From the NCBI GenBank assembly GCA_013203595.1, contig JABMNT010000065.1, forward strand, positions 1-64,000: a DNA stretch of 64,000 bases, read 5' to 3'. The DNA comes from Rhodospirillales bacterium (lineage in GTDB: Bacteria > Pseudomonadota > Alphaproteobacteria > Rhodospirillales > Casp-alpha2). Made by a program: the position numbers and the translations under genes. The notes beneath the pieces were generated by a model, which worked only from the letters and a program-made list of their open reading frames with translations, was not told the DNA's origin and searched no databases. Below are positions 1-64,000 of the stretch, piece by piece (the stretch's first letter is position 1; every line of letters starts with the position of its first letter).

Positions 1-3
1 CTC

Positions 4-50
4 CTGTCTTGAGTTCATGGTTGGGGAACCACAATCTCAACACGGGACAG
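4..50. repeat. Nested inverted repeat at the left edge
   Basis: CTGTC (4-8) pairs with GACAG (46-50), TTGAG (9-13) with CTCAA (36-40), and TGGTT (18-22) with AACCA (27-31) around a GGGG loop. That gives fifteen pairs with one small internal loop and a five-base bulge. No T-run follows, so it is not a standard intrinsic terminator. It could be part of a structured RNA or leader cut by the window edge; I cannot name a family. Confidence 0.5.
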
Positions 51-291
51 ACCCAGCCCGTTAATCTTAAGAGCTAATATAATGCAAGTTACCGCGTCAG
101 CGGTTTAGTCCACCTGGCCCACAGCGGAATTCATAGATGTACAATAAATAAGGCCGTTTTAGAGGGCAGAACGGACAAGATGGCCGTAGGCGTTGTCTGA
201 TTGATCAGTAAAATCTAAACCGTTCAATTTATTCAGTTAAAATTACGGTTTATGAGGAAAAACGACAGTAGGAAAGTATAAATAGAAATTT

Positions 292-320
292 TTAAGACTG
301 TTGAGATTGAGCTATATACT
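292..320 (+). promoter_or_regulatory. Possible sigma-70-type promoter of the DLH-mtn operon
   Basis: TTAAGA (292-297) and TATACT (315-320) are separated by 17 bases. The -10 matches five of six consensus positions and the -35 four of six. Transcription from it would give a leader of roughly 125 bases that contains the UACG hairpin. This is a pattern match only. Confidence 0.35.
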
Positions 321-351
321 ATTGTGGGGACATAAGATCGTCCGCAGTTTG

Positions 352-369
352 TTAATTCTACGGAATTAA
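352..369 (+). repeat. Seven-base-pair hairpin with UACG tetraloop
   Basis: TTAATTC (352-358) and GAATTAA (363-369) are perfect inverted repeats around TACG. As RNA this is a C(UACG)G loop, of the extra-stable UNCG class. It lies in the predicted leader about 85 bases before the DLH start. It could stabilise the 5' end or mark a processing site; the role is unknown. Confidence 0.5.
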
Positions 370-454
370 TCTTCCTCGCAGATTTGTATCCCCTTTATCC
401 CGGGCCCCATCCGTCCTAATCTGACCGCCGATCAATCAAACGGGAGGATATATC

Positions 455-1129
455 ATGGGACAGGACATTACCTTAACCGCCGCCGACGGTCATCAACTGG
501 GCGCTTATCTGTGTGAAGCCGAGGGCGAGTGCCGGGGCAGCGTTATCGTTGTGCAGGAAATTTTCGGCGTCAACGTGCATATCCGCGACGTCGCCGAACG
601 CTATGCGGCTTTGGGTTATAAAACCATCGCCCCAGCGCTTTATGACCGGCTTGAGCGCAATTTCCAGACCGGTTATGAGCCCGATGACATTGCCCGGGGG
701 CGCGACTTCAAGACCGCAGCCAACGAAAACCTGGACGGCGTCATGGCCGATATGGAAGCGGCGCATGCCGCCGTTGCCGATACCGGCAAAGTGGGCGTTA
801 CCGGCTTTTGCTGGGGCGGGTTTGTGGTCTGGCTGGCGGCGTGCCGGATGGATATCCAGGCGGCGGCCGGTTACTATGGCGGCGGCATCATCGATGTTAA
901 CACAGAAACACCCAATTGCCCGACGATCCTGCATTTCGGCGAACGCGATCAGTCGATACCGCTGAGCGATGTGGATGTGATCGCCAAGGCCCATCCTGAG
1001 GTGGCTGTTCATATTTACCAGGCCGACCATGGCTTTCATTGTGACATGCGCGGCACCTTCGATCCCAGGGCGGCAAATATCGCCGGCATGCGGACGATCC
1101 GGCTTTTCGATGGCATGCAGGCCAAGTAA
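455..1129 (+). CDS. Dienelactone hydrolase family protein (carboxymethylenebutenolidase-like)
   Basis: A cytoplasmic alpha/beta hydrolase of 224 residues, the usual length of the dienelactone hydrolase family, which opens lactone or ester bonds with a cysteine nucleophile. The nucleophile elbow GFCWGG gives Cys119, Asp165 and His192 complete a plausible triad, and Glu35 in VQEIFG matches the family's cysteine-activating glutamate. The start at 455 follows a GGGAGGA ribosome site. It opens a five-gene run, with mtnP 12 bases downstream, so it is probably co-transcribed with methylthioadenosine salvage genes. There is no aromatic ring-cleavage pathway nearby, so the true substrate is open. Confidence 0.88.
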   Translation: MGQDITLTAADGHQLGAYLCEAEGECRGSVIVVQEIFGVNVHIRDVAERYAALGYKTIAPALYDRLERNFQTGYEPDDIARGRDFKTAANENLDGVMADMEAAHAAVADTGKVGVTGFCWGGFVVWLAACRMDIQAAAGYYGGGIIDVNTETPNCPTILHFGERDQSIPLSDVDVIAKAHPEVAVHIYQADHGFHCDMRGTFDPRAANIAGMRTIRLFDGMQAK

Positions 1130-1141
1130 GGACACCTTGCT

Positions 1142-2026
<885 letters not shown>

Positions 2027-2033
2027 TCGGGCC

Positions 2034-2525
2034 ATGCAGGACGGCAAAAAAAGCGGCAACAAACCGGAGATCCCCGCCGGCGCCTCGCGCCTCGTGCCGC
2101 CGGCCTGGATGGGGCTGGCGATAATTGCAATGGGTATCATCTGGTATGTGGTCCCCGGCAGGCAGATTATCGTCCCCCCTTATTCCTATATAGGCGGAGT
2201 GATTTTCGTCGTCGGTCTGGCTTTGGCGATCTATGGCAAGCGCCAGTTCGACCACGCCGGAACCCCGGTTCGCCCGTTCACCAAAACCACCGCCGTTGTC
2301 GATACGGGGCCGTTTCGGTTCAGTCGCAACCCCATGTACTTGGCCATGGTTATCGGCCTGATCGGGGTCGCCGTGCTGTTTGGCAAGGTGGCGCCCTTTG
2401 TCATGGTACCGCTGTTTATCCTGTGGATCCGGGCGAAATTTATCAACCACGAGGAGCAGCTGATGGAAGCCCGGTTCGGCCATACCTATCTGGACTACAA
2501 GGCCCGCGTCCGGCGCTGGCTATGA
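2034..2525 (+). CDS. Isoprenylcysteine carboxyl methyltransferase-like membrane methyltransferase
   Basis: A 163-residue integral membrane protein with three or four hydrophobic segments. It has the C-terminal signature of the ICMT/PEMT superfamily: GPFRFSRNPMYLA around residue 95, then an EEQLMEARFG...YKARVRRWL tail that binds S-adenosylmethionine in related enzymes. I chose the ATG at 2034, seven bases after mtnP; an upstream in-frame ATG at 1965 would overlap mtnP by 62 bases. The stop overlaps the next start in an ATGA. Family members methylate lipids, small molecules or protein C-termini, and the substrate cannot be read from sequence. Confidence 0.82.
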   Translation: MQDGKKSGNKPEIPAGASRLVPPAWMGLAIIAMGIIWYVVPGRQIIVPPYSYIGGVIFVVGLALAIYGKRQFDHAGTPVRPFTKTTAVVDTGPFRFSRNPMYLAMVIGLIGVAVLFGKVAPFVMVPLFILWIRAKFINHEEQLMEARFGHTYLDYKARVRRWL

Positions 2526-2986
2526 TGGATCCGGGGGCACAGATTATTGCCGCCCACCAGGATCACATGGAAAGGGTCCGCCAGATCGCCATTGATGCCT
2601 ATACCCCCTACCTTTCACGCATGGATAAGCGCCCGGCCCCGATGGATGCTGATTTTGACGAAGATCTCAGGTGTGGGAACCTGTTTGTGGCGGTTGACGG
2701 CGAAACCGTTGCCGGTTTTATTGTGACATTCGCCCGCGAGCAGGATCAGTTTATTGAAAACATTGCGGTCGCTTCCTCTGCCCAAAACCGGGGCATCGGT
2801 TATCGTCTTATGGTGTTTGCAGAGGCACAGGCCGAACAAAACCGAAAAAGGTTCCTGCGTCTGTATACCAATGAGAAAATGCTTGAGAGTCTCGCCTTTT
2901 ATCTGAGGCTCGGCTATGTGGAAACGCGGCGTCGACGGCAACAGGGCTATAACCGCGTTTATTTGGAGAAGAGGCTAAGCCTATGA
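2522..2986 (+). CDS. GNAT family N-acetyltransferase
   Basis: A 154-residue single-domain acetyltransferase. The acetyl-CoA pyrophosphate loop [11 protein letters not shown] fits the Q/RxxGxG/A motif A, and the final [13 protein letters not shown] segment is the usual motif B region. The start at 2522 overlaps the preceding stop (ATGA); a second ATG follows immediately at 2525. It also overlaps mtnA by four bases, so translation is probably coupled through the operon. The substrate is unknown. Its place between salvage genes may hint at an amine substrate such as a polyamine, but that is speculation. Confidence 0.85.
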
Positions 2987-4089
2987 AAGTTAACGGAATT
3001 CCTTACCGGACCATCTGGTTAAGCAGTGATAACCGGGCGGTTGAAATCATTGATCAGCGAAAACTGCCGCACGAATTTGTTGTGGTTCGGCTGCAAACCC
3101 TGGCCGAAGCCTGCACGGCGATCCGTGAGATGTGGGTGCGGGGTGCTCCTCTGATCGGGGCCACCGCGGCCTACGGCATGGCCCTGGCCATGCACGGCGA
3201 TGCCTCCGATGCGGGCCTGGAAAACGCCTATGCGCGGCTTTACGAGACGCGGCCGACGGCGGTCAATCTGCGCTGGGCCCTGGATGACCTGAAGCAGTTG
3301 CTGACGCCTCTGGCGGCGGATCAGCGCCGGGATGCGGCCTATCGGCGGGCCCAGGAAATCGCCGATGAAGATGTCGCCATTTGCTCGCATATCGGTGACT
3401 ACGGAAAACAGCTCATTGAAGCGGCCTGGGTATTAAAGGGCAAACCGTCACTGGTCGACGGCGGTGTCAATGTGCTCACCCACTGCAATGCAGGCTGGCT
3501 GGCGACGGTCGACTGGGGAACCGCACTGGCCCCCATCTACAAGGCCCATGATGCCGGGATTCCGGTTCATGTGTGGGTTGATGAAACCCGGCCACGCAAC
3601 CAGGGCGCCAGCCTGACGGCCTGGGAACTGGCTCAGCACGGGGTTCCCAATACGGTGATTGTCGATAACGCCGGGGGGCATCTGATGCAGCACGGGATGG
3701 TCGATTTATGTATTGTCGGCACCGACAGGACCGCCGCCTCGGGCGACGTCTGCAACAAGATCGGAACCTATCTGAAGGCGCTTGCCGCGCACGACAACAA
3801 TGTGCCGTTTTATGTGGGACTACCGAGCCCGACCATCGACTGGACCATTGATGACGGGGTCAGGGACATTCCCATTGAACAGCGCGACCCGGAGGAAGTC
3901 ACGGTCATGAGCGGACGCGCGGCCGATGGCACAGTGACCGATGTCAGCATTGTCCCGGACGGGGCAAAAGCCGCCAATTATGCCTTTGATGTGACACCGC
4001 GCAAGTATATCACCGGGCTGATTACCGAACGCGGTGTCTCCATTGCCTCGCGGGCCAGCCTGTCGGCCCTGTTTCCCGAGAAGGCGTAG
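2983..4089 (+). CDS. mtnA: S-methyl-5-thioribose-1-phosphate isomerase
   Basis: Converts 5-methylthioribose-1-phosphate to 5-methylthioribulose-1-phosphate, the step after MtnP. The 368-residue length is typical. It belongs to the eIF2B-related isomerase family and shows the substrate-binding RGAPLIG loop, the active-site Cys in THCNAG and the acid in [18 protein letters not shown]. It starts in a four-base overlap with the GNAT gene and ends the operon, 18 bases from the convergent SPOR lipoprotein gene. The usual next genes of the methionine salvage pathway (mtnB, mtnC, mtnD) are absent from the window; a class II aldolase fusion lies 2 kb downstream instead. Confidence 0.95.
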
Positions 4090-4107
4090 CGCCGGGGCAC
4101 CGCGCGT

Positions 4108-4950
4108 CTATTTCAGGACCATACAATACTGGCGTTCAGCTTTCAGGGCCTTGCACAGCGATTGCGCTGCTGCCCTGTCGGCAATTTGGACACCCAGGCG
4201 CAGGATGGTGCCTTTATTGTCTTTCTGCACAAACGACCGGGTGGCTTTCTGCTGGCCGCTTAGGACCGCTTTATGGCGGCTGCTGATTTCTGTCCAGCCC
4301 CGCTCCAGGGCTTTCGGCCCCTTGTAGGAGGCCAGATGGACAAACACGCCGGCATTTGAAGGGGAGGCCATGGTGGGCACCTCCCTGACCGGAACGGCTG
4401 GTGCCGCGTCTGGCATATCGTTTGAAGCGAATTCCGAAAACGGCGGCGGCAGGATCACCATTTGGGCCTGGCGGGGTGGCTCCGGGGTGGCTGGGCTGGT
4501 CATGGGCGGTATTGGCGGTGTCAGTTCGACACCCTGTGCCTTCAGGCTTTGGGCCAGCCAGATGCTGCGAAATCTGGCAACATCGGATACCGCCCCGCCG
4601 TAAACCAGCACCTTGTCACAGCTCAGCGATGTGGTTTTTCCGTAATTACCTTCGGCCAGGCTTGAATAGAGTTCCCAGGCCTGCACCGGACGTCCTGTTC
4701 GCTCAACCAGGTAGGCATGCATCAACTGGGTGGCGACATTATCCGGATCACTGGCAAGCAGCGCCCGTGCCATGGTCATGCCCCGGGCCGGGTCCGTGTG
4801 ACAGGCGGCGCGGGCATACAATTCTTCTTCGCTGGGAGGCGGGGGGCGTGGGGGTTCAGCTTTCCTGACCGGCTGCCCGATGAGAGAACACCCACCCAGG
4901 ACAGCCATTAACAGAGCTGCTGAAATCCGTATCGGTCGGGGCATCGGCAT
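4108..4950 (-). CDS. SPOR-domain lipoprotein
   Basis: A 280-residue predicted lipoprotein. The N-terminus has a short signal peptide ending in the lipobox LGGC, followed by a proline-rich linker. A helical, TPR-like stretch (about 45-125) and another proline-rich linker precede a C-terminal SPOR-like domain (about 200-280) beginning VFVHLASYKGP. SPOR domains bind denuded peptidoglycan glycans, so a periplasmic cell-wall-associated role is likely. It is six bases downstream of the carbonic anhydrase gene on the same strand and may share its transcript. The precise function is not known. Confidence 0.75.
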   Translation of the reverse strand: MPMPRPIRISAALLMAVLGGCSLIGQPVRKAEPPRPPPPSEEELYARAACHTDPARGMTMARALLASDPDNVATQLMHAYLVERTGRPVQAWELYSSLAEGNYGKTTSLSCDKVLVYGGAVSDVARFRSIWLAQSLKAQGVELTPPIPPMTSPATPEPPRQAQMVILPPPFSEFASNDMPDAAPAVPVREVPTMASPSNAGVFVHLASYKGPKALERGWTEISSRHKAVLSGQQKATRSFVQKDNKGTILRLGVQIADRAAAQSLCKALKAERQYCMVLK

Positions 4951-4956
4951 CAGCGC

Positions 4957-5790
4957 CTACATGCCGCCGGCTTTGAGAACCATGCGGTGGTTGCGGGGCT
5001 GCGTCGGCCGCGCATTGTATCCCATCAGTTTGCCGATCCGGTCAATCTGCGCCGCCGAAAACTGGACCGGAGACTGCAGTACATACCAACTGACCCCTTC
5101 CGAGCAGGGCGGCGTGGTCAGGGAGCCCATGTAGCGGAAATAATCAAGATTACCGGGCAGCAGGTCGCGACCGTTGATCAGAACACGTGGTTTATCCATC
5201 ATCGAGTTGGCTTTTTCAGGCAGGTTGTCCCAGATTTCCTGAGCCGCCAGGTTGTGATCGCCCGGCGCAACCAGAACGCCGACGACTGCCAGGCGGCCCG
5301 AAGCCTGGTGTTTGTGGACAAAATGGATTTCCATGGGGTAGGCCTGTCCGCCGATTTTATGTTCGCTGGGCGTGTGAAAGTGAAACTGCAGCAAATCGTA
5401 ACGGTCGTCGCCAATGGATATGGAACTGCCCGCTTTGTAGGCGGCCTCGATGGTATGTCCGTTGTGAACCAAATCAATGGGGGTGACGCGGTAGTCAAAA
5501 CCGATGGCCTGCATGCGCGCCGTATCCGCATTCCTCAAATCGACGGGGGACTGGCTTTGTCCAACACCGCAGGCGGCGTAGCTGGGCGACAGGTTGCCCC
5601 AGTTCTCCGGTCCGACGTCGCCGTGATAGGCCCATTGGCCGCCACCAAAGCTTGCTTTCTGGGCCATCGTGTCGGCAGCGCCTGGTTTCTTTTCTGCCGC
5701 TAAAACCGGGTTTGTTGCCAGGGCGGCAATTGTAAAGGCGACAGCGGGCGCAGTCCGAATCCAACGGCTCAGGGTTAAGCTTCTGCTCAT
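4957..5790 (-). CDS. Alpha-type carbonic anhydrase, exported
   Basis: Interconverts CO2 and bicarbonate in the periplasm. The zinc ligands are visible as His137 and His139 in LLQFHFHTPSEH and His156 in MEIHFVHKH, matching the alpha-class pattern, and TTPPCSEGV is the conserved C-terminal block. A Sec-type signal peptide ends near NPVLAAE (residue 31). I chose the ATG at 5790 because GGAGGGACTT directly precedes it and the signal peptide then starts normally; an earlier in-frame start would add 42 residues. The length of 277 is normal. It probably forms a two-gene unit with the SPOR lipoprotein. Confidence 0.93.
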   Translation of the reverse strand: MSRSLTLSRWIRTAPAVAFTIAALATNPVLAAEKKPGAADTMAQKASFGGGQWAYHGDVGPENWGNLSPSYAACGVGQSQSPVDLRNADTARMQAIGFDYRVTPIDLVHNGHTIEAAYKAGSSISIGDDRYDLLQFHFHTPSEHKIGGQAYPMEIHFVHKHQASGRLAVVGVLVAPGDHNLAAQEIWDNLPEKANSMMDKPRVLINGRDLLPGNLDYFRYMGSLTTPPCSEGVSWYVLQSPVQFSAAQIDRIGKLMGYNARPTQPRNHRMVLKAGGM

Positions 5791-6030
5791 AAGTCCCTCC
5801 AATAAGGCATAAAATTTTCTGATTGGCCTGATTTTGACTCGTTCAGGCAGGCTTTGGAAGCAAATAATATGTGCAGCCAGGGGGGGCTTGTCAAAATGGC
5901 GCCGCGAATCAGTCACCAGCGAGTGCCGGTGATTATCCCCGTGCAGGGGGCATTCAAGGGCAATTCAAGTGGTAAATATGGGGGGCGTCGGCTATATCAG
6001 ACGGCAACTCATTGATTGCAGGAGCGTCGA

Positions 6031-8064
6031 ATGAAGAACCTCTGGTCGGACAGGGAAGCAAAATCCTATATCAGAAAATATGCCCGGCAAGGCGTAAACG
6101 AAGATCTGGCATTGCGTGTATATACGACCCGCCTGCTGGGCGGTGAGCCACGGCTGGTCCTGCACGGTGGCGGCAACACCTCGGTCAAGACAGTGGTCCG
6201 CGATGTTCTGGGTGATCCCACGGAAGTGCTTTGTGTGAAAGGGTCAGGCTGGGATATGGGAGATATCGAGCCGTCCGGATTGCCGGCGGTGCGCATGCAG
6301 CCGCTGCTGCGCATGGCCAAGTTCAAAAAGCTCAGCGACGAAGAAATGGTCAATGCCCAGCGTGTCAATTTGCTGGATTCCCGCTCGCCCAATCCATCGG
6401 TCGAAACCCTGCTGCATGCCTTCCTGCCTGCCAAGTTCATTGATCACACCCATTCCAATGCGGTTGTTGCGGTCACCGACACGACCGACGGTCTGGACAG
6501 GGCAAAGCAGGTGTTCGGTGATTCCATGGGTTATGTGCCCTATATCATGCCCGGGTTTGATCTCTCCAAAGAAGCCATGGAGGTGTTTAACCGGGACCCG
6601 GGCGTCGAGGGACTGATTCTGCTTAAACACGGAATATTCACCTTTGGTGATACGGCCAAACAGGCCTATGACCGAATGTTACATTGTGTCAATAAGGCCG
6701 AAAAACATCTGGCGACAGGCAAAAAGACGGTTTTCCCGGGTATTAAGCTGCCCAAAAAAATAGCCACCGTCGCCGATGTTGCGCCCATCCTGCGCGGCCT
6801 GACAAGCCGAGACGGCAAGCCCCTGATTTTAGACTTTCGCACATCGAAAGAAATTCTGGCCTATGTCAACGGCAAGGACATTCAGCGCTACAGCCAACAG
6901 GGGACGGCGACTCCAGAGCACGTGATCCACGCCAAGGGCTTGCCGCTTGTAACACCGGTGCCTGAAGTTGGAAAACTCGATCAGTTCCGCAAGCAGACGG
7001 AAAAGGAGATCGCTCATTTCATCAAAACCTACAACGCCTATTTTGCCCGCAACAACGCCAAGGCCAATCCGAAAAAAACCAAACTGGACCCGACGCCACG
7101 GGTCCTCCTGGTGCCCGGTGTCGGCCTGTTCGGGCTTGGCACATCGCGGAAAAAAGCCGCGGTAACCGCCGATATGGCGGTCGCCGGGGTTGAGGTTATT
7201 ACCGCTTCAGAAAGCATCGGCAGCTTCAAGGTGATTACTGAAAAGGATCGCTTTGATATTGAGTACTGGTCGCTCGAGCAGGCCAAGCTGGCGTCCGGCA
7301 GGGAAGCGCCCCTGGCCCGGCGGGTCTGTGTGGTGACCGGCGGTGCGTCGGGTATCGGGGCGGCGACCGCCAGGGCCTTTGCCGCCGAAGGCGCGGAAGT
7401 CTGTGTGCTGGACCGGGATTTAAAAGCAGCCCGGCAGGTGGCCGGACCGCTTGGCGGTCTGGCGATCGCCTGCGACGTGACCAAACCGAAACAGGTGAGG
7501 GCGGCCTTCGATGCGGCGGCGGCGGCTTTTGGCGGTGTCGATATCGTTGTTTCCAACGCCGGTGCCGCCTGGCAGGGGCGGATCGGCGAGGTCGATGACA
7601 AAACGCTGCGCGACAGTTTCGAGCTTAACTTCTGGGCCCATCAGACAGTGGCGCAAAACGCAGTGCGGGTGATGACGGCGCAGGGACAAGGCGGCTGTCT
7701 GTTGTTCAACACCTCCAAACAGGCGATCAACCCGGGCAGGGATTTCGGCCCCTATGGCCTGCCAAAGGCGGCAACCCTGTTCCTGATGCGCCAGTATGCG
7801 CTGGATTACGGACCCGATGGCATTCGCGCCAATGCGGTGAATGCGGACCGGATCCGCTCCGGCCTGCTGACCGATGCTATGGTCAAAAGCCGCTCCGGTG
7901 CGCGTGGCCTGAGCGAAACCGAGTATATGTCGGGCAATTTGCTGGGCCGTGAAGTGTTGGCCGAGGATGTGGCCCAGGCTTTCGTCGATCTGGCGAAGGC
8001 CGAAAAAACCACAGCCGCGGTGATCACGGTTGACGGCGGCAATATCGCGGCAGCCCTGCGTTAG
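6031..8064 (+). CDS. Bifunctional class II aldolase / short-chain dehydrogenase
   Basis: A 677-residue fusion. Residues 30-230 form a class II (zinc) aldolase with the phosphate-binding LHGGGNTS, acid Glu125 and likely zinc ligands His139, His141 and His200. A linker domain of about 200 residues follows, then a Rossmann short-chain dehydrogenase (430-677) with TGGASGIG, SNAG, Ser562 and the Tyr575-xxx-Lys579 pair. The architecture matches RhaD/alcohol-dehydrogenase fusions that split rhamnulose-1-phosphate and oxidise lactaldehyde. No rhamnose genes are nearby, whereas mtnP and mtnA are on the same strand upstream. A role on methylthioribulose-1-phosphate is therefore worth considering. The start is ATG 6031 after GCAGGAG. 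Confidence 0.9.
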   Translation: MKNLWSDREAKSYIRKYARQGVNEDLALRVYTTRLLGGEPRLVLHGGGNTSVKTVVRDVLGDPTEVLCVKGSGWDMGDIEPSGLPAVRMQPLLRMAKFKKLSDEEMVNAQRVNLLDSRSPNPSVETLLHAFLPAKFIDHTHSNAVVAVTDTTDGLDRAKQVFGDSMGYVPYIMPGFDLSKEAMEVFNRDPGVEGLILLKHGIFTFGDTAKQAYDRMLHCVNKAEKHLATGKKTVFPGIKLPKKIATVADVAPILRGLTSRDGKPLILDFRTSKEILAYVNGKDIQRYSQQGTATPEHVIHAKGLPLVTPVPEVGKLDQFRKQTEKEIAHFIKTYNAYFARNNAKANPKKTKLDPTPRVLLVPGVGLFGLGTSRKKAAVTADMAVAGVEVITASESIGSFKVITEKDRFDIEYWSLEQAKLASGREAPLARRVCVVTGGASGIGAATARAFAAEGAEVCVLDRDLKAARQVAGPLGGLAIACDVTKPKQVRAAFDAAAAAFGGVDIVVSNAGAAWQGRIGEVDDKTLRDSFELNFWAHQTVAQNAVRVMTAQGQGGCLLFNTSKQAINPGRDFGPYGLPKAATLFLMRQYALDYGPDGIRANAVNADRIRSGLLTDAMVKSRSGARGLSETEYMSGNLLGREVLAEDVAQAFVDLAKAEKTTAAVITVDGGNIAAALR

Positions 8065-8072
8065 GAGTTTTG

Positions 8073-8780
8073 ATGACGACCTTTGTCCTGGTTCACGGCG
8101 CTTATCATGGCGGCTGGTGCTGGCGCGACTTCGCGCCGCTGCTGGCGGCCAAAGGCCATCGGGTGCTGACGCCGACCCTGAGCGGGCTTGGCGAGCGCTT
8201 TGACGAGGGTACACGGGAAATTGGTCTGGCTACCCATGTTGCCGATATCGTCAGGCTTTATGAAACCGAAAAGCTGACCGATACGGTTCTGCTTGGCCAT
8301 AGTTATGGCGGCGCCGTGGTCGGGGGGGCTGCGGATGCCGTTGCCGGGCAGATATCTGCATTGATCTATCTTGATGCCATCATTCCTGAAAACGGGAGAT
8401 CCGTTCTCGATTTTCAATTTGAAGACCGCCGCCGGGAGTTTTTGAGTAAAGCCGATGCCTATAATGGGTGGCAAATCCCGCCACCACCGGTGTCTTTTTA
8501 CGGCATTACCGACCCGGTTCAGCAGCGCTGGGCAGACGCGAACTGTGTATCGCAACCGCTGAAATGCTTCACCGAAGCGAGTGTGCTGACCGGAGCCGGG
8601 AGCGCGGTTGCGCGGACGGCCTATATTCGCTGCATCGATCCGGTATTGGCCTATATGGACCAGTTTCAAAACCAGGCCGCTGACAATGGCTGGGATGTCT
8701 ATGAACTGGCGACCGGGCACGACTGCATGGTCACGAAACCCAGGGACCTTGCAGATATTGTTTTGACTTACGCGTCCTGA
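8073..8780 (+). CDS. Alpha/beta hydrolase
   Basis: A 235-residue cytoplasmic hydrolase with the oxyanion segment HGAYHGG (8-14), the nucleophile elbow GHSYGG (Ser77) and a C-terminal ATGHDCM histidine. The closest family in feel is the plant methylesterase/hydroxynitrile-lyase and bacterial EstC-like group, which act on small esters. It starts eight bases after the aldolase/dehydrogenase with its own TAGGAG site and is likely co-transcribed. That makes a small ester or lactone linked to the aldolase pathway a reasonable guess, not a conclusion. Confidence 0.85.
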   Translation: MTTFVLVHGAYHGGWCWRDFAPLLAAKGHRVLTPTLSGLGERFDEGTREIGLATHVADIVRLYETEKLTDTVLLGHSYGGAVVGGAADAVAGQISALIYLDAIIPENGRSVLDFQFEDRRREFLSKADAYNGWQIPPPPVSFYGITDPVQQRWADANCVSQPLKCFTEASVLTGAGSAVARTAYIRCIDPVLAYMDQFQNQAADNGWDVYELATGHDCMVTKPRDLADIVLTYAS

Positions 8781-8796
8781 ATGTGTGAAGCGGTGA

Positions 8797-10626
8797 TTAC
8801 AAGCCGTACAGGGTCGGCAGCAGCCACGACAGGGTGACCCACATGAGCAGTATCAGCGGCACGCCGACGCGGACAAAGTCCATGAAGAGGTAGCCGCCTG
8901 CGTTCATCACCAGCAGGTTGGTTTTGTAGGCCATGGGTGTGGCGAAGCTCATGTTTGCGCCGAACAGCACCGTCAGCACAAAGGGTTCCGCCGGCAGTCC
9001 CATCTGGCTGGCGATGCTGATCGCAATGGGAGTTCCGATGACCGCTGCCGCATTGTTGGAAACAATATTGGTAAGGATCGCCATAACCAGCATCAGCCCG
9101 CTGATAACCAGTGTTGGCGAGGCGTCGCTGGCGGCATAGACAAACACCTGTGCCAGATAATCGGCACCGCCCGTCGCCAGCAGTGCCTTGCCCAGCGCCA
9201 AACTGGCAACGACGATCATGATCACCGGAATGCTCAGGGCCTGGGCCGCATCCTGCCAGCGCAGGCATCGGCTCAGCAGTAACAGCAAGACGCCACAGAT
9301 TGCACTGATCGCAATCGGCATGATCCCCAAAGCGGCGGTCAGGACAATGCCAACAACAATCAACATGGCCAGCGGCGCCTTTTGCGTGGTTGGTAAATCT
9401 GACGTGGCATCGAGAACCAGCAGATTGCCGGTGGATTTCATGGCGGCAATCTGATCCGCCGGCCCCTGCACCAGTAAAATATCACCATCCCGCAGGGTCA
9501 CATCGCTAATCCGTTCACGCAGCGTTTTAACTTTTGTCCCGGCCTGGTTGAGAGCCAGAGTGACGAGCTGGTAGCGGTCGACGAAGCGGGCGCGCGCCAG
9601 TGTTGTGTTCTGCAGAGGGGAGCCCTGGGTGACCACAATTTCGGCAATTTGCTGGTCTTCGGCGGTCAGCGGATGCTCGTCGTCGACCGGGTCACTGCCG
9701 GTATATAAAGTCGTGCCCAAAACCTCTTCGTATTCCTTCAGGTTTGCCGGCGTGTCCCAGACATGCAGGAGATCACCGGTCTTGAGGATTAAATCGGGAA
9801 ACGGCCTCATATGCAGGCCCGGGGCGCGGCTTATATCGTGAAGCTTGAAGGCGGGTCCCACCTTTTCCCTGACTTCGGACAAGGCTTTGCCGTTGGCGAA
9901 ACTGTCCTCTTCCACATGCAATTGACCGGAAAACAGGCGCGGCGACCGGTCCCCGATGGGGGCCTGGCGTTTCGGAATCAGCAGCGGTGCGATAAGCCAC
10001 AGATAGGCAATAGCGATGCTGCCGGCGATAACCGCGGGAACAGCAAAATCGAACATGCCGAAGCGCCGCAGTCCCATTTCGGCGGCAATACTGATGACCA
10101 GCAGATTGGTCGAAGTGCCGATTGTCGTGCTCATGCCGCCGATCAGGGTGGCAAACCCCATGGGCATCAAATGGTTCGATGGAGTTCCACCGGTTCTGAC
10201 GGAGATACTGATCAGGATGGGTAGCAGCAGGACAACAACCGGGACGTTGTTGACAAAGGCACTGAGGATGGCGCCAACCACCAGGGTCAGTAGAAACGAA
10301 AACAACGGACTGATCGACCAGAGTTTGGATAGTGACCTGCCGACCGGTTCCAGCGCGCCGGTTCGCACAATCCCCTGTCCGGCAATCATCAGGGCGCATA
10401 CGGCAACCAGGGCCTCGTGACCAAAACCTGAAAAGAAGTCGATGGCATGAATCGTTACCGGGCCGTGGGTATAGGGAAAAATCTCAAACCCGGCGACCAG
10501 CAGAACAAGGATAGTCAGGCTGGAGGTTTCAAGCGGAATGGATTCCCGCGTGAACAGGGCGAAGGCGATGATGATCAGGATCAGAACGGCCAGGCCATGG
10601 GCGTCGGGGGCGGCTGGAAACGGCAT
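8797..10626 (-). CDS. SLC13-type anion/sodium symporter with two TrkA-C (RCK_C) domains
   Basis: A 609-residue polytopic membrane protein. Two blocks of hydrophobic segments (about 1-210 and 415-609) flank a central soluble part with two RCK_C-like domains (about 230-310 and 325-405), each with a GDxLxVxG-type strand pattern. The repeated NN(V/A)-type hairpins (FVNNVPVV, IVSNNAAAV) are the re-entrant loops of the DASS/SLC13 fold. Bacterial relatives move sulfate, dicarboxylates or other anions; the substrate is not determinable. It overlaps the upstream GNAT by one base. Confidence 0.85.
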   Translation of the reverse strand: MPFPAAPDAHGLAVLILIIIAFALFTRESIPLETSSLTILVLLVAGFEIFPYTHGPVTIHAIDFFSGFGHEALVAVCALMIAGQGIVRTGALEPVGRSLSKLWSISPLFSFLLTLVVGAILSAFVNNVPVVVLLLPILISISVRTGGTPSNHLMPMGFATLIGGMSTTIGTSTNLLVISIAAEMGLRRFGMFDFAVPAVIAGSIAIAYLWLIAPLLIPKRQAPIGDRSPRLFSGQLHVEEDSFANGKALSEVREKVGPAFKLHDISRAPGLHMRPFPDLILKTGDLLHVWDTPANLKEYEEVLGTTLYTGSDPVDDEHPLTAEDQQIAEIVVTQGSPLQNTTLARARFVDRYQLVTLALNQAGTKVKTLRERISDVTLRDGDILLVQGPADQIAAMKSTGNLLVLDATSDLPTTQKAPLAMLIVVGIVLTAALGIMPIAISAICGVLLLLLSRCLRWQDAAQALSIPVIMIVVASLALGKALLATGGADYLAQVFVYAASDASPTLVISGLMLVMAILTNIVSNNAAAVIGTPIAISIASQMGLPAEPFVLTVLFGANMSFATPMAYKTNLLVMNAGGYLFMDFVRVGVPLILLMWVTLSWLLPTLYGL

Positions 10627-11132
10627 TATCTTGTTTCTCCATCGGCATACCAGTCGAACTGTTGCTCAACCACTTCGCGGCCCCAGGTTGAGGCTTTTTC
10701 AGATTTTGTCAGCTGGAAACCGGCGTCTTCATACAAATAGCGGGCCGCATCCAAGCCCTGGAAAGTCGTTAGATAAACCTGTGGATAGCCCTTTTTTCGG
10801 ACAAAGGCCATGGCATTGGCGATCAGCTTTCGCCCGGCGCCCGAGCCCTGCAGGTCTTCAGCCACAATAAACCAGTGCAGTTGCGCCCGCCTGCCGTCCC
10901 GGCTGTCGATAACAATGCCGCCCTTGATCGCGCTCTGGTGCCTGATTAACTGGACAAAGTCCTGCTCAGGTGTGAAGCGCTGCAGAAACTCAGCAATACT
11001 GCCAGCGACCTTGGACTCGTAAACCGGGCCGAACCCCCAGGCCTGTGCATAATAGGCCGACTGCAGGGCGCAGAGCGTGGCCAGTCCCCCTGGCTGGTAG
11101 CCGACATATTCCACATCGTTTCGCTCATTCAT
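10626..11132 (-). CDS. GNAT family N-acetyltransferase
   Basis: A 168-residue acetyltransferase with the acetyl-CoA loop LQGSGAGRKLI and a C-terminal LYEDAGFQLTKSEK motif B. The length and the AQLHWFIV strand before the loop resemble GNAT domains fused to or paired with MarR regulators, but no regulator is attached here. It is the first gene of a two-gene unit with the SLC13 transporter (one-base overlap) and is separated from the upstream pet operon by a strong terminator. Confidence 0.83.
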   Translation of the reverse strand: MNERNDVEYVGYQPGGLATLCALQSAYYAQAWGFGPVYESKVAGSIAEFLQRFTPEQDFVQLIRHQSAIKGGIVIDSRDGRRAQLHWFIVAEDLQGSGAGRKLIANAMAFVRKKGYPQVYLTTFQGLDAARYLYEDAGFQLTKSEKASTWGREVVEQQFDWYADGETR

Positions 11133-11147
11133 AACAGGCTTCCATAT

Positions 11148-11181
11148 AAAAACGGCCCCAAATGTTTATGGGGCCGTTTTT
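11148..11181 (-). terminator. Intrinsic terminator of petABC, symmetric
   Basis: A 13-base-pair perfect stem (11148-11160 with 11169-11181) encloses an eight-base loop. The arms carry A-runs and T-runs, so the hairpin has a U-tract on either strand and would work in both directions. It lies just past the cytochrome c1 stop and insulates petABC from the GNAT/transporter pair on the same strand. Confidence 0.85.
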
Positions 11182-11202
11182 GCAACTCAAGTGATGACCG
11201 GC

Positions 11203-11979
11203 TTAGTGGAGGTTTTCCCACACTTTCCGCTTTACCGCATAGAGCATGCCGGTGAGGACCAGCAGGAACAGCAGGACCTTGACGCCCATACGCTTGCGGG
11301 CCTCCATTTCAGGCTCTGCCGCCCAGGCCATGAACGTGGTAACGTCCTTGGCATGCTGGCTCAGGGTTGGTTTGGTACCGTCCGTGTATTCGACCGACTC
11401 ATCGGACAGCGGCGGGCCCATGGCAATGACGTGGCCAGGAAAATATTTGTTGTAGTTGCCACCTTCCGGTACCTCGACACCGCTCGGTGCCTCTTCGTAG
11501 CCGACCAGCAGTCCGTAAACATAATCAGCACCACCGACGCGGGCCTTGGTCATCAGGCTCAAATCAGGCGGGGCCTTGCCGTTATTGGCGGCGGCGGCGG
11601 CCTGAACGTTGGCAAAGGGTGCCTTGAACCGGTCGGCCGGAATGCCGGGGCGCTCGAACATCTCGCCTTCGTCGTTGGGACCGGCAGTGACTTCAACAGA
11701 TGCGGCGATGGCTTTGACTTCGTCTTCGCTGAACCCGAGTTGCGACAAATGCCGATAGCTGAGCAGGCTCATGGAATGACAGCCGGAACAGACTTCTTTG
11801 TAGACCTGGAAGCCCCGCTGTGCAGCGGCCGGCTCGAAGGAGCCGAACAGCTTGTTGAACGACCAGTTCTGAGCCGGTGCACGTGGCGTATCCCCGGCGG
11901 CGAAAGATGTGCCCGAGACCATTACCGTAGCAACGAATGCCAGAGCGGCGGCAGAGGTTTTCATCATATTCATCTTCAT
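11203..11979 (-). CDS. petC: Cytochrome c1 of the bc1 complex
   Basis: The membrane-anchored c-type haem subunit that passes electrons from the Rieske centre to soluble cytochrome c. It is 258 residues long. A Sec signal peptide is processed near FAAGD, the haem site is CSGCH (64-68), the axial-methionine region is around VIAMGPPLSDE, and the single C-terminal anchor is at about 232-250. It is the third gene of petABC, five bases after cytochrome b, and is followed by the terminator at 11148-11181. The start carries several methionines (MKMNMMKT); I use the first. Confidence 0.95.
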   Translation of the reverse strand: MKMNMMKTSAAALAFVATVMVSGTSFAAGDTPRAPAQNWSFNKLFGSFEPAAAQRGFQVYKEVCSGCHSMSLLSYRHLSQLGFSEDEVKAIAASVEVTAGPNDEGEMFERPGIPADRFKAPFANVQAAAAANNGKAPPDLSLMTKARVGGADYVYGLLVGYEEAPSGVEVPEGGNYNKYFPGHVIAMGPPLSDESVEYTDGTKPTLSQHAKDVTTFMAWAAEPEMEARKRMGVKVLLFLLVLTGMLYAVKRKVWENLH

Positions 11980-11984
11980 GTCCC

Positions 11985-13253
11985 TTACTCCGCCGCTTTG
12001 AGCACGGAAGCATTAATGCTGTCCGGCAGTTGTCTCGGTCGTTCCAGGCGGCTGACCAATGGTACAATGACCAACAGGTGGGCAAAGTAGTAGAAGGTCG
12101 CCCACTGGCCGATGGTAATGAAATTGCCTTCCGCCGGTTTGCCGCCGATATAGCCGAGAACCAGGCAATCCAGCACGAATATCCAGAACGCCATGGCCAT
12201 AATCGGGCGGAACGAACAACTGCGCACCTTGGCACCATCGAGCCACGGCATGAACAGCAGCAGCAGGATCGAGGCAAACATTGCCAGTACACCAGCCAGC
12301 TTGGCATCCATCAACAAACCGCCCAGCGAGATAACCTGATAGACGAGGAAGTCACCGGTAAAGGCCCGCAGGATGGCGTAGTAAGGCAGGAAATACCATT
12401 CCGGAACGATGTGTGCCGGGGTTACCAGCGGGTTGGCCGGAATATAGTTGTCCGGCTCGCCAAAGAAGTTGGGGGCATAGAACACGAAGAACATGAAGAA
12501 CATCATGAACAGGCCCATGCCAAACAGGTCTTTGGTGGTGAAGTAAGGGTGAAACCCGATGGTGTCCTGCTCGCTTTTCACATCAATACCGGTCGGGTTG
12601 TTGGAGCCGTGCACGTGCAGGGCCCAGATATGAACGACAACCAGGCCGACAATCACAAACGGCATCAGATAATGCAGTGAGAAGAAGCGGTTCAATGTCG
12701 GGTTATCGACAGAAAATCCACCCCACAGCAGGGTGACGATGCTGTCGCCGACCAGCGGAATGGCCGAGAACAGGTTGGTGATAACGGTGGCACCCCAGAA
12801 GCTCATTTGTCCCCAGGGAAGTACATAGCCCATGAACGCAGTTGCCATCATGGCCAGCAGGATAAACACACCAATCATCCACAATAATTCGCGCGGTGCC
12901 TGGTAGGAGCCGAAATAGAGCCCCCGGAACATGTGGATATAGACGACGATGAAGAACATCGAGCCACCGTTCATGTGGATGTAACGGATGAGCCAGCCGT
13001 AGTTCACATCACGCATGATGCGTTCGACGGAATCAAAGGCGTAATCCACATGCGCCGTGTAATGCATGGCCAGGACAATACCGCTGGCAATCATGATCAC
13101 CAGAACCAGACCGGCCAGGGAACCGAAATTCCACCAGTAGTTCAGGTTTTTGGGCGTCGGGTACTGGGTGCCCAGGGAATGGTCAAGAAAACTGAACACC
13201 GGAAGCCGGTATTCAACCCATTTCATGACGGGGTGCATATTATTTGTATCCAT
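11985..13253 (-). CDS. petB: Cytochrome b of the bc1 complex
   Basis: The 422-residue polytopic quinol-oxidising subunit with two b haems. Visible hallmarks are the paired haem-ligand histidines in HYTAHVDY...RYIHMNGGS and LHYLMPF...HIWALHVHG, the Qo-site PEWY motif ([14 protein letters not shown]) and about eight transmembrane segments. I chose ATG 13253, preceded by AGGGGAG; a farther in-frame codon at 13292 would overlap the Rieske gene and lacks such a site. Gene order petA-petB-petC is standard for alphaproteobacteria. Confidence 0.95.
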
Positions 13254-13266
13254 AAGTGTCGCTCCC

Positions 13267-13821
13267 CTAACCGATTTTAACTTTAAGATCACTCAGAAAA
13301 CTATATTCGGGCACGGGCAGGTTTTTAGGCGCCGGACCTTTGCGAATACGTCCTGAAGTATCATAGTGAGACCCGTGACAGGGGCAGAACCAGCCGCCAA
13401 AATCACCGCGGCTTTCGCCTGCTTTATTGCCCAGCGGAATGCAGCCCAGATGGGTGCATACACCAACCATAATCAGCCATTCCGGTTTCTGGACACGATC
13501 GGCATCCGTCTGCGGGTCGATCAGGTCATTGGCCTGGACAGCGACCGCATCGGCAATCTCTTCTGCTGTGCGATGACGGATAAAGACCGGCTTGCCACGC
13601 CAGACGACGGTTATGCTCTGGCCCTCTTCAATGGGCTCGAGACTGACTTCCGTCGTCGATAAGGCTAATGTGTCTGCGGCCGGATTCATTTGATCAATGA
13701 ACGGCCATGCGGCGATTGCTGTGCCAACGGCGCCAACGGCTGCCGTGGAAATGAACAGAAAATCGCGCTTTGACTGATCGTCGATTTCAGCGCCCTGTTC
13801 GGGGGTCGCGGTTTCACTCAT
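13267..13821 (-). CDS. petA: Ubiquinol-cytochrome c reductase Rieske iron-sulfur subunit
   Basis: A 184-residue protein carrying the [2Fe-2S] centre of the bc1 complex. Ligands are in CTHLGC (Cys122, His124, Cys127) and CPCHGSHY (Cys146, Cys148, His149). The N-terminal anchor is at about residues 22-42, ending in the conserved [13 protein letters not shown]. Such proteins are exported folded by the Tat system. Here the signal reads SKRDFL (17-22), with lysine-arginine instead of the twin arginines. It is the first gene of the operon. Confidence 0.95.
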
Positions 13822-13849
13822 GGGGGTCCCCTTATTTTGATCCCGATGC

Positions 13850-13863
13850 GCCCCGTAAGGGGC
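13850..13863 (-). promoter_or_regulatory. Small GC hairpin in the petABC leader
   Basis: GCCCC and GGGGC form a five-base-pair stem with a four-base loop about 30 bases upstream of petA. It could be a leader hairpin affecting mRNA stability. There is no U-tract on the petA side, so it is not a terminator. Confidence 0.3.
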
Positions 13864-14085
13864 CTCAATTCAGCTAACGGTGTTCACTTTACGCATTCCA
13901 TCGTACAGCGACAAGCGATCTCGTCAGTTTTAGCAAAAACCCAAGACTTACAGGGAATTTTACGGCGGAGCGCTGACGAGCAGCCTGCGCCGTAGGTATA
14001 GCGAAAAATCACCATCGTTCAAGAATTAATCACCAGGATAATTGTGGTCTTTCAAGCGCCGACCTGGCGGAGTAAACCGGGTCTC

Positions 14086-14565
14086 ATGAAAACCCATAGA
14101 TCCGTTCGCCTGGCCTTGTTTGAGCCTGATATTCCGCAGAATACGGGTACCTTGCTGCGCCTTGCCGCCTGCCTGAATATCGGAGTCGATATTATCGAGC
14201 CCTGCGGATTCGTCTGGGGCGGCAAACATATGCGCCGTGCCGGCATGGATTACCTGGATCATGTGGACCTGATGCGCCATCTCAACTGGCAGGGATTCGC
14301 CGCCACCCGGCCGGCGGCACGCCGCGTTCTGCTGACCACGAAAGCCGCTCAATCCTACGCGGGCTTTACATTCAAAGACGGGGATATCCTGGTTTTGGGG
14401 AGCGAAAGCGCAGGCGTTCCCACCCATATCCACGACCAGGTTGACGCCCGGGTGACAATCCCCATGCGCAGCGGGCAGCGATCCTTGAATTTAGCGACCG
14501 CAGCCGCCATGGTTGTGGGCGAGGCGCTGCGCCAACTGGATGCCTTTCCGAAAGGGGAAACATGA
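14086..14565 (+). CDS. trmL: tRNA (cytidine(34)-2'-O)-methyltransferase
   Basis: A SPOUT-class methyltransferase that modifies the wobble base of certain leucine tRNAs. It is 159 residues long and aligns in its landmarks with TrmL: LFEPDIPQNTGTLLRLAA near the start, IIEPCGF, LGSESAGVP and the knot region IPMRSGQRSLNLATAAAM. I prefer ATG 14086 because it fits the family N-terminus; a GTG at 14044 would add 14 residues and has an AGGA upstream. The stop overlaps hemF by four bases. Confidence 0.92.
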   Translation: MKTHRSVRLALFEPDIPQNTGTLLRLAACLNIGVDIIEPCGFVWGGKHMRRAGMDYLDHVDLMRHLNWQGFAATRPAARRVLLTTKAAQSYAGFTFKDGDILVLGSESAGVPTHIHDQVDARVTIPMRSGQRSLNLATAAAMVVGEALRQLDAFPKGET

Positions 14566-15446
14566 GCTCAACAGATACCTACGGCACCGAGTCCCACAAA
14601 AAACGCGCCATGGACTGGTTTTCCCGGCTGCGCGACGATTTGTGCATGGCTTTGGAACTGATCGAGACGGATGTGGAAGGCCCGAACGGTTCCAGTGACC
14701 TGGAGCCCGGGGTTTTTCAGCGTAAATCCTGGCAGCGGCCTGCCGAAGACGGCACCGATGGCGGTGGCGGCACCATGGCGGTCATGCGCGGACGGGTGCT
14801 GGAGAAGGCCGGGGTCAACATATCCGAGGTCAAAGGCGAATTTTCGCCGGAATTTCGAAAAAACATACCCGGTGCCGAGGCGGACCCGCGGTTCTGGGCG
14901 GCGGGCATTTCGGTGGTCATTCACCCGCGTTCACCGCTGGTGCCGGCGGCGCATATGAATACGCGGATGATTGTTACGCAAAAAGCCTGGTTCGGCGGCG
15001 GCGGCGATTTGACGCCGGTGTTTCCCGATGATGAGGAAACGGCGCTTTTCCACCGGGCCTATAAGGACGCCTGCGACCGCTTTGATGGCTCCTACTATCC
15101 AAAATACAAAAAGGCCTGCGATGAATACTTTTACCTGCCGCACCGCGACGAGCCGCGCGGCGTCGGCGGAATTTTCGTTGATAACCTGAACAGCGGCGAC
15201 TGGGAATCGGATTTTGGGTTTATTCAGGAGATCGGCCGCTCGTTCATGGGGATTTACCCGCAACTGGTGCGCCGGGCCATGGACCTGCCATGGACAGCGG
15301 CGCAAAAGCAGGCGCAACTGATCAAGCGCGGCCGCTATGTGGAATTTAATCTTTTGCATGACCGGGGAACCCTGTTTGGCATCAAGACCGGTGGCAACAC
15401 GGAAGCCATATTGATGTCCATGCCGCCGGAAGTTCACTGGCCCTGA
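14562..15446 (+). CDS. hemF: Oxygen-dependent coproporphyrinogen III oxidase
   Basis: Decarboxylates two propionates of coproporphyrinogen III to vinyls in haem synthesis using O2. It is 294 residues, close to the usual size. Conserved segments include SVVIHPRSPLVPAAHMNTRMI, WFGGGGDLTP, the PHRDEPRGVGGIFVDNL block and the C-terminal RGRYVEFNLLHDRGTLFG, ending with the LMSMPP motif. It is coupled to trmL by ATGA, and panE follows 20 bases later. Supply of haem for the adjacent pet and nap cytochromes makes sense of the location. Confidence 0.96.
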   Translation: MSSTDTYGTESHKKRAMDWFSRLRDDLCMALELIETDVEGPNGSSDLEPGVFQRKSWQRPAEDGTDGGGGTMAVMRGRVLEKAGVNISEVKGEFSPEFRKNIPGAEADPRFWAAGISVVIHPRSPLVPAAHMNTRMIVTQKAWFGGGGDLTPVFPDDEETALFHRAYKDACDRFDGSYYPKYKKACDEYFYLPHRDEPRGVGGIFVDNLNSGDWESDFGFIQEIGRSFMGIYPQLVRRAMDLPWTAAQKQAQLIKRGRYVEFNLLHDRGTLFGIKTGGNTEAILMSMPPEVHWP

Positions 15447-15466
15447 TTGACCAAAACAAGGAGAAA

Positions 15467-16390
15467 ATGATGAAAATTGCAGTCATGGCGGCGGGTGCCG
15501 TCGGTGGATATTTTGGTGGAAAACTGGCGCTTGCCGGGCATGAAGTGACATTTATCGCGCGCGGCGCCCATGCGGCGGCGATTCGTGAAAAGGGACTTCG
15601 GGTAAACAGTGTGCACGGGGATTTTGTCGTCGACAACGCCCGGGTGACCGATGATCCGGCAACGGTCGGCGTTGTCGATATCGTCCTGTTTGCGGTCAAG
15701 TTATGGGCGACGGAAGATGCCGCCGCCCTGTGCCGGCCACTGGTGGGGCCGGATACGCTGGTTATTCCACTGCAAAACGGGGTCGATGCCATGGAGCGGG
15801 TCACGGCTGTACTGGGGGCGGAACATGTCGGTGGCGGGATCGCCAAAATATCGGCGGTGATCGCCGAGCCCGGCCTGATCAGCCATGTCAGCGATTTCGC
15901 ATCGATCGAGTTTGCCGAAGCCGACAGCCGGCCGTCGGAGCGTACAACGGCGTTTCTGGCAGCCTGCCAGGCGGCCGGCTTCGATGCGGAAATTGCCGGC
16001 GATATTGTAAAGTCCCTGTGGCTCAAGTTCATTTTCCTGACCGCCCTGAGCGGGATGACCACGGCGGCGCGCAGCCCGGTTGGCGCGATTACCGATTGTG
16101 ACGAAGGGCTTTGTGCTTTTCGTGCCAATATGTCTGAAACCATCCAGGTCGGCCAGAGCCGGGGTGTCGCCTTATCTGACGCGACGCTCGACCGGCTGAT
16201 GTCCTTCGTCACATCACTGCCACCGGCCATGAAAGCCTCGCAATTGGCCGATCTGCAGGCGGGTAACCGGCTCGAGGCTCCCTGGTTGACGGGTGCTGTT
16301 TGTCGGATGGGGCGTGAAAGCGGCATTGCCACGCCGGTCAACGACGCGCTTTATGCCGTCCTGCGGCCATTTGTCAACGGGGCCGGCTGA
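15467..16390 (+). CDS. panE: 2-dehydropantoate 2-reductase
   Basis: An NADPH-dependent reductase of ketopantoate in pantothenate/CoA synthesis, 307 residues. The Rossmann motif is AAGAVGGYFGG near the N-terminus. LQNGVDAMERV carries the conserved Asn-Gly, and KSLWLKFIFLTALSGMT the substrate-side helix. The start is one of two consecutive ATGs (15467, 15470) after AAGGAG. Relatives include other ketoacid reductases of the ApbA family, so the substrate is probable rather than certain. It is followed by an unusual tandem repeat and a compact terminator. Confidence 0.88.
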   Translation: MMKIAVMAAGAVGGYFGGKLALAGHEVTFIARGAHAAAIREKGLRVNSVHGDFVVDNARVTDDPATVGVVDIVLFAVKLWATEDAAALCRPLVGPDTLVIPLQNGVDAMERVTAVLGAEHVGGGIAKISAVIAEPGLISHVSDFASIEFAEADSRPSERTTAFLAACQAAGFDAEIAGDIVKSLWLKFIFLTALSGMTTAARSPVGAITDCDEGLCAFRANMSETIQVGQSRGVALSDATLDRLMSFVTSLPPAMKASQLADLQAGNRLEAPWLTGAVCRMGRESGIATPVNDALYAVLRPFVNGAG

Positions 16391-16398
16391 CCGTCTTT

Positions 16399-16463
16399 GG
16401 TTTTACGGCTGACCGCGGTGGGTTTTGCGGCTACCGCGGTGGGTTTTGACGGCTACCGCCGTG
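16399..16463. repeat. Three tandem copies of a ~22-bp repeat downstream of panE
   Basis: Units at 16399-16420, 16421-16441 and 16442-16463 share GGTTTT, then CGGCT, then ACCGC(G/C)GTG. Copies one and two carry the palindrome ACCGCGGT, and each unit can fold (CGG/CCG). The array sits between the panE stop and the panE terminator, in the 3' untranslated region. No coding role is seen. Confidence 0.85.
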
Positions 16464-16466
16464 GGC

Positions 16467-16814
16467 TTAACCGCCGGAGGCGGCTTTTTTCCTGAAGTCG
16501 GCCAGTTCCTGTTCGGATATGGCGGGGCCTGTGTCGCCATCAAACTGCATGGCGTAGCCGCCTGCAAACTGGCGGACAACGCGGCCCTGCAGGCGTTTGT
16601 GGCCTTCGATATGCAAATCCAGGAATTGTTCGTTGGTCAATGCCGGCGGCTCGCCCAAAAGGGCGACGCCACTTTCTGAAATGTCCTGGATGCGGACCGC
16701 CGTTTCCGCCTCGTCGTAGGCAACCGATGCGGCCAGATCCAGAGAAAACCGCTGGCCGCGATTGCGCTGGGTCAGGGCCGGACGGGCCGGCGGATTTTGG
16801 ATCGGACCAACCAT
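16467..16814 (-). CDS. PilZ domain protein
   Basis: A 115-residue single PilZ domain, the usual receptor module for cyclic di-GMP. The two binding signatures are present: an arginine-rich stretch RNRGQRFS near residue 17 (RxxxR-like) and DISESG near residue 43 (D/NxSxxG). Such stand-alone PilZ proteins act by protein contact on motility or polysaccharide systems. It converges on panE, and its last codons encode AASGG over the sequence that serves as the panE terminator. A promoter would lie right of 16814 in the long gap shared with napE. Confidence 0.85.
   Translation of the reverse strand: MVGPIQNPPARPALTQRNRGQRFSLDLAASVAYDEAETAVRIQDISESGVALLGEPPALTNEQFLDLHIEGHKRLQGRVVRQFAGGYAMQFDGDTGPAISEQELADFRKKAASGG
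16471..16490 (+). terminator. Compact intrinsic terminator of panE, inside the PilZ 3' end
   Basis: CCGCC (16471-16475) pairs with GGCGG (16479-16483) around GGA, followed by CTTTTTT. The stem is short but all G-C and has a proper U-tract on the plus strand. It coincides with the final codons of the convergent PilZ gene. Confidence 0.6.
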
Positions 16815-17343
16815 GGAAAAGCGTCTCCATCAAACAGCCAAATATTGTTGCTGCCGCCGACTATATACGCACAATCCGGTTTCGGTCCAATCGCCGATGG
16901 ATATTGCTGCCATTTCCCGGATAAATATGTGGCCGTATCGCGAAGCTTGCCCAGGTAAATCTTGAAATGGATTATTGATCTGCTATCAGGGTCCATCCTG
17001 GGGATGGTCGGGGGAAACCACTGGTCTATGAAGAAAGCAGGAGATTTGCGTCTAGATAGCAAAAATGATCAGGTAATGGCATTTTGAGCACCGATAAATC
17101 GTTAAAACCGGTGAGTTCGAACAATTTGAGAAAATAGCGCTTCATAATATCGTATGATTTTGTATGATGGTGCCGATTGTCAAAGTTAACTGAAAATGTC
17201 AATTAAAATGAGCTTTATGGAACACCTATAGGCCTTTTAAATGATTGCGACCCCTTCTTGCCTGCAGGACCGATGGCGTGTTTTCGGTATTTATCAGAGC
17301 TGATGGACCGAATGTTAACCGAGAAGCCAGAGGAAGCGAGCCT
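16815..17343. promoter_or_regulatory. Divergent intergenic region between the PilZ gene and napE
   Basis: 529 bases with no credible gene. The right half is AT-rich and must hold the nap promoter. I see a direct repeat of GTATGAT separated by three bases near 17149-17167 and a weak TTGAGA/TATCGT pair upstream, but no clear FNR, NarP or other known nitrate-regulator box. A matching PilZ promoter could not be fixed either. Confidence 0.4.
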
Positions 17344-17502
17344 ATGTCCGAACAACCCAGTGTTACTGTACAACAGGAGATAAAAGGATTTCTGTTTATC
17401 ACGGCAGTCCTGATTCCCGCCTTGGCCGTTGCGCTGGTGGGGGGGTATGGTTTCGCGATCTGGATTTATCAGATGTTGGTGGGCCCTCCGGGAGTCTCCT
17501 GA
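17344..17502 (+). CDS. napE: Periplasmic nitrate reductase small membrane subunit NapE
   Basis: A 52-residue protein with a soluble N-terminus and one transmembrane helix (about 13-40), the size and form of NapE/TorE proteins found at the head of alphaproteobacterial nap operons. The motif QEIKGFLFITAVLIPALAVALVG-type helix is typical in character. The start at 17344 follows GAGGAAGCGAG. Its role in nitrate reduction is not settled in any organism. napD begins 40 bases downstream. Confidence 0.88.
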   Translation: MSEQPSVTVQQEIKGFLFITAVLIPALAVALVGGYGFAIWIYQMLVGPPGVS

Positions 17503-17542
17503 CCGACCAAAACCAATTTAAACTTATGGAGTCTAGCCGGAA

Positions 17543-17845
17543 ATGAAAAACCGTTCTGTTTCGCGTCATGTTGCTTCCCGACGTGACTTTTTAAAAGCGA
17601 AGTCATCGCCGTCGATCATCGCCAGTCTGATGGTGCAGGCGCGACCGGAACATATTCCGGCCCTGACACCGGAACTGAATGCCATTGAAGGTGTTGAGGT
17701 TCATGCCAGCGCGGATACCGGGCGCATGGTTTTGACAATCGAAGCCATGGATGATCAGCACTTTATGGGTTTGTTTGATGCTGTTCAGGGGCAAAAACAC
17801 GTCATAAATGCGCAGCTGGTTTATCACCAGATCGAGGATATATAG
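17543..17845 (+). CDS. napD: NapA signal-peptide chaperone NapD, with a Tat-like N-terminus
   Basis: A 100-residue cytoplasmic chaperone that holds the NapA twin-arginine signal until cofactor insertion is complete. Residues 24-100 carry the NapD ferredoxin-like fold pattern ([15 protein letters not shown], then [19 protein letters not shown]). Ahead of it is an extra stretch of about 20 residues containing SRRDFLK (12-18), which looks like a Tat consensus and resembles the SRRDYIK of NapA itself, though no hydrophobic core follows. It stops one base before napA begins. Confidence 0.92.
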
Positions 17846-17846
17846 A

Positions 17847-20378
17847 ATGACAAAGAAGACATCTGATAAATCCCTCCTGCCAACCATAAGCCGGCGCGAT
17901 TATATAAAAGCCAATGCGATCGCGGCGGCAGCGGCGGCTGCCGGGATAGCTGTTCCTGCTTCAGCGGCGAACCTTGTGACGGACAAGAGCAAAACCCAGC
18001 TGACCTGGTCAAAAGCGGCATGCCGGTTCTGTGGAACAGGTTGTTCGGTCATGGTGGGGACCAAGCAAGGCCGCGTCGTCGCGACGCACGGCGACGTTAA
18101 ATCGGAAGTGAATCGCGGCCTCAATTGTGTCAAAGGATACTTCCTGTCCAAAATCATGTACGGCAAGGATCGCCTGAAAACGCCCCTGCTCAGAATGAGC
18201 AATGGAAAGTACGATAAGAACGGTGACTTCACGCCTGTCTCCTGGACACAGGCCTTTGATATAATGGCTGAAAAATGGAAGGCCGCGATCAAGGAAAAAG
18301 GCCCGGAATCCGTTGGTATGTTCGGTTCCGGACAATGGACCGTCTGGGAAGGATATGCGGCGGTGAAGTTGATGAAGGCCGGGTTCAGGTCCAACAACAT
18401 AGACCCGAATGCGCGTCACTGTATGGCATCGGCCGTTGGCGGGTTCATGCGGACCTTCGGCATTGATGAGCCCATGGGCTGTTATGATGATCTGGAAGCT
18501 GCGGATGCCTTCGTGCTCTGGGGCTCAAATATGGCGGAAATGCATCCGATCCTGTGGACCCGCATCACTGACCGCAGGCTGAGCGCGCCGCATGTAAAGG
18601 TCGCCGTTCTGTCTACCTTCGAACATCGTTGCTTCGACCTGGCGGATAACGGCATGGTTTTCACGCCGCAAACAGATTTGGCCATTCTCAATTTCATTGC
18701 CAATTACATCATCCAGAACGGGCATGTGAATGAGGACTTTGTCGCCAAACATACCAACTTCAGGCGCGGAAACACTGATATTGGTTACGGTCTTCGCGAT
18801 GAACACCCGCTTCAACAAAAAGCCAAAAACGCCGATAAAGCCGGTGGGTCGCAACCCATGAGTTTCGAGGATTATGCGAAGTTTGTCAGTGATTATGATG
18901 TTGAAAGCGTCTCTAAATTATCCGGAGTTCCGGAAAAACAACTGATTGAGCTGGCGAAACTATACGCGGACCCGAAAATAAAGGTCATGTCGCTTTGGAC
19001 CATGGGCTTCAACCAGCACACCCGTGGGGTATGGGCAAACAATCTTGTCTACAATATTCATTTGTTGACGGGCAAGATTTCCGAACCCGGAAACAGCCCG
19101 TTTTCCCTGACAGGGCAGCCGTCAGCCTGTGGTACGGCACGCGAAGTGGGGACGTTTTCCCATCGGCTTCCCGCAGATATGGTGGTTACTGACCCTAAAC
19201 ACCGGGCTTTTGCAGAAGATGTCTGGAAACTGCCCGAGGGCACGATTCCGGCAAAACCCGGTCTGCATGCCGTTGAACAGAACCGCGCGCTTAAGGATGG
19301 CAAGCTCAACGCCTATTGGGTGCAGGTAAACAACAATATGCAGGCCGCCGCCAATATGATGGAGGAAACCCTGCCGGGCTATCGCAACCCGGACAATTTC
19401 ATTGTTGTATCCGATGCCTACCCGACGGTTACGGCACAGGCCGCCGATCTTATTCTGCCTACTGCCATGTGGGTCGAAAAAGAGGGTGCCTATGGCAACG
19501 CTGAGCGCCGTACCCAGTTCTGGCATCAGTTGGTTGATGCGCCGGGTGAAGCCAAGTCGGATCTATGGCAACTCGTTGAATTTTCAAAACGCTTCACGAC
19601 CGAAGACGTCTGGTCTGCCGACGTGCTCGAAAAAAATCCGGCGTATAAGGGCAAAACATTATATGAGGTTCTGTTCAAGAACGGCCAGGTCGATAAGTTT
19701 CCCTTGTCCGAAGCGTCTGACCAATACGCCAACCACGAAAACGAGGCCTTCGGTTTTTATATCCAGAAAGGACTTTTCGAAGAATATGCAACCTTTGGCC
19801 GGGGCCATGGTCACGATCTGGCACCGTTCGAGGTTTACCATAAGGAGCGCGGGCTTCGCTGGCCCGTCGTTGATGGCAAAGAAACCCGTTGGCGGTTCAA
19901 GGAAGGGCAGGACCCTTATGTTGAAAAAGGTAAGGACTTCCAGTTTTATGGCAAGAAAGACAACAGGGCTGTCATCTTCGCCTTGCCCTTTGAGCCAGCG
20001 GCAGAATCTCCCGATGAAGAGTATGATCTGTGGTTATCAACCGGCCGGGTGATTGAGCACTGGCATTCCGGCTCCATGACCCAACGCGTCCCGGAGCTAT
20101 ACCGGGCTTTCCCGAATGCGGTTGCTTTCATGCACCCGGATGATGCTGCAGCCAGAGGGCTGAAGCGGGGCTCGGAAATTCGGGTTATTTCCCGACGCGG
20201 CGAAATCCGGACCCGTGTCGAGACGCGGGGCCGCAACAAACCGCCAAAGGGGCTGATCTTTGTTCCGTGGTTTGATGCCAGCCAGTTGATTAACAAGGTT
20301 ACGCTGGACGCCACCGATCCAATTTCCCAACAGACGGATTACAAAAAATGTGCCGTCAAGATTATTGAAGTGGTCTAG
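17847..20378 (+). CDS. napA: Periplasmic nitrate reductase catalytic subunit
   Basis: The 843-residue Mo-bis-MGD enzyme that reduces nitrate to nitrite. A Tat signal (SRRDYIK at 15-21, then an alanine-rich core ending near VPASA) leads to the [4Fe-4S] site CRFCGTGC (Cys59, 62, 66) with Cys94 in GLNCVKG. The Mo-ligand Cys192 is in ARHCMASAV. The C-terminal molybdopterin domain ends with [20 protein letters not shown], as expected. I chose ATG 17847, which gives a standard signal peptide and directly follows the napD stop; an upstream in-frame codon at 17808 lies inside napD. Confidence 0.97.
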
Positions 20379-20382
20379 GGTT

Positions 20383-20829
20383 ATGCAAAATCCTGTCAAA
20401 AAAATGCTGGTTGCTCTGCTCTGTGTGGGGCTGGGGTCCATTGCCGTTGCCGGCGAGCCGATCACGACCCTGCGCGCCGGGGCACTGGAGAGCAATTCAC
20501 CGGCCCCGGCCATGGCGAAACCGATCAATTCTGATATTCGTGAAATTCGCAACTTTCCCGAACAGCCGCCGACAATCCCGCATAATATCAGAGGCTACCA
20601 GATTGATCTCAATACAAACAAATGCCTCAGTTGCCACAGCCGGAAGGCAGTCGGGCAGTCACAGGCCCCCATGGTCAGCGTTACGCATTTCATGGACCGG
20701 GACGGTCAGGTGCTGTCTGCGGTTACCCCCAGGCGGTACTTTTGTACCCAGTGCCACGTGCCTCAGCATGACATCAAGCCGCTGGTTGAGAACGAATTCA
20801 TCGATGCCGATGATCTGACCAATAAATAG
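20383..20829 (+). CDS. napB: Periplasmic nitrate reductase dihaem cytochrome c subunit
   Basis: A 148-residue periplasmic electron carrier to NapA. A Sec signal ends near AVAGEP (residue 24), and two c-haem motifs are present, CLSCH (81-85) and CTQCH (121-125), with extra histidines for bis-His ligation (for example THFMDRDG and the PHNI segment). The start at 20383 lies four bases after the napA stop. It passes electrons from NapC to the NapA iron-sulfur centre. Confidence 0.96.
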
Positions 20830-20840
20830 GAACTTTAACT

Positions 20841-21431
20841 GTGATTGCAAAAATTGTTGCCTATTGGCAGTTGCTCAACCGCCCGGCCCGACATCTGAGC
20901 TTGGCCCTGTTAACGACCGGTGGCTTCTTTGCCGGCGTTATATTCTGGGGCGGATTTAACACGGCTCTGGAACTGACCAATACAGAAACATTCTGCATCA
21001 GTTGTCATGAAATGCGGGAAAACGTATTTGTCGAGTTAAAGGAGACAATTCACTATACAAATCGCTCCGGTGTTCGGGCAACTTGTCCCGATTGTCATGT
21101 GCCGCATAACTGGACCGATAAAATTGCCCGGAAAATGGCTGCTTCCAAGGAAGTCTGGGGCAAGCTGTTTGGTACCATTTCAACCCGGGAAAAGTTTCAG
21201 AGCAAACGGCTTGAACTGGCCCAGAACGAATGGGCCCGGTTTAAGGCCAACGATTCTCTGGAATGCCGAAACTGTCATGCTTTTGAATCGATGGACATTA
21301 CTCTGCAAAGCCCACGGGCGGCGGATAACCATACACGGCTGCTTGGAACGGGTGAAAAGACCTGCATCGACTGCCATAAGGGTATTGCCCATCAATTGCC
21401 CGATATGTCGAATGTCGAGGGTTGGCACTAG
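20841..21431 (+). CDS. napC: Tetrahaem quinol dehydrogenase NapC
   Basis: A 196-residue NapC/NirT family protein with one N-terminal membrane anchor (about 19-38) and four c-haem sites: CISCH (52-56), CPDCH (82-86), CRNCH (142-146) and CIDCH (175-179). It oxidises quinol and feeds NapB. Translation starts at GTG 20841 with TAGGAA eight bases before. It ends the napEDABC operon; napF, napG and napH are not here, so this is the NapC-dependent type of system. No clear terminator is visible in the 165 bases that follow. Confidence 0.95.
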
Positions 21432-21596
21432 AAAACGCGAACCCGGCGGCTCAGGTCCCTAATTGCTGAATACCGGATCGAAGACAGCGTATGTGGTGTT
21501 CTTTTATTCGGGCCGCCTTGGCGCTCATTTCAACTCTTTCAGAGATCCCACCCCAAGTTCGGAAATACCGCAGAGTGTGTTTCCTTCAAAAAGGCT

Positions 21597-22235
21597 TTAC
21601 GCATCGAGCCAGTGGCGCCAGGCGGGCCAGTTGCCGATATGCCGGCTGATCAGGTGGTAGCCCGTTTGCGTCGGGTGGACGGCATCGGAGCCATCAAAGG
21701 CCCGGCGCCATTCGGCGTCATCTTTCAGGGCACCGTACAAATCGTAGTAGGGAACATCCAGTTCAGCGGCGAGGGCGCCATAGGCGTCACTAAGGTGCTC
21801 GATTTCCTTGCGCGCGAATTCATAGGAAATGCCGGCAGCGGGATGAAAGGTTGTTTGCTCGCGCTCGACCGGTGGCGGCCCGACCCACAGGGTTGGCAAC
21901 CAGGATGAGGCGGCGCCGATCATTTCTCGGGCGGTTTGCAGAGAAGACGGAAAGGAAACCCGACGACTGCCATTTTCAAGGGCGATGTCATTAACGCCAA
22001 AACTGAAGACCAGGGCACAGGGCTGGATGGCCGGCAGCCGGGCTTCGCATTCCGCTTGCCAGCGGGTGGCGATCATAACCGAGGTGTCGCCGCGAATTCC
22101 CAGGTTATAAACGCTGAGATCGTGACCGTTGGCCACTTCCGCCTGGGCCAGGCGTCCCGGCCATCCCTGGAAGTCAGGGTCGTTGGTACCGTTGACAAGG
22201 CTGTCGCCTACGAAACATATACGCAATTCGGTCAT
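21597..22235 (-). CDS. SGNH/GDSL-type hydrolase
   Basis: A 212-residue esterase-like protein without a signal peptide. Block I is FVGDSLVNG with nucleophile Ser12, block II carries Gly in NLGIRGDT, block III is FSFGVNDI with Asn, and block V is GSDAVHPTQTGY with the Asp/His pair. All four catalytic elements are therefore present. SGNH enzymes act on esters, acetylated sugars or lipids, and no neighbour narrows this down. It starts 63 bases before the CCA-transferase stop on the same strand. Confidence 0.88.
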   Translation of the reverse strand: MTELRICFVGDSLVNGTNDPDFQGWPGRLAQAEVANGHDLSVYNLGIRGDTSVMIATRWQAECEARLPAIQPCALVFSFGVNDIALENGSRRVSFPSSLQTAREMIGAASSWLPTLWVGPPPVEREQTTFHPAAGISYEFARKEIEHLSDAYGALAAELDVPYYDLYGALKDDAEWRRAFDGSDAVHPTQTGYHLISRHIGNWPAWRHWLDA

Positions 22236-22298
22236 TTGGGAGGTCCGTGATCTGGAGGGGGGTGGTCTGCTGGCATCTGTTGATGGCGGTGGCTGTCA

Positions 22299-23591
22299 TC
22301 ATAACCGCCTGGCCGCGTCAAACAAGCGATTGAGGCAGTCCTGACGGTTTGCTGCATAGTGGCCGCTTTCCCACCAGTTCTCAACTTCGCCTAGCAGCGT
22401 GCCGACCCGGGGTCCGGGCGCAATCCCCAGTGCCAGGACATCCTGGCCGCTGAGCGGGAACACCGGATTTGTCCATCGGGTTGTCCGCTCCAGCAACTGC
22501 ATCCATCCGCTTTTGCGCTCGGAGGAAAGGCGTGGGTTGTCATACATCTCCTGGCCCCATCGCAGCAGGGCCAGATCCTGAATCAGTCCGATCCCGTATT
22601 TGCGCAGCGCCTTGCTTTCGGCCAGGTCTCCCATGTCGGGGGTTACGGCCACTGGCGGTGTGCACAGCTGTTGCAGCCGGTTTTGTTCCTCGTTCGACAG
22701 CTTCAAGCGATCGGCCAGTTGCGCAACATTAGGCGCCGTGGTGTGGATCAGGGCGCTTAAATGACGGATCGGGTCCGGGGCAATGCCCGGAATATTGGTG
22801 GCCCGGGTTTCCAGCCAGTTGACCATGCGGAGAATCCCCGGATCCCCGGCTTCCGGTAACACGACGTTGAGAACTTCGGCGCCTTTCATCTTGATCAGAA
22901 TTTCCGCCGGGTCTGGAACACACAATATTTTCAACAACTCGCTGCGCACCCGTTCACCGGACAATTCGGACAGGTTTTTTGCATAGGCACGACACGCGGC
23001 AATGGCTTCACTGTCAATGGGCGGGCGGCCGATGGCGCCGTAGAACCGGAAATAACGCAGCACCCGGAGATAGTCTTCGGCAACGCGGTCATGGGCGGAA
23101 CCGATAAACCGCACCTGGCCATGGGCCAGATCCCAGAGTCCGCTGAATGGATCAAAGACCTCGCCATCGAGATTTGCCGACAGGGCATTGAATGTAAAAT
23201 CCCGGCGTTTGGCGTCTTCCAGCCAGTCATCGGTAAATCCGACCCGGGCACGCCGCCCGTCGGTTTCCAGATCAATGCGCAATGTGGTGATCTCGAAACG
23301 TTTGCCGTCGACAACCGCGGTGACGGTTCCATGTTTCAGCCCCGTGGGAATGGCCTGAATTCCGGCCCGCTGGAGCAGTTCCATTACTTTTTCCGGGCGG
23401 TCCGGTGTCGCAATGTCAATGTCGCTGGCCTCGCGGTGCCGCAGAGCATCGCGTACACAGCCACCGACAAACCGGATTTCGCTTGCCTCCGCCGTCAGGG
23501 CATCGACGACCGCCCTGGTTTCCGGTGCCTGCAACCAGGTTACGGGCGGGAGCTGTCCGGTTGCCATGAGGGGATTGATTTCGAGGGCCAC
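22299..23591 (-). CDS. cca: CCA tRNA nucleotidyltransferase (class II, poly(A)-polymerase-like)
   Basis: Adds or repairs the 3' CCA of tRNA. The N-terminal nucleotidyltransferase head shows RFVGGCVRDALR and the metal-binding DIDIATPD. The RRDFTFNALS motif follows, then the AEDYLRVLRYFRF neck and a helical C-terminal body. I favour GTG 23591 (AAGGA eight bases upstream), giving 430 residues; a TTG two codons earlier or ATG 23567 are alternatives. It belongs to a run with the GyrI-like, DUF6111, Nudix and DUF1285 genes that is conserved in many alphaproteobacteria. I judge CCA-adding from that context, as poly(A) polymerases look similar. Confidence 0.88.
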   Translation of the reverse strand: MALEINPLMATGQLPPVTWLQAPETRAVVDALTAEASEIRFVGGCVRDALRHREASDIDIATPDRPEKVMELLQRAGIQAIPTGLKHGTVTAVVDGKRFEITTLRIDLETDGRRARVGFTDDWLEDAKRRDFTFNALSANLDGEVFDPFSGLWDLAHGQVRFIGSAHDRVAEDYLRVLRYFRFYGAIGRPPIDSEAIAACRAYAKNLSELSGERVRSELLKILCVPDPAEILIKMKGAEVLNVVLPEAGDPGILRMVNWLETRATNIPGIAPDPIRHLSALIHTTAPNVAQLADRLKLSNEEQNRLQQLCTPPVAVTPDMGDLAESKALRKYGIGLIQDLALLRWGQEMYDNPRLSSERKSGWMQLLERTTRWTNPVFPLSGQDVLALGIAPGPRVGTLLGEVENWWESGHYAANRQDCLNRLFDAARRL

Positions 23592-23612
23592 GGGCAAAAT
23601 CCTTCGCGCGGG

Positions 23613-24065
23613 TTAAGTCCGTGCAACAAAGATGTCGACTTCAGCGGCTTGCGGGTCGGTGGCCCGGTCGTCGTATATCTCGAAGTCATAGGTGAAGGCG
23701 CGCGGGATATCGCTTTGCCGGATGTCCTGCCAGGTTTCGAAGAGGGCGTCCGGCAGGGTCCCTTCGGCGCGCGCAACCTGATAGGTTTGCGCGGGCACCT
23801 GCCGTCCGACCATGCCTTGCGGGACGTGATCAAGGTTATCGACCGGGCAGCCGATCATGAAGCTGTAGGCGCCGCTGTGGTCACTTTCATAGTGGCTGTA
23901 GAGGCCGAACAGGCGGCTGTCGATGCAGTTGGGGATACGGTCCTGGATACTGTTGGCGTAGAAGCTCTGCCACAGCTCGCCGAGCTCCTCCGTCGCCGCA
24001 TTGTTGGTGCGGATTTCGATGCCGACCAGAAGGATCTCGCCCAGACTGATTTCAGGATAGTTCAT
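23613..24065 (-). CDS. GyrI-like effector-binding domain protein
   Basis: A 150-residue stand-alone effector-binding (AraC_E_bind/GyrI-like) domain. It has the paired beta-alpha-beta-beta halves, starting ISLGEILLVGIEIRTNN and repeating with QGMVGRQVPAQTYQVARAEG, and the conserved SRLFGLYSHYESDHSGAYSFMIG core. The final DFEIYDD acidic cluster is typical. Such domains bind hydrophobic small molecules, and some are hydrolases. No DNA-binding domain is attached. It lies between the DUF6111 gene (11 bases) and the CCA-transferase gene (21 bases). Confidence 0.82.
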   Translation of the reverse strand: MNYPEISLGEILLVGIEIRTNNAATEELGELWQSFYANSIQDRIPNCIDSRLFGLYSHYESDHSGAYSFMIGCPVDNLDHVPQGMVGRQVPAQTYQVARAEGTLPDALFETWQDIRQSDIPRAFTYDFEIYDDRATDPQAAEVDIFVART

Positions 24066-24076
24066 CGGCTTGTGCG

Positions 24077-24355
24077 CTATTTGAACTTCGGTTGGGTAAT
24101 GCGTCCATCTTCCAGGCGCGGCGCTTCATAGTAACCTTCTCCCGGCAGTGCGCCACCGGTGGCGGCAATATAGGTAAGGCCGGCAAGCATCAGGATAACG
24201 CCGATTATAATGGAAACAAACAGACTGACACTTTTGACTTCCGGCACTTCGTTGCCGCTGGCCTTGGAGCGATGGCGCAGAAGCCACATCCAGCCGAGAT
24301 AGATTGCGGTAGGCAGGACCAGGGGTATAAGATAAGTCAACACGATACGGCTCAT
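24077..24355 (-). CDS. DUF6111-type small membrane protein
   Basis: A 92-residue protein with two predicted membrane helices (about 6-24 and 43-66) and a soluble C-terminus ending GRITQPKFK. The start at 24355 overlaps the Nudix stop by four bases (ATGA), so the two are translationally coupled. In alphaproteobacteria a protein of this shape regularly sits between a Nudix hydrolase and the CCA transferase. Its function is unknown. Confidence 0.78.
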   Translation of the reverse strand: MSRIVLTYLIPLVLPTAIYLGWMWLLRHRSKASGNEVPEVKSVSLFVSIIIGVILMLAGLTYIAATGGALPGEGYYEAPRLEDGRITQPKFK

Positions 24356-24966
24356 TCTGAACCCCCGGATGGTGACGTGAGAATAGTGTGAAGATTGACA
24401 ATCATACCGGCAGTAGCTCCCCAAATATAGCGACCTTCATAAGGCAGGGCATAAAACTCCCGCTTAAGGCCTTCGAAATTACGGCTGTGGCGTTCGTGGT
24501 TGGTCGGGTCCATGAGAAAACTGAAGGGCACTTCGAAGACTTCATCCACTTCATGGGCATCGGGTTTGATTTCGAATGGCGGGTGGACGATACCGACGAC
24601 CGGGGTCACCGAATAGCCGGTGCGGATCACATAGGTATCGAGCCGGCCAATCGGTTCGATATGTCTGGCCGATAGCCCGACCTCTTCTTCGGTTTCACGC
24701 AGTGCGGTGGCTTCCGCACTGATATCCACGTCATCCACATGGCCACCCGGAAAACTGATCTGGCCGGGATGCCTGGCCATTGTCAGCGGGCGTTGGGTGA
24801 ACAGGATGGTGATGCCGTCGGCGCGCAGAATCAGGGGCACCAGCACCGCTGCCGGGGTCAGCGGTCCATTCGGATCCATGCCCGGATTCAGATTGTGATC
24901 ACCGCGGACAACCTCAGTATTCGGCTTATGGGCAGCGATTTTATTACGGATATAATTCTGGTCCAT
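24352..24966 (-). CDS. Nudix hydrolase, CoA-pyrophosphatase type
   Basis: A 204-residue Nudix enzyme. The catalytic box GGHVDDVDISAEATALRETEEEVGL keeps the REUXEEXGU core. Just before it lies the CoA-pyrophosphatase signature FTQRPLTMARHPGQISFPGG, which separates this group (NudL/PCD1-like) from other Nudix families. It would split CoA or its derivatives into phosphopantetheine and 3',5'-ADP. It is five bases downstream of DUF1285 and coupled to DUF6111. Confidence 0.88.
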   Translation of the reverse strand: MDQNYIRNKIAAHKPNTEVVRGDHNLNPGMDPNGPLTPAAVLVPLILRADGITILFTQRPLTMARHPGQISFPGGHVDDVDISAEATALRETEEEVGLSARHIEPIGRLDTYVIRTGYSVTPVVGIVHPPFEIKPDAHEVDEVFEVPFSFLMDPTNHERHSRNFEGLKREFYALPYEGRYIWGATAGMIVNLHTILTSPSGGSE

Positions 24967-24971
24967 TGCTA

Positions 24972-25559
24972 TCAGGGTGCCTCAATATCTTCCATATTGC
25001 CGATCGGAAAAAAATGTCCTTTCGACCACACACCATATATGTGAGCTTGTTCAACCATCTCCGCAACACCCAGATCAACCATTTCATAAAACACCGGTCT
25101 CGCTAATTTTGCCTCAAGCCCGTGGTCCAGTGCAAGATAGGGAGCCGGTTCCTGGGTCTGGGGATGAATTTCGATCCGCAGGGGGTGCTGGTCCGACAGC
25201 GTGAATACCTGATCGATATTTGTGCGAAAACTGATTTCCTGGTCCCGGCCATGGCCACTTGTGGTGAGCTCTATGGCCATGAAAGCCGCATCGTCGACCC
25301 GGATTCGGCACATTTCAGCGGGTGTGATTAGCCAGTGGTCGCCTGCTTCGTCGCGTCTCAGCACCGTCGCGAAAAGCTTTACCAGCTCCATACGGCCTAT
25401 GGGTGAGCCCAAATAGTGCCACAGACCCTGAGCATCTATACGCATATCGATGTCGCCACAGACGATTTGACCGGGCCGGGGCGTGAACCCGACAGGCCCC
25501 GGAAAATTATTTTCGCCACCTCGCGATAAATTGCTTAGGTTCGGGAGATTTTCCGTCAT
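24972..25559 (-). CDS. DUF1285 family protein
   Basis: A 195-residue soluble protein. It has the landmarks I associate with DUF1285: CGDIDMRIDAQGLWHYLGSPIGR, KLFATVLRRDEAGDHWLITPAE and a long C-terminal part ending YGVWSKGHFFPIG. No catalytic motif is obvious. It is the first gene of the minus-strand run to the CCA transferase and is divergent from moxR, 56 bases away, so the two units may share a regulatory region. Function unknown. Confidence 0.85.
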   Translation of the reverse strand: MTENLPNLSNLSRGGENNFPGPVGFTPRPGQIVCGDIDMRIDAQGLWHYLGSPIGRMELVKLFATVLRRDEAGDHWLITPAEMCRIRVDDAAFMAIELTTSGHGRDQEISFRTNIDQVFTLSDQHPLRIEIHPQTQEPAPYLALDHGLEAKLARPVFYEMVDLGVAEMVEQAHIYGVWSKGHFFPIGNMEDIEAP

Positions 25560-25615
25560 AATTTAACCATTATAGTGTTTGAGGCTGGGTTTGGACAAGA
25601 AGCGGAGATTATAAC

Positions 25616-26638
25616 GTGAGAGCCACCGTAGAAGCTAACGAAACAAAAAAGACCCTTGATTCGGATGAACTGATCAATTCCGTCGATCGTCTGGGCCGCG
25701 ATATGACCCGCGCCCGCGAAGCCATTGGCCGGTTTATTTACGGTCAGGAAAATGTGATCGAGGAAACGCTGATCACGCTGCTGGCCGGTGGCCATTTGCT
25801 GCTGGTCGGCGTCCCTGGTCTGGGCAAAACCAGACTGGTTGAGGTTGTTGCCCAGGTGTTCGGGCTGGACACCCGCCGGGTGCAGTTCACGCCGGATTTG
25901 ATGCCGGCCGATATTCTGGGTTCGGAAGTGCTGGAAGAATCTGAAAAGGGCCGCCGCTCGTTCCGGTTTATCAAAGGCCCGGTGTTCTGCCAGTTATTGA
26001 TGGCCGACGAAATCAACCGGGCCAGCCCCCGCACCCAGTCGGCCCTGTTGCAGGCCATGCAGGAGCATCGCGTTTCCGTGGCCGGCGAATATCACGATTT
26101 GCCATCACCTTTTCATGTTCTGGCAACCCAGAATCCGCTCGAACAGGAAGGCACCTATCCGTTGCCGGAAGCGCAACTGGACCGTTTCTTCATGCAGGTC
26201 GATGTGGACTATCCCGAGGCCGGTGCGGAGCTCGAAATTCTGATCAATACAACGGGGCTGCAGTCCCATGACGTTGACCGGGTTATGGATACCGACACCC
26301 TGCTTGCCGCTCAGCGACTGGTGCGCCAGATACCGGTCGGTGAAAGCGTTGCCGATGCGATCATTAATCTTGTCAGGGCCGGCCGGCCCCATACCAGTTC
26401 CATTGATGCGGTGAAGGATTATGTGTCCTGGGGCCCCGGTCCCCGCGCCAGCCAGGCCCTGATGCTTGGTGCCAGGGCGAAAGCGGTGATCGAGGGGCGA
26501 TTATCGCCCAGTGTTGACGATGTGCTGGAACTGGCACATCCGATCCTCCGCCATCGCATGGCCCTGACCTTTGCCGCCCGCGCCGAAGGGGTATCATTGA
26601 AGTCGGTTATCGATAAAATATGTGAACAGATCTCCTGA
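25616..26638 (+). CDS. MoxR-family AAA+ ATPase
   Basis: A 340-residue AAA+ chaperone. Walker A is [12 protein letters not shown], Walker B is [25 protein letters not shown], and the sensor/arginine-finger region follows [19 protein letters not shown]; the C-terminal lid is helical. Translation starts at GTG 25616 with CGGAG upstream. MoxR proteins work with VWA-domain partners to mature or remodel other proteins. Here the partners are the DUF58 protein and two large membrane proteins immediately downstream. Confidence 0.92.
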
Positions 26639-26663
26639 TCAGGAACATGGCGGAACCCCTGCA

Positions 26664-27566
26664 ATGCGCGAGCCGATACAGATAAACCGGAAACGGTCAG
26701 ATTCCCAGCACAAGGCAGAATCCGTCGCCGCCGGGTTTCCGGCCCTGCTGGTGGCTGCCGAACGGGTGGCATCGACGGTGTCGCAGGGGGTTCATGGACG
26801 GCGTCGGGTGGGTCAGGGCGAAACATTCTGGCAGTTCCGGCGCTATGAATATGGCGATTCCGTGCAACAGATCGACTGGCGTCAATCGGCCAAATCAACC
26901 CCCGTTTATGTCCGTGAAACCGAGTGGGAAGCGGCGCAAAGCGTCTGGTTGTGGCGGGACGGCTCAGCATCAATGGATTTTCAATCATCGGAGAAAAGCA
27001 CCAGTAAACGGGAGCGCGCCAGCCTGTTGCTGCTGGCGCTGGCATCGCTTTTGGTTCGGGGCGGCGAACGCATGGCCCTGTTGGGGACAGGCATGCTGCC
27101 GGCCACCGGGCGGGCGGTTTTGCCACAGTTCTGGTCGATGCTGGAGGCCAATGCGGGGGCAGCCAATAGCCTGCCGCAGGTCGAAACGCTGCCGCGCTAT
27201 GCCCGCATGGTTTGGTTCGGTGATTTTCTGTCGCGTCCCGAGGAACTGGATAAGGTCGTCAGGACCTATGCCAACCTTGGCATCAAAGGGCATTTGGTTC
27301 AGGTTCTCGATTCGGCGGAGGAACTCCTGCCCTACGACGGGCGCATCCTGTTTGGCGGTGTCGAAAGTGGTGAAGGTGATGTGCTGGTACGCCGGGTCGA
27401 AGAACTGCGCGGTGCCTATCAGCAGGAACTGGCCCGCCATAATGACGCGCTGAAAGCGATTGTCCGGCGCTATGGCTGGAGCCTTACCACGCATCGCACC
27501 GACCATGCGCCGGAACCGGTGTTGCTGGCGCTGTTCGTGTTGCTGTCCGAAGCCGTGGGAGGGTAG
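26664..27566 (+). CDS. DUF58 protein (MoxR partner)
   Basis: A 300-residue soluble protein with the DUF58 core GETFWQFRRYEYGDSVQQIDWRQSA...VRE, followed by a VWA-like segment whose DGSAS matches the metal-ion-dependent adhesion (DxSxS) motif. DUF58 proteins are the constant companions of MoxR ATPases. I chose ATG 26664, after the moxR stop; an in-frame GTG at 26622 would overlap moxR. The downstream gene begins two bases after the stop, with the GGGAGGG ribosome site lying inside this gene. Confidence 0.87.
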   Translation: MREPIQINRKRSDSQHKAESVAAGFPALLVAAERVASTVSQGVHGRRRVGQGETFWQFRRYEYGDSVQQIDWRQSAKSTPVYVRETEWEAAQSVWLWRDGSASMDFQSSEKSTSKRERASLLLLALASLLVRGGERMALLGTGMLPATGRAVLPQFWSMLEANAGAANSLPQVETLPRYARMVWFGDFLSRPEELDKVVRTYANLGIKGHLVQVLDSAEELLPYDGRILFGGVESGEGDVLVRRVEELRGAYQQELARHNDALKAIVRRYGWSLTTHRTDHAPEPVLLALFVLLSEAVGG

Positions 27567-27568
27567 AC

Positions 27569-30307
27569 ATGCTGTCGCTTGGCGCTCTCACCTTTGCCTA
27601 CCCGGCGGCCTTATTCGGGTTTGCGGTGCTGGCCGTGATCTGGTGGTTTTTACGACTGACTCCACCGGCGCCGCTGCGTGTGGCGTTTCCGCCGGTCCGG
27701 TTGCTGGCAAACCTGATCCAGCAGGAAGAAAGCCCGGCGCGTACCCCGCTGTGGCTGTTGCTGTTGCGACTGGCCCTGGCCTCTGCGATTATTCTCAGTG
27801 TTGCCCATCCTCTGCTGGATGCCCATGCACCGCTGCAAAATCAGGGGCCTGTATATATCCTTCTCGACGATGACTGGGTGGCGGCAACAGACTGGGACAA
27901 ACGCCGGTCATCGCTGTTGCGACTGGCCGACCAGGCGGAACGTGAAAACCGCTCTGTCGTGTTTGCAACCACCGCGCCCAGACCTTCTTCGGTCCGTGCC
28001 GAACCGCTGTCGCTGCTGTCTGCCGCAGACGCCCGCAAACTGTTCGGCGCGATTCAACCCAAGCCCTGGCCATCAAACCGTCAGGCGGCGTTGGATCAAC
28101 TGAGTGCCTTGTCCGCGCGCACCGCAGCAACCGCCGGCACTGTGTTCTGGCTGACCAATGGCGTTGCCGAACAGGAGCAGGACGAAGATCCTTCGGCGGT
28201 GACGGCAAAAACCATCAGCGCCCTGCAGAAATTGGGGCCGGTGACGGTGCTGACCGACGGCAGTCTTCGACTGCCCGTCACCCTTGGCGAGCCGGTTTAT
28301 GAAAATGGGAGTTTGACGCTTACCTTAAGGCGCAGTGTCGATCAGGGCAGTGTCGGTTATTTCCTGCGGGCCTTTGGCGAAGACGGCCAGGTGCTTGTCC
28401 GCCGGTCGGTGGTGTTTGAAGCCGGTGATCTGGAGACCGAAGCCGCATTGCGGCTGCCATCGGAGCAGTTTAATCGCCTGACCCGCGTCGACATCGAGGC
28501 CGCCGGTCATGTGGGCGCCGTATTGCTGTTTGATGAGCGCTGGCGGCGTCGGCCGGTCGGCCTGGCAACAGCCGGTGCGGGCGTGCCGGTACAGCCGCTT
28601 TTGCGCGAGCATCACTATCTGGCGCGCGCACTTGAGCCCTTTACGGAAGTCAGGGAAGGTTCGGTCGAGGACCTGTTGAAACGCGAAATGGCGATTCTCG
28701 CCTTGACCGATTCGGGCGTCATATCGACCCGGGATCGCAATGACCTGCAGGGTTGGATTGCCAAAGGTGGCGTGCTGCTGCGTTTTGCCGGGCCAAATCT
28801 GGCGCAATCGGGCAACCAGGAAAATGGCGGCCTGCTGCCGGTTCGCCTGCGCGCCGGGGACCGGGAAATCGGTGGCGCCATGTCCTGGGGCAAACCGGCG
28901 ACCTTGGCTCCGTTCGGTGAAGAAAGTCCGTTTTATGGGTTGCCCATTGCCAAGGACGTAACTGTGCGCCGGCAGGTCCTGGCTAGTCCGTCTCTGGATC
29001 TGGCTGAAAAAACCTGGGCGCGCCTGAGTGACGGGACACCGCTTGTAACGGCGGAACGGCAGGGCAACGGCTGGTCCATCCTGTTTCATACAACTGCCAA
29101 TGCCGAATGGTCGAACCTGGCCCTGTCAGGCATGTTTGTCGACATGTTGCGGCGTATTGTCGGGCTGAGCCAGGGCGTATCAGGCAGCGGCGACGGACCG
29201 CCGCTGGTCGCCATCGAAACACTGGATGGTTTTGGTGTGGCCAGTGATGGCAATGTGGACGCCCAGTCGATCGCCCAGAAAGACTTCGAGAAAACCCGTG
29301 TCTCTGCCGACCACCCGCCGGGTGTATATGGCGATTCCGGGTCCCGGCGGGTTCTCAATCTGTCCGTCGGTGCTGACCAATTGACGCCTCTGTCGGCCCT
29401 GCCTGTCGGTGTTGATCAGATCAGCTATGAGGCGCAGACGGAACGCGATCTGCGCCCCTGGCTGTTGCTGGCGGCTCTGGTTCTTTTCATTATCGATTCA
29501 ATTGCCAGCCTGGCCTTGCGCGGCCTGTTGCCCATGCGCCGGGCGATTGCCGGGCTCGTCTGGGTTCTGGTGCTGGCCGGGTCGGCTGGTCATACGGCCA
29601 AGGCCAATGAGGATTTCGCCCGCGCCAACAGCCTGCAGACCCGTCTTGCCTATGTCATCTCCGGCGATGAGCAAGTGGATGAAACCAGCAAACGTGGCCT
29701 GACCGGACTGAGCGGCATTTTACATGACCGAACGGCGGCTGAGTTGGGGTCGCCGCAGGCGGTCGACCCGGGGGTTGATGATCTCAGTTTTTTCCCGCTC
29801 CTGTACTGGCCCATTGTGCCCGGTTACCGGTTGCCAAATGACCTGACCGCACAGCGTGTGATCCAGTATCTGCAGGGCGGCGGAACGATCCTGTTTGATA
29901 CCCGCGACCGCTCCGGCGGTGCCAGCGCACTGGCGCTGCGGGAACTGGCTTTCGGGCTTGACCTGCCGCCGCTGGTGCCGGTGCCACGGGATCATGTGCT
30001 GACTCGCTCCTTTTACCTGCTGGATGATTTTCCCGGTCGATGGATGGGCGACGGGGTGTGGATTGAAAAAGCCGGTGAACGGGTCAATGACGGTGTCGCT
30101 TCGGTGATATCGGGCAGCCATGACTGGGCCGCGGCCTGGGCGGTTGATGACGCACAACGGCCGCTGTATCCGGTTGTTCCCGGTGGCGAAAGGCAGCGCG
30201 AACTGGCCTATCGGTTTGGCGTCAATCTGGTGATGTATACGCTGACCGGCAACTACAAATCCGATCAGGTTCATCTGCCGGCTATCCTCGAGAGGATCGG
30301 GCAATGA
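27569..30307 (+). CDS. BatA-like/DUF4159 large membrane protein
   Basis: A 912-residue inner-membrane protein. The N-terminus is the BatA/aerotolerance-regulator type with two membrane helices (about 10-28 and 62-80). A VWA-like domain follows, but its first strand reads ILLDDDWVAA, so the metal-binding DxSxS is lost. A long periplasmic or cytoplasmic central part leads to two more helices (about 630-690), and a DUF4159 domain at 700-912 resembles a Rossmann/GATase-like fold (RVIQYLQGGGTILFDTRD). It overlaps the next gene by ATGA. The family is conserved beside MoxR but has no established activity. Confidence 0.82.
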   Translation: MLSLGALTFAYPAALFGFAVLAVIWWFLRLTPPAPLRVAFPPVRLLANLIQQEESPARTPLWLLLLRLALASAIILSVAHPLLDAHAPLQNQGPVYILLDDDWVAATDWDKRRSSLLRLADQAERENRSVVFATTAPRPSSVRAEPLSLLSAADARKLFGAIQPKPWPSNRQAALDQLSALSARTAATAGTVFWLTNGVAEQEQDEDPSAVTAKTISALQKLGPVTVLTDGSLRLPVTLGEPVYENGSLTLTLRRSVDQGSVGYFLRAFGEDGQVLVRRSVVFEAGDLETEAALRLPSEQFNRLTRVDIEAAGHVGAVLLFDERWRRRPVGLATAGAGVPVQPLLREHHYLARALEPFTEVREGSVEDLLKREMAILALTDSGVISTRDRNDLQGWIAKGGVLLRFAGPNLAQSGNQENGGLLPVRLRAGDREIGGAMSWGKPATLAPFGEESPFYGLPIAKDVTVRRQVLASPSLDLAEKTWARLSDGTPLVTAERQGNGWSILFHTTANAEWSNLALSGMFVDMLRRIVGLSQGVSGSGDGPPLVAIETLDGFGVASDGNVDAQSIAQKDFEKTRVSADHPPGVYGDSGSRRVLNLSVGADQLTPLSALPVGVDQISYEAQTERDLRPWLLLAALVLFIIDSIASLALRGLLPMRRAIAGLVWVLVLAGSAGHTAKANEDFARANSLQTRLAYVISGDEQVDETSKRGLTGLSGILHDRTAAELGSPQAVDPGVDDLSFFPLLYWPIVPGYRLPNDLTAQRVIQYLQGGGTILFDTRDRSGGASALALRELAFGLDLPPLVPVPRDHVLTRSFYLLDDFPGRWMGDGVWIEKAGERVNDGVASVISGSHDWAAAWAVDDAQRPLYPVVPGGERQRELAYRFGVNLVMYTLTGNYKSDQVHLPAILERIGQ

Positions 30308-32418
30308 ATGCGGCTTCGATAATTTTCACCCCGATGCTGCCGCTGGCCCTGGTTGCCGGCACCGGCCTGGTTGGACTGTTCTTCGTTCTGCTCGGGGTGC
30401 TGAAAGGCGCGCGCGGCGCCTGGTGGCGGCTGCTCGGACTGGCTATTCTGGTGCTGGCATTGCTCGACCCCCGGTATGTTCAGGAAGAACGCACCCCGCA
30501 GACCGATGTGGCCGTCATGGTCATTGACCGGACCGCCAGCCAGAATGTGGGCGACAGAAACGCCAGAACCAACGCGGCCCGGGATCAACTGCGCGAACGC
30601 ATTGCCGCCCAGGCCCATATGGATTTGCGTGAAATCGAGGTGCACGATACGCCGGCCGGGCCAGGCAGCGGTGTCGAGGCCGACCCCGGCTCGAACCTTA
30701 TTCGCGCCCTGCGCCAGGCTGTCGGCAAGATTCCACGCGGCCGGTTTGCCGGCGCGGTGGTGCTGACCGATGGCCAGGTTCACGACGTGCCCGCCGATGA
30801 TCCGGGCGCCGGACTGGACGCCCCGGTCCATATGCTGCTCAGCGGTGATCCCGATGAAAGCGACCGTCGGCTGGTCATTGACAAGTCTTCGACCTATGGC
30901 CTCGTCGGCAAGGACGTGAATATCGAGTACCATGTAGAGGACAAACGCGACGCCCAGTCGCCGGCCTGGGCCGACACCATGGCCGATGTCACTCTGCGCC
31001 GTGGCAACGAGATTATTGCCCAGACCCGGGTGCCGCTGGGTGTGCATGACACCATCACCTTCCCGCTCGACCGGGCCGGTCCCAACGTCTTTGAACTTGA
31101 CGTCAAGCCGGTCGCGGGCGAATTATCGACCCTGAATAACCGGACACTGGCCGTCATCAACGGGATCCGGGACCGCCTCAAGGTGCTGCTGGTATCAGGC
31201 CAGCCGCACGCTGGCGAGCGGACCTGGCGGAACCTGCTGAAATCAGACCCGTCTGTGGATCTGGTGCATTTCACGATTTTGCGCCCGCCTTCGAAAGATG
31301 ACTTCACGCCGCTGAATGAACTGGCACTTATTGCCTTTCCGATCCGCGAGTTGTTCGAAGTCAAATTGAACGAATTTGATTTGATCGTCTTTGACCGCTA
31401 TGTGGTCCGCGATATCCTGCCCCCCAGTTATCTGCGCAACATCAGTGACTATGTGAAACAGGGCGGGGCCTTATTGTTGTCGGTGGGGCCGGAATTCGCC
31501 AGTCCCCGCAGTCTGGCGCAGACACCGCTCAATACAATACTGCCGGCAATCCCGACCGGCAGCGTCAGCGAGACCGCCTTTCTACCCTTGCTGTCGGATA
31601 CGGGCCGCCGCCATCCCGTCACCAACGGCCTGCCTTCGCTGTCTCCCATCAACCGTCAAAACCCGGGGGCGCCGGGCTGGGGGCGCTGGTTCAGGCTGAT
31701 CAATGCGACCCAGCGGTCCGGCCATACCCTGATGAACGGCGAGGACGCGCATCCGCTTCTGATTTTGGAGCGGATCGACAAGGGGCGCATGGCCCTGATG
31801 CTGAGCGATCATATCTGGCTATGGGCGCGCGGTTATGAAGGCGGTGGCCCGCAGGCCGAGTTGCTGCGCCGGCTGTCGCACTGGTTAATGAAGGAACCGG
31901 ACCTGGAAGAGGAAAGTTTGCGGGCCGAAATGCGCGGCCAGGAAATTCATGTCCGGCGGATCAGCCTGTCTCCGGATCTGCCCGAACTGACAATCACGGC
32001 GCCGTCAGGCAACCAGTTCTCGGCACCGACCAAGGCCGACCCAACGGGAACGGCGACTGCTGTGATCCCGGCAACGGAAGCCGGGCTCTATGTGGTCAGC
32101 GACGGCCACTTCGAAGTGCGCGTTGCCTCAGGCGCCCTGAACCCGATTGAGTATTCCGATCTGCGCACTACCGGTGAGCGGATGGAACCGGTCGTCAGCG
32201 CGACCGGTGGCGGCACGTTCTGGCTTAAAGATGGGTTGCCCGATATCCGGCCGGTGCGCGCCGGGCGCAGCCGGGTCGGAAAGGGCTGGGCCGGACTGCT
32301 CGAAAACCAGGCCTATGTGGTTTCCGGGGTTCGCCAGATCTCGCTGATTCCGCCGCTGGCCCTGTTGTCGCTGGCCCTGCTTATCCTGATGATGACCTGG
32401 TGGCGGGAAGGCCGCTGA
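30304..32418 (+). CDS. Membrane protein with degenerate VWA and glutamine-amidotransferase-like domains
   Basis: A 704-residue protein. Two N-terminal helices lie at about 10-55. A VWA-like domain with VMVIDRTAS (D-x-T-x-S) follows at about 70-190, and an Ig-like stretch at about 190-290. A class I glutamine-amidotransferase-like domain begins LKVLLVSGQP near 296 and contains YVKQGGALLLSVGPEF where an active enzyme would have its nucleophile cysteine; none is seen there. A final membrane helix is at about 680-697. It closes the MoxR operon and is three bases from the convergent lysR gene. Probably a non-enzymatic scaffold, by inference. Confidence 0.78.
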   Translation: MNAASIIFTPMLPLALVAGTGLVGLFFVLLGVLKGARGAWWRLLGLAILVLALLDPRYVQEERTPQTDVAVMVIDRTASQNVGDRNARTNAARDQLRERIAAQAHMDLREIEVHDTPAGPGSGVEADPGSNLIRALRQAVGKIPRGRFAGAVVLTDGQVHDVPADDPGAGLDAPVHMLLSGDPDESDRRLVIDKSSTYGLVGKDVNIEYHVEDKRDAQSPAWADTMADVTLRRGNEIIAQTRVPLGVHDTITFPLDRAGPNVFELDVKPVAGELSTLNNRTLAVINGIRDRLKVLLVSGQPHAGERTWRNLLKSDPSVDLVHFTILRPPSKDDFTPLNELALIAFPIRELFEVKLNEFDLIVFDRYVVRDILPPSYLRNISDYVKQGGALLLSVGPEFASPRSLAQTPLNTILPAIPTGSVSETAFLPLLSDTGRRHPVTNGLPSLSPINRQNPGAPGWGRWFRLINATQRSGHTLMNGEDAHPLLILERIDKGRMALMLSDHIWLWARGYEGGGPQAELLRRLSHWLMKEPDLEEESLRAEMRGQEIHVRRISLSPDLPELTITAPSGNQFSAPTKADPTGTATAVIPATEAGLYVVSDGHFEVRVASGALNPIEYSDLRTTGERMEPVVSATGGGTFWLKDGLPDIRPVRAGRSRVGKGWAGLLENQAYVVSGVRQISLIPPLALLSLALLILMMTWWREGR

Positions 32419-32421
32419 GGG

Positions 32422-33309
32422 TCAGCCGTTGGCCAGATTGTCGATCAGGAAATCCACAAAACTGCGGACTTTGGCGGACAGATGGCGATTGGGTGGCCAC
32501 ACTGCGTAGATGCCGATACCGTCAGCCGTATACGGCTCAAGCGCCGTTTCCAGATGGCCCGATACCAGCAGTTCATCGGCCAGAAATGTCGGCACATAGT
32601 GAACGCCGGCGCCGTTGACCGCCGCACAAATCAGGGCATCGCCGTTATTGGATCGGAAATGACCGTCAACCCGGACCGTAAGCGGTCCGTCCGGGTCCTG
32701 GAAATGCCACTCATGGGGGTTCTGGCGGTAATCGTAGAGCAGGCAGCGGTGGTTGACGAGGTCGCGGGGGTGGTCGGGTTTGCCATTTTGCTTCCAGTAT
32801 TCCGGGCTTGCCGCAACAACCAGTTCCGTGGTTCCGAGCTTGCGCACAATCAGTGATGAATCGGTGAGCTGGGCAATGCGAACCCCCATGTCAAACCCGT
32901 CCTCAATCAGGTCGACCTGGCGGTCGTTAAAGGTGATATCAATTTTCAGGTCCGGGTGGCGGGCCATGAATTCAGGTAGCAATGGCGATATTTTGCGGAT
33001 GCCGAAGGATAGCGGTGAATTGATGCGGAGCGTACCGCGCAGGGAGTCGTGCAGGCTGCTGATCGCCTGTTCCGCAGCTTCCGCCTCTTCGACCACCCGT
33101 TTGGCCCGTTCATAGAAGGCGCGGCCGACTTCGGTCAGATGCAGCTTTCGGGTGGTCCGGTGGATCAACTGTACGCCGAGGCGGTCTTCCAGACGCGCGA
33201 TCTGTTTGCTGACCGCTGATTTTGACAATTTCAGATCCGTGGCGGCCCCGGTGAAACTTTCCCGCTCGGCGACCTTTGTAAACACCGCCATTCCTGAAAG
33301 GCTATCCAT
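32422..33309 (-). CDS. LysR-family transcriptional regulator
   Basis: A 295-residue regulator with an N-terminal winged helix-turn-helix (residues 1-60: VFTKVAERESFTGAATDLKLSKSAVSKQIARLE) and a periplasmic-binding-protein-like effector domain. It belongs to the CrgA-like branch by its HYxP/SPLSFGI features. It is divergent from the azoR/GST unit, and 123 bases with repeated operator-like sequences separate them. It most likely controls azoR and GST, and itself, in response to a quinone or electrophile. The effector is a guess from context. Confidence 0.9.
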   Translation of the reverse strand: MDSLSGMAVFTKVAERESFTGAATDLKLSKSAVSKQIARLEDRLGVQLIHRTTRKLHLTEVGRAFYERAKRVVEEAEAAEQAISSLHDSLRGTLRINSPLSFGIRKISPLLPEFMARHPDLKIDITFNDRQVDLIEDGFDMGVRIAQLTDSSLIVRKLGTTELVVAASPEYWKQNGKPDHPRDLVNHRCLLYDYRQNPHEWHFQDPDGPLTVRVDGHFRSNNGDALICAAVNGAGVHYVPTFLADELLVSGHLETALEPYTADGIGIYAVWPPNRHLSAKVRSFVDFLIDNLANG

Positions 33310-33319
33310 GACAACTCCT

Positions 33320-33379
33320 ATTGTGTAAATTTAGAAACAATATTGTTCTAATTACCATGATTGTGTAAATATAGGAACA
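33320..33379. promoter_or_regulatory. Paired 20-bp direct repeats and central dyad: LysR operator candidate
   Basis: Copies at 33320-33339 and 33360-33379 start ATTGTGTAAAT and end AACA, with two mismatches in 20. They are 40 bases apart, about four helical turns. Between and overlapping them, AGAAACAATATTGTTCT (33333-33349) is a near-perfect dyad of the T-N11-A LysR kind. The arrangement suits a LysR tetramer governing both divergent genes. Confidence 0.65.
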
Positions 33380-33432
33380 CGCTTATTTTCCTTTCAACGA
33401 AACAATCCCAGACCTTCGAAAAGGAAACGACC

Positions 33433-34059
33433 ATGACACGGATTTTAGCCATATCCTCAAGCCCGAGCCCGAAAACTTCGAAAACCAGGATCCTGATTGG
33501 CCGGTTTATTGAGGCCTGGTCGGAGACCGATGCCACCATGCAGGTGATCCATCGCGATCTTGGATCAAAGCCGCCGGCCCATCTGGATGCGGAGACAATT
33601 GCCGCCTTTTATACCGACGCCGACAAGCTGACCGCCACCCAGAAAAAACGGCTCAGTTATTCCGACACGGTTATCGATGAGCTCGAGTGGGCGGATGTGA
33701 TTGTAATCGGTGCGCCCATGCACAATTTCGGAATTCCCTCGGCCCTGAAGGCATGGATCGATCAAGTCGCCCGCGTTGGTAAAACCTTCAGATATACGGA
33801 CAAGGGCCCGGTCGGTCTGCTGAGCGGCAAACAGGTGATCGTACTCGGTGCAAGGGGCGGCGATTATTCACCGTCCAGCCAGATCAGTGCCCTCGATCAG
33901 CAGACGCCCTATTTGAGGACGGCCCTTAATTTTATCGGCCTGACGGATACTACGTTTATCTATGCGGAAGCGGTCGCCCGTGACGACGCAGGGCTTGCTC
34001 AGGCGGAAACCGCAGTTCGCGACCATGTGGCAACCCTGGCAACCCTGCAGGCAGCGTAG
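33433..34059 (+). CDS. azoR: FMN-dependent NADH:quinone oxidoreductase / azoreductase
   Basis: A 208-residue flavodoxin-fold enzyme that reduces quinones (and azo dyes) by two electrons. It shows the FMN phosphate loop SSPSPKTSKTR, the conserved PMHNFGIPSALKAWIDQVARVGKTFRY and the VLGARGGDY segment of the AzoR family. The start at 33433 has AAGGAAACGACC upstream. The GST gene follows 14 bases later, so quinone reduction and glutathione chemistry are probably co-regulated by the divergent LysR protein. Confidence 0.93.
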   Translation: MTRILAISSSPSPKTSKTRILIGRFIEAWSETDATMQVIHRDLGSKPPAHLDAETIAAFYTDADKLTATQKKRLSYSDTVIDELEWADVIVIGAPMHNFGIPSALKAWIDQVARVGKTFRYTDKGPVGLLSGKQVIVLGARGGDYSPSSQISALDQQTPYLRTALNFIGLTDTTFIYAEAVARDDAGLAQAETAVRDHVATLATLQAA

Positions 34060-34073
34060 AAAAGGTAAAAACC

Positions 34074-35033
34074 ATGGGACAACTGGTTGATGGAATCTGG
34101 CGCGACGACAACTTTGAGGCGTCACCGGCGGATGGCAGGTTTGTGCGCAGGGCAGCACAGTTTCGAAACTGGATTACCGCCGATGGCGGCGCCGGGCCAT
34201 CCGGCGACGGCGGCTTCAGGGCCGAGGCCGACAGGTACCATCTTTATCTGTCTCCTGCCTGCCCGTGGGCCCATCGGACATTGATTTTCCGCCAGCTCAA
34301 GGGCCTCGCGGCGATGATCGGGGTGAGCTTGGTTGAGCCGGTTGTGCGCGACCGGGGATGGCAACTGGCGGACCGGTCCGGCCCGGTTGCCGATGCCGGC
34401 TATGCGTCGGACATTTATCTGGCCGCCGACCCTTCGTATACAGGCCGGGTGACGGTGCCGATTTTGTGGGATAAACAAAAGGCGACAATCGTCAGCAATG
34501 AATCATCGGAAATCATCCGCATGTTCAATGCGGCCTTTGATGATGTGGGGGCCCGGCCCGGTGATTATTACCCGCAATCCCTGCGCCGGGACATTGATGC
34601 GATCAATGACCTGATCTATGACCAAATCAATAACGGCGTCTATAAATGCGGGTTTGCCAAGTCCCAGGAGGCCTATGCGGAAGCCTTTGTCGCGCTGTTT
34701 GACGGCCTCGATGCGATCGATGCCCGCCTGGCCGAGCGGCGCTATCTGATGGGCGCGCGGATCACCGAAGCCGACTGGCGGCTGTTTACCACCCTGATCC
34801 GCTTTGATGCGGTCTATGTGGGGCACTTCAAGTGCAACAAGCAACGGATCGCCGATTATGCCCATCTGTCGGGCTACCTGCGCGATCTCTATCAGCAGCA
34901 CGGGATCGCTGAAACCGTGCATATGGACCATATCAAGAGCCATTATTACGGCTCCCATGAAAGCCTCAACCCGAGCCGCATTATCCCCCTCGGCCCGTCC
35001 CTGGACCTGGACCGCCCGCATGGCCGCGGGTGA
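34074..35033 (+). CDS. Xi-class glutathione S-transferase (glutathionyl-hydroquinone reductase)
   Basis: A 319-residue GST of the ECM4/YqjG type. The active-site motif SPACPWAHRT contains the reductive cysteine typical of glutathionyl-hydroquinone reductases, which regenerate hydroquinones from their glutathione adducts. The N-terminal G.W segment (LVDGIWRD) and the helical C-terminal domain (DDRLAERRYLMG-like region) fit. It lies in an operon with azoR, giving a matched pair: AzoR makes hydroquinone and this enzyme clears glutathionyl adducts. Confidence 0.92.
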   Translation: MGQLVDGIWRDDNFEASPADGRFVRRAAQFRNWITADGGAGPSGDGGFRAEADRYHLYLSPACPWAHRTLIFRQLKGLAAMIGVSLVEPVVRDRGWQLADRSGPVADAGYASDIYLAADPSYTGRVTVPILWDKQKATIVSNESSEIIRMFNAAFDDVGARPGDYYPQSLRRDIDAINDLIYDQINNGVYKCGFAKSQEAYAEAFVALFDGLDAIDARLAERRYLMGARITEADWRLFTTLIRFDAVYVGHFKCNKQRIADYAHLSGYLRDLYQQHGIAETVHMDHIKSHYYGSHESLNPSRIIPLGPSLDLDRPHGRG

Positions 35034-35134
35034 ACGGCATTTTATCGGAAACTGGATGCCATATAGAGGTCGGGGATCGCTCGCGTCACCGCCAGGCTTT
35101 TGCGCAGGCAGGGAGGGAAGTAACCCGGTACGGC

Positions 35135-36049
35135 CTATGGCAGATAGTAGGAAAAAAGGTCTTTCGGGGTGATCGCAAGATCGTACATGATTTTTCCGCA
35201 TACCGCCAATACCAGGGCGGCAAGCAGGCCGCGCAGCTGTTCGCCCGGTAATTTTTTGCCGATCCGGGTGCCATATTGGGCGCCGATAACGCCACCGATC
35301 AGGAGCAGCACGGCGAGCGGGATATCCACTGTCTGGTTCATGGTCGCCTGAAACAGCGTCACATTGGCGGTCACGAAAATGATCTGAAACAGCGAGGTGC
35401 CGACGACAATTCCCGTGGGCATTCCCAGCAGATAAACCATCGCCGGAATCATCACGAAGCCGCCACCGACACCCATGATCGCACTGAGAACACCAACCAG
35501 GATCCCCACGGAAAAAGGCAGCAGGCCACTGATATAGAGTCTCGATTTCCGAAACCGCATTTTAAAGGGCAGGCCATGAACCCAGGAATGTTTATGCGCC
35601 TTGATGCGTTGGAGTTTGCCGGTCCTGCGGGTTCGGATGATCGACTGAATGCTTTCGATCATCATCAGCAGACCGATGGTCCCCAGCATCACCACATAGG
35701 AAATCTGGATGACCAGATCAATCTGTCCGAGCGACTGTAACCAGGAAAACAGGTTGACCCCGGCGGTTGAGCCGATAACGCCGCCGACCAGCAGAACCGT
35801 TCCCATTCTGAAATCCACGGTCCCGGCTCGCCAGTGGGCAAGAAATCCCGATACCGAAGAGCCGACAATTTGGTTCGCCCCGGTCGCCACAGCGACGGTT
35901 GGTGGGATTCCGATAAAAATCAACAGGGGGGTAATCAGAAATCCGCCACCCACGCCAAAAATGCCGGACAGCACGCCAATCCCGGTACCTAAACCAAGAA
36001 TTAGAAACACGTTAACGGCAATTTCCGCAATGGGAAGATAGATGTACAT
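35135..36049 (-). CDS. TauE/SafE family sulfite/organosulfonate exporter-like protein
   Basis: A 304-residue polytopic membrane protein with eight or so helices and the two duplicated family motifs: GIFGVGGGFLITPLLIFIGIPP near residue 30 and AIMGVGGGFVMIPAMVYLLGMP near residue 190. TauE/SafE proteins move sulfite, sulfoacetate or related anions, and some bacterial versions handle other small acids. The gene converges with the GST gene (101 bases with nothing recognisable between). The substrate is unknown. Confidence 0.87.
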   Translation of the reverse strand: MYIYLPIAEIAVNVFLILGLGTGIGVLSGIFGVGGGFLITPLLIFIGIPPTVAVATGANQIVGSSVSGFLAHWRAGTVDFRMGTVLLVGGVIGSTAGVNLFSWLQSLGQIDLVIQISYVVMLGTIGLLMMIESIQSIIRTRRTGKLQRIKAHKHSWVHGLPFKMRFRKSRLYISGLLPFSVGILVGVLSAIMGVGGGFVMIPAMVYLLGMPTGIVVGTSLFQIIFVTANVTLFQATMNQTVDIPLAVLLLIGGVIGAQYGTRIGKKLPGEQLRGLLAALVLAVCGKIMYDLAITPKDLFSYYLP

Positions 36050-36445
36050 GAAACACTGTTTAACCGGGTCGATGACCGCCCCGTGACCGATAGGCTGGCG
36101 GTATGAAGCCCTTCCTTACACCTCCCGGCTGGCATTGTAACGCCCTCTTTGTATCACAAAAGGAGATGGCGGGCGCAGGCCGCCGCCGGCATTCCGTGGG
36201 CGGATCCGCGCCCCGGGCGCTGTTTTGAAGCGCGCCCGAAGATGCCGGGCAAGACTTGCCGGGGGTCCGTTCAGGACCGGAATGGCTCCGGCATAATCGG
36301 GCTGAAATCCGGTTAACCTATTGAAATATAAATATAAAAAATGTTGGCACGCGGTATGCATTGAATGAGGCAGATCAATCCGGGTTGTGGAAGATGCGGA
36401 TGATCTGAAAATGTAACGAATGGATCAAGAATAAAGGACGGGAAA
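36050..36445. other. Intergenic region upstream of flgG
   Basis: 396 bases. The left 250 are very GC-rich with several small hairpins (for example GGTCC/GGACC near 36266-36280) and no credible gene; a frame with arginine- and proline-rich output exists but looks spurious. The right part turns AT-rich and holds the sigma-54-type promoter listed at 36345-36360. Confidence 0.5.
36345..36360 (+). promoter_or_regulatory. Sigma-54 (RpoN) promoter of flgG
   Basis: TGGCACG-N4-ATGCA gives the invariant GG (36346-36347) and GC (36358-36359) with exactly ten bases between, the -24/-12 geometry of sigma-54 promoters. Only one core position differs from TGGCACG-N4-TTGCA. An AT-rich tract lies upstream. 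Transcription would start near 36371, about 75 bases before flgG, whose start has AAAGGACGGG. Confidence 0.7.
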
Positions 36446-37228
36446 ATGCAGGCCTTACAAACAGCCGCAACAGGAATGCTCGCACAGGAACGCAGGACCG
36501 ATGTGATCGCCAATAACCTGGCAAATATGAACACCACCGGCTATCAGCGCCGCCGCCTGGAATTCAACGCACTCATTTATAAGGCGTCGCCACGCCCGGC
36601 ATCACGCGAATCATCGGCCGGCGATCTGGTTCCGGGTGTTGTGCACTCGGGTATGGGCGTGAAAGCCGCCGCCACCTACCGGATTACCGATCAGGGGTTC
36701 CTGAAAGCAACGGAAAAGCCCCTCGACATGGCGATCCAGGGCGGCGGTTATTTCCAGATCCAGTTACCCAACGGCGAAACCGCCTATACCCGCGATGGCA
36801 ACTTTCAGCTGGATCCGGAAGGACAGATTGTCAATCAGGACGGCTTTGTCCTGCAACCGGGAATCAATATTCCGGCAAATACCCAGCAAATCACGGTAAA
36901 TGCCAAGGGCGAGGTTCTGGCGAAAACCGCAGGCCAGGAAACCCCGGTCGCCGTCGGCACCATCCAGATCGCCCTGTTTGCCAATGCCGGCGGCCTCAGG
37001 GCGCTAGGCGACAATCTTTATGGCGCCGATCCCCAGTCCGGTGCGCCGACCATCGTCAATCCGGGCGGGGGTGGCAGCGGAGCGCTGTTGCAGGGGTTTG
37101 TCGAGACGTCCAACGTCAACCCGATCGACGAAATTTCAAAACTGATCAAGGCCCATCGGGCCTATGATATGAACTCAAAGGTTCTGCAGACTGCGGATGC
37201 CATGATGGCACCCATTGGCGCCAAGTAA
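36446..37228 (+). CDS. flgG: Flagellar basal-body distal rod protein FlgG
   Basis: A 260-residue rod protein exported by the flagellar type III system. The N-terminal signature ANNLANMNTTGYQRRRLEF, the central VPGVVHSGMGVKAAATYRITDQG, AYTRDGNFQLDPEGQIV and the C-terminal VETSNVNPIDEISKLIKAHRAYDMNSK fit FlgG (not FlgF) in length and order. It normally stands beside flgF, flgA and flgH, but here no other flagellar gene is nearby. A sigma-54-type promoter precedes it and a 12-base-pair hairpin follows. Confidence 0.95.
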   Translation: MQALQTAATGMLAQERRTDVIANNLANMNTTGYQRRRLEFNALIYKASPRPASRESSAGDLVPGVVHSGMGVKAAATYRITDQGFLKATEKPLDMAIQGGGYFQIQLPNGETAYTRDGNFQLDPEGQIVNQDGFVLQPGINIPANTQQITVNAKGEVLAKTAGQETPVAVGTIQIALFANAGGLRALGDNLYGADPQSGAPTIVNPGGGGSGALLQGFVETSNVNPIDEISKLIKAHRAYDMNSKVLQTADAMMAPIGAK

Positions 37229-37244
37229 ACGCCCAGTCGCCTAA

Positions 37245-37278
37245 CAGGGTGGCGGGTCTTGGTCTCCCCGCCACCCTG
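37245..37278 (+). terminator. Strong hairpin after flgG
   Basis: CAGGGTGGCGGG (37245-37256) pairs perfectly with CCCGCCACCCTG (37267-37278) around a ten-base loop, 16 bases past the flgG stop. There is no good T-run after it, so termination may be weak or it may protect the 3' end. Confidence 0.65.
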
Positions 37279-37337
37279 ATTTCATGCCCTTTCAGCAGGC
37301 GCCGGAGCAGGCCCGGTGGCGATGGATAGGTGGATTA

Positions 37338-38210
37338 TCAGTCAAAATCGATGAAGAGCGGCTGATGATCGGAGCCCTGTGCCTGCTGGTCGACCCGCAT
37401 TGCGGTCGCCCGCTCAGCCAGTGCGACGGTGGCAAAGGCATAGTCAATGCGCTTATCGCCTTTCTCGTCGGGGCAGGTTTTACCCGCGGCGCCATCCAAT
37501 GGCTGGCCCAGACGGGTCCAGATATCCACCAGGCCGTCGAGCCGGGTCAGCCGTCCATAGTGGCGATCAGAGGGGCCGACCAGTTGTTCATATTCCGAAG
37601 AGTCCGGTTCCAGGTTAAAGTCGCCCATCAGCAGGGCCGGCGCCGGCATCGGTGGTTGTGGCCCGTCCGTGGTCCAGTGACGGCCCGCCTGTTTGCCGCT
37701 CCAGGCCCCGCCGTGGCGGGGTGCGTTGCGGACCGTTTTCAGCAGACTGCGGATCTGCAGGGCCCGTTCCGGGGCGGCGGCGTGGCCCAAATGCACGCTG
37801 TAGACCCGCATCAGCCCCAGATCCCCGTCAATCACCCCTTCCAGGGCCGAACGCTGCAGGGCCAAAGGCCCGGCCAGGCCATATTTGGGCAAAAGATGGT
37901 TGCGGCTCGAGATGATCGGGGTTTTGCTGAGCAGCATATTGCCGAACTGGCGGCGGCGGTTGATAACGCGGCCATCCGTATCGGTATGGCTGGCATCGAG
38001 ATCAACGCCCGGGCCATAGGTCACGTAATGCCTGGGGAACAGCGCGCTCAGCTCCGCCACCTGGTCGGTCATGGCCGTGGTTGAATTAAACTGCTCGACC
38101 TCCTGCAGGGCGATCACATCCGCATCGCCGATGTCGGCGGCGATCCGCGCCAGATCAACAATGCCGTCTTTGCCGGTGCCGTACTGGATGTTGTAGCTTG
38201 CAAATTTCAC
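37338..38210 (-). CDS. Endonuclease/exonuclease/phosphatase (EEP) family protein
   Basis: A 290-residue metal-dependent phosphoesterase-fold protein. Key family motifs are ASYNIQYG near the start, VIALQEVEQF (metal-binding Glu), the MGDFNLEPDS segment (Asp/Asn) and the final GSDHQPLFIDF (Asp-His). No signal peptide is seen. I favour GTG 38210, which has TGAGGTG upstream; a GTG five codons earlier is possible. The substrate could be nucleic acid, phospholipid or inositol phosphate. It converges on flgG with no functional link. Confidence 0.85.
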   Translation of the reverse strand: MKFASYNIQYGTGKDGIVDLARIAADIGDADVIALQEVEQFNSTTAMTDQVAELSALFPRHYVTYGPGVDLDASHTDTDGRVINRRRQFGNMLLSKTPIISSRNHLLPKYGLAGPLALQRSALEGVIDGDLGLMRVYSVHLGHAAAPERALQIRSLLKTVRNAPRHGGAWSGKQAGRHWTTDGPQPPMPAPALLMGDFNLEPDSSEYEQLVGPSDRHYGRLTRLDGLVDIWTRLGQPLDGAAGKTCPDEKGDKRIDYAFATVALAERATAMRVDQQAQGSDHQPLFIDFD

Positions 38211-38416
38211 TGGAAAACACCTCACTTAAATCAATGGGTTTTGTCTGTGGCCTGAACGTGAATTAGCGCTCCTGTAAAGCTAGAACGGAAACCAGCCCAA
38301 TGGCGAGGAATTTTCTGGGTGGTCCGTCCGCATACGTCGCAATGGGAGTTCGTTCATTGCAACGGCCCGCGAAAGGCACTTGATAAAAACAGGTGCAACC
38401 GACACCATGTGCCCGC

Positions 38417-40957
38417 ATGAACAAACTACCCATTGACGGCATTTTACCGACACTCTGCGCGGCCCTGGACAACAGCGCCAATGTGGTTCTGCAGGCACCA
38501 CCCGGCGCCGGCAAAACGACACGTGTTCCTCTGGCGTTGCTGGATGCGCCGTGGCGGCGCGGCGGCAAAATCATAATGCTGGAGCCGCGCCGCCTGGCCG
38601 CACGCGCGGCCGCCCGGCGCATGGCGCTCACTCTGGGTGAGGCGGTCGGAAAAACGGTCGGCTACCGGGTCCAGCTCGACAGCCAGGTCGGCCCCGATAC
38701 GCTTATCGAAGTGGTTACCGAAGGTATCCTGACCCGCCGCCTGCAGCGCGACCCGTCGCTTGAAGGGGTCGCTGCCGTTATTTTCGATGAGTTTCATGAG
38801 CGCAATCTGCAGGCGGACCTGGGCCTGGCCTTATGCCTGGACGGTCAGGCCGGGCTGCGCGAGGACCTGCGCCTGCTGGTCATGTCGGCGACCCTTGACG
38901 GGGCGCCGGTTGCCGCGCTGATGGGCGATGCGGCGGTGGTCTCCAGCGAAGGGCGGGCCTATCACGTTGCCACCCACTATCTGGGCAAACCCGCCGTCAG
39001 CCGGTTCAGGGACACGTTTTGTCCGGCCGTGGTCGCGGCCATTCAGCGGGCAATTAAAGAAGAGACCGGCAGCATCCTTGTTTTCCTGCCCGGCGAAGGC
39101 GAGATCCGCCGGGTCGGGGCCTTGCTTAAAGATTACCCGCTGCCAGTCCATGTATCGGTTTTGCCTCTGTACGGCGCGCTTCCGCAAAGCCAGCAGGACC
39201 AGGCCATTGCCCCGACAAGGGCTGATCAGAGAAAGATTGTTCTGGCTACCGCCATTGCCGAAACCAGCCTGACCATTGAAGGGATCCGGGTGGTGATTGA
39301 TGGCGGTCTGTCGCGCGAGCCCCGGTTCGATCCGCAAAGCGGCATGACCCGGCTGGTTACCGACGCGGTTTCCCTGGCCGGCGCCACCCAGCGCCAGGGC
39401 CGGGCCGGCCGCGTCGCGCCCGGCATCTGCTATCGGTTGTGGGACAAGGCGGGTGAGGGCGCGTTGCGGACATTCCGCCAGCCGGAAATCCTGAATGCCG
39501 ACCTGGCCCCGCTGGCCCTCGATCTGGCCAGCTGGGGGATTTCCGATGCCGGCGCCCTCAACTGGCTGACACCACCGCCGGAGGCGCCGCTGGCCCAGGC
39601 GAGGGATCTCCTTCGCCTGCTCGATGCGCTGGACGGGCAGGGGAGGATCACGGCCCATGGGCGGGCCATGGCCGAACTGGCGATGCATCCGCGGCTTGCT
39701 CATATGGTGATCAGGGGCGCCGATATGGGATGGGCCGATACCGCGTGCAAGGTGGCCGCTGTGTTATCGGAAAGGGATATCGCCGAGCGCGACGGGCACA
39801 ACCCGGTGCCGGCGGATCTGAATTTACGGCTGAGTGCGCTGAACGGCGATGCAACACCGCTTCAGATAAACCGCAATGGGCTCAGCCGGATCCGGACGCT
39901 GGCCAGACTTTGGCGGAAACGCCTGCCAAAGCAGGCTGATCCTGACCATGGCCTCGACCTCTCTGGCGACGATCAGACCGGCGCGCTGGTCGCTCTTGCC
40001 TATCCGGACCGCATCGCCCGGCGGCGTGCGGGCGGCGACGCGCGTTACCTGCAAAGCAATGGCAAAGGCGCTGCATTGCCGGCAGAAGACGCCTTGGCAG
40101 ACGCGCCTTATCTGGCCATCTCCCTGCTTACAGATGATATGCGGGACGCCCGCATACGGCTGGCGTCGCGCATTACTGCGTCGACCATTGAATATCTGTT
40201 TGAAAACCAGATTATTGAAAAAGAAACCGCTGTCTGGGACAGTCAGAACCAGGCGGTGCTGGCGCGCCGACAAAAGTGCCTGCAGGCCCTGGTGCTTCAC
40301 GATGCCCCGGCCAAAACCATTCCGCCCGAGCAGATTGCCAACGCCCTCATTGGCGGCATCCGGGAAATGGGCCTGGACTGTCTGCCCTGGAGCAAGGATG
40401 CGATCGACTGGCGTCAACGGGTGCGATGCCTTTATCAGGGCACGGGCAGCGGCGCTGATCTGTCGGACGAGGCCCTGATGCAGAACCTGGAAGACTGGTT
40501 GCAGCCCTATTTGTCAGGCAAAAGCCGGCTCAGTCATCTGAAATCACTGGATATGGCGGGCATCTTGAAAGCCATGATGGACTGGGCCGCGCAGCAGGCG
40601 CTGGAAAAACAGGTTCCCAGCCATTTTACGGTTCCCAGCGGCTCCAGCATCCGCATTGATTATTCCGATCCGGCGGCCCCGGTATTGCCGGTCAAACTGC
40701 AGGAAATGTTCGGCTCAACCGAAACTCCCAGCCTGCTGGACGGCCGGCTTGCCCTGACCATCCATCTGCTGTCCCCGGCGGGACGCACCCTGCAAATCAC
40801 CCAGGACCTTCCGGCGTTCTGGAACAACGCTTACCCACAGGTCAAAGCCGAGATGAGGGGGCGCTATCCGAAACATCCCTGGCCGGACGATCCGGTTGCG
40901 GCAACGGCGACGCGCCACGCCAAGAGCCGAATGGGGAAAACCCGTGAACGGAAATAA
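38417..40957 (+). CDS. hrpB: ATP-dependent helicase HrpB
   Basis: A DEAH-type superfamily 2 helicase of 846 residues, the usual HrpB size. Motif I is APPGAGKTTRVPLAL, motif II is DEFHER, motif III is MSATLDG, and QRQGRAGRVAPG is motif VI. The C-terminal HrpB-specific region includes GGDARYLQSNGKGAAL, and the protein ends with the conserved WPDDPVAATATRHAKSR. I chose ATG 38417 as the most natural start. The role in bacteria is uncertain; links to RNA processing are known for HrpA but not clearly for HrpB. Confidence 0.94.
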   Translation: MNKLPIDGILPTLCAALDNSANVVLQAPPGAGKTTRVPLALLDAPWRRGGKIIMLEPRRLAARAAARRMALTLGEAVGKTVGYRVQLDSQVGPDTLIEVVTEGILTRRLQRDPSLEGVAAVIFDEFHERNLQADLGLALCLDGQAGLREDLRLLVMSATLDGAPVAALMGDAAVVSSEGRAYHVATHYLGKPAVSRFRDTFCPAVVAAIQRAIKEETGSILVFLPGEGEIRRVGALLKDYPLPVHVSVLPLYGALPQSQQDQAIAPTRADQRKIVLATAIAETSLTIEGIRVVIDGGLSREPRFDPQSGMTRLVTDAVSLAGATQRQGRAGRVAPGICYRLWDKAGEGALRTFRQPEILNADLAPLALDLASWGISDAGALNWLTPPPEAPLAQARDLLRLLDALDGQGRITAHGRAMAELAMHPRLAHMVIRGADMGWADTACKVAAVLSERDIAERDGHNPVPADLNLRLSALNGDATPLQINRNGLSRIRTLARLWRKRLPKQADPDHGLDLSGDDQTGALVALAYPDRIARRRAGGDARYLQSNGKGAALPAEDALADAPYLAISLLTDDMRDARIRLASRITASTIEYLFENQIIEKETAVWDSQNQAVLARRQKCLQALVLHDAPAKTIPPEQIANALIGGIREMGLDCLPWSKDAIDWRQRVRCLYQGTGSGADLSDEALMQNLEDWLQPYLSGKSRLSHLKSLDMAGILKAMMDWAAQQALEKQVPSHFTVPSGSSIRIDYSDPAAPVLPVKLQEMFGSTETPSLLDGRLALTIHLLSPAGRTLQITQDLPAFWNNAYPQVKAEMRGRYPKHPWPDDPVAATATRHAKSRMGKTRERK

Positions 40958-41121
40958 TGTTCCAATCGCACTGACAGAAACGGCAGACGCTACCGGCCCG
41001 TCAGCCCCATGGAGCCGGAAAATCTAATCGCCGGCGATCCAATGAATGGGACGACTGAACAATTGATGCGATCGCTGAATACTGGATGGAAGTTGCGCCT
41101 CCGGTCAGATAACTTGGCGCC

Positions 41122-42345
41122 ATGACCATTGCCTCTCCCGCTCCGCCATCACCCCATACCGCCCTGCCAACCGTTGTCGGTGTCACCCTGCTGGTGCAGG
41201 CGCTGGCCAGCATGAGTGCCATACTGCCCTCGGCGATTGCGCCGGAACTGGCGGCGGCCCATGGCGTGGCCGGCTCGCTGATTGGCCTGCAGGTCAGTTG
41301 CATTTATATCGGTGCGATGATGACCTCGGTTATCGGCGGCGCCGTGGTCCGGCGCTACGGGGCTCTGCGCTGCTCGCAACTGGCCCTGCTGCTGGCGGCG
41401 ACCGGTGGTCTGCTGACGGCAATTCCCGAACTGGTGGCGGTTGCCTTCGGCGCGTTCTTTGTCGGTCTGGGCTATGGCCTGACCAACCCGCCGTCCTCGC
41501 ATATGCTGATGAAAGTGACGACGGCGACCAACCGCAATCTGGTGTTTTCCATCAAACAGACAGGGGTTCCCCTGGGCGGCGTGCTGGCCGGGCTGGCCGG
41601 CCCGCCGCTGGCGCTGGCCCTGGGCTGGCAGATGGCACTGATTTGCGGGGCCGGGGTGGCGTTGCTGGTGATGGTGATGATCTCACCCTTTCGCGACCAT
41701 TGGGATCACGACCGGGACCGTTCGGCGGGGCTGCGCAGCAACCCGTTGCGGGATGCGAAAATCGTCTGGCAGAACAGCGGACTGCGCGCCATATCGCTGG
41801 CCGCCTTTACCTTTTCCGCTATGCAGGTGGCGATATCCACCTATACGGTGACCCTGCTGGTCAGTGATATGGATTTCAGTCTGATCGCCGCTGGCGGCGT
41901 GCTGGCGGTGCTCCAGGTGGCCGGGGTTGGCGGGCGCGTGCTGTGGGGCTGGCTGGCCGACCGCAGCCGCAATCCGGGTGCCGTGCTGATCCTTATCACC
42001 CTGGTCACCTGTGGCGCGGCGCTGGCGATGGCATTGCTGTCGGCGGCAACGCCGGCACCGCTGGTTTATCTGATATTCGGTGTCATGGGGTTAACGGCGG
42101 TAGGCTGGAACGGGGTCTATCTGGCCGAAGTTGCCCGTCTGGCACCGCCCGGACTGATCGGCAGTGCGACCGGATCGTCCATGGTTGTCACCTATGCCGG
42201 GGTGATGCTCGGCCCGGCCGCCATTGCCGGGCTGTATGGGCTGGTCGGGTCTTATACCCTGACCTTTGCCCTGTTTGCCATTGTCCCGCTGACCGGATTA
42301 ATTTTCGTTGTTCAGGCCCGAAAGGCGGGCCAGTCGAAACCGTGA
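41122..42345 (+). CDS. Major facilitator superfamily transporter
   Basis: A 407-residue protein with about twelve hydrophobic segments in two halves. MFS landmarks include GGAVVRRYGALR between helices 2 and 3 and GRVLWGWLADRSR at the equivalent position in the second half, plus the ...SIKQTGVPLGG stretch in helix 5. It resembles the CynX/NimT or nitrate/oxalate-like branches only loosely, so no substrate is proposed. Its last 48 bases overlap the end of the convergent EF-hand gene. Confidence 0.85.
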   Translation: MTIASPAPPSPHTALPTVVGVTLLVQALASMSAILPSAIAPELAAAHGVAGSLIGLQVSCIYIGAMMTSVIGGAVVRRYGALRCSQLALLLAATGGLLTAIPELVAVAFGAFFVGLGYGLTNPPSSHMLMKVTTATNRNLVFSIKQTGVPLGGVLAGLAGPPLALALGWQMALICGAGVALLVMVMISPFRDHWDHDRDRSAGLRSNPLRDAKIVWQNSGLRAISLAAFTFSAMQVAISTYTVTLLVSDMDFSLIAAGGVLAVLQVAGVGGRVLWGWLADRSRNPGAVLILITLVTCGAALAMALLSAATPAPLVYLIFGVMGLTAVGWNGVYLAEVARLAPPGLIGSATGSSMVVTYAGVMLGPAAIAGLYGLVGSYTLTFALFAIVPLTGLIFVVQARKAGQSKP

Positions 42346-42795
42346 GGCCGGCTGGTTGGCGGCATGGCGCTTGCGCATTTCATACTGGGCCCGCATCCGT
42401 TCGCGGAATAAATCGATTTCGCTGCGCGATATCTTGCCGTCGGCATCGTCATCAAAGTGCTTAAAGCGGGTGCGCGACGGGATTAAATATTCGTCCAGGC
42501 TGACCCGGCTGTCGCCATTTCCATCTAGATCAAGAAACCGCCGGATCGAGGATTGGGCGTTGGCATATTCCTTCATGGAAACTGATTTGTCGCCGTTGGC
42601 GTCGAGCTTGGTGAACTGCTGGCCACGTTTTTCCAGAAATTCGCGAAGACTGATGGCGCCGTTGGCATCGGCGTCAATCTCCTGGAACCAGCGGCTGCTT
42701 TTGTCGGGCTCTACGGTCCCGGCATTTGCCGGCAGGGTGGCGAGGCCGGCCAGGGCCAGACCGATGAGCGGAAGTCTTCTGGTTTTCTGTGCCAT
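42298..42795 (-). CDS. Exported EF-hand protein, four motifs
   Basis: A 165-residue protein with a signal peptide (cleavage near PANAG) and four EF-hand loops: DADANGAISLREF, DANGDKSVSMKEY, DLDGNGDSRVSLDEY and DDDADGKISRSEI. All have acidic residues at positions 1, 3 and 5 and most have the position-12 acid. It would bind calcium in the periplasm or outside. I chose ATG 42795, four bases after the first EF-hand gene, so the pair is an operon. Its last 48 bases are antisense to the MFS gene end. The basic tail is RMRAQYEMRKR. Confidence 0.85.
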   Translation of the reverse strand: MAQKTRRLPLIGLALAGLATLPANAGTVEPDKSSRWFQEIDADANGAISLREFLEKRGQQFTKLDANGDKSVSMKEYANAQSSIRRFLDLDGNGDSRVSLDEYLIPSRTRFKHFDDDADGKISRSEIDLFRERMRAQYEMRKRHAANQPASRFRLARLSGLNNEN

Positions 42796-42799
42796 GGTG

Positions 42800-43213
42800 T
42801 TATCCCGTCGTCGTGGTTTCTGGGCCGTATTTCCGAACCTTGCGCTGGAAATTGAGGGCCTCGTGGGGAGTGATCCGTCCATCGCCGTCGATATCGATGA
42901 TCTCGAACCGGCCCCGGCCGGTGGCTTCGAACTCGATCAGGGTGAGACGGCCGTCGGCATTGGTATCCATGCGCTGGAAACGCGCCGTCCAGCTGGGGCT
43001 GGCGGCAACCTCGGCGGCTGAAATTTCGCCGTCGCCATTGACGTCGATGACCAAAAACCGCTCGTAGCGCATGGCCTGCAGCTCGCGCAGGGAAATCCCG
43101 CCGTCCCGGTTGTTGTCGAGGGCGACAAACCAGCTATCGGCCGGTTTTTCTTCGGCAATGGCCGAAATCGCCAACAGCAATCCTGCAAACAGACCCACCA
43201 ACAGACTTTTCAT
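42800..43213 (-). CDS. Exported EF-hand protein, four motifs
   Basis: A 137-residue secreted protein. A signal peptide ends near AISAIAEE (residue 20). Four calcium loops follow: DNNRDGGISLREL, DVNGDGEISAAEV, DTNADGRLTLIEF and DIDGDGRITPHEA. The three after the first are close to the canonical calmodulin-type 12-residue loop. It is the upstream partner of the second EF-hand gene (four-base gap). Calcium buffering or sensing in the periplasm is likely; no partner domain is visible. Confidence 0.88.
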   Translation of the reverse strand: MKSLLVGLFAGLLLAISAIAEEKPADSWFVALDNNRDGGISLRELQAMRYERFLVIDVNGDGEISAAEVAASPSWTARFQRMDTNADGRLTLIEFEATGRGRFEIIDIDGDGRITPHEALNFQRKVRKYGPETTTTG

Positions 43214-43371
43214 TATACCAGATCCTTATTCAGATAGCGCATCGCCCGGGCCTGTCGAGCACGGACGGAACCTGCAGAATAACGCGAAAGAGTGAACCGG
43301 AATTTAAGAGGGATGGTTAACAGCTGTAAATTTTATGTGTTGGAAATCAAGGTCTTAAATTTATTTTATGG

Positions 43372-43752
43372 TTAATTTTTCCATTCGGGGTCGCGAAATT
43401 CCTGAATTTCCAGGCGGTACCCGTTGGGGTCAATAAACAGGCAGGAATAGACATTGAAGCGCTCGGAAAAGGCCGGTGAGCGCTCACAGGTGACGCCTTT
43501 GTTAACCAGGGTTGCATGAAATCCATCGACATCGTCAACAACCAGGCTGATGGTGACACCAACCGGGCTGGTTGGCCTGTCGGCCAGAGTGCACAGGCCG
43601 ATGAAGCTGGTCGGGCTGAGTTTGTAGATATGGCACGGGCCCTGATCCAGAGCGAATTCAAGCTCCATAACATCGCGGTAAAAGGCGGAGGTTGCGGCCA
43701 GGTCGTCGGTATATAAAAAAGTGACCTGTTGACGGATCAATGGGCGTTTCAT
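43372..43752 (-). CDS. VOC-superfamily (glyoxalase-like) protein
   Basis: A 126-residue single VOC domain with the beta-alpha-beta-beta-beta repeat: VTFLYTDDLAATSAFYRDVMELE opens the first half and VTISLVVDDVDGFHATLVNKG the second, ending SCLFIDPNGYRLEIQEF. The family includes glyoxalases, dioxygenases and drug-binding proteins, and no specific one is indicated. It has its own start at 43752 and is divergent from the next gene. Confidence 0.83.
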   Translation of the reverse strand: MKRPLIRQQVTFLYTDDLAATSAFYRDVMELEFALDQGPCHIYKLSPTSFIGLCTLADRPTSPVGVTISLVVDDVDGFHATLVNKGVTCERSPAFSERFNVYSCLFIDPNGYRLEIQEFRDPEWKN

Positions 43753-43831
43753 GGTCGATTTCCCTTATGTGAAGGCGTAGGTTCGGATAAACTGTGTCAG
43801 CTTACGATTAATTAGCAATGGGATACTGCCT

Positions 43832-44194
43832 ATGCCGTTTGTCCATAAAGACGACGAAGGAAAAATTCTAGCCGTCTATGAAGATTTTCTCGAAGGCACC
43901 GAAGAGGTGCTGTCGGATGATCCGGCGCTGGTCGCCTTTATTACCAGGAACATTCCGAACGCCGGTATGGTCGACGAATGGGTGCAGTCCGATCTGGCCC
44001 TGTCGCGGGTTGTTGAGGATCTGGTCGATGTGCTGATTGAAAAGAACCTGATCATGTTCACCGACCTGCCGGAAGGCGCGCAACAGAAATTGATGGAACG
44101 CCGGGGCCTGCGCAAGGAGTTCTCCTACGTGGAAAACCTGTTTGGCGACGATGAGAACGGTTTTGATGATAACGACAATGAAGGCATGTTTTAA
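43832..44194 (+). CDS. Small conserved acidic protein (tryptophan synthase beta-like annotation group)
   Basis: A 120-residue acidic protein starting MPFVHKDDEGKILAVYED, with a helical middle (VVEDLVDVLIEKNLIMFTDLPEGAQQKLMERRGLR) and an Asp/Glu/Asn-rich tail. Homologues of this pattern carry the old label 'tryptophan synthase subunit beta-like', which does not reflect activity: no PLP lysine or cofactor motif is present. It sits 12 bases before the DUF1194 gene and is probably co-transcribed. Function unknown. Confidence 0.7.
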   Translation: MPFVHKDDEGKILAVYEDFLEGTEEVLSDDPALVAFITRNIPNAGMVDEWVQSDLALSRVVEDLVDVLIEKNLIMFTDLPEGAQQKLMERRGLRKEFSYVENLFGDDENGFDDNDNEGMF

Positions 44195-44206
44195 CCGGGC
44201 AGGGGA

Positions 44207-45034
44207 ATGAGGCTGCGGGCTATGGGAAACAGGTGTTTTCGGATTGCACCGCTGGTCATGCTGGCCGGGCTGTTGAGCGGTGGCGCGGCAAGGGCGGAAA
44301 CCGTCGACCTGGCCCTGGTTTTTGCCGTCGATGTGTCCGGCAGCGTCGATGATGAAGAGGCCCTGCTGCAACGCGACGGCTATATCCGGGCGCTCACCGA
44401 CCCCCGCGTTATTGCGGCCATCCAGCACGGCAAACAGGGGCGCATTGCCGCCACCTATTTTGAATGGGCGGGTTTTCATTACCAGAACACCCTGGTTGAC
44501 TGGCAGGTGATCAGCGATGTCAATTCCGCCGGGGAATTTGCCAGACGGATCGCCGCCGCGCCGCGGATCGAGGAAATGTATACGTCGATTTCCGGGGCCA
44601 TCGATTTCGGCATCCGGCGTTTGGCCGAAAACCCCCATACAGGGCTGCGTCAGGCCATCGATATTTCCGGTGACGGCGCCAATAATTCCGGCGATCTGCT
44701 GCCCGCGGCACGGGACCGGGCGGCCCGGCTGGATATCACGATCAACGGCCTGCCCATTGTCAACGACCGGCCAAGCCGCTTTGGCCGCCGCCAGATTGCC
44801 AATCTGGACCTGTATTACCGCGACTGTGTGATCGGCGGACCGCGCGCCTTCCTGATCGTCGCCAACGGATTTCTCGATTTTGCCCGGGCGATCCGGCGCA
44901 AGCTTATCCTTGAAATTGCCGACCGCCAGCCCGCCGATGGCGGTAACAAACCGCCCCTGATACGGGCAGCTCTGGCGCAAAGCCCTGGCTGCGACGCCGG
45001 TGAGCTGCGGATGCGTGACGTGGATGAGTTTTAA
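44207..45034 (+). CDS. DUF1194 VWA-like exported protein
   Basis: A 275-residue exported protein typical of alphaproteobacteria. After a signal peptide (to about ARAE, residue 30), VDLALVFAVDVSGSVDDEE carries an intact DxSxS metal site of a von Willebrand A domain; SGDGANNSGDLL and the later IADRQP segment are family marks. An alternative start at 44222 would shorten the signal by five residues. Intact VWA sites bind metal and ligand proteins; the partner is unknown. Confidence 0.82.
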   Translation: MRLRAMGNRCFRIAPLVMLAGLLSGGAARAETVDLALVFAVDVSGSVDDEEALLQRDGYIRALTDPRVIAAIQHGKQGRIAATYFEWAGFHYQNTLVDWQVISDVNSAGEFARRIAAAPRIEEMYTSISGAIDFGIRRLAENPHTGLRQAIDISGDGANNSGDLLPAARDRAARLDITINGLPIVNDRPSRFGRRQIANLDLYYRDCVIGGPRAFLIVANGFLDFARAIRRKLILEIADRQPADGGNKPPLIRAALAQSPGCDAGELRMRDVDEF

Positions 45035-45098
45035 TTAGGCTTGCCGATTGCGGATAATTGGCAATGATAAGAGCGAGATAGAGGGAGAGGAAAAAATC

Positions 45099-45965
45099 AT
45101 GACAATCGAAAAACGCCCGTTCGGGCGGACCGGACATATGAGCTCGGCAGTGATTTTCGGGGCCGCCGCGCTCGGTGCCGTTGACCAGGCCACGGCCGAT
45201 GGGGTGCTTGATCTGTTGTTCGAATATGGGGTCAACCATATTGATACGGCACCGCGCTATGGCGAGGCTGAGCTCAGGATCGGGCCGTGGATGGACAAAC
45301 ACCGCAAGGATTTCTTTCTGGCCACCAAAACCGGGGCCCGCGACTATGTAGGCGCGAAAGAGGAAATTCACCGCTCGCTGGACCGGCTGCGCACGGACCA
45401 TATCGACCTTCTGCAGATGCACGCCCTGGTCTATCCCGATGAATGCCGCCAGGTCTTCGCCGCCGGCGGTGCGCTGGAAGCCCTGGTCGAAGCCCGCGAA
45501 CAGGGGCTGGTCAAATATCTGGGCATCACCGGGCACGGCTGGACGGTGGCCGCCATGCATCAGCAGAGCCTGGAAAAATTCGACTTTGATTCGATCCTGA
45601 TGCCATGGAACTGGTTTGCCGCCAATCACGCCCTGTACCGGCCCGACTATGACGCCACCCTGGCGCTGTGCAAGCAACGCAATGTGGCGGTGCAGACGAT
45701 CAAGGGCATTGCCCGCGGCCCGTGGGCGGCCGGGGTCACACCCAACCGGACCACCTGGTACCAGCCCATGGAAAATGAAGCGGCGATCCGCACCTCCGTG
45801 CACTGGGTGCTCGGCCATCCGGATATTTTCCTCAATTCGGCGGGCGACGTCAGCCTGCTGCCGGCGATCTTCAAGGCGGCCAGTGAACTGGGTAGCCAGC
45901 CCAGCGATGCCGCCATGGCGGCGCTGCGCGCCGAGGAGGGCATGGCCTCGATCTTCGGCATTTAG
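45099..45965 (+). CDS. Aldo/keto reductase
   Basis: A 288-residue TIM-barrel oxidoreductase. The N-terminal RPFGRTGHMSSAVIFGAAALG, the DTAPRYGEAELRIG segment with the catalytic tyrosine, the ATKTG lysine and the LDRLRTDHIDLLQMHAL strand are diagnostic. The C-terminus lacks a clear classical NADPH-phosphate loop, so cofactor preference is uncertain. I chose ATG 45099, preceded by GGGAGAGG. No substrate is suggested by the neighbours. Confidence 0.86.
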   Translation: MTIEKRPFGRTGHMSSAVIFGAAALGAVDQATADGVLDLLFEYGVNHIDTAPRYGEAELRIGPWMDKHRKDFFLATKTGARDYVGAKEEIHRSLDRLRTDHIDLLQMHALVYPDECRQVFAAGGALEALVEAREQGLVKYLGITGHGWTVAAMHQQSLEKFDFDSILMPWNWFAANHALYRPDYDATLALCKQRNVAVQTIKGIARGPWAAGVTPNRTTWYQPMENEAAIRTSVHWVLGHPDIFLNSAGDVSLLPAIFKAASELGSQPSDAAMAALRAEEGMASIFGI

Positions 45966-46059
45966 GCGCAGGTTGCCGGGCTGTGGCGGGTGCTGGATTT
46001 TTTAAGCCAACAGCCAACCGGCTATGGCCCTGCCCCCCCGCTTGGGGTAGATAAGGGCC

Positions 46060-46548
46060 ATGGTAGATATTGCTCAGTTTCGCGAGGCCATGGGGCATTT
46101 TGCCTCGGGCGTTACCGTGGTTACGGTGTCAGACGGCGAGGGTGGCGTTGGTGGCCTGACCGCCAATGCCTTTTCCTCGCTGTCGCTGGAGCCGCCACTG
46201 GTGTTGATCTGTGTCGATAACCTCTCAAAAGCGCGGGAGTATCTGGATCGGGAACAGGCTTTCACCGTGCATTTTCTGGGTGACCATCAGGAAGAAGTTG
46301 CCCTGGCCTTTGCCCGGCGCGGCCCTGACAAGGCCGATGGTGTTGACTGGAATCTCAGCGCGCGCGGCACTCCGGTGCTGGCTGATTATCTGGTTGCCCT
46401 CGAATGCCAGATGGAAAACGCCATGGAAGGCGGCGACCACATGATCATCGTCGGCCGGGTACTCGACATCCGCACCGCCGGCACCGAGCGGCCACCGCTC
46501 ACCTATTACCGGGGCCAGATCAACGCTTTGGTGCCGAAAGACAGTTGA
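46060..46548 (+). CDS. Flavin reductase family protein
   Basis: A 162-residue split-barrel FMN/FAD-binding protein. FREAMGHFASGVTVVTV at the start, GLTANAFSSLSLEPPLVLICVDN and the C-terminal HMIIVGRVLDI block are typical of flavin reductases that supply reduced flavin to two-component monooxygenases. No oxygenase partner is adjacent, so it may act alone or with one elsewhere. The start has GATAAGGG just before it. Confidence 0.88.
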   Translation: MVDIAQFREAMGHFASGVTVVTVSDGEGGVGGLTANAFSSLSLEPPLVLICVDNLSKAREYLDREQAFTVHFLGDHQEEVALAFARRGPDKADGVDWNLSARGTPVLADYLVALECQMENAMEGGDHMIIVGRVLDIRTAGTERPPLTYYRGQINALVPKDS

Positions 46549-46658
46549 CCGCCGCGCGCGCCGCAAAACGTGAATGGGAATTTTTACAAAACCGGCTATG
46601 CTTGCAGCCCGTGTTTTGCATTGATGAAGGTTTCCCCCCAGCTGCTAAGGAGCAAGCG

Positions 46659-47471
46659 ATGGCCGTCAAACCCCTGATTTTTTGTGCCCTCAGTTTTTTC
46701 AGTGTTGCCGTTTTCTCCACTGTGGGACAGGCCGCGCCGCAGATTTTAGGCCTGGTCGCCACCGCCACACCGCTGCCGCTGACCTGTTCAGACGGCCAGT
46801 GCACGGTCGAGGTCTCCGGTGTCTGTCTGCAGCAAGCGCGCCCCGCGCCCCTTGCGGGAACGCCGTACCAGGCCGCCGCCGGGGCGGAACTGAGGCTGAT
46901 TGTCGAAACCGAAAACGGCCTCCGCCGCAGCCGCAACATCGCTGCCCTGGCCCGGTTCACCGCCAAGCGGACTTTCAACGCCATCGCGGTCACCGTGCTG
47001 CAATCAGCCATTGACGAGATGGGCGGTGCAGGTGCTCATGCCATGCTTGCCATCGGCCCCGGCGTCTCGCTGCTGCCTGTGGCCAGCGCCGATGATTTAT
47101 CGCCGCAGAGCCAGCAGGAAATCAGCGATGTCACCGGCCCCCTGCGCACCGTTGCCGAAGCTGCTGTTGGCCGCGACCCGCTAACCCTGGGCACCACCCG
47201 GTTGCTCGCCCATATGGTCAACCGCCTGCCCATGGAAGCGGCCTTTGATGCGGAGCGCATCGGTGCTGTGCGCGCACAAACCCTGGACGCCCGCACCCGG
47301 GCCGCAATGCCGGCAGCCAGCCGGCAGGCTGAACAAATCCTCGAGACCTGCCGGGAACTGCTGCGGGTCGAACGCCAGCCCAGCCTGCGCGCCTGCCTGG
47401 GCTACCAGCACGATATCCTGAACGCCGAAATCACCCACAGCGTCTGGCGCAGCCTGCGGCCGGGGAGTTGA
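46659..47471 (+). CDS. Exported protein of unknown function
   Basis: A 270-residue protein I do not recognise. It has a clear signal peptide (hydrophobic to about residue 22, then GQAAPQ) and two pairs of cysteines, CSDGQC and later CRELLR...RACLGY. The middle carries a helical stretch (TAKRTFNAIAVTVLQSAIDEMGG). The second half is helix-rich. The start at 46659 has AAGGAGCAAGCG. It lies 110 bases after the flavin reductase and 33 before the convergent pirin gene. No domain assignment is offered. Confidence 0.72.
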   Translation: MAVKPLIFCALSFFSVAVFSTVGQAAPQILGLVATATPLPLTCSDGQCTVEVSGVCLQQARPAPLAGTPYQAAAGAELRLIVETENGLRRSRNIAALARFTAKRTFNAIAVTVLQSAIDEMGGAGAHAMLAIGPGVSLLPVASADDLSPQSQQEISDVTGPLRTVAEAAVGRDPLTLGTTRLLAHMVNRLPMEAAFDAERIGAVRAQTLDARTRAAMPAASRQAEQILETCRELLRVERQPSLRACLGYQHDILNAEITHSVWRSLRPGS

Positions 47472-47504
47472 TTTTGGCGGACCTGATGATCGTTGGAATA
47501 ATTT

Positions 47505-48338
47505 TTACAAAAAATTCCCCGACTGAAAATCCGTGATCGCCTGGCGGATTTCGCCTTCGGTATTCATCACGAACGGGCCGTAGCGGGCGATAGGCTCACC
47601 GATGGGGCGGCCGGCGACGATGATGGCGCGGCCGCCTTTTTGCGATGTCAGCGCGACTTCGTCGCCATCGCCAAGCACGGCTAACTGGTTGAGGCCCAAG
47701 TGCGTGCCGCCGACCTCGACGCTGCCATCGAAGGCATAAACCATGCAAGTATGCCCGGCGGGCACCGGCTGGCTGAAGCTGCCGCCGGCATCAAGCGCCA
47801 CGTCGATATACAGCGGATCGACCGAGATATCGGTGACCGGTCCGGTCACCCCGTTGGCGGTGCCGGTCAGCACCCGGATGGTGGCACCGGTATCGGTTGT
47901 CGTGGTCGGCACGTCAGCCGGGTCAATGTCCTGATAGCGGGGCGGGCACATCTTGTCCTTGGCCGGCAGGTTGACCCAAAGCTGGAAGCCCTGCATCTTG
48001 CCTTCCTTCTGTTCCGGCATTTCCGAATGGACAATGCCGCGCCCGGCGGTCATCCACTGCACGGAACCAGGACCCAACAGGCCTTCGCCACCGGTTGAAT
48101 CCTTGTGCCGCATCTGGCCGTGGATCATGTAGGTGACCGTCTCGAAGCCGCGGTGCGGATGGTCCGGAAAACCGGCGATATAGTCGTCGGGATTGTCGGT
48201 GCCGAAGGAATCGAGCAGCAGAAACGGATCCAGTTCGGGCAGGGCCTGGCCACCAAGGCTGCGCCAGATGAACACCCCGGCCCCTTCCTGGGTGCGCTGG
48301 GCGGCAATGATGTTTTTAACGGAGCGGGGTGTAGACAT
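47505..48338 (-). CDS. Pirin-family protein
   Basis: A 277-residue bicupin with the iron-binding N-terminal site: DHPHRGFETVTY (two histidines), HKDS and IVHSEMP (histidine and glutamate). Bacterial pirins such as YhhW act as quercetin dioxygenases; others bind enzymes. The neighbours give no clue. It is on the same strand as gcvP but separated from it by 117 bases containing a hairpin. Confidence 0.9.
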   Translation of the reverse strand: MSTPRSVKNIIAAQRTQEGAGVFIWRSLGGQALPELDPFLLLDSFGTDNPDDYIAGFPDHPHRGFETVTYMIHGQMRHKDSTGGEGLLGPGSVQWMTAGRGIVHSEMPEQKEGKMQGFQLWVNLPAKDKMCPPRYQDIDPADVPTTTTDTGATIRVLTGTANGVTGPVTDISVDPLYIDVALDAGGSFSQPVPAGHTCMVYAFDGSVEVGGTHLGLNQLAVLGDGDEVALTSQKGGRAIIVAGRPIGEPIARYGPFVMNTEGEIRQAITDFQSGNFL

Positions 48339-48382
48339 GGCTGGTCATCCTCGGGTTATTGAGAAACCTATATATGGGGCTG

Positions 48383-48410
48383 CGGCGGGTGCCGGTAAAG
48401 ACACCCGCCG
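48383..48410 (-). terminator. Hairpin downstream of gcvP
   Basis: CGGCGGGTG (48383-48391) pairs with CACCCGCCG (48402-48410) around ten bases. It lies 46 bases past the gcvP stop on the minus strand. No U-tract follows, so it may attenuate rather than fully end transcription from gcvTHP. Confidence 0.4.
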
Positions 48411-48455
48411 GAATATAACTGTTTCCCATAAACCGCTAATCGTGCCACCGCCGTC

Positions 48456-51344
48456 CTATTCAGCGGCTTCGCGGTAGTCGTCAAGGGGCGGGCAGGTGCA
48501 GACCAGATGGCGGTCGCCATAGACATTATCGACCCGGCCGACCGGCGACCAGTATTTGGTGGTGCGCAGGCTTTCCACCGGATAGGCGGCGATCGCGCGG
48601 CTGTAGGGATGGCTCCATTCGTCGGCGGCAATGACGCTGGCCGTATGCGGGGCATTGTGCAGCGGATTGTCGTCGGCTGGCCATTCGCCGGACTGCACGC
48701 GCCCGGCTTCTTCGGCGATGGCGATCATGGCATCGGCAAAGCGGTCCAGTTCCTCCTTGGTTTCCGATTCCGTCGGCTCGACCATCAGCGTGCCGGGCAC
48801 CGGCCACGACATGGTCGGCGCATGGAAGCCGTAATCAATGAGCCGCTTGGCGATGTCATCGACGGTGATCCCGGCCTGTTCCTTCAGCGGCCGGGTATCG
48901 AGGATACATTCGTGGGCAACCAGATCACCAAGCCCGGTGTACAGCACCTTGTAATGACCGGCCAGACGGCGGGCCAGATAGTTGGCATTGAGGATCGCCA
49001 CCTGCGAAGCCTGGGTCAGGCCCTGGCCACCCATCATGCGGATGTAGCTCCATGAAATCGGCAGGATGCTGGCCGAGCCCCAGGGGGCTGCCGAGATCGC
49101 ACCAATGCCGCCGACCGGACCCGCTTCGGGCACCACCGGATGGCCGGGCAGGAACGGGGCCAGGTGGGCCGCCACGCCAATGGGACCGACACCGGGGCCA
49201 CCGCCGCCGTGCGGAATGCAGAAGGTCTTGTGCAGATTCAGATGCGAGACGTCGCCGCCGAACTGGCCGGGTTTGCAGATGCCGACCATGGCCTGCAGGT
49301 TGGCCCCGTCCACATAAACCTGGCCGCCGTTGGCGTGAATGACGTCGCAGACCTCGCGGATCGAGACTTCAAAGACCCCGTGGGTGGACGGGTAAGTGAT
49401 CATCAGGGCCGCCAGATTGTCGGCATGCTGCTCGGCCTTGGCCTTCAGATCCTTCATGTCCACATCGCCATCGTCGTCGCAGTCGACAACCACCACCTTC
49501 ATGCCGGCCATGATCGCGCTGGCCGGATTGGTGCCATGGGCCGAAGCCGGGATGATGCACACATTGCGATGCGAATCGCCCCGCGATTCGTGGTATTTCC
49601 GGATGCACAGCAGGCCGGCAAATTCGCCCTGGCTGCCCGCATTGGGCTGCAGGGAGACGGCCGCATAGCCGGTGATTTCGACCAGCATGTCCTCGAGCTG
49701 GCGGATCAGCTCCAACAGGCCGGCGGCCTGATCCAGGGGCGCGAAGGGATGGATGCCGCCAAATTCCTTCCAGGTCACCGGGATCATTTCGGTTGCCGCA
49801 TTGAGCTTCATGGTGCACGAGCCGAGCGGAATCATGGCCCGGTTGAGGGCCAGATCGCGGTCTTCGAGCATGCGCAGATAACGCATCATACCGGTTTCCG
49901 AATGGTACGAATTAAACACCGGGTGGGTCAGGAAATCCGACGTGCGGGCGAGGTCAGCGGGAATGACATCGGTGATCTGCTGATCCAGTTCAGCCACATC
50001 AAGACCGGTATCGGCTTGCCCGGAGATAATCTGCCACAGCTGTTCGATATCGGCGCGGCTGGTTGTCTCGTCACAGGAAATGCCAATCCGCCCGTTCTGT
50101 ATTTTACGCAGGTTCATGCCCTGGGCGACGGCCCTGGCGTGGATGGCGCCGTCTTCTGCGCCCACCTGCAGGGTGATGGAATCGAAGAAGCTCTCGGTTT
50201 CCACGGTCAGGCCCAGCCTGGTCAGGCCGGCCGCCAGAATGGCGGTCAGCCGGTGGGTGCGCCGGGCAATTCGTCGGAGCCCGTCGGGACCATGATAGGT
50301 GGCGTAGAAGCCGGTGATATTGGCAAGCAGGACCTGCGCCGTGCAGATGTTCGACGTGGCCTTTTCGCGGCGGATATGCTGCTCGCGGGTTTGCAGGGCC
50401 AGCCGCATGGCCGGGTTGCCCTGGGCATCGATGCTGACACCGATCAGGCGGCCGGGCATGGCGCGCTTGAAGTCTTCGCGGGTCGCCATATAGCCGGCAT
50501 GGGGGCCGCCGTAACCCATGGGCACGCCAAAGCGCTGGGCCGAACCGACGACTACGTCGGCTCCCCATTCACCCGGCGGAGCCAGCATGACCAGGCTCAG
50601 AAGATCGGCGCATACAGTGACCAGCGCCGGGGTTTCATGGATTTTTTCGACCAGTTTCCGGTAATCGGGAATGCTGCCGTCGGTCGCCGGATACTGCAGG
50701 ATCACTCCGAAGACGTTTTGCGGGTCAAGATCCGATGCTGGGTCGCCGATCTGCACCGTATAGCCCATCGGCTCGGCCCGGGTTTGAATCAATGCAATGG
50801 TTTGCGGATGGCAGTTCCTGGCGACAAAAATAGTGTCGTTTTTGGCCTTGCTGATGCGCTTCATCAGGGTCATGGCTTCCGCTGCTGCGGTCGCTTCATC
50901 GAGCATCGAGGCATTGGACAGTTCCATGCCGGTGAGATCGACGATCATCTGCTGAAAGTTCAGCAGGGCTTCCATGCGGCCCTGGGAAATCTCCGCCTGA
51001 TAGGGGGTATAGGCGGTATACCAGCCCGGATTTTCGAGCACGTTACGGAGGATAACCGAGGGCAGATAGGTGCCGGAATACCCCATGCCGATAAATGATT
51101 TGAAGACCTTGTTTTTTGCCGCCAGCCCGGCGATTTCGGCCAGCACCTGGGCCTCCGTCACCGGCGGGGCGGTCAGCGGCTGGTCGCTGCGGATCGGTCC
51201 GGGCACGCCCTTGTCGATCATTTCGTCGAGGGACTTAAAGCCGATCACTTCCAGCATGGCTTCAATATCGGCGCGGCTGGGGCCGATGTGGCGACCGACA
51301 AATTCGCCGCTATTCTCCAAATCATTCAATGGCATATGTGTCAT
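48456..51344 (-). CDS. gcvP: Glycine dehydrogenase (decarboxylating), P-protein
   Basis: The PLP enzyme that decarboxylates glycine and loads the aminomethyl group on GcvH lipoate. At 962 residues it is the single-chain (homodimeric) form. It has [37 protein letters not shown] near the start and the PLP lysine in [20 protein letters not shown]. It overlaps gcvH by four bases (ATGA). A long frame on the opposite strand across this gene is a by-product of its codon use. Confidence 0.97.
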
Positions 51345-51718
51345 CCATCCAGGCTTTCACAATGGGCTTTGTAGGCGGCGGCATCCATCAGGCCATCGAG
51401 CTCTTCCGGATCCGACAGTTTGACCCTGAACATCCAGCCGTCGCCGGTGGGGTCGGTATTGACGGTGCCGGGGGCAGATTCCAGGTCTTCGTTGATCTCG
51501 ACCACTTCGCCTGATACCGGAGTGATGATATCGCTGGCGGCCTTGACGGATTCAACGACACCGGCTTCGTCGCCCTGATTGATCTCGCTGCCCACTTCCG
51601 GGGCTTCGACAAAGACAATATCGCCCAATGCCTTTTGTGCATAGTCGGTAATGCCGATGGTTGCGATATCGCCTTCGACGGTTACCCACTCGTGTTCTTC
51701 GCTGTATTTCATTGTCAT
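51341..51718 (-). CDS. gcvH: Glycine cleavage H-protein
   Basis: A 125-residue lipoyl carrier shuttling the aminomethyl group between GcvP and GcvT. The lipoylated lysine is in VESVKAASD, with the usual [11 protein letters not shown] hairpin before it and [10 protein letters not shown] after. The start at 51718 has GGAGAG upstream. It is 22 bases downstream of gcvT and coupled to gcvP. Confidence 0.97.
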
Positions 51719-51740
51719 AGATCTCTCCTCTGTTGATTGA

Positions 51741-52847
51741 TTATCCGGCGTAATAGCGGTGCGGGGTAAACGGCAGGCGGGCGACTTTGGCCGGCAGGGC
51801 CTTGCCCCGAACCATCAGCTGCACCGGCGTGTCCGGGCTGAAAAATGCGGTTTTTACATAACCCATGGCGACCGGGCCCCCAACCGTGGGACCAAAGCCG
51901 CCACTGGTGACGACGCCGATCGGCGTGCCGTCCATATCGGTGATCTCGGTGCCGGCGCGCGCCGGCGCGCGGCCTTCGGGCAGGATGCCGACCCGTTTGC
52001 GGGCCGGCTTGTTGGTGATTTGATCAAGAATGATCGGGGCTCCGGGAAAGCCGCCGCGCGCGCGCCGGCTCTTGCCGATGACCCAGGTCAGGCTGGCTTC
52101 AACAGGCGTGGTGGTCTCGTCGATATCGTTGCCATGGAGACACAGGCCGGCTTCCAGGCGCAGGGAATCGCGGGCACCCAGCCCGGCAAAGGTAACCTCC
52201 GGCTCGCCCAGCAGTAACTGGGCAAAATCCTCGGCTTCGTCAGCCGGGATCGATATCTCGTAGCCATCCTCGCCGGTGTAGCCCGACCGGGTGACCAGAC
52301 AGGCGGTGCCGTGGAAATGAATTTCGGCGACGCTCATGAAATTCATATGCTGCACGGCCGGAGAGAAGCGGGTCAGAACTTCGGCCGCCTGCGGGCCCTG
52401 CAGGGCCAGCAGGGCGCGGTCGGTGAGTTCCTCGATTTCCACCTGATTACCGATGGATGCCCGCAGATAGGCCAGATCCTGCGCCTTGCACGCGGCATTG
52501 ACCACCACATAAAGGGCGTCGCCCAGGCGCGAGACCATCAAATCATCGCGGATGCCGCCCTGGTCGTTGGTCAGCAGGGTATAGCGGGTCCCGTGACTGG
52601 CCAGTCCGGCAATGTCGCCGGGAACCAGTTTCTCGATGGCACCGATCACGTCATCGCCGCGGATCATCAACTGACCCATGTGCGAGACATCGAAAACCGA
52701 TGCCGCCTGGCGGGTATGTTCGTGTTCCTTGAGTACGCCGAGCGGATAACTGACCGGCATGGCGTAGCCGGCAAAGCCGACCATTTTCGCACCCAGTTGG
52801 CGGTGCAGGGCATCAAGCGGCGTTTGAAGGAGGTCTGTTTCAGTCAT
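51741..52847 (-). CDS. gcvT: Aminomethyltransferase, T-protein
   Basis: A 368-residue THF-dependent enzyme releasing ammonia and forming methylene-THF from the loaded H-protein. Family features include YAMPVSYPLGVLKEHEHTRQAASVFDVSHMGQ near the start, a YTGEDGYEI segment, LGARDSLRLEAGLCLHGND and a C-terminal domain. It is the first gene of gcvTHP, and its start is reached after a riboswitch leader; AGGGGA precedes the ATG. The gcv genes supply one-carbon units and allow glycine use. Confidence 0.97.
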   Translation of the reverse strand: MTETDLLQTPLDALHRQLGAKMVGFAGYAMPVSYPLGVLKEHEHTRQAASVFDVSHMGQLMIRGDDVIGAIEKLVPGDIAGLASHGTRYTLLTNDQGGIRDDLMVSRLGDALYVVVNAACKAQDLAYLRASIGNQVEIEELTDRALLALQGPQAAEVLTRFSPAVQHMNFMSVAEIHFHGTACLVTRSGYTGEDGYEISIPADEAEDFAQLLLGEPEVTFAGLGARDSLRLEAGLCLHGNDIDETTTPVEASLTWVIGKSRRARGGFPGAPIILDQITNKPARKRVGILPEGRAPARAGTEITDMDGTPIGVVTSGGFGPTVGGPVAMGYVKTAFFSPDTPVQLMVRGKALPAKVARLPFTPHRYYAG

Positions 52848-52927
52848 TTTTTGTTCCCCTGTGACAGATTATGGCGGACCTCATCAACCAACTGTCCACG
52901 GGCAAGCGCCGCGTCGATTGATCAAAA

Positions 52928-53130
52928 AAGTGCCCCCTCTGTCCGGGAACCTGAAAGAATCACCTTATCCGTCTTGCGGATACGGCTTACATCTTCGGTG
53001 GGGCCATGCACGCGACAGTCGCATAACCCGCTTTCCAGAGTCTCATCCCACTGCGGTCCTGAAGCCTGAGAGTTTCCGGGGTGGTTGCTCCTTCGGCGTC
53101 GACAGAAATCAACTGCCGAACTCTCCCACA
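52928..53130 (-). promoter_or_regulatory. Tandem glycine riboswitch
   Basis: Reading on the minus strand, aptamer I carries GGGAGAG, GCCGAAGGAGCAACC, CTCTCAGGC and AGGACCGCAGTGGG. After a short linker, aptamer II carries CCACCGAAGATGTAAGCC, CTTTCAGGT and GGACAGAGGGGGC. These are the conserved blocks of the glycine aptamer, twice. The position directly before gcvT fits the known class that turns on glycine cleavage when glycine is plentiful. A run of six U follows aptamer II; whether the platform is transcriptional or translational cannot be decided by eye. Confidence 0.92.
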
Positions 53131-53159
53131 ATAGCTAACTGAGAGTGTATTATCCACAG

Positions 53160-53188
53160 ACTATCACACGCCAGAACAAAACCGTCAA
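53160..53188 (-). promoter_or_regulatory. Promoter of gcvTHP
   Basis: On the minus strand TTGACG (53183-53188) and GATAGT (53160-53165) are separated by exactly 17 bases. The -35 matches five of six positions and the -10 four of six. Transcription would start about 20 bases before aptamer I. Confidence 0.6.
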
Positions 53189-53336
53189 CCGGAGTAAACG
53201 GGTTTTCGGCAGATTTGAAGCCTGTGGGCAGGGGCCATTGAGCGCGCTCGAAATACCGCAAAAACAGTGGGTTATATCTGACCTGTCTGTCGCCTTTTAA
53301 GGGCCGTTTTCTGGGGCTTTATCGCAAGCGACGGCG

Positions 53337-53975
53337 TCAGCCGGCGCTCTGTGCGGGAATTAATTCCGGTGATGGCTTGGTTTGGTGGTCTTTGGAATTG
53401 ATCAGCAATCTTTGCACCATCATCTTTGTCAGATAGAGGCCAAATTCCGGATTCTCCGCATAGAGTTCCAATGCCCTTTCTTCGGTGATCCGCATAAACA
53501 CCGAATCCATCAGGCAGCGGACGGATTGGGTGCGCGTTTTGGCTTCGGTGAACATGGCGATTTCACCGATAAGGTTGCCGCTCGTAAGCTCGACGCCGAG
53601 TTCTTCGATGCGTACCCGTCCGTCGAGAAGATAAAAAATATCCCGGGCATCATCTCCGCGCCTAAACAGGTGTTGCCCCTGTGCACATTCGAACCGCGTC
53701 ATGAACGGCAGCAGGGCCTGCACGTTGAACGCGGCGTGGGCCATGTGCCGGATCTTTTGCCGAAGCTGCAAGGATTGTCGCAGACGCAGGCCGTTCAGGG
53801 GAAGCATGGCACCATGCAGAAGGATGATATTGCCCAGATCCGCGTAAATCCCATAGACGAGAAACAGAATATTACCAATGATCGCGACGGCTCTCAGGGT
53901 AATCAGTGTCTTCATACAGAAGGTAACAAACACGGCACCGGACGCGGCGTAGCCAATAATTTCCACCCAGCCCAT
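53337..53975 (-). CDS. Three-helix membrane protein with cyclic-nucleotide-binding domain (Popeye-like layout)
   Basis: A 212-residue protein. The N-terminal third holds two or three membrane helices (about 5-60, starting MGWVEIIGYAASGAVFVTFCM). A CRP-type cyclic-nucleotide-binding domain follows at about 85-190, with FRRGDDARDIFYLLDGRVRIEE, the GNLIGEIAMF phosphate-binding cassette and the TRTQSVRC segment. The cassette has GEIAMF-TEAKTRTQ, close to but not identical to the cAMP-binding RTA pattern. There is no HTH. I chose ATG 53975 (AAGGGGAA upstream). The layout recalls Popeye-domain proteins; relationship not proven. Confidence 0.78.
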   Translation of the reverse strand: MGWVEIIGYAASGAVFVTFCMKTLITLRAVAIIGNILFLVYGIYADLGNIILLHGAMLPLNGLRLRQSLQLRQKIRHMAHAAFNVQALLPFMTRFECAQGQHLFRRGDDARDIFYLLDGRVRIEELGVELTSGNLIGEIAMFTEAKTRTQSVRCLMDSVFMRITEERALELYAENPEFGLYLTKMMVQRLLINSKDHQTKPSPELIPAQSAG

Positions 53976-54086
53976 GAAAAATTCCCCTTCGAGCAGTATC
54001 ATTATTCCCGTTGGTATACTTATAGATTGCCGCTGAATTACCAACAACACATTCAGGTGTATGGGCGCAAGGATTCAGCCAGGGCC

Positions 54087-56444
54087 TTAAATCTTCACCG
54101 AACGCAGGCGCAGGGCATTGCTGATCACCGAAACCGACGACAGGCTCATGGCCGCGGCGGCGAATATGGGTGAAATCAGGATGCCAAGGAACGGATAAAG
54201 AATACCCGCCGCCACCGGAACCCCGGCCGCGTTGTAGACCATGGCAAAGAACAGGTTCTGCTTGATGTTGCGCATGGTCGCGCGGGACAGCCGGCGGGCC
54301 CGCACGATGCCGTTGAGATCGCCCTTGATCAGGGTGAAACCGGCACTTTCGATGGCCACGTCGGCACCGGTTCCCATGGCGATACCGACATCGGCCTGGG
54401 CCAGGGCGGGGGCGTCGTTGACACCGTCACCGGCCATGGCAACCTTGCGGCCCTGGGCCTGCAGGTCCCTGATCAGGCTGGCCTTGTCTTCCGGCAGCAC
54501 ATCGGCCCGGACTTCATCGATACCCAGCTTCGCGGCCACGGCCCTGGCGGTGCGTTCGTTGTCGCCGGTCGCCATGATGATGTGAAATCCTTCCGCATGC
54601 AGGGCCTTCAGGGCATCGGCTGTTGTCTCCTTGACCGGGTCAGCGACGGCGACGAGCCCGGCAATCTGGCTGCCGATGAGGACAAACATCACGGTTTCCC
54701 CGTTGTCGCGCCGTTGGTTTGCGATCTCCACCAGTTTGCCGGTCTCAATGCCCATATCGGCGACCAGGCGGGCGTTGCCGAGCGCCACCTGTTTGCCGTC
54801 AACAACACCTTTGACGCCTTTTCCGGTGATCGCTTCGAAGGCCTCTGCCGTACTCAGGGTGATGTCTTTCTCTTCGGCGCCCCTGACGATGGCGTCGGCC
54901 AGCGGATGTTCGGAGCCACGCTCGAGACTGGCGGCCAGATGCAGCACCTCGTTTTCGTCATGGCCGGCCTCGGGCAGTACCGCCACCAGCCGGGGTTTGC
55001 CAACCGTCAGGGTGCCGGTTTTATCGACGATCAGGGTATCCACATCGGCAAACCGCTCAAGCGCCTCGGCGTTTTTGACAAGCACGCCGATCTGCGCGCC
55101 GCGACCGGGCGCCGGCATGATTGACATCGGCGTGGCCAGGCCGAGCGCACAGGGGCAGGCGATGATCAGAACGGAAACCGCCGATACCAGCGCATAGGCG
55201 AGCGCCGGAGACGGCCCCCACAGGGACCAGCAGATGAAGGACAGAACGGCCACAGCCATAACCGCCGGAACAAACAGGCCAGCCACGGAATCAGCGACCT
55301 TCTGGATCGGTGCACGGCTGCGCTGGGCGGTGGCAACCATGTCGACGATCTGGCTGAGCAGGGTGTCGGCGCCGACCCGCCGGGCTTCGATGACAAGGCT
55401 GCCGGTGCCATTGATGGTGGCGCCGGTGACCTCGTCGCCTTCGCTTTTTTCAACCGGGATCGGCTCGCCGGAGATCAGCGATTCGTCGATCGATGAGCGG
55501 CCGTCCAGGACCACGCCGTCGACGGGAACCTTGTCGCCGGGGCGGACCCGCAGGCGGTCGCCAACCTGAACCTGTTCCAGGGGAATATCCTCTTCCCGCC
55601 CGTCCGCACGGAGGATGCGGGCCGTCTTGGCGGCCAGATCAAGCAGCGCGCGGATTGCTGACCCGGTGCGTTCGCGTGCGCCAAGCTCCATTAACTGGCC
55701 GAGCAGAACAAGCACGATGATCACCGCGCCGGCCTCGAAGTAGACACCCACATTGCCCCGCGAATCGCGGAATCCAGCCGGGAAGATTTCCGGTGCCAGA
55801 ACCGCGACCACGCTGAACAGATAGGCAGCACCGACGCCCATGGCGATCAGCGTGAACATGTTGAGGCTGCGGTTGATCACGGATTTGACGCCACGCACAA
55901 AAAACGGCCAGCCCGCCCATAAGACCACCGGGGTGCTGAGGGCAAACTCGATCCACAGGGTGGTGCGTTCACCGACGATGTCGCGAATGAACCCCAGCCC
56001 CAGATGCGGTCCCATGGCAAGGATAAGCAGTGGCACCGTCAGTACCCCGGCAATCCAGAAGCGGCGTTTGAAATCGACCAGTTCCGGATTGGGCCCGGCG
56101 TCTGCATCCGGCACACCCATGGGCTCCAGGGCCATCCCGCAGATCGGACAGTCTGAGGGGGCGTCACGGATAATTTCCGGATGCATGGGGCAGGTGTAAC
56201 GGGTTCCGGCCGGTTGTGCGGCAGCGGCTTTTTTGTGCGCACCCGACAGATAATGGGGCGGGTCGGCGACAAACTTGTCGTGGCATCCCTGCGCGCAGAA
56301 ATGGTAGGTCACGCCGTCATGGGAATGGCTCGGTTTACCGGCATCAAGCGCCACCGTCATGCCGCAGACCGGGTCCTTGGCTGTCGTTGTGCTGTCCGCA
56401 GGCTTTGCATTCTGCGCGTGATGCTGATGAGCCGTCTCGTTCAT
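54087..56444 (-). CDS. Copper-type P1B ATPase with YHS and heavy-metal-binding N-terminus
   Basis: A 785-residue cation pump. The N-terminus is histidine-rich and carries a YHS-like domain ([13 protein letters not shown]...[12 protein letters not shown], about 24-60), then a [18 protein letters not shown] heavy-metal-binding segment (85-110). The pump core has the phosphatase loop SLISGEP, the membrane CPC motif in [11 protein letters not shown] (Cys430-Pro-Cys432), phosphorylated Asp474 in DKTGTLT, the HP motif and a [10 protein letters not shown] hinge. CPC indicates Cu+/Ag+ export. The start at 56444 has AGGTGA upstream. A MerR-type promoter precedes it. Confidence 0.92.
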
Positions 56445-56484
56445 TATTTCACCTGATTGTTGGGTTCTGTAAACTAGGATAGAA

Positions 56485-56515
56485 TTTATAGGGCTTCCAG
56501 TCACGGCAAGGTCAA
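56485..56515 (-). promoter_or_regulatory. MerR/CueR-type promoter of the P1B ATPase
   Basis: On the minus strand TTGACC (56510-56515) and TATAAA (56485-56490) are separated by 19 bases rather than 17. The spacer contains a partial dyad (CCTTGCC with GGAAGCC). The over-long spacer with a dyad inside is the hallmark of promoters opened by MerR-family metal sensors such as CueR. The predicted 5' leader is about 35 bases. No MerR-type gene is in the window. Confidence 0.7.
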
Positions 56516-56767
56516 TAGCTGATTATATCGGTTTTCGGCGATTTTGGGTTGCGTTGTGGAAACTTTTTGAGGGCGGGGAAAAAGCTGCTGTTAATTACCG
56601 CCAGAAGGTTGCGCTGTGGTTCAGCCGAGATAATTCATCTGAAAACACCAGGGGCTAAGTGGCTGGCTGGGGAAAAGGCGGGCCCGAAACATAGCAATTT
56701 ACGCGGGCTAAAAATCCGCTAACATGGGCGGTACTGAAACAGTTGTCTGCACAGGGAAGGGTTGGAT
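56516..56767. other. Intergenic region between the P1B ATPase and the second DLH gene
   Basis: About 250 bases past the MerR-type promoter, mixed in composition, with no gene, repeat or strong hairpin that I can identify. It must contain the plus-strand promoter for the DLH/PhyH genes, but none stands out. Confidence 0.4.
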
Positions 56768-57487
56768 GTGTACCGTATTGAAACCGTCGTCGTAAACGGC
56801 AGCCCGATGGAGGTTTTTCTGTTTGATCCGGCCGGCGACGGGCCGCATCCGGGGCTGATCCTGGCCCAGCATATCCCGGTCGGCCATACTGGCGTGGAAA
56901 ACGATACCTTCACCCTGAAGACCGCCGAACGGTTTGCCGAAAACGGTTTTGCCGTGGCAGTGCCGTTCATCTTTCACTGGTGGCCGAAGGAGGCCGATAT
57001 CCAGGTCAAACGCGACGGATTTCGCGATGACTGGACGGTGCCGGATCTGCAGGCCAGTTTTGATTTGCTGGCCGCGCAGACGGGCGTGGACGGCGACCGC
57101 ATCGGTATTGTCGGCCATTGCTGGGGTGGGCGCGTGGCCTGGCTGGGGGCCGCCCATAATGCCCGGCTCAGGGCCTGTGCAATCTTTTATGGGGGCCGGG
57201 TCAAACTGGCCATGGGGCCGGAAACACCACCGGCGATTGATCTGGCCGGGCAAATCAAATGTCCGGTCATGGGGTTTTTCGGAAACGACGACCAGAACCC
57301 GCCACCGGAAGATGTCGATGCTTATGAGAAGGCGCTTGAGGGCGCCGGGGTTGTTCATACGTTTCACCGCTATGACGATGTCGGCCATGCCTTTCAGTGT
57401 TTCACCAACCCGGACCGCTACAAGCCCGACGCCAGCGAGGATGCCTGGCTGAAGGTTCTGGACTTTTTAAACCGCACATTGGGCTAG
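56768..57487 (+). CDS. Dienelactone hydrolase family protein, second copy
   Basis: A 239-residue DLH-family protein starting at GTG 56768 (AGGGAAGGG six bases upstream; a TTG two codons earlier is possible). The nucleophile elbow is GHCWGG (Cys118), GFFGNDD carries a likely acid and DVGHAFQC the histidine. The activating glutamate seen in the first copy (VQEIFG) is replaced here by LAQHIPVG, so the usual Glu is absent and the enzyme may be mechanistically altered. It is divergent from the P1B ATPase and followed by a 15-bp tandem repeat. Confidence 0.85.
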   Translation: MYRIETVVVNGSPMEVFLFDPAGDGPHPGLILAQHIPVGHTGVENDTFTLKTAERFAENGFAVAVPFIFHWWPKEADIQVKRDGFRDDWTVPDLQASFDLLAAQTGVDGDRIGIVGHCWGGRVAWLGAAHNARLRACAIFYGGRVKLAMGPETPPAIDLAGQIKCPVMGFFGNDDQNPPPEDVDAYEKALEGAGVVHTFHRYDDVGHAFQCFTNPDRYKPDASEDAWLKVLDFLNRTLG

Positions 57488-57540
57488 CGCCCGTTGGGCC
57501 AATGCCTGTTGGGCCAGTGCCCATAGGGCTAGCACCCCTT
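57481..57540. repeat. Four tandem copies of a 15-bp repeat after the DLH stop
   Basis: Units at 57481-57495, 57496-57510, 57511-57525 and 57526-57540 share GGGC(T/C)AGYGCCC-type sequence, each with a small GGGC/GCCC inverted repeat. The DLH stop codon falls in the first copy. The spacer before the PhyH gene is otherwise about 28 bases. It is likely non-coding; the frame through it gives an artificial GLAPV-type peptide. Confidence 0.85.
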
Positions 57541-57568
57541 GCGGCCATTACGACAGAGAGGAGATGCC

Positions 57569-58357
57569 ATGCAACTGACAGCCGAGCAACTGGAGACCTT
57601 TGATAAGGACGGATATCTGTTTTTTCCGGGCCAGTTTTCACCCGCTGAGGCGGCGCTGCTGAAACGCGAAGCGGAAGCCGTCTATGCCATGGAGCGCAAG
57701 GAGGTCTGGCGGGAAAGTTCCGGCGTCGCCCGTACCGCCTTTGCCGCCCATACCTATAACGAAGGGTTCCGCCGGCTGGGCGCGCATCCGCGCCTGATCG
57801 AGCCGGTTGAGCAGGTCCTGGATGGCCCGGTTTACATGCATCAATACAAGGTCAACGCCAAGGCCGCCTTCGACGGCGATGTCTGGCAATGGCATCAGGA
57901 TTATGGAACCTGGAAGCGGGACGACGAGATGCCGGAACCCCGGGCCATGAACATTGCGGTATTTCTCGACGATGTAACCGCCGCCAATGGACCCTTGCTG
58001 TTCATTCCGGGCAGTCACAAAATGGGTGTTATCGACGCCGGTCACGACCTGCAGACCACCTCTTACCCGCTGTGGACTCTCGACCGGGACAAGGTGACGG
58101 AACTGGCGGCGCGGGGCGGCTGTGTGGCGCCGACCGGGCCGGCCGGCAGCATGCTGATGTTTTCGTCTTTGCTGGTCCATGCCAGCCCGGCCAACATATC
58201 ACCGCTCGGGCGGATCATTGTTTATTTGTCGCTCTGCCATGTGGATAACCACATCCGCGCGTTTAACCGGGAAGACTGGATCGCCCATCGGGATTTCACG
58301 CCAATCAAAGCACTGGACGATAACTGTCTGAGTGAATTGATGGCGGAGACCGTTTAA
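57569..58357 (+). CDS. Phytanoyl-CoA dioxygenase (PhyH) family protein
   Basis: A 262-residue Fe(II)/2-oxoglutarate-dependent oxygenase fold. The metal-binding HxD is in WQWHQDYGTWKRDDEMP and the distal histidine in LVHASPANIS. FDKDGYLFFPGQFS at the start and FIPGSHKMGV are family marks. The WHQDYGTW stretch resembles the ectoine-hydroxylase branch in shape but differs in sequence. The start at 57569 follows GAGAGGAGATGCC. Substrate unknown; it may act on a small molecule related to the preceding DLH. Confidence 0.87.
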   Translation: MQLTAEQLETFDKDGYLFFPGQFSPAEAALLKREAEAVYAMERKEVWRESSGVARTAFAAHTYNEGFRRLGAHPRLIEPVEQVLDGPVYMHQYKVNAKAAFDGDVWQWHQDYGTWKRDDEMPEPRAMNIAVFLDDVTAANGPLLFIPGSHKMGVIDAGHDLQTTSYPLWTLDRDKVTELAARGGCVAPTGPAGSMLMFSSLLVHASPANISPLGRIIVYLSLCHVDNHIRAFNREDWIAHRDFTPIKALDDNCLSELMAETV

Positions 58358-58404
58358 GTGCCGATAGCGGGCTGACCGGGGCGCGGTAAAGGACAGGTCA
58401 AATC

Positions 58405-59550
58405 ATGGCCATGACTGCTTGCCTCAAGGGGGCGCACCGCCTGACCTGGATGGGTCTGGTGCTTTTGCTTGTGGTGTTCGCTGGCGGATCGCCGAACGCC
58501 CGGGAGAGCACCTGTTCGCAGCCTGCGGCCGTCTGTCAGGCCCGCGCAGCCGTTTTTCGCATTGCCGGCTTTGATCCTCTGGGAAGCGCCGTTCGCATCA
58601 GTGAAACCGAGCTTGTCACCGCCCGCCATGTGGTTGCCGATCATAAAATCGTTGATCTGTTTCTTGATGATGGATCAAAGATCAGCGCCGATGTGGTGCC
58701 GACCGCCTATGGCGGCGACCTGATACTGCTGAAAAGCAACGGACTGCCGGCGGGCCCGGTTCTGAGTCCGGCTGAGGTTCGGCAGGGGGATCTCCTGTAT
58801 GCCATTGGCGCCGACATGGCGTCGGGCACGGTGCGTGCCTATGCGCCGGGGCCGGTACTGCTGATGCCAGCCGCCGGCAAACCTCTGGCACGGCTGCACC
58901 ATGCGGCATTCAACCAGCCCGGCAACAGCGGCGGAGCCCTGGTTGACGGGCACGGAAACTGGGTGGGCCTTCTGGTTGCCGGTGGCGAGGGGCGCTTTGA
59001 GGCGATACCGGCAACCGAAATCGCGGTGCTGGTGCAGGAAAGCGGGGAGGGTTTTTCCGCAGCAAGCCAGCAGACGGGAGCCGCCGTGCGCCGCTGTGTC
59101 ATCGGCCTTGAAAAGCCGCTGGCGCCCCGGGACATAATGCCGGTGCCGGCCGCCCGGGACCTGGAAATCGCCTGCCTCGGAACCGGTAACCGACAGCTCT
59201 ATGATCTGGCGGCACAGCGTTTCGGTCAGCACGGCGATCCGGAACGGGCCATTAAGTTGTTTCAGTTGTCACTGGATCAGGACCCCAATGCCCTTAACAG
59301 CCGTCTTGGACTGGTGATAACCCTGCATTATCTCCGCCGCTACGCGGATGAAGTGCCGCACCTGCGGGTCCTGCTTGCCGATCTGCCGGAAAATATTCAG
59401 GTTCTGTGGTTTGCCGTGCAGGCGGGCGCCAGGAGCGGTGAACGGGATCTGGCGCAGACGGCTGTGATACGTCTTCAACGGCTAAACCCGGATATGGCGG
59501 CGGCAGCGGCGCGGTTACTGGAAAGCGTGGCACCAGCAAAGTCGCAATAG
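58405..59550 (+). CDS. Exported trypsin-like serine protease with TPR-like C-terminus
   Basis: A 381-residue secreted protein. A signal peptide runs to about residue 33. The chymotrypsin-fold domain has His75 (VTARHVVADH), Asp105 (YGGDLILLK) and Ser175 (NQPGNSGGALV), a complete triad. From about residue 255 the sequence becomes helical, with TPR-like pairs (LYDLAAQRFGQHGDPERAIKLFQLSLDQDPNALNSRLGLVITLHYL). This suggests a periplasmic protease whose repeat domain recruits partners. It faces the convergent lipoprotein gene 14 bases away. Confidence 0.85.
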   Translation: MAMTACLKGAHRLTWMGLVLLLVVFAGGSPNARESTCSQPAAVCQARAAVFRIAGFDPLGSAVRISETELVTARHVVADHKIVDLFLDDGSKISADVVPTAYGGDLILLKSNGLPAGPVLSPAEVRQGDLLYAIGADMASGTVRAYAPGPVLLMPAAGKPLARLHHAAFNQPGNSGGALVDGHGNWVGLLVAGGEGRFEAIPATEIAVLVQESGEGFSAASQQTGAAVRRCVIGLEKPLAPRDIMPVPAARDLEIACLGTGNRQLYDLAAQRFGQHGDPERAIKLFQLSLDQDPNALNSRLGLVITLHYLRRYADEVPHLRVLLADLPENIQVLWFAVQAGARSGERDLAQTAVIRLQRLNPDMAAAAARLLESVAPAKSQ

Positions 59551-59564
59551 GCGAAAGCGCGGCT

Positions 59565-60152
59565 TCAGCCGCGGGTTTGTTTGCGCCGCTGCTGAAACAG
59601 CTGCAACTGTTCACGGGTCAGAACAAATCCGCCATAAATCAAATAGTCCTTACCGGCCCGGTCCGGGCTGACGTCCAGTTCAATGATGTTGGGTTGGTTT
59701 CTGAAGGTGAATTTTGACTGATTGCCCTGAAAGGCCACTTCAATATCGTATTTTTCGTGCATCAGGATATTCTTGTTCAGATCCGTAATCGAGATGAAGT
59801 AGGGGTAGCGGGCCTTTCGGGTGGTGTTTGCAGGCCCCCGTGAGGCGACGAAGTTGAAGACAACCTCGACCTGCATTTTGCCGATGCCGGTTTTTTTGTC
59901 GACTTTTGTCAGGCAGGCCAGACCCATATTATCGATGCGCCCTTCAAAATCCACATCTGTCAGATCGCGACCGTCGCCTTCGCGGTAAACCGTGAGTTCG
60001 GACGCGGCGGCCAAAATGCGGTTTTCCGGACAGGGTGGAATCGGTGGAGGGTTGAAGACGTCGGTGACTTTCTCGGTCACCCCACAACCGCCCAACAGGA
60101 AAATCGCGGCGACTGCCAGGGCAAAGGGGAGGCGGCGTTTCGTGTTGATCAT
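59565..60152 (-). CDS. Lipoprotein of unknown function
   Basis: A 195-residue predicted outer- or inner-membrane lipoprotein. I chose ATG 60152, which gives a normal signal peptide with lipobox LLGGC (residue 22). After a short proline-rich stretch (PPPIPPCPENRI), the rest is beta-rich (YREGDGRDLTDVDFEGRIDNMG, GKMQVEVVFNFVASRGPA, YDIEVAFQGNQSKFTF). No domain is recognised. An in-frame upstream ATG (60200) would bury the signal. Confidence 0.75.
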   Translation of the reverse strand: MINTKRRLPFALAVAAIFLLGGCGVTEKVTDVFNPPPIPPCPENRILAAASELTVYREGDGRDLTDVDFEGRIDNMGLACLTKVDKKTGIGKMQVEVVFNFVASRGPANTTRKARYPYFISITDLNKNILMHEKYDIEVAFQGNQSKFTFRNQPNIIELDVSPDRAGKDYLIYGGFVLTREQLQLFQQRRKQTRG

Positions 60153-60282
60153 AGGTATGATTCCGGCTGTCCGTGCAAATTCAGATAGGTGCCATTTCAA
60201 TGGTCGCGAAGTCTAGATTATAGGCGCGGGTCCAGCAAGTGCCGGGGGTAATCTAATGCGGGTTGCGTCCATTGAAACCCGG

Positions 60283-61341
60283 CTAGGCGGCCTTGTCGGC
60301 GCGCAGGATCATGCCGAACAGGTCGCGCGGGTCATCCGGGTCGGCCAGCATATCGAGGTTTTCAAAAAACACGGAGCCCTGCAACTTGCTGCGCACGTAG
60401 CGCAATGCGGAAAAGTCCTCCGTCGCAAAGCCGACGGAATCGAACAGCGTTATCTGCTGGCGGTTCTGCCGGCCGGGGGCGTCACCGGCGATGACCTGCC
60501 ACAGTTCGGTTACCGGATGGTCGGCGGCGAGTTGTTGGATCTCGCCTTCTATCCGGCTTTGCGGCGTGTACTCGACAAAAATATCGGCGCGCAGCAGGAT
60601 GTCGTGGTGTAACTCGGTCTTGCCGGGGCAATCCCCTCCGACCGCGTTGATGTGGGTGCCGCTGCCAACCATGTTGTCGACCAGGATCGTCGCGTATTGT
60701 TTGTCGGCGGTGACCGTCGTGATGATCTGCGCCCCTTCAACCGCGGTTTCAGCGCTTTTGCATGCTTTGATTTCAAACCCTTTGTCCGACAAATTCTGGC
60801 GGCATTTTTCTGTCGCCTGGGGATCGATGTCGAAAAGCCGGAGTTTGTTCACGCCGAGCAGGGCCTTGAAAGCCATCGCCTGAAATTCGGATTGCGCCCC
60901 ATTGCCGATAATCGCCATGCAGTCGGCATTCTCCGGCGCCAGATATTTGGCCGCCAGGGCCGAGGTGGCGGCGGTTCTGAGCGCCGTGAGGATTGTCATT
61001 TCTGAGAACAGCACGGGATAGCCGTTATCGACCCGCGACAGCATACCGAACCCGGTCACCGTCTGCAGGCCGTTGCGGGTGTTCTGCGGGTGGCCGTTGA
61101 CATATTTGAACCCGTAAACGTCACCATCGCTCGTCGGCATCAGTTCGATGACGCCCTCTGTGGAATGCGAGGCAACGCGGGCTGTTTTATCAAACAGCTG
61201 CCAGCGTTTGAAATCATCCTCGATAAATCCGCCAAGTTCGCGCAGGAACGTTTCAATGCCGACGTCGAGGACGAGATTCATCATATTCTCGACACTGACG
61301 AAGGGAACGATATTTATGTTTTTAGACAGCGATGCGGTCAT
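60283..61341 (-). CDS. Ornithine cyclodeaminase
   Basis: A 352-residue NAD-dependent enzyme of the OCD/mu-crystallin family, turning ornithine into proline plus ammonia. The Rossmann segment is MAIIGNGAQSEFQAMAFKALLGV. GSGTHINAVGGDCPGKTEL carries the substrate/acid region, and YGFKYVNGHPQNTRNG near the start is typical. I chose ATG 61341, which overlaps the arginase stop by 20 bases. Alanine dehydrogenases of the same family are an alternative, but the arginase partner supports ornithine. Confidence 0.9.
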   Translation of the reverse strand: MTASLSKNINIVPFVSVENMMNLVLDVGIETFLRELGGFIEDDFKRWQLFDKTARVASHSTEGVIELMPTSDGDVYGFKYVNGHPQNTRNGLQTVTGFGMLSRVDNGYPVLFSEMTILTALRTAATSALAAKYLAPENADCMAIIGNGAQSEFQAMAFKALLGVNKLRLFDIDPQATEKCRQNLSDKGFEIKACKSAETAVEGAQIITTVTADKQYATILVDNMVGSGTHINAVGGDCPGKTELHHDILLRADIFVEYTPQSRIEGEIQQLAADHPVTELWQVIAGDAPGRQNRQQITLFDSVGFATEDFSALRYVRSKLQGSVFFENLDMLADPDDPRDLFGMILRADKAA

Positions 61342-62278
61342 GGCTTGATAATCCTTGTGTGGTGTCGAAGACCTGTTGGCCAAACAGGCTGGCAACAAGC
61401 CCGACAATCAGTTTGGCGGTACGTCCGCGTTCGTCGAGAAAAGGGTTCAGTTCGGAAATGTCGAGAGATGTCACAAGTCCGCTGTCAAACAGCAACTCCA
61501 TAATAAGATGGGCTTCGCGGAAATTAACCCCGCCGGGAACGGCGGTTCCAACCGCAGGGGCCATTTCAGGGTCAAGGAAATCGACATCCAGGCTGACATG
61601 TAAATCACCGCCGGCCCGGTGCACCCGGTCCAGGAAAGCCAGCAGCGGCGGTGCCACGCCATATTGATCAATCGCCCGCATGTCATGGATTTCAATTCGC
61701 GTTTGTTTGATGCGCGCCCGTTCCGACGGGTCGACGGAGCGGATTCCCATCATGCAGATGTTCTCCGGCCTGATCGGCACGCACGGCGCCGGCAGCACCT
61801 CATCGAAACCGGGGGTGCCGATCACATAGGCGACCGGTGTGCCATGCAGGTTGCCGGTGTCGGTGCTGGCAAGGGTCTGAAAATCGGTATGGGCATCAAG
61901 CCAGAGGACGAACTGTTCTCGCCCGCTTTGCGCCGCGCGACGGGCCAGAGCCGGCAGAAATCCCGCGGCAATGGTGTGATCACCACCCATGAAAATAGGG
62001 ATGCACCGATCATTCAGGTGCTGTAGGCACAGGTTGTCGAGCAGACGGATGAGGGCTGCGTAATCAGCCAGGTGATGGACGGCGGGGTTGGCGTGGGTCA
62101 GCGCAGATGTCGGTTCCGCCCTGAAGTCGCCCATATCCTCAACCGTATAACCCAGATCACACAGCCGTTGCGATAGGCCGGCAGTCCGCAGGGCGTCGGG
62201 TCCCATCAGACAGCCATTCTGACGGCCACCGGTATCAGCTGGTGCGCCCACAAGGGCGATGAGGGGTCGATCTGTCAT
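61322..62278 (-). CDS. Arginase
   Basis: A 318-residue manganese enzyme splitting arginine to ornithine and urea. Metal ligands are in MGGDHTIAAG (His101), LDAHTDF (Asp128, His130, Asp132) and SLDVDFLDPEMAP. The GGVNFREAHLIMELL and LDISELNPFLD segments complete the ureohydrolase fold. The start at 62278 has CAGGAAACC upstream; more 5' in-frame codons lie in a very AT-rich leader and are unlikely. With the overlapping ornithine cyclodeaminase it forms an arginine-to-proline route controlled, by position, by the divergent Lrp/AsnC gene. Confidence 0.92.
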   Translation of the reverse strand: MTDRPLIALVGAPADTGGRQNGCLMGPDALRTAGLSQRLCDLGYTVEDMGDFRAEPTSALTHANPAVHHLADYAALIRLLDNLCLQHLNDRCIPIFMGGDHTIAAGFLPALARRAAQSGREQFVLWLDAHTDFQTLASTDTGNLHGTPVAYVIGTPGFDEVLPAPCVPIRPENICMMGIRSVDPSERARIKQTRIEIHDMRAIDQYGVAPPLLAFLDRVHRAGGDLHVSLDVDFLDPEMAPAVGTAVPGGVNFREAHLIMELLFDSGLVTSLDISELNPFLDERGRTAKLIVGLVASLFGQQVFDTTQGLSSHDRIAV

Positions 62279-62345
62279 TTTTGCGGTTTCCTGAATGGGG
62301 GGTTCAAAAGGCGTTTCAACATATTGAAAACAATACCTGACATTA

Positions 62346-62374
62346 ATGGCATTTATTAGGATATAAATTGCCAT
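62346..62374. promoter_or_regulatory. Inverted repeat between arginase and the Lrp/AsnC gene
   Basis: ATGGCATTTAT (62346-62356) and ATAAATTGCCAT (62363-62374) form an imperfect dyad (one extra base) with a six-base centre, in a very AT-rich 140-base region. Lrp/AsnC regulators bind such AT-rich dyads, so this is a plausible operator for both genes. Confidence 0.5.
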
Positions 62375-62418
62375 ATATGTTATAAAATTAATCAATATGA
62401 TAATCAAAAGGTGTCAAT

Positions 62419-62871
62419 ATGGATAAACTGGATCAAAAAATGATTGCAGCGCTGCGCCAGAATGCGCGCGCCTCGGTGTCGGATCTGGCCATCGAAATGG
62501 GCGTTTCTCGGGCCACCCTGCGCAACCGCATGGAACGCCTGGAGGCGAGCGGCGAAATTCTCGGTTATACTGTGGTGCTTAAAAGTGACAGTTCAGATAT
62601 GGCGGTGCGCGGCAATACGCTGATCGAAATAGAGGGCAAGGGCAACGAGCGGATCATTGCCATTCTCCGGGGCATTCCCGAGGTCCAGGCCATTCATTCA
62701 ACAAACGGACGCTGGGATCTTGTCGTTGAACTTGCCACCGACAGTCTGTCAGATCTGGATCGGGTACTGCGGCATATTCGGTTGATTGACGGGGTAACGA
62801 CCAGCGAAACAAACCTGTATCTGGCGACCCATCGCAGCAACAGGTCGGCGGCCCCTCAACCCCGAGGCTGA
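62419..62871 (+). CDS. Lrp/AsnC-family transcriptional regulator
   Basis: A 150-residue regulator: N-terminal helix-turn-helix (LDQKMIAALRQNARASVSDLAIEMGVSRATLRNRMERLEASGEILGYTV) followed by a RAM ligand-binding domain (IPEVQAIHSTNGRWDLVVELATDSLSDLDRVL). It is divergent from arginase over 140 bases and has AAAAGGTG before its start. It most likely senses arginine, ornithine or a related amino acid and controls arginase/OCD. Confidence 0.92.
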   Translation: MDKLDQKMIAALRQNARASVSDLAIEMGVSRATLRNRMERLEASGEILGYTVVLKSDSSDMAVRGNTLIEIEGKGNERIIAILRGIPEVQAIHSTNGRWDLVVELATDSLSDLDRVLRHIRLIDGVTTSETNLYLATHRSNRSAAPQPRG

Positions 62872-62907
62872 CCCGTGATCGTTCCGCCGCCGCTCCGCAG
62901 TGCAGCG

Positions 62908-64000
62908 TCAGTTGGCGAAGGGGTCGTCCTCCTGGCCCCTGCCCGGTGCGATTAATTCAATAAGGGTCTGGGCCAGTTTGGCCAGGGCACGGGCGCGGCT
63001 CCAGGCATTGTCGATGGATTTTCCTATTTTCAGACCCCGGTTGAAGGCATCCCAACCGGTTTTGGTGTCACCCTGGCGGGCCTGTTGAGCGGCCAGATCG
63101 GCAAACATCCAGACCCGCGACAGGCGGCTGCTGATGTCGTTGGTCGTCTTATCGGCCTGGGCTTCGGTCAGCTGCGCCCCCGGATCATCACCGGCGCGCC
63201 GTTGCTGGCTGGCAATTGACCACAGGGTATAGGCGCGCAGGCGATGATCGGCGATTTTTGCGGCGATCTCCGAGGCGCTGGTGAAGCGCGGCCACGGGAT
63301 GCCTGTGCCGGCATCCGGGCGTTGTCCGGGCACATTGCCCAGGCGTGTCACCGTCAACGCCAGCCGGCTTTGCGCGTAGGAGCGGGCATAGGGCAGTTTG
63401 ATCAATTCAATGGTCTGTTCCGCCAGACTCAACGTGCGGCGCAATTCATCAGGCGGGCTTGCCACGGATTGGGCATCGAGAATATGGCTGAGAATTGTTG
63501 CCCGATACCGGGGCTCTATGGTTTCTGCCGTTTTCAGTGCCTGTTCGGTTTCACCGCGATCGGCCATGGCTTTTGCGATGGCCATCAGGACCGGATCACG
63601 CTCTGATTTTTCAGTGATTTCCACCAATACCTTCAGGGCGTCTGCCGCGCGTCCCAGACTTGCCAGGGTGGTCGCGATATGGCGCAGCCCTAACAGGCGC
63701 TGCTTTTCATCTGCCAGTGCCCGGCTTTGGGTTTCGCTGCTGGTCAGCAACTGGTTGGTCCGGATCGGGCTTCCTGTCTGGTGAAAAACCAGGGCAACCT
63801 GCATTTTTAGGGAGATTTGCTTGGTCGGTGGTTGCACCTCCTCGATCATGGCAAGCAACGCGCTGGCGGCGGCCCGGGTTGCCAGTTTGTCGCCCTGGCG
63901 GGCATGAATCTGAGAAATTGTCGCCAAAGCCTCTGCACGTTTTTCGGCGTCCGGAATGATGTTGACCGCTTCCAGGGCCTGGGCGGAGTTGCCGGCCGCC
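62908..64000 (-). CDS. Helical-repeat (TPR-like) protein, 5' end outside the window
   Basis: The reading frame is open to the right edge of the window, so the start lies beyond 64000. At least 364 residues are visible, rich in alanine and leucine with a roughly 30-40-residue helical periodicity; AEALATISQIHARQGD and ALKTAETIEPRYRATILSHIL are examples of the units. The gene ends with RGQEDDPFAN. It is convergent with the Lrp/AsnC gene. No catalytic motif is seen; likely a scaffold, possibly exported, which cannot be checked without the N-terminus. Confidence 0.7.
   Translation of the reverse strand, partial: AAGNSAQALEAVNIIPDAEKRAEALATISQIHARQGDKLATRAAASALLAMIEEVQPPTKQISLKMQVALVFHQTGSPIRTNQLLTSSETQSRALADEKQRLLGLRHIATTLASLGRAADALKVLVEITEKSERDPVLMAIAKAMADRGETEQALKTAETIEPRYRATILSHILDAQSVASPPDELRRTLSLAEQTIELIKLPYARSYAQSRLALTVTRLGNVPGQRPDAGTGIPWPRFTSASEIAAKIADHRLRAYTLWSIASQQRRAGDDPGAQLTEAQADKTTNDISSRLSRVWMFADLAAQQARQGDTKTGWDAFNRGLKIGKSIDNAWSRARALAKLAQTLIELIAPGRGQEDDPFAN

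Follow-up and report, generated by a model that had tools for sequence, protein, structure and literature searches.

The NapD protein encoded in the window (the whole 64,000-nucleotide stretch of Rhodospirillales DNA analyzed here) carries an N-terminal twin-arginine tail, which our analysis has confirmed as real. Among the analyzed alphaproteobacterial nap loci, such tails occur only where there is no upstream napF gene, and the tail probably represents a NapF-type twin-arginine peptide that was moved onto NapD upon the loss of napF and kept for cytoplasmic docking in the course of NapA maturation. The twin-arginine motif is already known in NapF, while no mention of such a tail on NapD was found in the literature searched, which covered few subscription papers; in that literature the tail is undescribed.

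The napD gene of the window and its tail

The nap operon of the window has the order napEDABC, according to the ORF list and the Pfam and TIGR matches, with all genes on the forward strand. The gene of the small membrane protein NapE (17344..17502; Pfam NapE, 76.1 bits) lies directly upstream of napD (17543..17845; Pfam NapD, 77.5 bits, residues 26-99), with 40 nt between the napE stop and the napD start. Downstream are napA, encoding the catalytic subunit and client of the Tat proofreading chaperone NapD (17847..20378; TIGR01706, 1605.8 bits), napB for a di-haem cytochrome c (20383..20829; Pfam NapB, 162.4 bits), and napC for a tetrahaem quinol dehydrogenase (20841..21431; TIGR02161, 315.1 bits). 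The ORF list contains no napF, napG or napH between napE and napC; no NapF-like ORF was found in the 1500 bases upstream of napD, and no NapF above the curated cut-off in the genome of the window (best E 8.2e-6).

The window NapD consists of 100 amino acids (translation of the ORF 17543-17845) and scores 77.5 bits against the curated PF03927 cut-off of 28. Its ferredoxin-like domain occupies 17618..17839 on the forward strand (77.3 bits in the genome search with PF03927) and is preceded by a tail of 25 residues (17543..17617, forward strand). The first-pass annotation had reported an extension of about 20 residues here; the extension stands, while its length has to be corrected, since the Pfam domain begins at residue 26. 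The profile match to NapD from E. coli (2pq4, 2jsx) also starts only after the tail. As seen in the translations, and as the same annotation had stated, the tail holds the motif SRRDFLK (residues 12-18; 17576..17596, forward strand), resembling SRRDYIK in the Tat signal of the client NapA (residues 15-21; 17889..17909, forward strand). AlphaFold models the fold of the window NapD with high confidence; the PDB entries closest to this model are 2jsx and 2pq4, NapD from E. coli alone and with the NapA signal.

A start downstream of SRRDFLK, named in the first-pass annotation as refuting its idea, is ruled out, since from codon 1 to codon 30, which is already within strand 1, there is no further ATG, GTG or TTG in frame. 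The ATG at 17543, with an in-frame stop three codons upstream, is the sole usable start. A terminator-like hairpin with a T run is observed within the tail codons (window positions 17565-17587); about one such site is expected from shuffles, and it is probably a chance occurrence.

The codons of the motif are kept at the protein level only. In the comparison of the window with a locus from the same genus (L244), eight of the nine codons of SRRDFLKAK (residues 12-20) differ, all silently, while the rest of the tail (residues 1-11 and 21-25) has three silent and 11 replacing differences (p 5e-4; for residues 12-18 alone p 0.006). The same pattern is seen in ten close pairs pooled (row L016 being used in two of them): 24 silent and five replacing differences in the six-residue motif, 44 and 83 in the rest of the tail, and 225 and 164 in the domain. 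Purifying selection keeps the R-R-x-[FL]-[LI] core of the tail. Chance occurrence of the motif is ruled out by this conservation at the protein level together with its distribution described below.

Distribution of the tail and of napF

The search for NapD covered three partly overlapping sets, 385 genomes from the class, 150 relatives and 398 genomes from the phylum, as well as plasmids (six of 22 plasmid records used). The loci were oriented and read upstream; 193 were collected, one of them (L079) being unusable, as its contig ends at napD. NapD matches below the Pfam cut-off and three just above it (34.6, 30.6 and 28.1 bits) were also left out before counting. The tail was defined as the pattern [RK]Rx[FLI][LIF] before NapD, and matches in L047, L121 (both napF-bearing) and L070, lying outside the likely protein, were excluded by hand. 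L246, L253-L255 and Paracoccus, found with tailed queries, were kept out of the table of 108 alphaproteobacterial loci.

In these 108 loci the tail is present in 23 (one of them, L087, having KR instead of RR), all among the 34 without upstream napF, and in none of the 74 with napF; the remaining 11 loci have neither. The association is strong (Fisher p 1.6e-15, uncorrected for kinship). The comparison of NapD N-termini across alphaproteobacteria that had been suggested in the first-pass annotation thus shows the tail as a recurrent feature. The accompanying guess that some other NapD and NapF proteins carry similar N-termini proved correct for both: beside these 23 NapDs, the N-terminal peptide of NapF matches a lenient pattern ([RK] followed by [RKATSLV]) in 116 of 128 napF-bearing loci, with 12 unmatched, RR itself being present in about nine tenths of NapF N-termini.

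Eight of the 11 untailed napF-less alphaproteobacterial loci also lack napE, so that 23 of 26 napE-type napF-less loci are tailed, compared to none of the eight lacking both genes; the three napE-type loci without the tail are L026, L052 and L190. In all 23 tailed loci, napD comes directly after napE, at a distance of 3-69 nt, while for napF behind napE the median gap is 12 nt (47 loci with both genes; the nearest start codon was taken as the start, and distances beyond -60..400 were omitted). Tailed napD occupies the usual place of napF after napE. Between napE and the untailed napD of L190 there is a frame which, judged by eye, resembles a decayed napF (PPRQGFLRKR ... NGVPAIGF).

Both states may occur in one genome: in G391, napD is tailed in L037, which lacks napF, and untailed in L071, which has it. 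The NapF search covered 17 tailed genomes, of which 16 have no NapF above the cut-off; G391 is the exception, its NapF belonging to the second nap locus, whose NapD is untailed. A search with a profile built from tailed NapDs returned 25 loci, including those of two gammaproteobacteria, Seongchinamella unica and HTCC2148, which have a tailed NapD and no napF in the stretch. Paracoccus denitrificans PD1222 and P. pantotrophus DSM 2944 have tailed NapDs (IQRRDILTGKLKQ) encoded on plasmids, and no NapF was found in their nap stretches; in two Nisaea species the tail contains SKRKILFG.

No tail was counted in the remaining 84 loci, which come from other classes (29 without napF, 55 with it), and all 15 napE-type napF-less loci of these classes in the sample are untailed. 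A rule of exclusion between NapF and NapD tails across all bacteria is thus ruled out, as other classes are napF-less and yet untailed. Because tail-less napF-less systems exist there, the contribution of the tail must be replaceable, and the tail itself not required.

Several other N-termini and ORFs were observed in the course of this comparison. A recurring NapD N-terminus of the approximate form M-R-x-x-x-F-[IVS], e.g. MRINRFI (L031-L033, L036, L038-L041, L043), occurs in loci that have napF and also in three that lack it, L032, L033 and L040; these three, having no napE, napF or tail, contain two further iron-sulphur ORFs downstream of napA, which are taken for napG and napH. The napF-less NapDs of L133, L148 and L149 (Cupriavidus necator H16 pHG1) start with MP(A)ARRAIPI, MPARRSIPI and MPTAKRAIPI; they were not counted as the motif and may be an arginine tail that is degenerate or of a separate kind. 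In L222, a strong NapF (172.8 bits with the HMM made here) is encoded on the opposite strand, upstream of napD. In L077, the ORF first flagged as napF is another iron-sulphur ORF (17.4 bits), which we take to be LutB-like.

The tail has been gained or lost repeatedly. On the NapA tree of 59 rows, hand-picked in the light of previous trees (all tailed rows, 26 with napF and six with neither), the tail label changes seven times, at least four changes being forced by starred branches; on other NapA trees it changes seven (197 rows, FastTree) and ten times (125 rows, quick IQ-TREE). A single clade of all tailed rows is rejected (p-AU 7e-61), and by parsimony gain and loss of the tail are indistinguishable on the NapA tree. 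A clear case in the 59-row tree is tailed L181, which adjoins napF-bearing L177 (96). Another clear case is given by the two tailed gammaproteobacteria, which group together (99) and adjoin napF-bearing L257 (91) in this tree, the nearest napF-bearing row varying between trees (L257 in two, L134 in one). Six independent pairs can be formed on starred branches. In two to five of them the members differ in napF, each time as expected, but with so few pairs significance is not reached (median p 0.125).

Origin and role of the tail

An HMM of the NapF N-terminus gives more than 5 bits to all 25 tails, to 69 of 191 NapA signals and to none of 169 untailed NapD N-termini. With medians of 12.8 bits for the tails (7.9 bits for the window) and 3.5 bits for NapA signals, it distinguishes all tails from untailed NapDs, whereas the distinction from NapA signals holds for the medians and not row by row. 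In the tails aligned at RR, position +6 is Gly in 16 and Ala in nine of the 25, and position +7 is Arg in 16. In NapF N-termini, Gly is found at +6 in 64% and Arg at +7 in 31%, while NapA signals have Lys at +5 (90%), Ala at +6 (65%) and Asn at +7 (51%), followed by alanines. The score of the short core (+2..+7) assigns 18 of the 25 tails to the NapF type and seven, including the window, to the NapA type, five of these more weakly; the window core scores -8.2 bits, as does that of its same-genus relative. The full-length profile score is positive, i.e. NapF-like, for 24 of the 25 tails and negative for L058, but it mostly reads the missing alanines, and so the shorter span and the NapF HMM are reported instead. 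By sequence likeness, the closest kin of the tails as a class is NapF and not NapA.

Thirteen of the 116 motif-bearing NapFs are short, with eight to nine cysteines (L011, L021, L029, L031, L036, L041, L053, L082, L084, L085, L088, L151 and L154; 12 with RR or KR, L082 with RA), and they look like stages from NapF toward tailed NapD. As annotated, the NapF of L274 (Cereibacter sphaeroides plasmid c, 2604-2999) lacks the RR peptide and begins at its first cysteine cluster; the start is perhaps placed too late.

The absence of a hydrophobic core after the motif, mentioned in the first-pass annotation, is a general feature of the tails. The median of mean hydropathy at +6..+12 is -0.57 in NapD tails and -1.07 in NapF, compared to 1.06 in NapA, and in the window the next hydrophobic stretch after the motif is strand 1 of the NapD domain. 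Judged from its residues, the tail is thus unlikely to be an export signal despite its twin-arginine motif, and the suggestion of a true targeting signal is not sustained, as NapF with its similar peptide is also described as cytoplasmic in the accessible text of PMC10609526.

The first-pass annotation had also proposed that the tail acts as a pseudo-substrate, mimicking the NapA signal in the groove of NapD itself until NapA displaces it. Such a mimic would silence unoccupied NapD or adjust its affinity. A fold that binds RR peptides and an RR peptide are indeed combined here in one chain, and such fusion of peptide and receptor would be natural; moreover, the window core is NapA-like by the above score. 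According to the accessible part of PMC3712460, NapD binds the NapA signal of E. coli via the second Arg, Lys four residues further and an alanine face, and of this epitope (R6, K10, A17) the window tail retains Arg and Lys, while the alanines are absent. In the tails generally this Lys is present in only four of 25 and the alanine face is mostly missing (on average 0.96 alanines at +6..+12, against 4.2 in NapA signals, among which the strings of L078 and L186 are visibly mispicked). The distance from the motif to strand 1 varies from six to 23 residues over 23 loci. AlphaFold did not place the tail in either of two distant members, the window and L254: in the former, residues 1-12 and 18-20 have pLDDT below 50, with a short helix modelled at residues 13-19, and in the latter residues 1-14 do. 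Such low confidence over most of the tail (19 rows) is weak evidence, and it argues only weakly against a tail held at one position in the groove. In E. coli two-hybrid assays, NapF, with its similar tail, reportedly binds NapA and not NapD. On balance, we consider the pseudo-substrate unlikely. Contact with the Tat receptor seems less likely still: the core-less motif would bind TatC weakly and bring the NapD-NapA complex to the translocase or delay export. The R-R-x-[FL]-[LI] that selection keeps forms the core of the Tat consensus, given as SRRxFLK in the accessible part of PMC3712460, but the hydrophobic region of Tat signals is absent from the tail.

As for the origin of the tail, it could have been born independently from the NapA signal, e.g. 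by copying of the first napA codons onto napD, without descent from NapF. The window and its same-genus relative, with SRRDFLKA resembling SRRDYIKA of NapA, are in line with this; still, many tails read like RRxLxTGR of NapF, given the frequent Gly and Arg at +6 and +7, and such an origin would explain neither why tail and napF exclude each other nor why tailed napD follows napE, so that it appears improbable. For the remnant of a gene duplication, suggested in the first-pass annotation, nothing was found in favour, and a napF remnant fits better. A wholly inert tail, either a functionless leftover of napF or a convergent basic stretch, has very little probability: some napF-less NapDs do without the tail, but the silent codon changes in SRRDFLKAK and in the ten pooled pairs are not those of a functionless segment.

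The reading that we regard as probable, a NapF-type peptide transferred to NapD, has difficulties of its own. The cores of the window and of six other tails score as NapA-like, three napE-type napF-less alphaproteobacterial loci and all 15 of other classes are untailed, and the double-arginine motif of NapF is reportedly non-essential for NapF-dependent growth of E. coli. According to the accessible text of PMC10609526, NapF acts as a maturation factor in the cytoplasm, where it complexes with NapA; some nap operons lack it, e.g. in Paracoccus denitrificans, and its role is an open question. In napE-type napF-less alphaproteobacterial operons, a sequence from the 5' end of napF, or one equivalent to it, would have been fused to napD more than once; we infer the direction of transfer to be from NapF to NapD. 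The tail would remain in the cytoplasm, selection retaining its R-R-x-[FL]-[LI] core, and would dock NapD on a predicted partner during NapA maturation before export, the same role being performed by the tail of NapF in operons that retain NapF. The putative partner is in the first place precursor NapA, followed by the NapD groove and, last, the Tat receptor; as the latter two are also rival readings, their odds overlap with those of the main explanation. Since NapF keeps the peptide, and NapD does so where NapF has been lost, a cytoplasmic role in NapA maturation is the most likely one.

More generally, and only tentatively, a short RR docking module may shift between Nap chaperones, residing on NapF if it is present and otherwise, in Alphaproteobacteria, on NapD. 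If so, it would constitute a second recognition of RR peptides prior to export, apart from Tat export and the own signal of NapA, and NapD could possibly be switched by its own tail. The nap operons without NapF are common, and the tail on NapD where NapF is missing suggests that the peptide is useful apart from the iron-sulphur clusters of NapF. That selection keeps it points to an as yet undescribed step in the production of periplasmic nitrate reductase prior to export, and the tail offers a small testable handle, e.g. in Paracoccus, on how NapA is retained until cofactor insertion is complete.

Comparison with known systems

The window NapD and NapD from E. coli (2jsx, 2pq4) have a common ferredoxin-like domain, with 33-34% identity by fold search, but the latter has few residues before strand 1 and no RR tail, in contrast to the 25-residue tail of the former. 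The Tat signal of NapA shares SRRD[FY][LI]KA with the window tail, while the alanine-rich hydrophobic helix that follows the motif in NapA has no counterpart in the NapD tail. NapF (TIGR00402) differs from the window NapD in having four tetra-cysteine [4Fe-4S] motifs, the window NapD containing no cysteine and matching only NapD in Pfam. At the same time, NapF shares with the tail R-R-x-[FL]-[LF], mostly with Ser before and Gly after it, and, as in tailed NapD, this motif belongs to the N-terminal region of a cytoplasmic protein for Nap maturation, which is often encoded right after napE.
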